Of a stretch of DNA of 39,339 nucleotides, positions 1 to 39,339 are shown piece after piece (the first letter of the stretch is position 1; each line of letters opens with the position of its first letter). The stretch is from the NCBI GenBank assembly GCA_903858015.1, contig CAIOGZ010000090.1, positions 1-39,339 of the forward strand, given 5' to 3'. The position numbers and the translations under genes were made by a program. The notes beneath the pieces are model-generated. The model worked only from the letters and a program-made list of their open reading frames with translations, had not been told where the DNA came from and ran no database searches. This DNA is from an uncultured cyanobacterium. GTDB taxonomy: Bacteria; Cyanobacteriota; Cyanobacteriia; PCC-6307; Cyanobiaceae.

Positions 1-136
1 CATTTTGAACCAGATTCGCAGCCTGGGCAGGATTGGCAAGGGCAATCAAGCCCAGCAAGGGCGAAGCCAGGCAAACCAAGTAGGTGGCTCGAAGCTTCGC
101 GGAAATTTTGCCGGAGCGCCGAAGGGTGCTTGTCAT
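1..136 (-). CDS. Secreted protein, N-terminus only (cut by window edge)
   Basis: An ATG at 136 on the minus strand opens 45 codons that run off the left edge. The peptide has a basic n-region (LRRSGKISAKLR), a hydrophobic core (YLVCLASPLLGLIALA) and a typical signal-peptidase I site, AQA followed by ANLVQN, so the product is probably exported by Sec. Only the signal peptide and about six mature residues are visible, so the function cannot be named. No strong ribosome binding site is seen upstream. The coding signal is clear despite the short length because all signal-peptide parts are in order. Confidence 0.7.
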   Translation of the reverse strand, partial: MTSTLRRSGKISAKLRATYLVCLASPLLGLIALANPAQAANLVQN

Positions 137-583
137 GGGTGAAAGAAGTGGTAAAGAAGGAATGTGCTGGCAGCCCCAGGCCCCGGCAACGAGGCAAGGG
201 GCTTAAGAAAAAGGGAGGACGAGGTTGAGCAGCCGCCCATCATTGTTAGCTGCATATCGCGGCTAAATGCCACACATCCAGCGCACTTATGCAGAACACG
301 CCAAGGCTTGTCGTTATTTAAGTAAATCGTGTTCTGATTCACGCATCCAGCCAGTCGACCACCGCCAGCTGCTGCAGTAGGCCGCGGCGATCCGGGCATC
401 GGGCGGCTGGAGGAGCCTGTCCCAGGGCTTGGGGCCCATTGCCTGCCAAGCCATGCGTGGCTACCCCCCGCTAGAACCGCTGCCTCGATCGCAGCCGGAT
501 TGGGTTCCCGTAGCGCTCCCTCCCCTGGGGCGCCAGTTCAACCTGGGCCGCAGCGGCGGCAGGCAAGCACCGCGGTTACGCAC
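137..583. other. Intergenic region, AT-richer, with nested inverted repeats
   Basis: No convincing gene lies here. Positions 230-340 are clearly AT-richer than the flanks and should hold the promoter of the leftward secreted gene. A 9-bp perfect inverted repeat (292-300 with 328-336, arm CAGAACACG) encloses a second one (316-320 with 323-327, ATTTA/TAAAT). A minus-strand open frame across 133-399 lacks protein-like composition and is not called. Confidence 0.5.
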
Positions 584-1660
584 TCAGCCAGGCAACTCCA
601 GGGCGATTGGCCCCAGCAGGGAACGGCGGAAATCATCGAGCAGCCGCTGGGCCATGCGCACCGCATCGCCGCTGGTATGACGGGCCGCCGCCGCCGCCAG
701 CCAGGCTTCGGCATCGGGTACTGCCATCGGCTGGGCGATCAGCGGCGACTCCACCGGGTCGGGGGCAGGGCCCACGGCAGCGGTGGGAGCGAGCAGCCCG
801 ATCAGCGGCACCCCGTAGCGGCCCTCCAGCAACCCCGGCGCCACCCCCGCCGCCCCCAGGGGCTCCAGGGCCGCCAGCAGCCGGACGAAGGCCAGCGCCA
901 CCGCCTCGGTGTCATAGGCGGCCTGGCCGATGTCGTCGCAGAGGGCCAGGCGCAGGGCCGCCTGCTGGTTGTCGAGCCGGGGGGGGAGCACGCCGGGGGC
1001 ATCGAGCAGATCCAGCTCCTGGCCCAGCCGCACCCAGCGCAGGCTGCGGGTGACGCCAGCCTTGCGGGCGCTCTCCACCACCTTCTGGCGCACCAGCCGA
1101 TTGATCAGCGCCGACTTGCCCACATTCGGGAAGCCCAGCATCAGGGCCCGCACCGGCCGGGGCTTCATGCCCCGGCCGCTGCGGCGGGCATTGAGGGCTG
1201 CACCGGCGCGAATCGCCGCCTGCTGCAATTGCTTCACGCCGGTGCCCGCCTTGGCATCGCACCACCAAGGCGTTTGGCCCTGGCTGCGAAACCAGGCGTC
1301 CCAGGCCTGGCGGGCGGCCGGCGACACCATGTCGCGCCGGTTGAGCACCAGCAGGTGCGGTTTGCTGCCGATCCAGCGGCGCAGCCGCGGATGGCCGGTG
1401 GCCAACGGGATGCGGGCATCCCGCACCTCGATCACCAGGTCCACCTTGGCCAGATTGCCCGCCAGGGCCTTCTCGGCCTTGGCGATATGACCCGGATACC
1501 ACTGAATCGCCGGGGCAGCCGTGCTCAGCGCCCCCGCCACCTCAACATCGGCAAGCAATCCCAGATTGGATTGCCCATGGTCAGGGCTTGGCTCGGGCTC
1601 CCCAGGCGCCGCCCCCGCCCCCGGCTGATCCCCCGGCTGATCTGTTTCCAACTGCGTCAT
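584..1660 (-). CDS. ylqF: Ribosome biogenesis GTPase YlqF/RbgA
   Basis: This 358-residue protein is a circularly permuted GTPase of the YlqF/RbgA family, which acts in late assembly of the 50S subunit. The permuted motif order is visible: G4 NRRD (107-110), G5-like DAKAGTG (135-141), G1 GFPNVGKS (176-183), a threonine in the G2 position near 204, and G3 DAPG (220-223). WYPGHIAKA near 54-62 is the usual family N-terminus, so the first 50 Gly/Pro/Gln-rich residues are an extra tail. I chose the ATG at 1660 over an upstream TTG at 1684 because its first base is the last base of the stop of the upstream stress-protein gene (TGATG). This points to translational coupling of the two genes. Confidence 0.93.
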
Positions 1661-2043
1661 CAGGGCACCACCAGCACCGGACAAGGGGCCAGCTGGATCA
1701 CCCGCGCGGCGGTGCTGGGTTGGTCGCCCTCCAGGCTGATGCCGCGGGTGCCCATCACAATCACATCAGCATTGATCTCGTCGGCCACATCGCCGATCAC
1801 AAAAGCCGGCTTGCCCGATCGCTCCACCAGCTCGCAGGCCACGCCGGCCTGCTCGAAGCTGCTGCGGGCCTGCTCCAGCAGCTGGGTCACGGCCGCCGCA
1901 TCGTGCATCGCGCCCTCCTCGGCCTCCACCACCGACAGCACCACCAGGCGGCTGCCATGGGTCTTGGCGAGGTCGAGGGCCACGGCTGCTGTTTCCATCG
2001 TCTGGCGGCTTTGGTCGATGGGAAACAGAACGGTCTCGAACAT
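1660..2043 (-). CDS. Universal stress protein (UspA family)
   Basis: This 127-residue single-domain protein starts with the beta1 strand FETVLFPID. It ends with the nucleotide-loop pattern MGTRG, nine residues, ST, and the closing strand CPVLVVP, which is the UspA fold. The loop resembles the ATP-binding Usp class, but the second glycine of the classic G-2x-G-9x-G motif is replaced, so ATP binding is only likely. The ATG at 2043 fits the family start; a GTG at 2064 would add an alanine-rich heptapeptide. The stop overlaps the ylqF start by one base. The gene is divergent from pgk with about 126 bases between the starts. Confidence 0.9.
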
Positions 2044-2169
2044 GGCGGCGGCGGCAGCCTCCACGTCCTAGCAACGCCAAGCCCCCCGGGGCAGCCCTGG
2101 CGACCGCCCCAAGCGCCCTGCGACCGGCTGGAGGCTAATCTCTGCGCGCCTTGTCCCCTACCCGTAACC

Positions 2170-3375
2170 ATGGCGAAGCGATCCCTGGCCAGCCTCAGCG
2201 CCGATGAATTGCGCGGCAAACGCGTTCTGGTGCGGGTCGACTTCAACGTGCCCCTCGACGACGCCGGCGCCATCACCGACGACACCCGCATCCGCGCCGC
2301 CCTGCCCACGATCAACGACCTCAGCGGCAAGGGCGCCCGGGTGCTGCTGGCGGCCCACTTCGGCCGGCCCAAGGGTGAGGTGAATGAATCGATGCGCCTC
2401 ACCGCCGTGGCCGCCCGCCTCAGTGAGCTGCTGGGCGCCCCCGTGGTCAAGACCGATAGCTGCATTGGCCCCGACGCCGAGGCCAAGGTGGCCGCCCTGG
2501 CCGATGGCGGCGTGGTGCTGCTGGAGAACGTGCGCTTCTTCGCCGAGGAGGAAAAGAATGATCCGGCCTTCGCCGAGAAGCTGGCGGCCTTGGCCGACGT
2601 CTATGTCAACGACGCCTTCGGCGCCGCCCACCGCGCCCACGCTTCCACTGAAGGGGTGACCAAATTCCTGCGCCCCAGCGTGGCGGGCTACCTGATGGAG
2701 AAGGAACTCCAGTACCTGCAAGGCGCCATCGATGAACCCAAGCGCCCCCTGGCCGCGATCGTGGGCGGCTCCAAGGTGAGCAGCAAGATCGGCGTGCTCG
2801 AGGCCCTGATCGATAAGTGCGACAAGATCCTCGTCGGTGGCGGCATGATCTTCACCTTTTACAAAGCCCGCGGCCTGGCGGTGGGCAAGAGCCTGGTGGA
2901 AGAGGACAAGCTCGATCTGGCCCGCGAGCTGGAGGCCAAGGCGGCCGCCAAGGGGGTGCAATTCCTGCTGCCCACCGATGTGGTGCTAGCCGATAACTTC
3001 GCCCCGGATGCCAACAGCCAAATCGCCAAGGTGGAAGCCATCCCCGATGGCTGGATGGGCCTCGACATCGGCCCCGATTCCGTCAAGGTGTTCCAGGACG
3101 CCCTCGCCGATTGCAAGACCGTGATCTGGAATGGCCCGATGGGGGTGTTCGAGTTCGACCAATTCGCCGCCGGCACCAACGCCATCGCCCACACCCTCGC
3201 CCAGCTCAGCGCCACCGGCACGACCACGATCATCGGCGGCGGCGATTCCGTGGCAGCCGTGGAGAAGGTGGGCGTGGCCGAGCAAATGAGCCACATCTCC
3301 ACCGGCGGCGGCGCCAGCCTGGAGCTGCTCGAAGGCAAGGTGCTGCCCGGCGTGGCGGCGCTGGATGAGGCCTGA
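2170..3375 (+). CDS. pgk: Phosphoglycerate kinase
   Basis: This 401-residue full-length phosphoglycerate kinase interconverts 3-phosphoglycerate and 1,3-bisphosphoglycerate with ATP/ADP, and in a cyanobacterium serves both the Calvin cycle and glycolysis. The substrate-binding motif VRVDFNVPL lies near residue 18, AHFGRPKG follows near 60, and the C-terminal nucleotide-site motifs GPMGVFE and [13 protein letters not shown] are intact. The ATG at 2170 gives the family start (MAKRSL). The open frame extends upstream through the antisense of the stress-protein gene but is not coding there. The gene is monocistronic and followed by a clear hairpin at 3394-3428. Confidence 0.98.
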
Positions 3376-3393
3376 GCCAGGGCGCTCCTCAAC

Positions 3394-3428
3394 CGCGCCA
3401 AGCCCCCGATCAGAGGGCTTGGCGCGTT
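3394..3428 (+). terminator. Hairpin downstream of pgk
   Basis: A perfect 12-bp stem (CGCGCCAAGCCC at 3394-3405, complement at 3415-3426) has a 9-base loop. Only two T follow, so it is a weak intrinsic terminator or an RNA-stabilising 3' stem. It sits between pgk and a convergent leftward gene and could serve both directions. Confidence 0.65.
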
Positions 3429-3457
3429 CCTGCAACTAGCCCCCTTCGGGACCCGGC

Positions 3458-3988
3458 TCAGGCACCGCGGCCGTAGGCCACCACACAGGCGGCATTGAGC
3501 AGGTGCACGCCCAGGCCCTGGGCCGGCCTGGCATCCAGCAGACCCAGCTGACACTCCCCCACCCCCCGCTGCGTCAGGGCACCGACGCCATGCAGGAAGC
3601 TGATGCGGCCATTCGGCAGCGCCTCCACGGAGGCGAAGTTGAGCCAGCCGCGCATGCCTGGCACTTCAATCGCTGCCAGGCGCTGGGCCAGGGCGCCATT
3701 GACCGCCGCCCTGATGGCCGCCCCGGAGGCGAGCCCCTGCACCGACCAGGTGGCCGGCGTGGCCTGATACCAGCCCCAGGGCCAGGGCCGACCCACCCAG
3801 TAACTACCAAACAGCCAGGCGGGATGAACTTCCGCGAAGCCGTAGGCCGCAGCCGGGGCCCGCGGCGGGCCAGCCACTGCGCTCGGGCGGGCCTGGGCCG
3901 GCAGGGAGATGCTGACAAGCAGCAACGCCACGCTTGGCAAGCGCCCGATCGGCAGCCAGGCTGCCCATGGGTTGGCCGATTTCAACAT
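3458..3988 (-). CDS. Secreted protein of unknown function
   Basis: This 176-residue protein has a probable Sec signal: a short basic start (MLKS), a hydrophobic stretch around 15-30 (LPSVALLLVSISL), then PAQA followed by RPS. The mature part is rich in Trp, Gly and Pro near 50-85 (HPAWLFGSYWVGRPWPWGWY) and then becomes an alpha/beta-like region with no motif I recognise. A cysteine lies at about 145 and another near the end, so a disulfide is possible. It is divergent from the alpha/beta hydrolase gene and convergent with pgk. Coding is supported by the signal peptide and composition. Confidence 0.65.
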   Translation of the reverse strand: MLKSANPWAAWLPIGRLPSVALLLVSISLPAQARPSAVAGPPRAPAAAYGFAEVHPAWLFGSYWVGRPWPWGWYQATPATWSVQGLASGAAIRAAVNGALAQRLAAIEVPGMRGWLNFASVEALPNGRISFLHGVGALTQRGVGECQLGLLDARPAQGLGVHLLNAACVVAYGRGA

Positions 3989-4181
3989 GGGGACACAAGG
4001 GAGCTGGCGGCTTGATCTGAGGCAATCTCTGGACCGGCCCTAAGGGGGCCCTAAAAGAGGCTCCAAAAAAGATCTAGGGGTCCAATTGTGCCAGCCCGAC
4101 CCCACCTCCCCCAACCCCCCAATGCCCCAGCTGCTGACGCGCCAAGGCGTTGACACCCTCTGCGCCCCAAGGGCCAACCCC

Positions 4182-5717
4182 ATGCCAGCCGCCCAGCGCG
4201 ACCCAGGAGTCGCTCCCCCAGCCAGTTCATCGCTTCGATCGGCAGCCAAGCTGCTCGGCAGCGGTGTTGCCGTACTGGCCGGTTGTGCTATGGGTCTGCT
4301 GCAGCCGCCAGCCCGGGCGGCGGAGCTGCTCCAACTGAAACTCCCCGTGCTGGGTGACACCCTGTCGGCACGGGTTTCCGAGCTGGCTAGCCCCGAGGCC
4401 CTCTGGGCGGGCAACAGCGACCTGGCCGAATTGAACCGGGCCACCGATGGCCACTTCGCCAGCGCCATCAACGACTTCATCAACCATCCCCTGCCCGAGA
4501 TCCAAGATGGTGATGGCGGCTTCCCGATGGTGCAGCAGATGGAGGTGCTGCTGAAGCAATTGATCGAGCTTGATCCAGGCCAGGGAGCGATTGTGGACCA
4601 GGAGCCGATCAATGCGGCTCTACTGCGGCTGAAGGCCAAGGGTGAGAAGGCCACCCTGCTCTCGTTGCTGGCCGAGCTGCCCGTCCAGAAGGTCACGATC
4701 CGGCTGGATCAGGCCGTGACCTTCTTGCGGCGGCTGCAGCTCCAGAGCAAGGATCTTGCCGGCCTGATCGCCCGCTACCCAAGGTTGCCGCCTGCGGCCC
4801 CCAAGGACCTGCTTCCCGGTCCCTTTCCGATCCAAACCCGGGTTGTCACCCTCCCCGCAGCGGCCGGCGCTGAAGCGCTTCAGGTCACCGTGGTGAGGCC
4901 GATCGGGACCCCGACCCTGGCGCCGGTGGTGATTTCCCATGGTCTCTGGGATTCACCCACCAGCTTCCTGGGCTGGGCCCAGAGCCTGGCCAGCCATGGC
5001 GCTCCGGTGTTCCTGCCCCGCCACCCCGGCAGCGACATCAACCAACAGGCGGCCATGCTCGCAGGCAAGGCCCCACCCCCGGATCCCAAGGAATTCCTGC
5101 GGCGCCCGGGCGAGGTGCGGGCCGTGCTCGATGCCCTTGATGCCGGCACCCTGCCAGGTGCCGAAGCGATCCGGGCCCGGGCGGTCACCTTCATCGGCCA
5201 CTCCTGGGGCGGCACCACCGCGCTCCAACTGGCCGGCGCCCGCAGCCTGCCCACGGCCCTGTGGCAAGACTGCAAAGAACGGCAAAGTCCGCAGCGCAAC
5301 ATCAGCTGGGTTCTGCAGTGCACCTTCCTGCCGGCCGCCACCAAGGCATCCCTGGCCGATCCGCGCATTGTGCGGGTGGCGGCGGTGAGTCCCCCCCAGG
5401 GGCTGGTGTTCGCGGCGGGACTGGTCGATCTCAAGGTGCCGGTACTCCTGGTGAGCGGCAGCCGCGATTTCGTGGTGCCCAGCGAACCGGAGGCCCTACT
5501 GCCCTATGCGCTTTATCCGCAGGGCCTGAAGCAATTGGTGGTCGCCGAAGGCGGCACCCACTTCAACCTGCCGGCCTTGGCCACGAGCAATGGCGGGCCG
5601 CTGCGGCTGCTGTTGTTGCGGTGGGTGCAGGGCAAGGTGATCAAACCCACCAGTGCCCTATCCGACCCCCACAGCCTGCCGTTGCGCCTGCGGCCGCAGC
5701 AGGGGCCCCAGCGCTAG
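4182..5717 (+). CDS. Secreted alpha/beta hydrolase with DUF1400-type N-terminal domain
   Basis: From the ATG at 4182 the product is 511 residues. It has a hydrophobic export segment (LLGSGVAVLAGCAMGLL) with ARA before AELL as a likely cleavage site; LAGC also resembles a lipobox, so a lipoprotein is possible. A helical region of about 150 residues follows, resembling the cyanobacterial DUF1400 domain. The alpha/beta hydrolase domain comes next: oxyanion-side HGLWDSP, nucleophile elbow GHSWGG (Ser about 341), acid in SGSRDFVVP and histidine in EGGTHFNLP. The substrate is unknown; an ester or lipid is likely. Other starts at 4122 (ATG) and 4086 (TTG) are open. Its TAG stop shares the palindrome CTAG with the stop of the convergent gene. 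Confidence 0.85.
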   Translation: MPAAQRDPGVAPPASSSLRSAAKLLGSGVAVLAGCAMGLLQPPARAAELLQLKLPVLGDTLSARVSELASPEALWAGNSDLAELNRATDGHFASAINDFINHPLPEIQDGDGGFPMVQQMEVLLKQLIELDPGQGAIVDQEPINAALLRLKAKGEKATLLSLLAELPVQKVTIRLDQAVTFLRRLQLQSKDLAGLIARYPRLPPAAPKDLLPGPFPIQTRVVTLPAAAGAEALQVTVVRPIGTPTLAPVVISHGLWDSPTSFLGWAQSLASHGAPVFLPRHPGSDINQQAAMLAGKAPPPDPKEFLRRPGEVRAVLDALDAGTLPGAEAIRARAVTFIGHSWGGTTALQLAGARSLPTALWQDCKERQSPQRNISWVLQCTFLPAATKASLADPRIVRVAAVSPPQGLVFAAGLVDLKVPVLLVSGSRDFVVPSEPEALLPYALYPQGLKQLVVAEGGTHFNLPALATSNGGPLRLLLLRWVQGKVIKPTSALSDPHSLPLRLRPQQGPQR

Positions 5718-6108
5718 CGCAGCAGCAGCGGCTCGCCGGGGCGCTTGCGATCCTGCGGCACGGCAATGCCTTGGCGCAGAAACACCTGGCGCAGCTGCTC
5801 CCGGTGCCGCTGGCGCTGGGCCTGGATGGCGTCGCGTTCCTGGCGCATGCAGGCCCGCAGCCCATCGCCATCGAGGGCCGCGGCGATGCAACGCTCGCCG
5901 CGCTGCAGGATCGCGATGCGGGCCTGGTGGTCCTGCACCGCCAGCGAACGAGTTTCGGGGAACACCAGCTTCTTCTGGGCCTCGGTGAGCCGTGGGCCCT
6001 CCCCCTTGGGGGGGGGGTGGTGCTGGTCTGGGCCTGGGCGGCGGCCCCTAGCCCCACGACGAGGGCGGCGGCCATCAGGGGGTGGTGCAGCCAGCTGAAA
6101 CGGATCAT
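5714..6108 (-). pseudogene. Small secreted helical protein, frameshifted in a poly-C tract
   Basis: The ATG at 6108 starts a good signal peptide (MIRFSWLHHPLMAAALVVGL, then AAAQAQ). After TSTTPPP the frame passes through a run of ten C (plus-strand G at 6008-6017) and becomes low-complexity Arg/Ser/Cys-rich. Adding one C moves reading into another frame that gives a sensible protein: KGEGPRLTEAQKKLVFPETRS, a charged helical stretch with two cysteines 14 apart (RCIAAAL and RACMRQ), then a Gln/Arg-rich helix to a TAG at 5714. The intact product would be about 131 residues. Either the base is missing in the genome or the tract was misread. The gene follows the histidine kinase gene by 132 bases. 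The LTEAQ start of the mature part recalls the LTxxQ motif of Spy/CpxP proteins, but this is weak. Confidence 0.7.
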
Positions 6109-6240
6109 GGACTTCAGGGGCGCAAGGCCTCGGGAACAGATCCAGCATCGGCAGCGCTTGCCTCCAAACGGTGACTGGGCGGCGGCCAACTGTGACTGGA
6201 TGTGACCAGCACCGCCCCGGATCGGCCCCTGCGGCGGTGG

Positions 6241-7605
6241 TCAGGCCCAGCCCCGGCCCTCTAACGCCACCCCGAAACCGCCGGGTCCCACCAGCCGCCG
6301 CAGGCCGCCACCGTGGTCGCGGGCGATGCGATCGGCAATTGCCAGCCCGAGGCCGCAGTGGCCCTGGCCGCCCCGGGCCGGATCCAGCCGTTGGAACGGT
6401 TCCAGCGCTGTCTGCCAGTCGCCGGGGGCGATCCCCTTGCCCCCATCCCAGACCTCCAGTACGAAACCATCGGCACTACCGCGCAGCACGATCCGCAGGG
6501 GCGGTGCCCCATGGCTGATCGCGTTCTCGAGCAGGTTGGTCACCGCCCGGGTCAGGGCCGTGGGCCGCACCCGCCGCTCCAGGGGCTGCAAATCGAGCTC
6601 CAGGGGCAGTGAACCGACCACCGCAGCCGCCTCGGCCACGAGCTGGTGCAGCGGTACCCACAGGGGCGGCTCGGCCCGCTCCGCCCCTGCGAAGAGCAGA
6701 AACTGGCGGGTGATGCGTTCAAGGGCGTCGAGATCGGCCGCACTGCGGCGCCGTTCCGGTTCAGCCAGGGGCTGCGCGGTCGCCAAGTCGAGCCGCAGCC
6801 GCAGCCGGGTGAGCGGGGCGCGCAGGTCATGGGCGATGCCGGCCAACATCGTGGCCCGATCGCGGCCAGCACGCTCCAGCCTCTCCACCATGGCGTTGAA
6901 GCGGACCGTGAGCGCCCGCACCGCCCCGCTGCCGCCCAGGGCCAGGGGGGCGGCAACCTGGGCATCAAGGTTCAGCTCCGCCAAGGCCTGCTCCAACCGC
7001 CGCAGGGGACGCTGCACTTCGAGGCTAAGAAACAGCAAACCAGCGCCGATGCCGCCGCTGCCCAGGGCCAGGGAGAGCATCAGTGGATCGGGCGGCCACC
7101 CCGCTAGGGGCGGCAGGGGTGCGAACAGCCACACGCTCTCTAACGGCGAAACCAGCTCGATCCAGACGCCCCGCGGCCCCCGTTGGGCCGGCAGCACCAG
7201 CGGGCAGCGCCCCAGCCGCCGGCAGAGCTGGCCGCGCAGCTCCCCCGCCTGGCGCCGCAGCCGGGGATCCGCCAACGCAAAACCCGGGGCCACGGCCCTG
7301 GAACTCCCCCCCGCTGCAGGCGGGCGGGCACCAGGCTCCGGCCAGGGCCCCACCGCCAGCTGCAAGCCGCCGATCTGGGCGAGGGAGGCTGGCGAAAACC
7401 GCTCCAGGGCCACCTCCGCGAGCAGCAGCTTGGCGCCCAACTCCGTGCCGAGCTGCTGCTGGCGCTGCTGGGCCAGCCGGTGGCCCAGTAGCACCTGGAG
7501 CAGCAGCAGGGCTAGGGCCGCAAAACCAAGGCCCACCAAGCCATAGGCCAGCATCTGGCGGGCCTGGCGGCCGCCGGGCAGCTCAGCCGCCACGGGGTTG
7601 GCCAT
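6241..7605 (-). CDS. Two-component sensor histidine kinase (EnvZ-like)
   Basis: This is a 454-residue membrane kinase. TM1 is at about 18-40 and TM2 at about 174-196, enclosing a periplasmic sensor of about 130 residues. A HAMP-like linker follows, then the H-box GIAHDLRAPLTRLR (His about 259), N-box NLLENAISH (Asn about 361), G1 WDGGKGI and G2 GHCGLGLAIADRI. All kinase motifs are intact. The ATG at 7605 is preferred, giving a 23-base overlap with the upstream regulator gene, so the two are co-translated. The stimulus is unknown. It most likely phosphorylates the adjacent OmpR-type regulator. Confidence 0.9.
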   Translation of the reverse strand: MANPVAAELPGGRQARQMLAYGLVGLGFAALALLLLQVLLGHRLAQQRQQQLGTELGAKLLLAEVALERFSPASLAQIGGLQLAVGPWPEPGARPPAAGGSSRAVAPGFALADPRLRRQAGELRGQLCRRLGRCPLVLPAQRGPRGVWIELVSPLESVWLFAPLPPLAGWPPDPLMLSLALGSGGIGAGLLFLSLEVQRPLRRLEQALAELNLDAQVAAPLALGGSGAVRALTVRFNAMVERLERAGRDRATMLAGIAHDLRAPLTRLRLRLDLATAQPLAEPERRRSAADLDALERITRQFLLFAGAERAEPPLWVPLHQLVAEAAAVVGSLPLELDLQPLERRVRPTALTRAVTNLLENAISHGAPPLRIVLRGSADGFVLEVWDGGKGIAPGDWQTALEPFQRLDPARGGQGHCGLGLAIADRIARDHGGGLRRLVGPGGFGVALEGRGWA

Positions 7606-8335
7606 CGGGTACAAACACATAGCCATAACCCCACACCGTCTGCAGGTAGCGGGGCCGGCCGCAATCGGGTTCAATCAGCCGCCGCAGCCGCGACACCTGC
7701 ACGTCCATGCTGCGGCCGTCGGTGTCGCTGTCGGGGCCGCGGGCGAGCTCGATCAGGCGCTGCCGGGACAGGGGGCGATGGGGATGGGCCACGAACACCT
7801 CCAGCAGGGAGTATTCGCCCGCCGTAATCGCCACGACCGCACCGGCTCGCTCCAGGCGGCGGCTGGCGGGATCGAGCCGGCAGTCACCGAACGCGACCGG
7901 CTCCGATTGCGGCCGGGGCGATCCAGGCGGCAACGGGCGCCGGCGGCGCAACACCGCCTCGACCCGGGCCAGGAGCTCGCGGGGCAGGAAGGGCTTGGCC
8001 AAGTAGTCATCGGCACCCTGCTCGAGGCCAATAATCCGATCGACCCCCTCGGCCCGGGCCGAAAGCAGCAGCACCGGCAGATCGTCGCCGGCATCGCGCA
8101 GGCGCCGCAACAGGCTGAGCCCGTCGGTGCCGGGCAACATCAGATCGAGCACCAGCAGATCGGGCCGCTCCCCACCGAGGCGGCCCTCCAGGCGCACCTG
8201 CAGCTGCTCGCCGTCCGCCAGGGTACGCACCGCAAAACCCTGGTCAGTGAGGTAGGTGGCCAGCATGCTGCGCAGCTCGGGATCGTCATCCACCACCCAG
8301 AGGCGGCGGCGGCGGGATAGCGGCTCAGGCTGCAA
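7583..8335 (-). CDS. OmpR-family response regulator
   Basis: This 250-residue regulator has a receiver domain (acidic pocket DDD at 16-18, phospho-acceptor Asp64 in VLDLMLPG, Lys114 in YLAKPF) and a C-terminal winged-helix DNA-binding domain (about 148-245) ending in the family signature YLQTVWGYGYVF. The only plausible start is the TTG at 8335, just before the receiver's first strand (RRLWVVDDD). That start lies 8 bases after the stop of the upstream secreted-protein gene and suggests weak, coupled translation. The 3' end overlaps the kinase gene. Confidence 0.92.
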   Translation of the reverse strand: MQPEPLSRRRRLWVVDDDPELRSMLATYLTDQGFAVRTLADGEQLQVRLEGRLGGERPDLLVLDLMLPGTDGLSLLRRLRDAGDDLPVLLLSARAEGVDRIIGLEQGADDYLAKPFLPRELLARVEAVLRRRRPLPPGSPRPQSEPVAFGDCRLDPASRRLERAGAVVAITAGEYSLLEVFVAHPHRPLSRQRLIELARGPDSDTDGRSMDVQVSRLRRLIEPDCGRPRYLQTVWGYGYVFVPDGQPRGG

Positions 8336-8343
8336 GGCGGAGC

Positions 8344-9135
8344 TCAGGGATCGAGGCCCATGCGGTCGGCCACCACCCGCACCCGCTTGGTGGCGGACAC
8401 CACCCCCTTGGGATGCACCAGCAACATGGCCCAGGTCTGGCTGCCGGGGGTCTGGGGGGCCCGCACGGTCTTGAACAGGCCGCCGCCACCGAGGGCTCCC
8501 AAGTCGAGGGAAGGGCTCTCCATGGCCGCCAGCTGCTGGGACGAGACCGCCGTCAAGCCGCCGGCCACCAGGGCGCCATTGAGGGGTTCATCCACGATCA
8601 AATCGACGTTGTAGCGCTGGCCCGTCAACACCGCATCCGGGATCTGCACAATCACCGGCAGGGCCCGCTCGCCGCTGCGCAACAGCGTGGATTCGGCCAG
8701 CACGGTCTGGCCGATCAGTTGGCGACCATCGCTCTGCAGGATGAGCGTTTGCTGGGCATCGAGGCGGTAGGTGCTGCCGCCCTCAACCCTGGTGCCACTC
8801 ACTTTGACCGTCACGGTCGGCCGCCCGTCCCGGAGGCTCGAGCCCTGCCGCACCTGCCAGCTGGCATCGGGAAACTGCTGATGCAGCCGCTGGTGGCGTT
8901 GGCGCAGTTGCTGCGGATCGAGGCCCGGCCCCGCCCGCAACAGGGCGGCCAGGGGGGCCTCGTCGTGGGCGTTGAGGGCGGTTTCCAGGGACTGCAGCAG
9001 GGCCGCCGTAGGGCCCGATGCCGCTGGCAGCGCCAGGGCCGGAACGGCGGCCCCCAGGTCAAGGCCGCCCAGGCTGGCCAGCGAGCCCGCCAACAGGAGC
9101 CAAGGGAGCGGGCGGGAAGGGGGGCGCGAGGGCAT
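8344..9135 (-). CDS. Secreted protein of unknown function, first gene of the two-component operon
   Basis: From the ATG at 9135 the product is 263 residues. It has a signal peptide ([20 protein letters not shown], then alanine-rich [10 protein letters not shown]). The early mature part ([22 protein letters not shown]) resembles the start of NTF2-like folds. A beta-rich region with [14 protein letters not shown] follows, and then a stretch that looks like a binding or adhesion beta-sandwich. No catalytic motif is seen. Open frame further upstream (to 9270) is low-complexity and passes the divergent murG promoter, so it was not used. Spacing of 8 bases to the regulator gene argues for one operon and a possible role in sensing. 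Confidence 0.75.
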
Positions 9136-9238
9136 CGGGGCGGTGGCGGAAAAACGGGGAGGGGTGAATGGAGGGAGGGGAGAGACCAGAATCCCCAGAA
9201 TGCTGCCTTTTAAGTTAGGCGCGCCAGCCGCCGCCGCC

Positions 9239-10345
9239 ATGCCCACGCTCCTGATCGCCGCCAGCGGCACGGGTGGCCACCTCTTCCCAGCCCTGGCCGT
9301 GGCCGATGCCTTGCCCCCCGGCTGGCGGGTGCTGTGGCTGGGGGTGCCAGACCGGCTTGAAACCCAGCTGGTGCCAAGCCGTTACCCCTTGCATACCGTG
9401 CGGGCGGGCGGATTGCAGGGGAAAGGACTCCGCAAACTCACCAATCTCGCCCAGCTGATCCTGGCCGCTGCTCCGATCCGGCGGCTGATTCGACGCGAGC
9501 ACGTTCAGGCGGTGTTCAGCAGCGGCGGCTACATCGCAGCCCCGGCCATTTTGGCGGCCCGGTGGTGTGGCGTTCCGGTGGTTTTGCATGAGAGCAACGC
9601 GGTGCCGGGCAAGGTGACCCGCCTGCTCGGCCGCTTCTGCAGCCAGGTGGCGGTGGGTCTGCCGCAGGCTGCCGCACGGCTGCCCCACTGCCAGCCGATC
9701 CAGACCGGCACACCGGTGCGCCAGGGCTTCCTTGCTTCGGCGCCGCTGCCCGACTGGGTGCCGCCGGGCCGCGGCCCCCTCCTGCTGGTGATGGGCGGCA
9801 GCCAGGGGGCCGTGGGCCTCAACCGGATGGTGCGGCCGCTCCTGCCGCAGTTAGTCGCTGCGGGTTGCCGCGTCGTGCACCTCACCGGCAGCAACGACCC
9901 CGGGGCCGGCCGCCTCCAGCTCGCTGGTTTGGTGGAACGCCCCTTCAGCGACGAGCTACCGGGCCTGTTGCAACACTGCGACCTGGCCATCAGTCGGGCC
10001 GGTGCTGGCAGCCTCAGCGAACTGGCCGTGGCCGGCACCCCCACGATCCTGGTGCCCTACCCGGCCGCCGCCGACCGCCATCAAGATGCCAATGCCGCCG
10101 CCGCCGCCGCCCTGGGAGCTGCCGTGATCGTCTGGCAGCACGGTCCTGGCGAGCCGGCCCTGGGCCAGGCGGTATGGCGCCTGCTGGGGCCGCGGCTGCG
10201 GGGCGGCGATCCGGCCAGCGATCCCCTGATCCAGCTGCGCCAGGGCATGCAGCGGCTCGCGGTGCGCGATGCCGACCACCGCCTGGTGACGCTCATCGAG
10301 GCGCTGGTGGCCGGCCCCCGGCTGCTTCGCGCTCCAGGGCCCTGA
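9239..10345 (+). CDS. murG: UDP-GlcNAc:lipid I N-acetylglucosaminyltransferase MurG
   Basis: This 368-residue GT-B glycosyltransferase adds GlcNAc to lipid I at the cytoplasmic face of the membrane to form lipid II for peptidoglycan. The N-terminal glycine loop [10 protein letters not shown] (9-18), [23 protein letters not shown] and the C-terminal donor-site motifs [19 protein letters not shown] and HQDANA are all present. The ATG at 9239 gives the expected start; open frame upstream is antisense to the neighbouring gene. The last 53 bases overlap the 3' end of the convergent aminotransferase gene. Confidence 0.96.
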
Positions 10346-11492
10346 GCAGCCGGCGGTTTCCCTGCCGATCGAGCAAGGCGATTCGCAGCCAGCTCTCCCC
10401 CAGCCGCTCGAACGAACGGCAATCCCGCAGCAGGATGCGGTGGTGGTTTTGTAGCCGCAGCCGCAGCGGCTCCAACGGCAGCGGTTGCCCCGCCGCTTCC
10501 CCCCGCACCAGCAGGAAATTGGCGGCTGAGGGCAGCGGCACCAGGCCGTCGACGGCCGCCAGCCGCGCCGCCAGCCAGGGCCCCTCCTGAGCCACCCAAC
10601 CCCGCACCCGCTCCAACCAGCGGGCCAGAGCGGCGCCATCGGCCAGCAACGTCTCCCCCGCCAGGGCCGCCAGCCCATTGACTGGCCAGGGATCCCGCCA
10701 GGCGGACCAGCGGGCCAGGCGCTGCGGCCCAGCCAGGGCATAGCCGAGCCGCAGGCCGGCGATCGCAAACAGCTTGGTGAGGCTGCGGATCACCACAAGG
10801 TTGGCGTGGTCGGCGAGCAGGGGAACCAGCGACTGGGCCTCCCCGTCCGGTAGTAGGGGCAGGAAGGCTTCGTCCACGATCAGCAGGGCGCAGCGCTCCA
10901 GCAGCGGCTCGAGGGAGGTACGGCTCCAGAGTTGGCCGCTGGGGTTGTGGGGATTGGTGATCCAGAGCACGCTGGCATCGGCCGCGGCCAGGTCGGCAGG
11001 CCAGCCCCCCATCGCCTCCAAAGGGAAGGGCTGGGGAAACTGCGCCGACCAGGTGAGCGGCAGCGGCAACGGCCGCCAGGGGGCGCCCCAGCAGGCGAGG
11101 GCGCGGCGGTAATCGGCGAAACCGGGCGTGGGCAGCAGGCTGGTGCCGCTGGCGGCCGCGTCGCGGGCCGCCCAGGTGAACAACTCGGCGGCCCCATTGC
11201 CGGGCAGGACGGCGGCGGGATCGAGGCCGTGATGGGCGGCGATCACCTGCCGCAGGGCGCCGTAGCCCCGGTCGGGATAGTCCCGCAGGGGGGATGGGGC
11301 GGCCCCAGGCCCCAGGCCCCAGCGGGCGCTGCCGCCAAGCCCCGAGCGCAACCGCCGCCGCAGGGCCGCCGGGGCGGGGAAGGGCACCAACGAGGCACTG
11401 GCTTCCAACAACTGCTCCGGCCGGCAGCCCAGCCGCCGGGCGATGGCGATGCGGTTGCCGCCGTGGGGGTCGGCTGCCGGAGGGCCCGCCAT
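10293..11492 (-). CDS. cobD: CobD/CobC-like L-threonine-O-3-phosphate decarboxylase (class I/II aminotransferase fold)
   Basis: This is a 399-residue fold-type I PLP enzyme. The [13 protein letters not shown] start is typical of CobD/CobC, which makes aminopropanol phosphate for the cobamide nucleotide loop. PLP-site motifs follow: [20 protein letters not shown] and the lysine motif [15 protein letters not shown], with the C-terminal arginine strand ESWLRIALL. Family position is inferred from the HGGN start; histidinol-phosphate aminotransferase is the main alternative, but its usual N-terminus is not seen. The gene ends inside the 3' end of murG (53-base overlap). Confidence 0.82.
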
Positions 11493-11717
11493 CGGCAGCG
11501 AGGGTCGTGGGGGAGGGGTGCCCCAGAGCTACCACGGAGTCGGCGCAGCCCTGGCTGGAGCGGCTACGGGCTTGCCAGCCCCAGGTCCGGCCGTGCACAC
11601 CATGCGCAGGGCCTGGAACGGCGGTACAACGGGGCCAGCGCTGGGATCTGAGCCATGGCCAACCGATGCTCGCTGCGGCCCCCATCCCCCTTGGCGCCAA
11701 CGCTTCGAGCCCGATCC

Positions 11718-12611
11718 ATGCAACGCCGATCCCTGCAGCGCCCCTGCCTGCGATTGGGCCTGGGACAAGGCCGGGCCAGGGGCTGGGCCGCCGGTCTGGG
11801 CAGGGGTCTAGTACCGGCTCTGCTGACGGGGCTGGTCACGGGGCTGCTGCCACTCCTGTTGCCCTCGATGGCAGCGGCCGCCCCCGCCGGCGACGACCTG
11901 ATCCGCTTGCTGCAACGGCAGCCCTGTGGGGGATGCCGGCTCCAGGACGCCGATCTCGTCCAGGCCGACCTGCGGGACGCCGACCTGCGCAATGCCCAGC
12001 TGCAGCGGGCCAACCTCAGTCAGGCGCGCTTGGATGGGGCGGTGCTGGCCGGAGCGGATCTGCGCTTCACCAGTCTCCAGGGCGCTTCGCTGCGGGGGGC
12101 TGACCTGCGCGGCGCCCAGTTGGAGGGCACCGACCTGCGCCACAGCGACCTGAGCGCCGCCCAGCTCGATCCAGGCGCCCTGCGCCGCAGCCACTGGGAT
12201 GGGGCGATCGGGCTGGGGGCCGACCAGTTCGACTACGCCCAACTGCACAACGCTGGCGTGCAAGCGGCGGCGGCGGGCCGCTACCCGGAGGCGGAAACCT
12301 TCTTCAGCCAGGCGATCGAACGCCAACCCGAGGCAGCGGTGAGCTGGGTGGGCCGGGGCGTCAGCCGCAATGAGCAGGGCAGCACTGACCTGGCCGCCCA
12401 AGACCTCAACCGGGCGGCGACCCTGCTGGAGCAGGCGGGGGACCCCCAGGCCGCCCGCGACCTGCGCAAGGCGGCCACGGCGATCAGCCAACCTGAAGCC
12501 AAGCCTCGGGGGGGCAATGGGCTCGGTGGGCAGCTGCTCAGCGGAGCGGCCGCCATGGCCTCAGCCCTGGCGCCCCTAGCGATCAAGTTTCTGGTGCCCC
12601 TGGCGTTTTAA
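11718..12611 (+). CDS. Secreted pentapeptide-repeat protein with TPR-like C-terminal part
   Basis: From the ATG at 11718 the product is 297 residues; an ATG at 11655 would add 21. An Arg-rich n-region and a long hydrophobic segment (LVPALLTGLVTGLLPLLLPS) end at AAAAP, so it is exported. The mature start QPCGGCRLQDADL has a CxxC, followed by about 14 A(D/N)Lxx pentapeptides forming a right-handed quadrilateral helix. Then comes a TPR-like helical pair (GRYPEAETFFSQAIERQPEAAVSWVGRG) and a hydrophobic C-terminal tail (AMASALAPLAIKFLVPLAF) that may anchor it. This combination is common in cyanobacteria and the molecular role is unknown. Confidence 0.85.
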   Translation: MQRRSLQRPCLRLGLGQGRARGWAAGLGRGLVPALLTGLVTGLLPLLLPSMAAAAPAGDDLIRLLQRQPCGGCRLQDADLVQADLRDADLRNAQLQRANLSQARLDGAVLAGADLRFTSLQGASLRGADLRGAQLEGTDLRHSDLSAAQLDPGALRRSHWDGAIGLGADQFDYAQLHNAGVQAAAAGRYPEAETFFSQAIERQPEAAVSWVGRGVSRNEQGSTDLAAQDLNRAATLLEQAGDPQAARDLRKAATAISQPEAKPRGGNGLGGQLLSGAAAMASALAPLAIKFLVPLAF

Positions 12612-12636
12612 ATCCGGCTGGCCAGCGCTGCGTCGG

Positions 12637-15105
12637 TCAATAGGGCGACTGGCCGCTGCTGGTGCCGAGCAGGCGGCGGGCATCGCGGCTACTGGGCTGG
12701 TAGCCGTAACCCCAGGTGCCCCCCTGGTTGTCATCAATGATGCGGGGGGTCACCATGATCACCAGCTCGCGCTTGGCGCGGTTGCTACTGCTGCTGCGGA
12801 AGAACTGACCGATCAAAGGAATATCACCGAGGATCGGCCATTTCTGCACCGTTTCGGTGTCGCGGTCGGAGATCACGCCGGTGAGGATCAGGGTCTGACC
12901 ATCGCGAACCCGGGCGCTGCCCGTATCCAGCCGACGCACCGCGAGGATATCGATATTGCCACAACCTGCGACAGGCTCCTGCCGAACCGTTGCTGAAATC
13001 GCGGGGGACATGGAGAAGGTCACAAAACCGTTGTCGTCGATCTTGGCAATGCGGGCCCCAAAGCTGAGGCCGGCAATACCAAACTGGGGTTGGCAGGAAT
13101 TGCCGTTACCATTTGTACCCGTATTCACGGTGTAGTTGGTGATCACCTGCTCCCCTACGGTCACGAAGGATTCGTTGGCCTTGGTGCGGCCGATCGTGGC
13201 CAGGTTTAAACCGCTAGCTCCCGTTGAAGACGAGGAGCTAGATCCGGATGAAGCCGAACCCATCGCCTGGATGTTCACGGCCTGCTGATCATCGCCAGCG
13301 CGAAGCTCCTCGCTGTTTTCACTTAGAATCAACGTGGGGCTGGCAAGCACCTTGGTGCTGGCTGATTCAATCGTGGCCTTGAGGAAATTGTAGAAGTTAT
13401 CGCGGGGATAGGATAGGCCAGGGTTGCGGCGGGTGGCATCTTTGAAAACGGAAGCATAAGGATTGCTGGGATACAATGAATTCCGCTGGACGCCACCAGT
13501 TACGTTGTACCCAGTCGGCGCCTCAGTGGTAATTTTGCCCGTCTCGGCGTCGACGTCAAAGCTGACGCTGTCACCCGGATAGGTACGGCCAAAAGCATCG
13601 GCCTTTGGAGGCAGGAATGCGCCAAAGGCTCCCAGCATCTGTCCTGAGTCGTTGACAATAAAATTATTGCCATACCGAAAGGCGAAGCTGTTGTCGACTG
13701 ACCTGTCATTGTTCAAGGTCACATCCAGAATCTTCACCGAAAGTGCTACCTGCCGCTGGCGCAGGTCCAGCTGCCGCAGGTAGGTTTCCGCCACCGCCAC
13801 CACGGCGGGGCTGCCCACCAGGGTGATCGTGGACAGGCGGGAATCGGTGCTGGCCTGCAGTCCTAGCAGCGGGCCTGCCATCGCCCCGTAAGCCTCCACC
13901 CGGGTGCTGCTGCTCGATTGGGTGGTGGCACTGCTGCTGCCCGTGGCCACGGCCTGGTTGAGGTTCACCCCCTGGGTGACGGCCGTCGTGATTGTATTGG
14001 TCTTGGCCACCTGGGCACCCAGGGTGGCGAGGTAATCCGCGGCGGAGTTGGCACTCACCTGGTTGAGGCGATACACCTTCGAGAGCTGGGCTCCAAACCC
14101 CTTGCCCAGCACACCGGTGCCCGCCATCAAGGTGTTGCCCTCGAGCTTGCCCTGCAGGCCCGCCGCAAGCAGCACCGAATTGATGGCCCGCGCATAACTT
14201 TCACCCCGGAAGCTGATCGAGATTCGCCGCTCCCCAGCTTGCTCTAAGCCTTTGGAGCCATTGGAGCCGGGGCTGCTGGAGGCCTGGCTAGTCCGGTCAT
14301 CATTCACATACACGAAGCCATAGTTCCCCAGGCGGCTGAGCGACATCAGCACCACCCGGGCCGGAGCGTTCTGCAACGTCATCGTGACCGGCGGCCCGCT
14401 TAGCGTCACAAAGCCCGAATTGGCAATCAGGATCGAGCCCACTGCCATGTCACCCGCCGGCGGCGCCACGGCCCGAGCTTGCAGCGGCGGTACCACGGCC
14501 GGTTGGGGCAGCCGGCCAGGCAGGCGCAGATCGGGGCCGTAGGTCTGCTGCGAAGCCAAGGGTTGGGTGGCGAAGCTGAGGATCAAGTTGGTGCCATCGG
14601 CGCTCACCACCGGCCGAGCCAGCCCATAGCCCTGCAGCGGCGTCACCCGCAGGTCGTACTGGGTGGCAGCGCCAGCGATGCTGATGCTGCCGATCCCCGC
14701 CTCCGGCAGGGAAAGGCTTTGGGGTCCGCGGCGCAGGCTGGTGGCACGGGCCACGAACAGGCGCCCCTGCCAGGCGTTGCCCACCCGGGTTTGCAACAAC
14801 TGCGGCCCAGCGCCCACCCCCCGGATCACCACCTCCACCGCATCGCTGCGGCGCTCAACCCCCAGCTCCAACGGCGCTGTGCCGGCTGACACCGGCAGGG
14901 CTGGGCTGGCCCGGCTGGGGCTGGGTGCCGCTGGGATCGCCCCGTTCAGCGCCTGCTGCGGTTGGGCCTGGGCCGGCCCCGCCGCTGCCTGGTAACCGAG
15001 CGCCAAGCCGGCGGCCACGCCCAAGCCGAACAGAGCTGGCGGGACGGCTGGCAAGCAGCGGTAGGGCCCGCAGGCGGCGGGGTCGCAGGGGAAGGAGGCA
15101 GGCAC
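12637..15105 (-). CDS. pilQ: Type IV pilus secretin PilQ
   Basis: This 822-residue outer-membrane secretin forms the channel for type IV pili and natural transformation. In order it has a signal region (LFGLGVAAGLALGYQA), an AMIN domain (about 80-180) for peptidoglycan or septal binding, an STN-like domain (VTMTLQNAPARVVLMSLSRL), secretin N repeats (VYRLNQVSANSAADYLATL and LVGSPAVVAVAETYLRQLD) and the C-terminal secretin core with VRDGQTLILTGVI and PILGDIPLIGQFF. Several Ser/Gly-rich insertions occur. The start is GTG at 15105, 15 bases after pilO. The middle of the gene (about 13040-13740) is less GC-rich than its flanks. Confidence 0.95.
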   Translation of the reverse strand: MPASFPCDPAACGPYRCLPAVPPALFGLGVAAGLALGYQAAAGPAQAQPQQALNGAIPAAPSPSRASPALPVSAGTAPLELGVERRSDAVEVVIRGVGAGPQLLQTRVGNAWQGRLFVARATSLRRGPQSLSLPEAGIGSISIAGAATQYDLRVTPLQGYGLARPVVSADGTNLILSFATQPLASQQTYGPDLRLPGRLPQPAVVPPLQARAVAPPAGDMAVGSILIANSGFVTLSGPPVTMTLQNAPARVVLMSLSRLGNYGFVYVNDDRTSQASSSPGSNGSKGLEQAGERRISISFRGESYARAINSVLLAAGLQGKLEGNTLMAGTGVLGKGFGAQLSKVYRLNQVSANSAADYLATLGAQVAKTNTITTAVTQGVNLNQAVATGSSSATTQSSSSTRVEAYGAMAGPLLGLQASTDSRLSTITLVGSPAVVAVAETYLRQLDLRQRQVALSVKILDVTLNNDRSVDNSFAFRYGNNFIVNDSGQMLGAFGAFLPPKADAFGRTYPGDSVSFDVDAETGKITTEAPTGYNVTGGVQRNSLYPSNPYASVFKDATRRNPGLSYPRDNFYNFLKATIESASTKVLASPTLILSENSEELRAGDDQQAVNIQAMGSASSGSSSSSSTGASGLNLATIGRTKANESFVTVGEQVITNYTVNTGTNGNGNSCQPQFGIAGLSFGARIAKIDDNGFVTFSMSPAISATVRQEPVAGCGNIDILAVRRLDTGSARVRDGQTLILTGVISDRDTETVQKWPILGDIPLIGQFFRSSSSNRAKRELVIMVTPRIIDDNQGGTWGYGYQPSSRDARRLLGTSSGQSPY

Positions 15106-15120
15106 GGTTCAGGGGACAGG

Positions 15121-16083
15121 TCAGGGGGCAGGAGCTGGGAGGGGAGCTGGCGAGGAGGCCGCCGCAGCGGCGGGGCGCCTGCCGGCAGCAGGCGCTGGCG
15201 GGCTGGGCTGGCGCGCTGGTCTCCTGGCCCGGCCTGCCCCAGGCGTGGCCTGGGAAGGCTTGGCGCCATAGAGCGTGATCAACAGCTTCATCAGCACGGG
15301 CTGCGGTTGGCTCGCCGCTGCCGCTGCGGCGGAACCCGCCGCAGCGGGCTTGTCGTCGCGACTCAGCTGCAGATCGCTTGGCATCACCAGCACATTGAGC
15401 CGCTCCAGCCGCCGCAGGAAATCGATCAGGCCGGGATACGACCCCTTGGTGCTGATCAGAATCGTTTCGGTGTTGAGGCCCTTGATCTGGCCCGATCCGC
15501 TATCGCCGTCGGTGGCGGCAGGCCCGGGGTCACCATCCTCAGGGGCACCATCCCCAGGGGCAGCATCCATCGGGGCTGCTGCGCTGGTCTGCCAAGGCTT
15601 GCCACCATCCTGGGACGCCGACTTGGCGGCCGGGGCCCCAGCCGAAGCGGAAGCTTGGCCAGCGGGCTTCGACTCGCCAGGCTTGTCCGTCGAGCTGGAG
15701 GCCGGCGGCGCAGCCGCCTGGGGTTCAAACAGGTCCAGCTGCACCCCGGCCAGCTTGGCCTGCTGATCGAGCATGGCCATCAAGGTGGAAAGATCACCGC
15801 TGCCGCTCACGATCTCGAACAACTTGGACTGTTGGGCCTCGGCCCTTTCCTCCTCCCCATCCAAAGCCCGGACCTGGGCTCGGTTGAGGAACACCTGCTC
15901 GCGCAGCTCCTCCATCTGCTGACGCCGTTTGAGGTCGTGCTGCAGCCCCATCCACTGGGGCAGCACCACGCTGGCCAGCAGCAGAAAGGCCAACAAGCCC
16001 CCGAGAGCGATCGGTACCCCCAGCCAGAAAGCGCGCAGCCAGGCAGCGGAAACCTGGCTGCCCCCAGCCTGAAGATTGGTCAT
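15121..16083 (-). CDS. pilO: Type IV pilus inner-membrane protein PilO
   Basis: This 320-residue bitopic protein has one TM (about 21-43), a coiled coil (QHDLKRRQQMEELREQVFLN) and a ferredoxin-like periplasmic domain (TKGSYPGLIDFLRRLERLNVLV). That is the PilO plan linking PilM-PilN to the secretin. Between the coiled coil and the last domain there is a long Ala/Ser/Gly/Asp/Pro insertion (about residues 125-205), and the C-terminus is Pro/Ala/Arg-rich; both are low complexity. The ATG overlaps the pilN stop by 4 bases (ATGA). Confidence 0.92.
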   Translation of the reverse strand: MTNLQAGGSQVSAAWLRAFWLGVPIALGGLLAFLLLASVVLPQWMGLQHDLKRRQQMEELREQVFLNRAQVRALDGEEERAEAQQSKLFEIVSGSGDLSTLMAMLDQQAKLAGVQLDLFEPQAAAPPASSSTDKPGESKPAGQASASAGAPAAKSASQDGGKPWQTSAAAPMDAAPGDGAPEDGDPGPAATDGDSGSGQIKGLNTETILISTKGSYPGLIDFLRRLERLNVLVMPSDLQLSRDDKPAAAGSAAAAAASQPQPVLMKLLITLYGAKPSQATPGAGRARRPARQPSPPAPAAGRRPAAAAASSPAPLPAPAP

Positions 16084-16847
16084 GGCAACAGACCTTCCGC
16101 CCGCAGCAACTGCAGCCGCCGGGCCATGCCCTCGGAACCAAGCCGGCCGAGCAGCTCCAGCTGCCGGGGAGGGTCCAGGGGCGCGAAGGGAACGGACAGC
16201 TCAAAGGCCAGCGGGCCAGGCTGGGGCGCTGGCTTCAGCCCAGAGCTGGCGCCAGTGCTGCGGCCGGCAGCCACGGGCTCACTGGGCTGGCGCTCCACCT
16301 TTTTGAGCCGCAACGCCGGGCCAGCCAACAGTGGCGAACGCTGTAGTTGGAGTTGCAGCGCATTGATGCGCTGCAGGGCCAGGGGGTCGTAGGCCTGACC
16401 CTTGAGCACCAGGTTGGCGCCGCTGGCATCCACCGAACGGAGCTGAACCCCCGCCGGGGTGCTGAGCTGCAGCGCGGTGAGTAGGGCCGAAGAGCTGCGG
16501 CCGGAGGTCAGGGCGGTAACCAGGGCCCGGTTGGTGTGCTGGATCTGGCCCAGCTTGCGCCGGCGTCCCAGCAGCTCGCTTTGCAAGGCGGCGGCCTGGT
16601 CTTCGTAGACCTCCAGCTGGCCCATCTGGGCCTGCAGCAGGCCCTTTTGCACCAGCAACGCCGCTGCAAGCAGCAGCATCCCGCCGGCCAGGGCCAGGCC
16701 GATCAGGGCCCCCCGCAACAGCAAGGAGCGGCGCTGGACGAGGGTGCCGGACAGGGATTCCTGCCCCAGCAGGCGGCGCCGCTCCCGCAGCAGGTCCAAC
16801 ACCAGGGCGGCCTGGGCGTCACCGCCATGGTTGCTGAGGGGTTTCAC
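16080..16847 (-). CDS. pilN: Type IV pilus inner-membrane protein PilN
   Basis: This 255-residue protein has a cytoplasmic N-terminus (DLLRERRRLLG), one TM (LLLRGALIGLALAGGMLLLAA, about 45-65), a periplasmic coiled coil and a small alpha/beta domain. It pairs with PilO and binds PilM at its N-terminus. The start is a GTG that overlaps the pilM stop by 4 bases (GTGA), and its own stop overlaps pilO, so the whole set is translationally coupled. Confidence 0.92.
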   Translation of the reverse strand: MKPLSNHGGDAQAALVLDLLRERRRLLGQESLSGTLVQRRSLLLRGALIGLALAGGMLLLAAALLVQKGLLQAQMGQLEVYEDQAAALQSELLGRRRKLGQIQHTNRALVTALTSGRSSSALLTALQLSTPAGVQLRSVDASGANLVLKGQAYDPLALQRINALQLQLQRSPLLAGPALRLKKVERQPSEPVAAGRSTGASSGLKPAPQPGPLAFELSVPFAPLDPPRQLELLGRLGSEGMARRLQLLRAEGLLP

Positions 16848-17743
16848 GCGGCAGGCTCCGCCGTAGCCAGTCCCTCGATCACCAGGGAATCAAAGGGGGT
16901 GGAGCTGAGGGTTTCGAGGCTCACCCCGAGCTGGGCTGCCACCGCCTCCGCCTCCGGCAGCGGCGCGCTCTGCAGCAGTCGCAGTCCCCGCACCTCCGGG
17001 TCGGTGCGGCGGTAAAAGGCGAGGCTGCGGGCCACCTCCTCCACCAACCGATCGCCTGGGGCCGGCAGGATCCGGTGGTAGCGGGGGATTCCATCGCGCA
17101 CCAGCAGCAGCCGGGTACCCCCCAGCGAGGGGGAGAGCAGCACCACCAGGTCGCGGCTGGCCAGGGCATCGAGGTGGCAGCGCAGGCCAAGAAACTCACA
17201 CGATTGGGCCGGTGCGAGCCGTTCGAGCTGGACACCGGCATGGTTGAACACCTCGATCCAGGCGTCGACCAACGGGCGCGGGCTGGCGGCGACCACGGCC
17301 CGCGCAACCGATCCTGTCAGGGGCTGGAGATCGATCACCGCATCCTGCAGGGGGAAGGGAAGCCGCAGCTCGGCGGCATCGAGTTCCCTTACCGCCTGGA
17401 GCGGATCCTCCGGCAGGGTCTGGCCTGCCGACCATTCGATCACGCGCCACTGCACCGCTTGGGGGGGAAGGGCCGCCATGACCAAAGCGCCCATCAAGTT
17501 GTCACGGACGATCAGATCACCGATCAGATCGCCGATCGGCTCCTTTTCCAGGGGCATGCCATCCCGACAGGTGAGGGGCGGCAACGGGGCGTCAAAGCGA
17601 ATCGATCCCGGTCCACCATCCGCCAGCACCTGCCCCCGCAGGCCCTGATCCTGCAATTCGATCAACACCAGGCGCGGAAACAATCGGGCCCGCAGCGGTC
17701 GCAGCTTCTCCCGCAGGTCCTCGACCAGGCTGGCTAGCTCCAA
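16844..17743 (-). CDS. pilM: Type IV pilus assembly ATPase-fold protein PilM
   Basis: This 299-residue cytoplasmic protein has an actin/FtsA-like fold, forms the inner ring under PilN and is the first gene of the pil operon. Visible features are the LVLIEL strand, a central IDLQPLTG...VVAASPRPLVD segment, the DALASRDLVVLLSPSLGGTRLLLV nucleotide-side strands and the C-terminal EVARSLAFYRR helix. The protein is shorter than typical proteobacterial PilM (about 350). The only in-frame start in place is TTG at 17743. pilP is absent, as usual in cyanobacteria. Confidence 0.88.
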   Translation of the reverse strand: MELASLVEDLREKLRPLRARLFPRLVLIELQDQGLRGQVLADGGPGSIRFDAPLPPLTCRDGMPLEKEPIGDLIGDLIVRDNLMGALVMAALPPQAVQWRVIEWSAGQTLPEDPLQAVRELDAAELRLPFPLQDAVIDLQPLTGSVARAVVAASPRPLVDAWIEVFNHAGVQLERLAPAQSCEFLGLRCHLDALASRDLVVLLSPSLGGTRLLLVRDGIPRYHRILPAPGDRLVEEVARSLAFYRRTDPEVRGLRLLQSAPLPEAEAVAAQLGVSLETLSSTPFDSLVIEGLATAEPAA

Positions 17744-17768
17744 AGGGTCGGGTCAGCTCAGCGATAAA

Positions 17769-17798
17769 GTATCAGAATTAAGGCTATTCTCCGTGCAA
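17769..17798 (-). promoter_or_regulatory. Candidate promoter of the pilMNOQ operon
   Basis: On the minus strand a -35-like TTGCAC (plus 17793-17798) and a -10-like TGATAC (plus 17769-17774) are 18 bases apart. They lie in a short AT-rich patch 26 to 55 bases before the pilM start. There is no experimental support. The spacing and the local composition change are the evidence. Confidence 0.4.
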
Positions 17799-17845
17799 GT
17801 GCAGCAAAGTGCAGGTTATTTGCGGCAAGTTGCTACAGGCGCCTG

Positions 17846-17911
17846 CCCCAGCGCAGGCCTCGGCACTGGGCGGGCACCAGCCCCAGGCCAGGCACGAGGC
17901 CTGCGCTGGGG
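17846..17911 (-). terminator. Large hairpin after pyrD
   Basis: A perfect 17-bp inverted repeat (17846-17862 with 17895-17911, arm starting CCCCAGCGCAGG) has a 32-base loop and begins 2 bases past the pyrD stop. No T run follows on the minus strand. It probably ends or stabilises the pyrD message and separates it from the pil promoter. Confidence 0.55.
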
Positions 17912-17912
17912 A

Positions 17913-19100
17913 TCAGCGCCAGGCCAGGGACGAACCCACCGCCTCGCTCAGGCAAGACAGGCCATGCCGTTCCAGCTGAAGCAGCAAGCCCTCAAGAATC
18001 TGGGGTACCAGGTCGGGCCCTGCGTAAATCCAACCGGTGTACACCTGCACCAGGGAAGCCCCGGCCGTGATCCGCTCCCAGGCGGCCTCGGGGCCATCGA
18101 TGCCCCCCACTCCGATCAGGGGCAGGGCAGGGCCCGCCGTGGCCCGCAGCCGCCGCAGCACCTCCAGGGCCCGCGGCCGTAATGGACAGCCGCTCAGTCC
18201 CCCCGCCTCCTCGGCCAGGCAACGGCCGGTGGCGGCCAAGCGTCGCTGGCCCAGGCCCAGCCGATCCTGGCTGGTGTTTACCGCGATCACGCCGGCCAAG
18301 CCTTCCTCGTAGGCCAGCCGGGCAATGGCATCGATGGCATCATCTTCGAGATCGGGCGCGATCTTCACCAGCAGCGGCGGGCAGGCCGGCAGCCGCCGCA
18401 GCCGTTCCACCAGCCGGCGGAGCTGGTTTTCCTGCTGGAGCTCCCGTAACCCCGGCGTGTTGGGCGAACTCACATTCACCACGGCATAGTCGGCGAGGGG
18501 AGCCAGCAGTTCCAGCGAAGCGGCGTAGTCGTCCGGCGCCAGCTCCAAGGAGGTGAGGCGCGACTTACCCAAGTTGATCCCCAGCACGGCCGGCCGTCGC
18601 CCCGGCGGCGGCAGCTTCTGGCGCTCCAGGATGCGGCGCACCGCTTTGGCGCCGCGATTGTTGAAGCCCATGCGGTTGAGGGCGGCCCGCTCCGCCGCCA
18701 GGCGAAACAGGCGGGGCTTTGGATTGCCGGGCTGGGCTTCCCAGGTCACGGTGCCGAGTTCGGCGAAGCCGAAGCCGAAGCAATCCCAGAGGGCAGCGGC
18801 CACCCCGTTTTTATCAAATCCGGCGGCCAGACCGACCGGATTGGCAAAGCGACAGCCAAACAGGGTCTGCTGGAGGCGTGGATCGCGGCGCTGCAGTTCG
18901 GAGGCCAGCCCCCCCAGCGTGTCGCGCACCAGGGGCCAGTCTCTGCGCAGGGCGATTTCAGCCAGCAACGCGAGGCTGGCTTGACTCAGCTGCTCGGCGT
19001 CGGCGCCGTCATCGCTGCGCAGCAGGGGCTCCACAAAGCGGCGGTACAGACTGCCGGTGGCACCAGGTCGGGACGGCGGTGGGGAAGGATCGATCAGCAT
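17913..19100 (-). CDS. pyrD: Dihydroorotate dehydrogenase (quinone), class 2
   Basis: This 395-residue membrane-associated flavoenzyme oxidises dihydroorotate to orotate in pyrimidine synthesis, passing electrons to quinone. The N-terminal helices ([13 protein letters not shown]) are the quinone-tunnel part of class 2 enzymes. FMN and substrate motifs are present: [32 protein letters not shown] with the class 2 catalytic serine, and GVGGIDG near the end. The ATG at 19100 lies 13 bases after rnhA, so the two genes form an operon. Confidence 0.96.
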
Positions 19101-19113
19101 GGCCCGACGCTGG

Positions 19114-19923
19114 TCATTCCGGCTGCGCCAATCCTCCCGCGCCACGCTCCAAACGCCAGCGACCATCCGCCAGCGGCTGCACCAGCCAGTCCCGCCATAT
19201 CCAGGCGCCGCTGCGGCTCTCCAGTTGGCGCAGGGGCAATTCCACCAGCTGGGCCAGCTCCACCAAGCTGAGGCCATAGCCCCCCTGGGCGAGCCGATCG
19301 GCCAACTCCACCCGCTCCAGTAGGTGGTTGAGCGCCGCTGGCGCCGGATCGGAGCACTCGGCTTGCCCTGGGGCCGGGCCTGCAACGGCTGCTGGCATCG
19401 CCGCTGGAGCCTGCGCTAACGCTGGACCATCGCCCCGCCGCTGCAGCCGGGGCTGTTGGCCGCGGGAGAAGGCCACGGCGATGGCATCACAGCGGTCGTT
19501 GTCGGGGTCGCCGCTGTGGCCGCGCACATGAACGAGGCTCAGGCCGCTGATCCGACTGCGTTCGAGCTGCTCCCAAAGGTCGCGGTTGAGCACCGGGCCA
19601 CCGGAAGCGGTGCGCCAGCCCTTGCGCTTCCAGCCCGGCAACCACTTCTGCAGACCATCGATCAGATAGCGGCTATCGGTGCGGATCACCAGCTCGGGAT
19701 GGCGTGGCAACGCCTTGAGGGCCCCCAACAGGGCCAGGGCAGCGGTGAGCTCCATGCGGTTGTTGGTGGTGGCAGCGTCCGCCCCACCCATCTCCTGCAC
19801 CGAACCATCGGCAAAGCGCAGCAGAGCCCCCCAGCCGCCGGGGCCCGGATTGCCGCTGCAGGCCCCATCACAGGCCGCTGCCACCGCCAGCTGCCCCGGC
19901 CCTTGAGCCGACCCGTCAGCCAT
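19114..19923 (-). CDS. rnhA: Ribonuclease HI with an extra C-terminal domain
   Basis: The first 150 residues of this 269-residue protein are a full RNase HI that cuts RNA in RNA-DNA hybrids: [14 protein letters not shown] (first Asp), NRMELTAAL (Glu), [10 protein letters not shown] (Asp) and [13 protein letters not shown] (His and last Asp). A Pro/Ala/Gln-rich linker then leads to a second domain of about 65 residues ([20 protein letters not shown]...[20 protein letters not shown]) that looks like a small helix-turn-helix or winged fold. Typical RNase HI is about 155 residues, so the C-terminal 100 are an addition of unknown role. The ATG at 19923 was chosen because upstream residues are not family-like. 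Confidence 0.93.
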
Positions 19924-20004
19924 CGCTACCCCTTGCCAGGTTCGGTTGAATAGGCCCGATTCCCGGCGGTGCACCCGGACGAACCGGGGCCCGCACACCG
20001 TGCC

Positions 20005-20853
20005 ATGCAGCGAACCTACCTGGCCCTGGCCAGCCTCACCATGGCCGCTTCGCTGCTCGCCATCAGCCCCACCCACCGGGGCCAGGCCGAAGGCCGCGAC
20101 GGCGTACGAAGCGGCGATTTATTTGGGGCGCGGCCCGTGGATTCAGGCCGCTACGCCGTGCTGGGCCGGCCCCTCGGCCAGGGCGAGTGGACCCTGCTGG
20201 TGCTGGAGCAGATCCTGCCAGCGCCGCGCTGCTGGCAGAGCCGCCCCGATGGCCTGATCGATCCAAGCCTGAACCGCTTTGACTTCAGTGGGATCTGCGG
20301 GCGTTATCTCGACAGCAACGGCTATTCGCTGCGCCTTGGCAACCGGGAGGGGCGTGCCAATTCTGCTGGTCCCCTGCGGCTGCGCTTGCAGGAGGTTGGA
20401 TCGCAGCTGCAACTGCTGGCCTCGGCCCCCGATCTGGCCCACGAGCTGGTGGTGGGTCGCGGCGCCATTCCTGGCCGGGACCGGGATGGCTTGGTGGCAC
20501 TACGCCTCAATCCTGGCTGGGAGCTGCAACGACGCACTTACGGCGCCCAGGTGCTGAACCACGTCTATTTCGCTAACCCGGCCAGCGCCGACCAGCTGAT
20601 CGCCGCCGCCGCCGTCCAGCGGCCCGATTGGCGGCGGATGGAGGGACGCCCTTCCTACCCGCCATTGATGCCGCCGCCGCCACCGGCTGTTCCGCTGCGG
20701 GGGAGCCGCTCCAGCTGGCGGCAGTCATCGCCTCCAGCTTCGCTTCCACTGTCGCTTCCAACATCGCCTCCAACATCGGCAGCGATCCTTGCCCCAACGC
20801 CAGGGGCGCAGGGCCGGGTGGTGGCCCTCCAGGTGATCCCCTTCCGCGACTAG
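20005..20853 (+). CDS. Secreted DUF3747-domain protein with Pro/Ser-rich tail
   Basis: From the ATG at 20005 the product is 282 residues. A short signal peptide ([17 protein letters not shown]) is followed by the cyanobacterial DUF3747 pattern: [30 protein letters not shown], then [21 protein letters not shown] with a cysteine pair. A beta-rich half follows ([22 protein letters not shown]). The last 80 residues are a Pro/Ser/Thr-rich tail, probably a wall or surface spacer. Its function is unknown. It is divergent from rnhA; an ATG-less extension upstream was not used. Confidence 0.85.
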
Positions 20854-20911
20854 GGAGCCAGGCCACTTGCTGATCCGGACTGCAGCAACGAGCACCAGCC
20901 CAACTCTTGTC

Positions 20912-21020
20912 TAAATTCTTCTTGTGAGGAGTGAGGGACGAACCAGAGGGTCGAAACGAGGACAGACTCCCGAGGAACGTTCCATCTCAACCCCCCGCTG
21001 TCTGCGGGGGGATTTTTTTT
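20912..21020 (+). ncRNA. Candidate small RNA of about 97 nt (possibly Yfr2/Cyano-1 family)
   Basis: A -10-like TAAATT (20912-20917) would start RNA near 20924, and a strong intrinsic terminator ends it at 20991-21020. The roughly 97-nt product contains TGTGAGGAGT (20923-20932), exactly complementary to ACUCCUCACA, which I recall as the conserved Yfr1 core. A GGAGT/ACTCC pair can close a 5' stem, followed by single-strand purine-rich GAAACGAGGA. The length is near that of Yfr2-type RNAs from marine picocyanobacteria, which have been proposed to pair with Yfr1. I cannot confirm the family from memory. It could instead be the 3' UTR of the DUF3747 gene. Confidence 0.45.
20991..21020 (+). terminator. 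Intrinsic terminator of the candidate small RNA
   Basis: A perfect 8-bp GC stem (CCCCCCGC at 20991-20998, complement at 21004-21011) with loop TGTCT is followed by A and eight T (21013-21020). This is one of the two clearest rho-independent terminators in the window. It points rightward, while the only rightward gene upstream ended 138 bases earlier. Confidence 0.9.
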
Positions 21021-21074
21021 GGCTCGCTGGTGGCGCCGGGGGCTGGCCCCGATCCAACCCTGCCACCGCCAGCG

Positions 21075-21098
21075 AAAAGCCGGTCACGAGGACCGGCT
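21075..21098 (-). terminator. Intrinsic terminator of the rplJ-rplL transcript
   Basis: On the minus strand an 8-bp stem AGCCGGTC/GACCGGCT with loop CTCGT (plus 21078-21098) runs directly into TTTT (plus 21075-21078). It lies 84 bases after the rplL stop and should end the ribosomal-protein operon. Confidence 0.75.
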
Positions 21099-21181
21099 GC
21101 AGGGGGGACGAGCCAGGGGATCGCCGGACGAACGCACCGGAGGGGAGGCTCTGGCCAGCTAAGCCAGCGATCCAGCCCAGC

Positions 21182-21565
21182 TCACTTGATCGTGGCTTTG
21201 CCGCCGGCCTCTTCGAGGGTCTTCTTGAGGGTTTCGGCATCGGCCTTGTTGATGCCTTCCTTGACGGCCTTGGGAGCAGCCTCCACAAGGGCCTTGGCTT
21301 CGCCTAGGCCGAGGCCAGTGGCCTCGCGGACAGCCTTGAGCACCTTGATCTTGGAAGCAGCGTCGAAGCTGTCGAGGATCACGTCAAACTCGGTCTGCTC
21401 TTCAACGGGCTCGGCCGCGCTAGGGGCGGCAGCAGCAACAACGACGCCGGCCGAAGCGGCGGCGGAAACACCGAAGGCCTCTTCAATCTGCTTGACAAGC
21501 TCGGAAGCTTCCAGCAGCGAGAGGGTCTTCAGCTGTTCAAGGATCTGGTCAGTGGTAGCGGACAT
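21182..21565 (-). CDS. rplL: 50S ribosomal protein L7/L12
   Basis: This 127-residue stalk protein recruits translation factors. The N-terminal dimerisation helices ([26 protein letters not shown]), an Ala/Pro-rich hinge (about 35-53) and the conserved C-terminal domain ([24 protein letters not shown]) are all present. The last gene of the operon, it is preceded by a structured 102-base spacer after rplJ and followed by an intrinsic terminator. Confidence 0.98.
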
Positions 21566-21578
21566 GGTTGAGAATCAG

Positions 21579-21667
21579 CAACAGATCTGTTGGTGGAACA
21601 GTCGGGATCGGTGGAGCTCGGTGGCTCGCTGCCCGCAGAGCGCCTTCGCGGCCGCGGGGAGCGAGCC
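21579..21667 (-). promoter_or_regulatory. Structured rplJ-rplL spacer: long hairpin plus 14-bp palindrome
   Basis: Right after the rplJ stop lies a long stem: 8 bp (21623-21630 with 21660-21667), one G-G mismatch, then 5 bp (21632-21636 with 21654-21658) and an inner GCG/CGC hairpin. A perfect 14-bp palindrome CAACAGATCTGTTG (21579-21592) follows, 13 bases before the rplL ATG. Such elements could stabilise, process or re-initiate the message so that L12 is made in excess over L10. The role is inference. Confidence 0.5.
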
Positions 21668-22195
21668 TCAGCTTTCGCCGGATTCGGCGTGCTGCTTGAG
21701 CGCCCGGGCGAGACCGGAGGGAACTTCGTTGATGCCCACGGCCAGCTTGGTGGCCACGCCGTTGATCGCACCGGCGATCTGGGCCATGAGCACCTCTTTG
21801 GAGGGCAAATCCCCGATCGCCTTGATGTCGTCGAGGGAAAGGAGCTTGCCTTCGAAAAGGCCCCCCTTCGTTTCCGACTTCTTGGCGTCCTTCTGGAAGG
21901 ACTGCAGGGCCTTCACCGCACCCCCCACATCCCCTTGGACGAGGATGAAGGCGTTGGTGCCAGTGAGCAGGGATTCGAGTTCCGACCAGGCGCTATTGCC
22001 ATCAATGGCCCGGCGCATCAAGGTGTTTTTAGTCACCTTGCAGACACCGTTGCTGGGCTGCAGACGGGTCCGCAGATCAGACAATTCCTTGATCGACAGG
22101 CCCTTGAAATCAAGGACGAGCGCCATTTCGGCTTCACCGAGGAGCCCCTTGAGCTCTTCGACGATCTGTTGCTTGCTCTCCAGCGTGCGGCCCAT
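21668..22195 (-). CDS. rplJ: 50S ribosomal protein L10
   Basis: This 175-residue protein anchors L7/L12 dimers on the ribosome. The N-terminal rRNA-binding domain ([14 protein letters not shown]...[17 protein letters not shown]) and KNTLMRRAI are typical, and the C-terminal helix ([12 protein letters not shown]) is the L12-binding part. The ATG at 22195 matches the family start MGRTLESK. The frame stays open for 104 codons upstream, but that stretch overlaps a leader structure and has lower GC at third positions. Confidence 0.97.
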
Positions 22196-22559
22196 AGGAA
22201 TTGGAACGGATCGAGGGGAACAAGCCGGGTACGCAACCCCAGGTGGATCCCATGCATCCCTGCCCAAATCCGCTAAGGACTTCGGTCGTGATGCGGGTTC
22301 ACCAACCACCGGCAGATACCGGTAGTCCAGCGAGGCTGCGGCCTGCTCCGCTCCGTTCAGATCCGCTGAGGCGAACCCTACGGGCAAAATCAGTTCGGGC
22401 TCATGAGTGCCACGGAGGACCGTGCCATCAAGAGCCCTGATCGCGTGCACCTCGGCAGGATTTAAAGCTTCGAAGCGCAGGGTTTGCCCCGGCGCCGCTA
22501 CGGCCACCTGCTGTCTTGGGTTGGGCGCGTGCCCTACTGGCCAAAGCCAGTTTGAAACC
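22196..22559 (-). promoter_or_regulatory. rplJ leader with a three-way junction (L10 leader-like)
   Basis: The 364-base spacer between the SGNH hydrolase gene and rplJ holds no clear gene. At 22277-22328 the minus-strand RNA can form a closing stem GGACT/AGTCC around two hairpins: ACCGG-UAUCUG-CCGGU (22308-22323) and GGUU-GGUG-AACC (22296-22307). This branched shape about 80 bases before the rplJ start fits the known autoregulatory L10(L12)4-binding leader. The remainder may hold a promoter; none is obvious. The in-frame open stretch from a GTG at 22507 has weak coding character. Confidence 0.5.
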
Positions 22560-23186
22560 TTACAGCATCGGCATTAGCCGCTCCAACCAGAGCTGATAAA
22601 CAGCCGGACCAGGATGCAGGCCATCGGGGGCCAGGGATCGCCGTAGGCCGGAAGAATCGCTGATCAGCGGTTCGAGATCGAGGAAATCGGCCGCAGGAAC
22701 GCTACGGCGCAGCAGCTGGTTGAGCTCACGCACCGGGGCGAGGCAAGCGGGCCCACGGCGGGCCGCCTCACAGGGCAGGGTGGACACCACCACGACCCGG
22801 GTGCCACCGGCCATCAGAGTTTGGCGGATCCGCAGCAGCCGAGCGGCCACTGGGGCCGCTTGGCTACCGCGCAGAATGTCGTTGATCCCCAGCATCAGCA
22901 CGGCGGTGGCGCCGGCAGGGCGCGGGATCGAGGCCAGACGAGCCTCCACGTCCCCACTGGTGTCCCCCGGAACACCGGCATTGACCACCTGGCGCCCGGG
23001 GAAGGCCGCCAACCAGGGACCGGCGGCGGTGATTGAATCGCCGATAAAAATTAAGGCCCCGGCCGATCGTCTCGGGGCCGCTGGCCCGGTAGGTGGAGTG
23101 GGCCGGGTGATCGCGACAGCGAAGGCCAGCGCCCCAGCGGCTACGAATGCCGCCAAGAGCCGCAGCAGAGTGCCGCTGGAGCCCAT
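22560..23186 (-). CDS. Membrane-anchored or secreted SGNH/GDSL hydrolase
   Basis: This 208-residue protein has an N-terminal hydrophobic segment ([20 protein letters not shown]) and then an SGNH hydrolase: block I IFIGDSIT (nucleophile Ser), block II Gly in NAGVPGDT, block III Asn in MLGINDIL, and block V Asp/His in PDGLHPG. All four catalytic elements are present, so an active esterase or acyl hydrolase outside the cytoplasm is likely; the substrate is unknown. It starts 31 bases after rplA on the same strand and sits between rplA and rplJ, where no gene is usual, so it is probably on the ribosomal-protein transcript. Confidence 0.88.
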
Positions 23187-23217
23187 GGGCTAGGGGCGAA
23201 AGGATCACCCCCAATCA

Positions 23218-23925
23218 TCAGCCCTCTTGCTTGATGTCCTGCAGGGCGGAGAAATCCACCAACACCGAGGGACCCATGGTGGAGGTGAGGTAAAGGCTGC
23301 GCCAGTAGCGCCCCTTGGCCCCACTGGGCTTGTTGCGGTCGATGGTTTCCTGCAGGGCCTTGAGGTTTTCGAGCAGCTTGTCCACATCAAAACTGGCCTT
23401 GCCAAAGCGCACGTGCACGATGCCGCTGCGGTCGGCGCGAAACTCCAGCTTGCCCGCTTTGAACTCGTTGATGGCGCCGGCAAGGTCGGTGGTCACGGTG
23501 CCGGCCTTGGGGTTGGGCATCAGGCCGCGGGGACCCAGCACCCGGCCCAACTTGGCCACCTTCGGCATCATGTCCGGGGTGGCGATCAGCAGATCGAAAT
23601 CCATCGCGCCTGCGGCGATCTTGTCCACCAATTCGTCATCGCCGGCGAGGTCGGCGCCGGCCGCCTTGGCCTCGGCCACCTTCTCACCCCGCGCGATCAC
23701 GGCGATGCGAATCGTCTGGCCGGTGCCGTGGGGCAGGGCCACGGTGGTGCGCAGTTGCTGGTCGGTGTACTTGGGGTCGATGCCCAGCCGCACATGGGCT
23801 TCGAGGGTTTCATCGAACTTGGCGTTGGCGTTGGCCTTGACCAGTTCAAGGGCCTCCAGGGGGGCGTAGCTGCGGTCCTCCACCTTGGCGGTGAGGGCGG
23901 CAAACCGTTTGGAAATCTTCGGCAT
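23218..23925 (-). CDS. rplA: 50S ribosomal protein L1
   Basis: This 235-residue L1 stalk protein binds 23S rRNA and, in many bacteria, its own mRNA as a repressor. The sequence starts [11 protein letters not shown] and contains the L1 signature around [16 protein letters not shown] with [12 protein letters not shown] near the C-terminal part. It follows rplK with a 98-base spacer that contains a GGAAGCC/GGCTTCC hairpin. Confidence 0.98.
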
Positions 23926-23989
23926 GGCAGGAAGGGGTACGAGCGACCTTGCGGGTCTCCCCCGGTGAGGGATTGGAGGGAACAGGGAA

Positions 23990-24015
23990 GGAAGCCACGG
24001 CGGTAGCCGGCTTCC
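23990..24015 (-). promoter_or_regulatory. Hairpin in the rplK-rplA spacer
   Basis: A perfect 7-bp stem (23990-23996 with 24009-24015, arm GGAAGCC) with a 12-base loop starts 8 bases after the rplK stop. No T run follows, so it is more likely a processing or translational-control element than a terminator. Confidence 0.4.
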
Positions 24016-24023
24016 CGGTGGGA

Positions 24024-24449
24024 TCAGTCGTTGATGGCGACGCCCATGTTGCGGGCGGTACCGGCGATGATGCGCATGGCCGACTCAACGCTGGTGCAGT
24101 TGAGGTCGGGGAGCTTGGTCTTGGCGATCTCCTCAAGCTGGGCCTGGCTGATGGCACCTACCGAACCTTTGGACGAGGTGGCGGCACCCTTCTCAATGCC
24201 GGCCGCTTTGGAGATCAGCACCGAGGCGGGCGGGGTCTTGGTGATGAAGGTGAAGCTGCGGTCTTCAAAGACCGAGATCTCCACCGGAATCACATAGCCG
24301 GCCTTTTCCTGGGTGCGGGCGTTGTACTCCTTGCAGAACGCCATGATGTTGACGCCATGCTGGCCGAGGGCAGGGCCCACGGGCGGAGCTGGGTTGGCTT
24401 TGCCGGCATTGAGGGCCAGCTTGATCACGGCTACGACTTTCTTGGCCAT
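24024..24449 (-). CDS. rplK: 50S ribosomal protein L11
   Basis: This 141-residue protein sits at the GTPase-associated centre. The N-terminal motif [20 protein letters not shown] and the C-terminal [18 protein letters not shown] and [11 protein letters not shown] are family features. The ATG at 24449 (MAKKVVAV) is the usual start; open frame beyond it covers the structured spacer after nusG. Confidence 0.98.
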
Positions 24450-24570
24450 CGGCTGGGCTGGGGAAACAATCTGCGGATACCGGAGCCGGTCGGCTCCAGC
24501 TGGGCGGTGGATCCCCCCCCGGGGGGAGGAGCACCAGGGCCGCCCTCCGCAGGGAGACGGCCGCAGGCGA
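24450..24570 (-). promoter_or_regulatory. Structured leader between nusG and rplK
   Basis: Three inverted repeats fill the 121-base spacer: a nested stem GGCCG/CGGCC with CCCT/AGGG inside (24538-24562), a C8/G6 block (24513-24526), and GGAGCC-GGTC-GGCTCC (24482-24497) just before the start region. In other bacteria L1 represses rplK-rplA by binding a leader that mimics its rRNA site; this is the natural place for such a site here. That link is inference. Confidence 0.45.
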
Positions 24571-25332
24571 TCAGCTTTGTTTGCTGATCTGGGAAAACTC
24601 AAGCTCCACCGGTGTTTCACGGCCAAAGATGGAGAGCAGGGCCTTGAGCTTGCTGCGCTCGCCGGAAACCTCAATCACCTCGCCCTGGAAATCCTTGAAC
24701 GGCCCAGCGATCACCAGAATCTGATCGCCTTCGGCCAGATCGACCTTGACCACCGCCTTCTTTTCGGCCGCCCGTTTGAAGATCCGATCCACCTCCTGGC
24801 GGCTTAACGGACGCGGCTTGATGTGGCCGCGGGCCTTGCCGGTGGAGCGGCGTTCCTCTTGGCCCACGAAATTAATCACATTGGGCGTGCTGCGCACGGC
24901 CATCATCGTGTCTTCATCGAGAAGCATCCGCACCAGCACATAGCCAGGGAACACCTTTTCCTCAATCGACTGGCGGCTGCCATCCTTTTTGAGCTTGACG
25001 CCCGGCGTCTGGGGAATCTCGATCTCAAGAATCCGGTTGTCGACCCCAAGGGTCACAGCCCGCTGCTCCAGGGTGGCCTTCACTTTCTTCTCGCAGCTGG
25101 AGGCCACCTGCACGGCATACCAGCGGGCGACTTGGGATGGGCCCGGTTCCTGGCCCGGCTCAAGAGCCAGCTCAACACCAGGCTGGGCAACGCTGGGCTC
25201 GCCAGGCTCGTCTTGGCTGGTGGTGGCGAGGCCATGACTGTCTAGGCCTCCGTTGGATACCAAATCAGGCACCTCCACCGCCACGGGGCTGTCTTGATCG
25301 AGCTCGGACAAGGGACTCAAGGAGGAAGACAT
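24571..25332 (-). CDS. nusG: Transcription elongation/antitermination factor NusG
   Basis: This 253-residue NusG binds RNA polymerase. The NGN domain starts at [21 protein letters not shown] (about 69), has [13 protein letters not shown] and VINFVG, and is followed by a KOW domain ([22 protein letters not shown]). The first 65 residues are an acidic extension not in standard NusG, as seen in other cyanobacteria. The ATG overlaps the secE stop by one base (TGATG). Confidence 0.97.
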
Positions 25333-25643
25333 CAGCGGAACACCAGGTGGGAGAGCCAGCCGTAGAAGCGGTCGATGGCCGCAATCGCCGCCGCCGAGAG
25401 ACCCACCATCAGGATCACCGCCACCGATTCACTGAACAATTGCTGGCGGCTGGGCCAAACCACCTTGGCCAGTTCCGCCATGGTGGCGCCGAGAAAACCG
25501 CCGGGCCCGTCGGCATCCAGCAACGCAGCCCCATCCTCGTGCAGGCCATCGCCATCTCGCCGTTCGCTGGGGCGCTCGGCGGAGCCCTTGGGGGCAGCGG
25601 GGGTGGAAGAGGCCGGATCCACAGGGGCGGAGTGCACCGACAA
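25332..25643 (-). CDS. secE: Preprotein translocase subunit SecE
   Basis: This 103-residue subunit of the SecYEG channel has the conserved amphipathic helix (TMAELAKVVWPSRQQLFSES) and a single TM (VAVILMVGLSAAAIAAIDRFY). The N-terminal 50 residues are a polar extension. The start is TTG at 25643 or GTG at 25637; no ATG fits. It starts 9 bases after clpB and is coupled to nusG. Confidence 0.94.
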   Translation of the reverse strand: MSVHSAPVDPASSTPAAPKGSAERPSERRDGDGLHEDGAALLDADGPGGFLGATMAELAKVVWPSRQQLFSESVAVILMVGLSAAAIAAIDRFYGWLSHLVFR

Positions 25644-25652
25644 ACGACCACC

Positions 25653-28505
25653 CTACCGGACGTCCGATCCCCCTTGGCCCAGGGGCACGAAGCTGAGCGT
25701 GGCGACCTCCCCCGGCTGGCCGGCAACCACCTCAACCCGCACCCCCTGGCTACCCCGGAAGCGATCCTCCAGCAGCTGGGTCGCCAACGGGTTTTCAACG
25801 CGACGCCGCAGGACCCGCCGCAGCGGCCGCGCTCCGTACTCGGGCTCGTAGCCCTGTTCAGCCAGCAGGGCCACCGCCGCTTCCTCCACCACCAACTCCA
25901 GCTGCTGCTCCCGCAGCAAAGACGCCAATTCGGCCAGCTGCAGCCGCACAATCCGCTCCAAATCGGCCGGAGCCAGGGGGCGGAAGCGAATCACCTCATC
26001 GATGCGGTTGAGGAATTCGGGCCGGAACTGGCGGGCCAGGGCCCCCTCCACGGCCTGATCCAGTTCCCGGTCAAGCTCGGCGCCCGAGCGGGCCGCCGGG
26101 GATGGGGTGGAGTCAGCGCTGGGGTCGCTGCCCTCGCCGCCGCGACCGAGCCGAGCCCGCTCCAGGATCGCCCGGCTGGCCAGGTTGCTGGTCATGATCA
26201 CCACCGTGTGGCGGAAATCCACGGTGCGCCCCTGGGAATCGGTGAGGCGGCCGTCATCGAGCACCTGCAGCAGCAGGTTGAACACCTCCGGATGGGCCTT
26301 CTCCACCTCATCGAGCAGCAGCACGGCGTAGGGCCGGCGCCGCACCGCTTCGGTGAGCTGCCCGCCTTCTTCGTAGCCCACATAACCGGGGGGCGCCCCC
26401 ACCAGGCGGGCCACGGCGTTGCGCTCCATGAATTCGCTCATGTCGAGGCGCACGAGGGCCTCTTCCCCATCAAAGAGGGAACCGGCCAGGGCCTTGGCCA
26501 GTTCGGTCTTGCCCACGCCGGTGGGCCCCAGGAACAGAAAGGAGCCCACCGGCCGGGTGGGGGCCTGCATGCCGGCCCGCGCCCGGCGGATCGCCGCCGC
26601 CACGGCCGCCACCGCCTCGGGCTGGCCGATCACCCGCTCAGCCAGGCGTTGCTCCAACTCGAGCAATTTTTGGCGCTCCCCGGCCAGCAGGCGCTGGATG
26701 GGAATGCCGGTGGAGCGGGCCACCACATCGGCGATGTCCCCCTCCTCCACCTGCTCCCGCAGCATCGGATCGGCCTTGAGTTCGGCCTCCAATTCGAGGC
26801 GGCGCTGCTGTACGCCCTGCAGCTGTTCGTGCTCGAGCCGGGCCGCCTGCTCGTAGGCACCATCCCGCTCGGCTTCGGCCATCGCCTGGCGCAGGTCCTC
26901 ATCTTGGCGCAGCAGCTCCCGCAGCTCCTCGAGCCGCTGCCGCTCCAGGCTCCAGCGGCTCTGCAGCTTTTCCAGGGCCCCCTGGGCTGAGCGCCGCTGC
27001 TCCTGCAGTGCCAGCCGCTCCTCCAGGGGGGCCGCCTCCGCGGAGAGCAGGGCCAGCTCAACCCGGCGGAGCTCGGCTTCGGCCTCCTCCACAACCTGGG
27101 GCTTGGAGGTCAGCTCCATCCGCAGCTGGGCGGCCGCCTCATCCACCAGGTCGATGGCGGAATCGGGCAGGCAGCGCTCGGTGAGGTAGCGCTCGGCGAG
27201 GCGGGCGGCGGCCACCAGGGCGCCGTCGGTGATCGTCACACCGTGGTGTAGCTCGTAGCCCTCCTTGAGGCCCCGCAGGATCTGCAGGCAGGTGACGCGG
27301 TCGGGCTCGCGGATGGGCACCTGCTGGAAGCGGCGCTCGAGGGCGGGGTCCTTTTCGATCGTGCGGCGGTAGTCCTCGGGGGTGGTGGCACCGATGCAGC
27401 GCAGATCGCCCCGGGCCAGCACCGGCTTGAGCAGGCTGGCCGCATCGGGGCCGGAGCGCTCGCCACCCACCACCGTGTGCAGCTCATCGATGAACAACAC
27501 CACCCCGCCGCCCGTCGCCGCCGCCGCGGCCTCCGCCTCCCGCACTTCGGCCAGCACCTCGCGCAGGCGCTCTTCGAACTGGCCGCGGAACTTGGCACCC
27601 GCAATCAAGGCCCCCAGATCCAGGGCCACCAACCGCAGCCCCTGCAGGGCTTCGGGCACCTCAGCGGCCACGATCCGCTGGGCCAGGGACTCGACCACCG
27701 CGGTCTTCCCCACCCCCGATTCACCCACCAGCACCGGGTTGTTCTTACCCCGGCGCGACAGCACCTGGATCAGCCGCCGGATCTCGGCATCACGGCCGAT
27801 CACCGGATCGAGCTCGCCGGCGCGGGCGGCGGCGGTGAGGTCGCGGCCGTAGCGATCGAGGGCCGAAGGCTCCCCTTCCGGTTCAAGGGCTTCGAGGCGC
27901 AGGCTGGTGTCCGGGGAGGGGGGCTCGGCCCTGCGGGCAGCGGCAGCGCCGCCCGCCGCGGTGGCTGCGGCGGGCGGCGCCGGGGTTCTGGGGCTGGGCT
28001 CGGCATCCACCCAGCCATCGGCGGCTGGCGGGGGGGCAGCACTCGCTGCTGGGCGCCACTGGCGCAGCAGCAGGTCTTCGCTGAGGCCCTCCTCGCTCAA
28101 CAGCCGGCCGGCGATGCGGGGATCCTCCAGCAGGGCCAGCAGCAGGTGGGGCAGCTCCAACACCGTCCCCCCCCACGCCTGACGCCGGCGGTCGGCCGCC
28201 TCGAGCAGATCCTCCAGGCCATCGCCGATGTAAAGGGTTGCATCGGTGCTGGCCGGTTGGCCGGCGCAGAAGGCCTCCAGGCGATCCAGGAGGCGGTTCT
28301 CATCCACCGGCAGGGGGCCTGACCAGCTGGCAAAACGCCGATCGGTGAACAGGGTGAGCAGCAGGTGCTCCACATCCATGGAGCCGTGGCGCCAGCGGCG
28401 GGCCATGTCCTGGCTGGCGATCAGCAGATCCCAGGCGGAGGTGCTGAAGCGATCGGGATCGGCGGTGAGGCTGGCCGAGGGGCGGGTGGCAGGGGTGGAG
28501 GGCAT
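25653..28505 (-). CDS. clpB: Hsp100 disaggregase ClpB (ClpB2-like)
   Basis: This 950-residue AAA+ unfoldase has a Clp N domain (about 20-150), an Ala/Pro-rich linker (about 152-200), NBD1 with Walker A GESGVGKT (261-268) and Walker B VVLFIDE (335-341), a coiled-coil M domain (about 455-575) that marks ClpB rather than ClpC/A, and NBD2 with Walker A GPTGVGKT (about 660) and Walker [13 protein letters not shown]. It is about 80 residues longer than typical ClpB because of the linker and a Gly/Ser-rich insert in NBD2. Its place directly before secE suggests the second cyanobacterial paralogue (ClpB2), co-transcribed with the secretion and translation genes. Confidence 0.93.
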
Positions 28506-28571
28506 CGGCGGTGGGGAAGGCGCAGCGCTGGGGGCAGCTCAGGAAGCGGCGAGCGCCGACGGGGGAGCGGG

Positions 28572-29021
28572 CTAGCAGCCGCCTGGGGGGGGGGCTGCCG
28601 TGGCGGTGACGGGGTCGGTGGTGGCGGAGCGGCTGGAGCTGGAAAGCTGAATCAGCTCCACCTTGTAACCATCGGGATCCTCCACGAAGGCGATCACCGT
28701 GCTGCCGTGCTTCATCGGGCCGGGCTGACGCACAATGCGGCCGCCGCGATCGCTGATGGCGGCACAGGTGGCGTTGATGTCGTCGACGCCGATGGCGATG
28801 TGGCCATAGCCAGCGCCAATCTCGTAGGCGGAGGTGTCCCAATTGTGGGTGAGCTCCAGCACGGTGCTGTCGTGTTCCTCGCCGTAGCCCACGAAAGCGA
28901 GGGTGAAGCGGCCCTCGGGGTAGTCACGGCGGCGCAGCAGACGCATCGCCAGCACTTCGGTATAGAAGCGAAGCGAACGCTCCAGGTCACCGACCCGGAG
29001 CATGGTGTGAAGCAATCGCAT
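28572..29021 (-). CDS. gloA: Lactoylglutathione lyase (glyoxalase I)
   Basis: This 149-residue glyoxalase I converts the methylglyoxal-glutathione hemithioacetal to S-lactoylglutathione. The metal ligands sit at His5, Glu56, His74 and Glu122, the same positions as in E. coli GloA, and GHIAIGV and EDPDGYKVELIQ are typical. After about 126 the tail (Ser/Thr/Pro-rich) is extra. The ATG at 29021 begins MRLLHTMLRVGD; the open frame upstream is low complexity. It lies 66 bases before clpB and may head that operon. Confidence 0.96.
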   Translation of the reverse strand: MRLLHTMLRVGDLERSLRFYTEVLAMRLLRRRDYPEGRFTLAFVGYGEEHDSTVLELTHNWDTSAYEIGAGYGHIAIGVDDINATCAAISDRGGRIVRQPGPMKHGSTVIAFVEDPDGYKVELIQLSSSSRSATTDPVTATAAPPPGGC

Positions 29022-30818
<1,797 letters not shown>

Positions 30819-31088
30819 TCAATCTGGAGGAGATCCAGGCCGTTCACTTGGTGGTCCCTGGTCAGCTACCACCTGGGGATGAATGGAGCTGACGCTCAAG
30901 ACCGCCTGGCTGTTCCGAGCGGCCACCGTCTGAAGGCCCGGAAACCGATAGAGCGGGAACCTCGCAATCAACGGGTGAGATTGCAATATCTTCAAAGATC
31001 AACTGATCGACCTGGCAGCTTGCCGAACTCGAGGCCTATGGCAAGAAGGGAGGGCTGAAAAGACCTCCCTGTATTTATTATTGCAGCT
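30819..31088. other. Non-coding left flank of the redox-gene insert
   Basis: No gene with convincing coding character is seen. Short protein-like stretches occur in several frames, for example a 28-codon ATG frame from 30806, and may be decayed gene pieces. The last 60 bases are AT-rich and probably hold the promoter of the following gene. Confidence 0.4.
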
Positions 31089-32264
31089 GTGACTACTTCG
31101 CTTCTGGCTTGCGTCCGTTTTTCTAAGCACATACTTGCCAGTGCAACCTTTAAGCCTAAAGCCAAGTACAGGCATGCTAGTTTGAGGCCATTCTTGCCTA
31201 CGCTTCAGCGTCGGACCTTGACAGCCGCTTTGCCATCACGATTCGGGTTCGGCACATCGGGAATCATGGGGGCTGCCCTCACCAGAACCGGCAGGCTGCG
31301 CCTACTGGAAACGGCCTACGACCACGGCATCCACCATTTCGACACCGCCCCCCTCTACGGCCAGGGGTTGGCCGAATCCCTGCTTGGCAGCTTTGCCCGC
31401 TCCCGCCGGGACAGCCTCACCATCACCACCAAGTTCGGTCTGCTGCCCCGCCAACGGCCGGCGCTGCTGCGGCCCCTGCTTCCTTTGGCCAGGGTGATCA
31501 ACCGCCGGCTGCTGATCCCGCTACGGCAACGTCCTCCAGCCGCCCCAAGGTTCTCGGCATCCCTTCCAGCCCTGGGAGCAACACCAGGGCCAGCTCCGAG
31601 CGCCGGGTCGCGACAAACCAGCAGCGGTGATCCTGGGGCCGGGGGACCAGCCAGCCCAGCGGTGCCTTACACCGCAGCGATGCTGCGCAGCCAGCTGGAG
31701 CGAAGCCTGCGTGAGCTGGAGTGCGACTACATTGATTATTATTTATTACACGAATGTCACTGCGAATACCTCAATAGTGGCGTTCTTGACTGCCTGCAAG
31801 AGCTGGTGCAGGAGGGTAAGATCCGCCACTACGGCATCGGCAGTGGCCGTTGGCAAAGTCGTCGCATCCTGGAGCAGCATGCCGCCGTGCCCTGGGTGGT
31901 GCAGATTCCGGACGGCTGGGCGGATCACGACACCGACTGGTTCTGCCGGCGCAGCACGCCTTGCCTGTTCACCCATAGCTCCCTGCGCCTCTGTTTGGAG
32001 GGCGGCGCCCCGTCCGCTGAGGCGCTCTGCCAGCGCTGGGCCCAACTCACCGACCAGGACCCCAGCCAACCAGGCCTGCTCAGTGGCCTGTTGCTGACCA
32101 TGGCGTTGGAGCGGAATCCCTTGGGCTGCGTCCTCTTTTCCAGCCGCCATGCCAGCCACATCCGCCACAACACCCAGCTGCTGAACCTACCCCCAGCCCA
32201 CCGCCAGGCAGCGCGGCAATTGATCCAAGAAGCAAATCACTCCACCACTTACCAGCCGGGCTGA
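31089..32264 (+). CDS. Aldo/keto reductase family protein
   Basis: This 391-residue protein belongs to the NAD(P)H-dependent (beta/alpha)8 aldo/keto reductases. The catalytic tetrad is complete: Asp85 and Tyr90 (HFDTAPLYGQG), Lys115 (TTKFG) and His221 (YYLLHEC). The barrel begins near residue 50 (PSRFGFGTSGIMG), so the first 48 residues from the GTG at 31089 may not be translated; a TTG near 31217 is an alternative. Residues about 145-195 form a low-complexity Pro/Ala/Ser/Gly insertion. It is followed after 12 bases by the GMC oxidoreductase gene, so the two form an operon. Substrate unknown; a sugar derivative is a reasonable guess. Confidence 0.88.
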   Translation: MTTSLLACVRFSKHILASATFKPKAKYRHASLRPFLPTLQRRTLTAALPSRFGFGTSGIMGAALTRTGRLRLLETAYDHGIHHFDTAPLYGQGLAESLLGSFARSRRDSLTITTKFGLLPRQRPALLRPLLPLARVINRRLLIPLRQRPPAAPRFSASLPALGATPGPAPSAGSRQTSSGDPGAGGPASPAVPYTAAMLRSQLERSLRELECDYIDYYLLHECHCEYLNSGVLDCLQELVQEGKIRHYGIGSGRWQSRRILEQHAAVPWVVQIPDGWADHDTDWFCRRSTPCLFTHSSLRLCLEGGAPSAEALCQRWAQLTDQDPSQPGLLSGLLLTMALERNPLGCVLFSSRHASHIRHNTQLLNLPPAHRQAARQLIQEANHSTTYQPG

Positions 32265-32276
32265 TCAACAATCCAG

Positions 32277-33914
32277 ATGTTCATCGATTTTGCCGACGCT
32301 ACCTGTTCCATTCCCACCGAAACTGACCTGTGCATCGTCGGCTCTGGCGTGATGGGCCTCGCCATTGCAAGTCACCTGCTGAACCACAGCGCAAGACAAA
32401 TCCTGCTGGTGGAGGAAGGTGGATTGGAAGACACTAACACTACGTCGGCCGTTGCCGCCGAACTCCAGGGTGGCGATCTGGCTTCTGCGGTGGACAACTC
32501 CAGGGCCCGCGGCTTCGGGGGATCCAGCCGACGATGGGGAGGGCAAGCCCTGCCATTCAGTGCCTTGGATCTGGCCGATCGCCCCTTCTTATCCCAGCGC
32601 GGCGGCTGGCCGATTAGCTGGGAAGAGCTGAACCGCTTCTATCCGGCAGCCGACCAATTTTTGGGCCTGACGTCGATGCCCTTTACCACGGACCTCTGGA
32701 AGCGACAGGCCGTGACCGCCCCCTTTGCAGAGGGCAGTGATCTGGAGCTGAGCATTTCGAAATACAGCCCCCATGCCTATCTGGCTTCAGTCTATCAAAA
32801 ACCCATCACTACATCCAAACAGGCTGATTGTCTGATCAATGCCAAGGTGGCCTCCGTCGTACTGGAAGGCGATGGGGCGAGGGCCCAAGGCGTCAAAGTG
32901 CGCAACAGCCATGGGCGAGAAGCCACCATCTCGGCCCGAGTGGTAGTTCTCTGTAGCGGTGGGATCGAGAATCCACGCATTCTGCTGGCATCGCAGCAGC
33001 TAGATAGGCGTGGAGTTGGCAATCAAGCCGATCTGGTTGGTCGCTATTATCAGGATCACGTAGGATTCTTCGCAGCAGAGCTCCGCCCTCTAGACTGGGC
33101 CAGGTTTCGACATCTCTTCGCAAGCTTCCTTCCTGGCGACCAGAAATACGTACCCAAGATACAGTTGGCTCAATCACTGCAGCGGAGCCAAGGGCTGCTC
33201 AGCGTAATCGGCAACATTGACGTCCAGGAAGGTGAAAACAGCCCTCGCAATTGCGCTCGCCGAATCTATCGAAAGCTCCGCCATGCTCGCCCTATTTCGG
33301 CGGAATCAGGTAGTACGTTTCACGATCTTCGGCGATTGGTGTCCTCCGCTCCGGATGCACTCAAGCTCCTGTCTGCTCACCTGCTTGAGCATCGCATTGG
33401 GCTACCCAAAAAAGCCCGCTTTTTCCTGATGGCTAATGCTGAGAGCGAGCCCTTGCATGCTAGCCGGATTACCCTCTCAGACCAACTTGATGGCTATGGG
33501 CTGAACAGGCCCAAGGTTAGCTGGCTGGTCAGCGATCTCACGCTCAATGCGCTCAAAGCCTACGGAGTTGCCGTTAAAAATACACTTGAATCTGCGACTA
33601 TAGCCGAGGTCAGGCTCAGCCCCTATCTCACCGATCCAAAAGCCAACTGGAAAGAAAGGGCCTACAGCCTTTACCACCACATGGGGGCAACCCGTATGTC
33701 CTCAAGCCCCAAGGAGGGCGTCGTCGACAGCTATGGACGCGTGCATGGTATCGACAATCTCTATATTGCTGGCACCTCGATCTTGCCGAGCGGAAGTTCA
33801 TCCAATCCCAGCTACACCGCCCTTGCACTTGCCTTTCGTACTGCCGAACACCTGCTCCGTCAGGAGCCCTTGAAAATAACAACGCTGAACAGCCCGTTCC
33901 AAGGGCCTACTTGA
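32277..33914 (+). CDS. GMC-family FAD-dependent oxidoreductase
   Basis: This 545-residue flavoenzyme has an N-terminal Rossmann motif GSGVMGLAIASHLL (22-35) with acidic Glu46 for the FAD ribose, the family loop GGSSRRWGG (81-89), and the C-terminal GMC signature HHMGATRM (from about 467) with IAGTSILPSGSSSNPSYTAL. It is full length, has no signal peptide and probably oxidises an alcohol or sugar hydroxyl. Its GC content is visibly lower than nearly all other genes here. The tight pairing with an aldo/keto reductase suggests an oxidation/reduction sequence on one substrate, for instance in glycan or secondary metabolism. This is inference. Confidence 0.92.
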   Translation: MFIDFADATCSIPTETDLCIVGSGVMGLAIASHLLNHSARQILLVEEGGLEDTNTTSAVAAELQGGDLASAVDNSRARGFGGSSRRWGGQALPFSALDLADRPFLSQRGGWPISWEELNRFYPAADQFLGLTSMPFTTDLWKRQAVTAPFAEGSDLELSISKYSPHAYLASVYQKPITTSKQADCLINAKVASVVLEGDGARAQGVKVRNSHGREATISARVVVLCSGGIENPRILLASQQLDRRGVGNQADLVGRYYQDHVGFFAAELRPLDWARFRHLFASFLPGDQKYVPKIQLAQSLQRSQGLLSVIGNIDVQEGENSPRNCARRIYRKLRHARPISAESGSTFHDLRRLVSSAPDALKLLSAHLLEHRIGLPKKARFFLMANAESEPLHASRITLSDQLDGYGLNRPKVSWLVSDLTLNALKAYGVAVKNTLESATIAEVRLSPYLTDPKANWKERAYSLYHHMGATRMSSSPKEGVVDSYGRVHGIDNLYIAGTSILPSGSSSNPSYTALALAFRTAEHLLRQEPLKITTLNSPFQGPT

Positions 33915-34105
33915 TAAACCATCATCAGCAATGCCGCCAAACCTGAGGTATCAAGACCTGGGTCGCTTCACGCTGAATCCCTCGTCGCCAGTCCTAGAAT
34001 GCTCCCCAACGGATCAGCCTGGCCAGCCCTGATCCCTCACTAGCTTGAGTCATAATCTAAACTGAGTTCGCTTACGCATGGCAGCCAAGCTGCCCAGTTC
34101 CTTCC

Positions 34106-34486
34106 ATGGCTCTCCTCGATACCCTGATTAGCGGCGTTGTGTCCACCATCGCTGGCGACAAGGCTCCGGCCGTCAGCGATTTCCTCAAGACCAACGGTGG
34201 CATCTCCGGCTTGGCTGAAAAGTTCCAGAACGGCGGCGCCAGCGAACTGTTTGCCAGTTGGGTGGGCACCGGTAACAACCAACCAATCACCGCTGAGCAG
34301 ATCAAAACCGTGATCGGCAACAGCCAACTGCAGGAGTTCGCCACCAAGCTCGGTATCGACACCACCGCCGCCACCGATTTCATCGCCACCAACCTGCCGG
34401 TGCTGATCGACAAGCTCACCCCCGACGGCAAGGTGGAACCCAACGCCGCCGCCCTGCCCGCCAGCAGCGAGCCCCCCACCGCCTGA
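34106..34486 (+). CDS. YidB-like (DUF937) protein
   Basis: This 126-residue soluble protein has the YidB/DUF937 pattern: an N-terminal helix (LLDTLISGVVSTIAG), GGISGLAEKFQNGGASELFASWVGTGNNQPIT, then EQIKTVIGNSQLQEFATKLGID and FIATNLPVLIDKLTPDGKV. The C-terminal 20 residues are Pro/Ala-rich. YidB proteins lack a settled function. An AT-rich stretch at 34045-34075 before the start is a plausible promoter. The gene returns to the GC-rich composition of the backbone. Confidence 0.85.
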   Translation: MALLDTLISGVVSTIAGDKAPAVSDFLKTNGGISGLAEKFQNGGASELFASWVGTGNNQPITAEQIKTVIGNSQLQEFATKLGIDTTAATDFIATNLPVLIDKLTPDGKVEPNAAALPASSEPPTA

Positions 34487-34613
34487 GGCCCGCAGCGATT
34501 GGGCCAGGCCAGCCCATGCTCGGCGCGGCGCATTCCCTTGCCCCGCGCTTCTTCGCATGACAGCAGCGTGGCGATCAAGTCCAGATCCCCGCAGGGGCCC
34601 AGGGCTAACCCGC

Positions 34614-36287
34614 TCAGCGCCCCGGCAGTTGATCGATCCGCCCATCTCGCTTCAGCCGGGCCTGCAGCTTCAGCCAGCCCAGCCCCAGCGGCAACCCCAA
34701 CAGCAGCGGCACCGTGACCAGAACGGGCCGGCTGCTGGCGGCCAGTAGGGCCGCCGCCACCGCCAGCCCCCCGAGCAGGAAAGCCTGGCCAGCACTTTGC
34801 TGGGCTAGGGCAAGGCGCCGCAGCAGGCGGTCGGTTTCGCCGGCCCGGATCTGCACCTGGAGATCGCCCTGCTCGATCCGGGCCAGGCTTTCATCCAACC
34901 GGCGCGGAATGCCGAGGGCGCGGCTGCCCACATCGGCGGCCTGGCGGCTGAGTTCGTTGAGCAGATCGTTGGGGCCGTTACCGCTGGCGGTCATCAGGGG
35001 CAGCAGGTAGGGACGGGCTATGGCCATCAGGCTAAAGCCGGGATCGAGGCTGCGGCCCACCCCCTCAAAGGTGGAAAGGGCCCGCATCACAAAGATCAGC
35101 TCCGGCGGCAGGCGGAAGGGCTGGTCGTAGACGAGGGAGTAGAGGTCACCGGAGAGCTTCTCAAGCACATTGGATTTAAACGGTGGCGTCAGGGCTTCGT
35201 TGAGCATCAACCGCACCAGGCGCCGCACCGGACCGAGATCAATGCCGCCCGCGATCACGCCGGCCTGCTGCAATTCCGCCACTAACCCAGCAGCATCACG
35301 GCCGGCGGCCAGCCGTACCATCCGGCCGATGCGGCTACGCAGCCGCTCCGATAGCTGGCCCATCATGCCGAAGTCGTAATAGATCAGGGCGCCATCGGCG
35401 GCCACCGCCAGATTGCCCGGGTGGGGATCGGCATGGAAAAAGCCAAATCGCACCAGCTGCTGCAGGTAGCTGGCCGCCCCCTTCTCCGCCACGGCGGCCG
35501 GATCCAACCCCGCCGTCACCAGGGCAGCCCGGTCGGTGATCTTGATGCCTGGCACGTAATCGAGGCAGAGCACGCGGCGGGACCCCAGCTCCCAGACCAC
35601 CGCCGGGATGCGGATACCGGGATCATCCAGGAATTGCTGGCGGAAGCGGGCCGCATGCTCGGCCTCAAGGCGAAAATCCAGCTCCCGCAGCAGCACGCGG
35701 CGACATTCCTTCGCGATCCCGACCCAATCGCGGCCCCGCCCCCAGCGGGGATGGCGCTGTACGGCGGCGGCCACCTGCTGCAGAACCTCAAGATCAAGGC
35801 GAAACAGGGGCTCCAGCCCCGGCCGTTGCACCTTGAACACCACCTGCCGACCGCTGCGCAGGCTGGCGCGGTGGACCTGGGCCAGGCTGGCGGAGCCGAG
35901 GGGCTCCAGCTCTAGGTCGATGATCTCGTGGCGACGCTCCCCCAGTTCCGCGGCCAGGATCTGCTCCACCACCGGGAAAGGGAAGGCGGGCACCCGGTCC
36001 TGCAGGTGGGCGAGTTCCTCGACCACCTCGGCGGGGAATACATCGGGGCGGGCCGAGAGGATCTGGCCGAGTTTGATGAAGGCCGAGCCCAGTCCGAGGA
36101 ATTCAGCCGTGAGCCAGCGGGCCTGGCGGCGACGGCGGCGGGCCAGCCGCTCGGCACTCCAGCCCTCGGGGTAGGTCCAGCGGCGGCTGTCCCACCAGAG
36201 GCCAACCAGCAGCAGAATTACTACCCGCCAGATGCGTAGGGGCCGGCCGAGGCGGGCAGCCCAGGGAAGGGCCGGGGGGGAGGCCAT
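34614..36287 (-). CDS. ABC1/UbiB-family atypical kinase
   Basis: This 557-residue ABC1/ADCK kinase-like protein carries the hallmark motifs FIKLGQILSARPDV (70-83), the Ala-rich loop GSASLAQVH replacing the glycine loop, VVFKVQRPG, HADPHPGN and YYDFGMMG. Near the C-terminus two hydrophobic segments (LLGGLAVAAALLAASS and VPLLLGLPLGLGWL) anchor it to membranes. Cyanobacterial and plastid members act in quinone or tocopherol-related lipid metabolism and stress; the exact role here is unknown. The ATG overlaps the stop of the upstream gene by one base (TGATG). Confidence 0.94.
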   Translation of the reverse strand: MASPPALPWAARLGRPLRIWRVVILLLVGLWWDSRRWTYPEGWSAERLARRRRRQARWLTAEFLGLGSAFIKLGQILSARPDVFPAEVVEELAHLQDRVPAFPFPVVEQILAAELGERRHEIIDLELEPLGSASLAQVHRASLRSGRQVVFKVQRPGLEPLFRLDLEVLQQVAAAVQRHPRWGRGRDWVGIAKECRRVLLRELDFRLEAEHAARFRQQFLDDPGIRIPAVVWELGSRRVLCLDYVPGIKITDRAALVTAGLDPAAVAEKGAASYLQQLVRFGFFHADPHPGNLAVAADGALIYYDFGMMGQLSERLRSRIGRMVRLAAGRDAAGLVAELQQAGVIAGGIDLGPVRRLVRLMLNEALTPPFKSNVLEKLSGDLYSLVYDQPFRLPPELIFVMRALSTFEGVGRSLDPGFSLMAIARPYLLPLMTASGNGPNDLLNELSRQAADVGSRALGIPRRLDESLARIEQGDLQVQIRAGETDRLLRRLALAQQSAGQAFLLGGLAVAAALLAASSRPVLVTVPLLLGLPLGLGWLKLQARLKRDGRIDQLPGR

Positions 36288-36667
36288 CAAACCGGTCCAG
36301 GCTCCTGGGAACCAGAACCGGCGGCGGCGTTGCTATTCCAGCCGCTGGCGGGGCTGCTGGACGGGGCCTCGAGGCGCCGGGCCAGCCGCGCCACCTGGGC
36401 CCGAAGCCGATCGATCGCCACCTGGGGATCGCCGCTGGCGCCGGGGCTGGTGGCAGCGGCGCCAGCGGGCGCCGGGCTGGCCTGCCGATCGAGGCGGGCG
36501 GCCTCCTGTTCCACCTCCGCCCAGAACAGCTGCAATTCCTGTTGCAGCCTGGCCGGCGCATCTTGGGCGAGCAGCGAAAGGGTGGCTGCGGAATCAGCCA
36601 GGCCGCTGCCTAAGCGGGCCGCCAGCCGGTTCACGGCGGCCTGGAGCAGGGATTGGGGGGCGCTCAT
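36287..36667 (-). CDS. Helical protein of unknown function
   Basis: This 126-residue protein has an N-terminal amphipathic helix (LLQAAVNRLAARLGSGLADSAATL), a second coiled-coil-like helix (RLQQELQLFWAEVEQEAARLDRQ), a Pro/Ala/Ser linker, a third helix (AIDRLRAQVARLARRLEAP) and a Ser/Gly-rich tail. There is no signal or TM. It is translationally coupled to the ABC1 kinase gene, so a partner or regulator role is possible. No family is recognised. Confidence 0.7.
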   Translation of the reverse strand: MSAPQSLLQAAVNRLAARLGSGLADSAATLSLLAQDAPARLQQELQLFWAEVEQEAARLDRQASPAPAGAAATSPGASGDPQVAIDRLRAQVARLARRLEAPSSSPASGWNSNAAAGSGSQEPGPV

Positions 36668-36715
36668 GGGCGGGGACCGGTGGTGAAGCCAGGTTGCTGA
36701 ACAAACTGTGGCAGA

Positions 36716-37339
36716 TCAGGGCTTGGCTGCGGGGCTGGGGGCCGGGGGGGCCTCGGGCAGGGAGGGCAACTGCAGACCGGTGCCCCTTGCCGGTGGGGGG
36801 GGCTCGGCCAGGGGCGCAGCGATGGGCTCCTCGGAGCGGGACGCGGGTGCGGCGGGTGCGGAATCCTGGGGCGGTAAAGCCGGCGTGGGCGGGGTGGGTG
36901 CCTCCTGGCGATCCAGGGCATCGGCCTGGGCCCGCTCCTTCTTCTGCTGGGCCTGCTGTTGCTCAGCCTGCTGGCGATCCTCAAGCTCCAGCCGGCGTTG
37001 CTCTAGCTCCGTGGACTCTTGCTTGTTCTGGCGCTGCTGATCGAGGGCCTCAAGGTCGGCGCGCACATCCTGGGGCTGGCCGCCGAGGCGGCGCCTTAGC
37101 CCATCCAGCGATTCGCCGGGAAAAGCCTGCACCGGGAAGGCCTGGGGTGAGCCCGCCCCTTGGCCATCCGCCTGGGCACGGATCAGCCGTTGGCTGATGC
37201 CATGGGCCAGGCCGAAACAAAGACCAAAGGCGAGCCAGTGGGGCCATTGCCAGCGGCGCCAACCGAGCAGAGCGCGATCTGATCGCCCAGGGCCAAGATC
37301 GCGGCGGCTGCGGGGTCGGGAGGGGGGAACCGCGACCAT
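36716..37339 (-). CDS. Membrane-anchored coiled-coil protein of unknown function
   Basis: From the ATG at 37339 the product is 207 residues. The cytoplasmic start is Arg-rich, one TM follows (PHWLAFGLCFGLAHGI, about 34-50), then a segment with FPGESLDGLRRRLGG, a Gln/Glu/Lys-rich coiled coil (about 95-140), and a long Pro/Ala-rich tail. No enzyme motif is seen. It is 48 bases upstream of the helical-protein gene and likely in the same operon as the ABC1 kinase. Confidence 0.7.
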   Translation of the reverse strand: MVAVPPSRPRSRRDLGPGRSDRALLGWRRWQWPHWLAFGLCFGLAHGISQRLIRAQADGQGAGSPQAFPVQAFPGESLDGLRRRLGGQPQDVRADLEALDQQRQNKQESTELEQRRLELEDRQQAEQQQAQQKKERAQADALDRQEAPTPPTPALPPQDSAPAAPASRSEEPIAAPLAEPPPPARGTGLQLPSLPEAPPAPSPAAKP

Positions 37340-37715
37340 GGGGCGGATGGGTTGACGCGAAGCGATGTGGCCATCTTGCCGGAGAGCGATCGCCCCCCAA
37401 TGCCACCAGCCTGCGGGCGTGGTGGTCGAACCCCATGACCTTGAGACGAATCGCCAGCAGCTGGTTCCCATCGCTTGGCCGCACCGCATCGCTTCCGGCT
37501 GGCGCTGGTGCCGCTGGATCGGGAGCGGGATTCGTTACCGGTGGATGGGAGGGGCGTTAACTACGGACTTCCCATGCCTTGGCGTTGCTGGTTGCTATGG
37601 CAATGCAAGCATTACAACCGGAAGTCAGCCCATGTCCCCCGCCCCCTCCAAGGCCCCCTTCACTTCATCACTGCTGACATAGTTGATAGATTAGGTTCTT
37701 GCCTATGCTCTATCC
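37340..37715. other. Intergenic region before the psbDC operon end
   Basis: No supported gene is found. One GCGATCGC octamer (HIP1) lies near 37386. The part from about 37600 is AT-rich. Open frames on both strands (for example plus 37475-37720) lack family-like sequence. Confidence 0.4.
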
Positions 37716-37749
37716 AATAAAAAAAGTCCCCGGGGTTAGCCGGAGACTT
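37716..37749 (-). terminator. Intrinsic terminator of the psbD-psbC operon
   Basis: On the minus strand AAGTCTCCGG-CTAACC-CCGGGGACTT forms a 10-bp stem (one G-T pair, plus 37724-37749) running into a T-rich tail (plus 37716-37725). It lies 55 bases after the psbC stop. Confidence 0.9.
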
Positions 37750-37804
37750 CATTCGTTCGTCGAGGAGGTTGCTGGAACCGATGGGGGTTTTAGCAGCTTT
37801 CGAC

Positions 37805-39193
37805 TCAGTCCAGATCCGGCATGGCCAGGGTGGGTTCGGCCTGACGGTCGATGCCCTTTTCAAAGCCGGCGGCGGCAGCACGGGCCCGGCCGGCATGCCA
37901 GAGGTGACCCACCAGGAAGAAGAAGGCCAGCACGAACTGGGTCGCGGCAAGCCACTGGCGGATGTTGACGAAGTTCACCGAGTTGGGCTCGGTGATGATG
38001 CCACCAACGGAATTGAGCGAGGCGTTGGGGGCGTGGGTCATGTACTCAGCCGCACGACGCACCTGCCAGGGCTGGATGTCGTTCTGGAGTTTGTCGAGGC
38101 TGAGGCCATTGGGGCCGCGCAGCGGCTCCAGCCAGGGACCGCGGAAATCCCAGAAACGCATCGTTTCACCACCAAAGATGATCTCTCCAGTGGGGGAGCG
38201 CATCAGGTATTTGCCGAGGCCGGTCGGGCCCATGGCTGAACCGATGTTGGCTCCGAGGCGTTGGTCGCGCACCAGGAAAGTGAAGCTCTGGGCCTGGGAG
38301 GCTTCGGCGTTGGTGGGGCCGTAGAACTCTGACGGGTAGGCGGTGTTGTTGAACCAGATGTAGGCCGAAGCCACGAAGCTCATCAGGCTCAGGGCACCGA
38401 GGCTGTAGCTCAGGTAGGCCTCACCATTCCAGATGAAGGCGCGCCGCACCCAGCCGAAGGGCTTGGTGACCACGTGCCAGATGCCGCCAAAGATGCAGAT
38501 CAGGCCGATCCAGATGTGGCCACCGATGATGTCCTCCATGGAGTTCACACCGATGATCCAGCCCTCGCCACCAAAGGGAGCTTTGGTGAGGTAGCCGAAG
38601 ATCACACCGGGGTCGAGGGTGGGATTGGAGATCAACCGCACATCCCCGCCGCCGGGGGCCCAGGTGTCATAGACGCCGCCAAAGAACATCGCCTTGAACA
38701 CCAGCAGCAGCGCACCAACACCGAGAAGGATGAGGTGGTAGCCGATGATGTTGGTCATCTGGTTCTTATCGCGCCAATCTTGCGAGAAGAAGGCCGAATA
38801 GTTCTCCAGAATCTCAGGTCCCCGCAGGGCGTGATAAAGACCACCAACGCCGAGCACAGCCGAACTGATCAGGTGGAGCACGCCCACCACAAAGAACGGA
38901 TAGAGGTTGGTGACTTCACCACCGGGACCAACGCCGTAGCCCAGGGTGGCGACGTGGGGGAACAGGATCAGACCCTGTTCATACATGGGCTTGTCGAAGG
39001 TGAAGTGGCTCACCTCAAACAGCATCATCGCGCCCGCCCAGAACACCATCAGACCGGCATGGGCCACATGGGCACCCAGCAGGCGACCGGAGAGATTGAT
39101 CAGGCGAGCGTTGCCAGCCCACCAGGCATAGCCGGTGGAGTCGAGGTCTTTGCCGCCGACGGAGACAAGACCGGGATTAAAGGGCGTTTCCAC
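37805..39193 (-). CDS. psbC: Photosystem II CP43 chlorophyll-binding protein
   Basis: This 462-residue core antenna protein of photosystem II has six TM helices and a large lumenal loop between the last two. Conserved features include [51 protein letters not shown] and the lumenal [14 protein letters not shown], in which the Glu (a ligand of the oxygen-evolving cluster) and the Arg of the RGPW stretch are kept. The start is the GTG at 39193 (reading ETPFNPG), inside the end of psbD, as is standard; an upstream open extension was rejected. Confidence 0.98.
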
Positions 39194-39339
39194 GGGGAAG
39201 AACCTCTTCAGGGAAGACGAATTGTTCGTGGGGCTGGTCGGCGGGCGCCATCCAGGCGCGCAGACCTTCATTGAGCAGGATGTTTTTGGTGTAGAAGGTT
39301 TCGAACTCGGGGTCCTCGGCGGCGCGGATCTCCTGGGAC
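39177..39339 (-). CDS. psbD: Photosystem II D2 protein, C-terminal end (cut by window edge)
   Basis: The minus strand enters from the right edge coding for the D2 C-terminus: [19 protein letters not shown], then [19 protein letters not shown] and [14 protein letters not shown], with TAA at 39177-39179. This matches the conserved D2 end. The last 17 bases overlap the psbC start, the well-known psbD-psbC arrangement. Confidence 0.97.

Follow-up and report, generated by a model that had tools for sequence, protein, structure and literature searches.

The DNA between two convergent genes of this cyanobacterial genome, one for a DUF3747 protein and the other rplL, raises the question of whether it encodes a small RNA of its own and, if so, whether that RNA acts on a second small RNA, Yfr1. 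A preliminary description of the window (the whole stretch of DNA analyzed, 39,339 nt) had proposed a Yfr2-type RNA with a separate start and terminator, whose 5′ end is complementary to the Yfr1 core. Published work is cited by PMC number.

The yfr2 gene and its conservation within the genus

Searched against Rfam release 15, the window gave two matches above cut-off. One, at 38590–38776 (+; 154.8 bits), is to IsrR, the isiA antisense RNA, here presumably opposite an isiA-like gene. The other is to Cyano-1 (RF01701), the model by which the preliminary description had proposed to check the locus; it lies at 20918–20987 (+) and is the only such match across the 3.84-Mb genome. Its score of 42.3 bits barely exceeds the cut-off of 41, which counts against the explanation favored below. 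We take the Cyano-1 model to stand for Yfr2, an assumption backed by the 5′ and loop motifs, which match the description in PMC2662882. The features of the locus, in window positions, are:

19969..20853 (+): gene for a DUF3747 protein, same-strand upstream neighbor (Pfam PF12565, E 8.7e-39; start unsettled, ATG at 20005)
20862..20880 (+): upstream box GCCACTTGCTGATCCGGAC, a candidate regulator site at about −62 to −44, conserved in the genus
20912..20917 (+): −10 promoter box TAAATT, kept as TANNNT across the genus loci
20924..21020 (+): yfr2 small RNA gene, ~97 nt, with a putative start at 20923–20924 and its end in a T run
20924..20933 (+): invariant 5′ block GTGAGGAGTG, predicted to form a duplex with CACUCCUCAC of Yfr1
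20936..20982 (+): central interrupted stem-loop (helices 1 and 2), 5 of 12 consensus pairs changed on both sides with pairing kept
20953..20964 (+): 12-nt loop GAAACGAGGACA, the second conserved single-stranded motif, 10 of 12 positions invariant in 41 genus loci
20991..21020 (+): Rho-independent terminator (helix 3), 4 of 9 pairs changed on both sides among 34 distinct genus sequences
21182..21565 (−): rplL (ribosomal protein L7/L12), convergent downstream neighbor (Pfam PF00542 and PF16320)

A 12-nt loop and an interrupted stem are traits of the Yfr2 family (PMC2662882). Both are found here, the loop at 20953–20964, as is the unpaired 5′ end of the family, GUGAGGAG, at 20924–20933. This block is unpaired in the consensus structure; in the predicted fold of the isolated sequence it is only partly so (0.22–1.0 per base), some of its bases being able to pair with 20986–20988, which is a further point against the favored explanation. 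The terminator is as first described: a stem at 20991–21011 with eight G-C pairs, then an A and eight Ts up to 21020, the whole 138 bases past the DUF3747 stop at 20853. A terminator scan is not significant alone, with two sites of terminator type found in 2 kb where shuffled sequence would give 1.7; conservation in relatives is significant. Folding energy (z −1.56, not significant) was dropped as support, and a sigma-70 scan of the locus found no two-box promoter; comparison with relatives was used instead. Rfam gives no second Yfr2 copy in the genome, and the sole other match to the loop pattern (G000:C92:139356) has two mismatches and lacks the GTGAGGAG 5′ end.

Cyano-1 matches are present in 41 of the 42 genus genomes, one per genome, 22 of them above and 19 below the cut-off, the latter again a point against the favored explanation; the remaining genome is 73% complete. 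The Rfam cut-off as it stands thus misses 19 of 41 clear Yfr2 loci of the genus. Yfr1 is matched in 40 of the 42 (the two others are 85% and 64% complete), and both RNAs occur in every one of the 33 genomes with a completeness of 90% or more. All 41 Yfr2 loci were read, 11 fetched separately and 30 from the genome-search output. GTGAGGAGTG is identical in every one, and GGGTCGAAAC and the loop flanks GGGTC and GACTCC are likewise invariant. The ten-base site originally pointed out, TGTGAGGAGT, is present at 20923–20932 (+) as a single copy in the window (0.01 expected), but its first T is not fixed in relatives: the base preceding the 5′ block is T in 18, G in 11, C in 9, and A in 3 of the 41 loci. 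Because this base varies, the conserved unit is shifted by one, to 20924–20933.

The consensus structure has 21 pairs, with 98.0% of 714 cells paired. Nine of the 21 have changed on both sides, against a shuffled mean of 3.0; none of 500 shuffles reached nine. Sliding the structure by 1–3 columns lowers pairing to 31–61%, a comparison in which the unslid structure is favored because it was derived from the same sequences. Ahead of the RNA, TANNNT stands at the −10 place in 41/41 genus loci (control windows, 0/802), CA[GC]TT at −60 to −64 in 40/41 (control windows, 44/1525), and CCGG at −49 to −52 in 37/41. The conserved promoter box supports the proposal of a separate transcript with its start near 20924. 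The window RNA is a real, ordinary, newly recognized gene of the known Yfr2 family, for which the evidence, all of it from sequence, is the Rfam match and conservation.

Yfr1 as presumed partner

The preliminary description had proposed locating yfr1 in the genome, and there is one: a single Rfam match (RF01116) of 64.7 bits at G000:C15:27767–27823, flanked by what read from sequence as trxA (thioredoxin) and guaB (IMP dehydrogenase). The same gene order has been reported at most yfr1 loci (PMC2190773). The Yfr1 core, given in the preliminary description as ACUCCUCACAC, is the same as that printed in PMC2190773; it has one genomic copy, inside yfr1. The Yfr1 undecamer ACTCCTCACAC also has one copy in the 3.84-Mb genome, inside yfr1, a count that means little by itself because the reversed control pattern occurs once too. 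The 10-mer ACTCCTCACA has three genomic copies (reversed control, one): in yfr1, on the strand opposite the window site, and on the strand opposite a presumed acsF coding sequence. The mRNA of the latter (L189, 1501–1510) carries UGUGAGGAGU, the same Yfr1-core complement as Yfr2, and could be a Yfr1 target or a chance occurrence.

The Yfr1 core is complementary to the 5′ end of the window RNA over 11 contiguous bases, and CACUCCUCAC is present in the Yfr1 of all 30 genus loci read (40 genomes have a match). When the two RNAs are cofolded, the 5′ end of Yfr2 comes to lie on the Yfr1 core, with a predicted energy of −15.4 kcal/mol for dimer minus monomers. Among 496 random 57-nt pieces of the window the mean was −3.5 (SD 2.7), with two equally strong; none of 300 shuffled Yfr1 sequences was. 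Rfam match, yfr1 gene, and complementarity together bear out the Yfr2-type reading. The suggested kissing complex fares less well: the duplex prediction has a 5′ tail of the window RNA pairing with the open Yfr1 linker, so a plain antisense duplex appears to fit better than a loop–loop contact. A word search for “kissing” in PMC2662882, PMC6778093, and PMC2518516 gave no occurrence.

At a probability of roughly 0.88, we infer that the locus is a Yfr2 (Cyano-1) gene with its own start and terminator, whose RNA would be expressed, pair in the cell through its 5′ end with Yfr1, and titrate it. Transcription from the −10 box would begin at 20923–20924 and run to the terminator, ending near 21020. 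Through its 5′ end (GUGAGGAGUG) the RNA would pair with the open core of Yfr1, encoded elsewhere in the genome, and so keep Yfr1 from its mRNA targets by titration, as Yfr1 in turn would titrate Yfr2; the conserved GAAACGAGGA loop would be a second contact site. Pairing of the Yfr2 5′ end with the Yfr1 motif has been proposed before (PMC2518516). The Yfr2 and Yfr1 of Prochlorococcus MED4 co-purify; in E. coli, Yfr2 relieves the repression that Yfr1 exerts on a GFP reporter; and RNase E cuts Yfr2, a cut that Yfr1 blocks in vitro (PMC6778093). By analogy with MED4, the window RNA probably titrates Yfr1, and mutually so. Yfr2 is induced under nitrogen limitation, as cited from an earlier study in PMC7368042.

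Linked and scattered copies across the family

The genomic place of yfr2 is nearly constant in the genus: rplL is convergent downstream in 40 of 41 loci, DUF3747 upstream in 40, rnhA upstream in 40, and all three are present in 39. At one locus (L004) rplL is absent within the 1.5 kb examined, and another (L012) is near a contig end; L004 was placed in neither of the groups below. A scan of named genomes gave three records with a relative of the DUF3747 protein, the closest of them in a Cyanobium metagenome bin (59% identity). Outside the genus, 92 loci were inspected from 77 genomes and 40 genera of the same family. The sample is not random: 30 are the best-scoring, 25 come from genomes without Yfr1, 36 were chosen partly by match length, and one (G184) by pattern. 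Of the 92, 43 are rplL-linked; they come from 43 genomes of 27 genera and have rnhA upstream in 41 cases and DUF3747 in 19. A linked and a scattered copy occur together in 8 of the 77 genomes. One locus (L199, g47) counted as scattered has rnhA upstream and may be a linked locus with rplL unreached.

This distribution bears on two readings in which the stretch is no regulator. It might be no more than the 3′ untranslated region of the DUF3747 mRNA with its terminator, the hairpins stabilizing or ending that message; the RNA does start only 71 bases past the DUF3747 stop, both share one strand, and the DUF3747 gene precedes yfr2 in 40 of the 41 genus loci. This seems improbable, with the −10 box and upstream box conserved just ahead of the 5′ block and a DUF3747 match upstream in only 19 of the 43 linked loci outside the genus; in examples from g45, g24, g8, and g32, the closest upstream match is rnhA, on the opposite strand. 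For Synechocystis Yfr2a, too, which follows trxA at a distance of 94 nt, a separate start has been mapped (PMC2662882).

The site is also between convergent genes, as a two-way terminator for rplKAJL and DUF3747 would be, and Axmann 2005 (PMC1242208, Table 1) lists for two marine strains, MIT 9313 and WH 8102, as cluster 226, a “possible bi-directional terminator of the rplKAJL operon,” which may be the rplL-linked Yfr2 copy. We consider this function for the window site the least probable of all. On the minus strand no T run follows the hairpin; a separate rplL hairpin with a short T run is visible at 21075–21098 by direct reading; and the most conserved parts, the 5′ block and the loop, are not needed by a terminator.

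All 83 linked loci (40 in the genus, 43 elsewhere) have a GTCGAAAC loop; the loop of the 49 unlinked loci is GTGGAAAC in 39, GTCGAAAC in 9, and neither in one. The 5′ block pairs with CACUCCUCAC at 10/10 positions in 80 of the 83 linked loci and at 9/10 in the other three, compared with 10/10 in 2 and 9/10 in 25 of the 49 unlinked ones; these are counts of loci rather than of independent events, and pairing was scored against the Yfr1 core for genomes without an Rfam Yfr1 as well. Among the 80 fully pairing blocks 69 are identical; the other 11, from 10 genera, have G in place of A, so that a G-U pair remains, a substitution that probably had only a few independent origins.

A gene in one place in many related cyanobacteria is mildly new, set against a literature in which yfr2 has no fixed place: its position is not fixed in four genomes (PMC1242208), and yfr2 genes “occur at unconserved loci” (PMC6778093). 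A search of the open library alone found no printed record of Yfr2 with Cyanobium, rplL, rnhA, or L12. The rnhA-(DUF3747)-yfr2-rplL copy could, tentatively, be a distinct ancestral Cyanobiaceae orthologue specialized as a Yfr1 sponge, its 10-base match kept by selection. The scattered copies, mostly of GTGGAAAC loop, would in that case have arisen by later duplication and have fewer matching bases and different functions; the recurrent A-to-G change would be tolerated because the G-U pair remains.

Upstream elements also vary with place. The −10 pattern is found in 39 of the 43 linked loci outside the genus (control 3.0%) and is weaker in the scattered copies, at 21 of 48 (control 10.7%); one of the 49 scattered loci was left out of the upstream counts for lack of upstream sequence. 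Among non-genus loci, a pattern similar to CA[GC]TT is present at 29 of the 48 motif hits, and a stricter half-site pattern occurs in 28/41 genus, 29/43 linked, and 30/48 scattered loci. The palindrome AACTGNCACNGTGNCAGTT (AACTG.CAC.GTG.CAGTT), sought within 95 bases upstream of the RNA, precedes 11 of the 48 scattered copies (e.g., L138, L144, L148) and none of the 84 genus and rplL-linked ones; many of the latter have something like its right half. The palindrome and the upstream box at 20862–20880 are both candidates for the published CGRE1 element, a GntR site.

Across the 151 family genomes searched, Cyano-1 is matched in 141 (up to eight times in one genome) and Yfr1 in 119. The 32 genomes without Yfr1, 20 of them listed and 12 obtained by elimination, were re-searched with laxer filters, and none gave a Yfr1 match at E 0.1. 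Yfr2 is present in 29 of these 32, in 28 by the model and in G184 by reading, and the 32 loci read from them (among the 45 matches listed, plus G184) all keep GTGAGGAG or GTGAGGGG. Since these genomes mostly keep both Yfr2 and motif, Yfr1 cannot by itself account for the motif; where an Rfam Yfr1 is absent, Yfr10-like RNAs may do so.

Completeness is 90% or more in thirteen of the 32, namely six genomes of genera g10, g13, and g39, six of g8, and G065. The bare undecamer was rejected as a sign of a Yfr1-like RNA, and only its context was used, because the reversed control hits 11 of the same 13. In the six g10/g13/g39 genomes the undecamer stands directly ahead of a terminator-like hairpin, a context that to us resembles the Yfr10 reported for SS120. 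All six g8 genomes drawn lack an Rfam Yfr1, and they share an element that contains the Yfr1 core exactly (GTGAGG..ACTCCTCACACGAGG..terminator; L179, 1486–1560, and also L168, L171, L172, L178, and L183), with no Rfam match at it. It is found in 6 of the 151 family genomes, all g8; two loci were checked for neighbors, and in each the element precedes a gene with a UvrB_inter domain (mfd-like). It could be a Yfr1 substitute. G065 (L162; 95% complete) gave neither Yfr1 nor Yfr2, only a single undecamer in neither of these contexts. The pattern agrees with the idea that any undecamer-bearing RNA can maintain the Yfr2 motif, although a single double absence proves nothing.

Retention of the motif without an Rfam Yfr1 would also follow if Yfr2 acted mainly by binding mRNAs through its loop and 5′ end, Yfr1 pairing being secondary. 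The loop is conserved nearly as well as the 5′ block, and in MED4, with Yfr2 as bait, 404 peaks were enriched, which were assigned to 302 mRNAs (PMC6778093). Such a main role is the most serious of the rivals considered, though on balance unlikely: the linked block pairs with Yfr1 at all ten positions in 80 of 83 loci, and only one of the three exact 10-base complements in the genome, that in yfr1, is in a recognized RNA gene.

Comparison with known systems

The yfr2 gene of the window is an expected gene, and titration of Yfr1, the reading preferred here, would extend the Yfr1/Yfr2 sponge pair to a genus with one Yfr2 per matching genome, where genetics could be cleaner than in multi-copy marine strains. 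The syntenic copy also offers a fixed reference by which to tell orthologues from duplicates, in a family of RNAs without a described fixed place.

With the Yfr2 family (Yfr2–Yfr5 of Prochlorococcus MED4, Yfr2a–c of Synechocystis) the window RNA shares its ~97 nt length, the GUGAGGAG 5′ end, the terminator, and an interrupted stem with a 12-nt GAAAC-AGGA loop; for the family trait of an own start and a stable transcript of 80–100 nt, the counterpart seen here is the conserved promoter boxes. It differs in its loop context, GGGTCGAAAC...GACTCC as compared with GTGGAAACAAGGAAACAC in most scattered copies, and the genus differs in having a single Cyano-1 match per matching genome and a conserved place beside rplL. 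Yfr1 (RF01116) is the presumed partner, its core complementary to the window RNA, which bears the complement of that core rather than the core itself; lacking ACUCCUCACAC between two hairpins, it is not a Yfr1. GlmY/GlmZ and other small RNAs that regulate small RNAs, named in PMC2518516, are alike in the principle of one small RNA acting on another, a likeness that implies no relation of sequence or structure.
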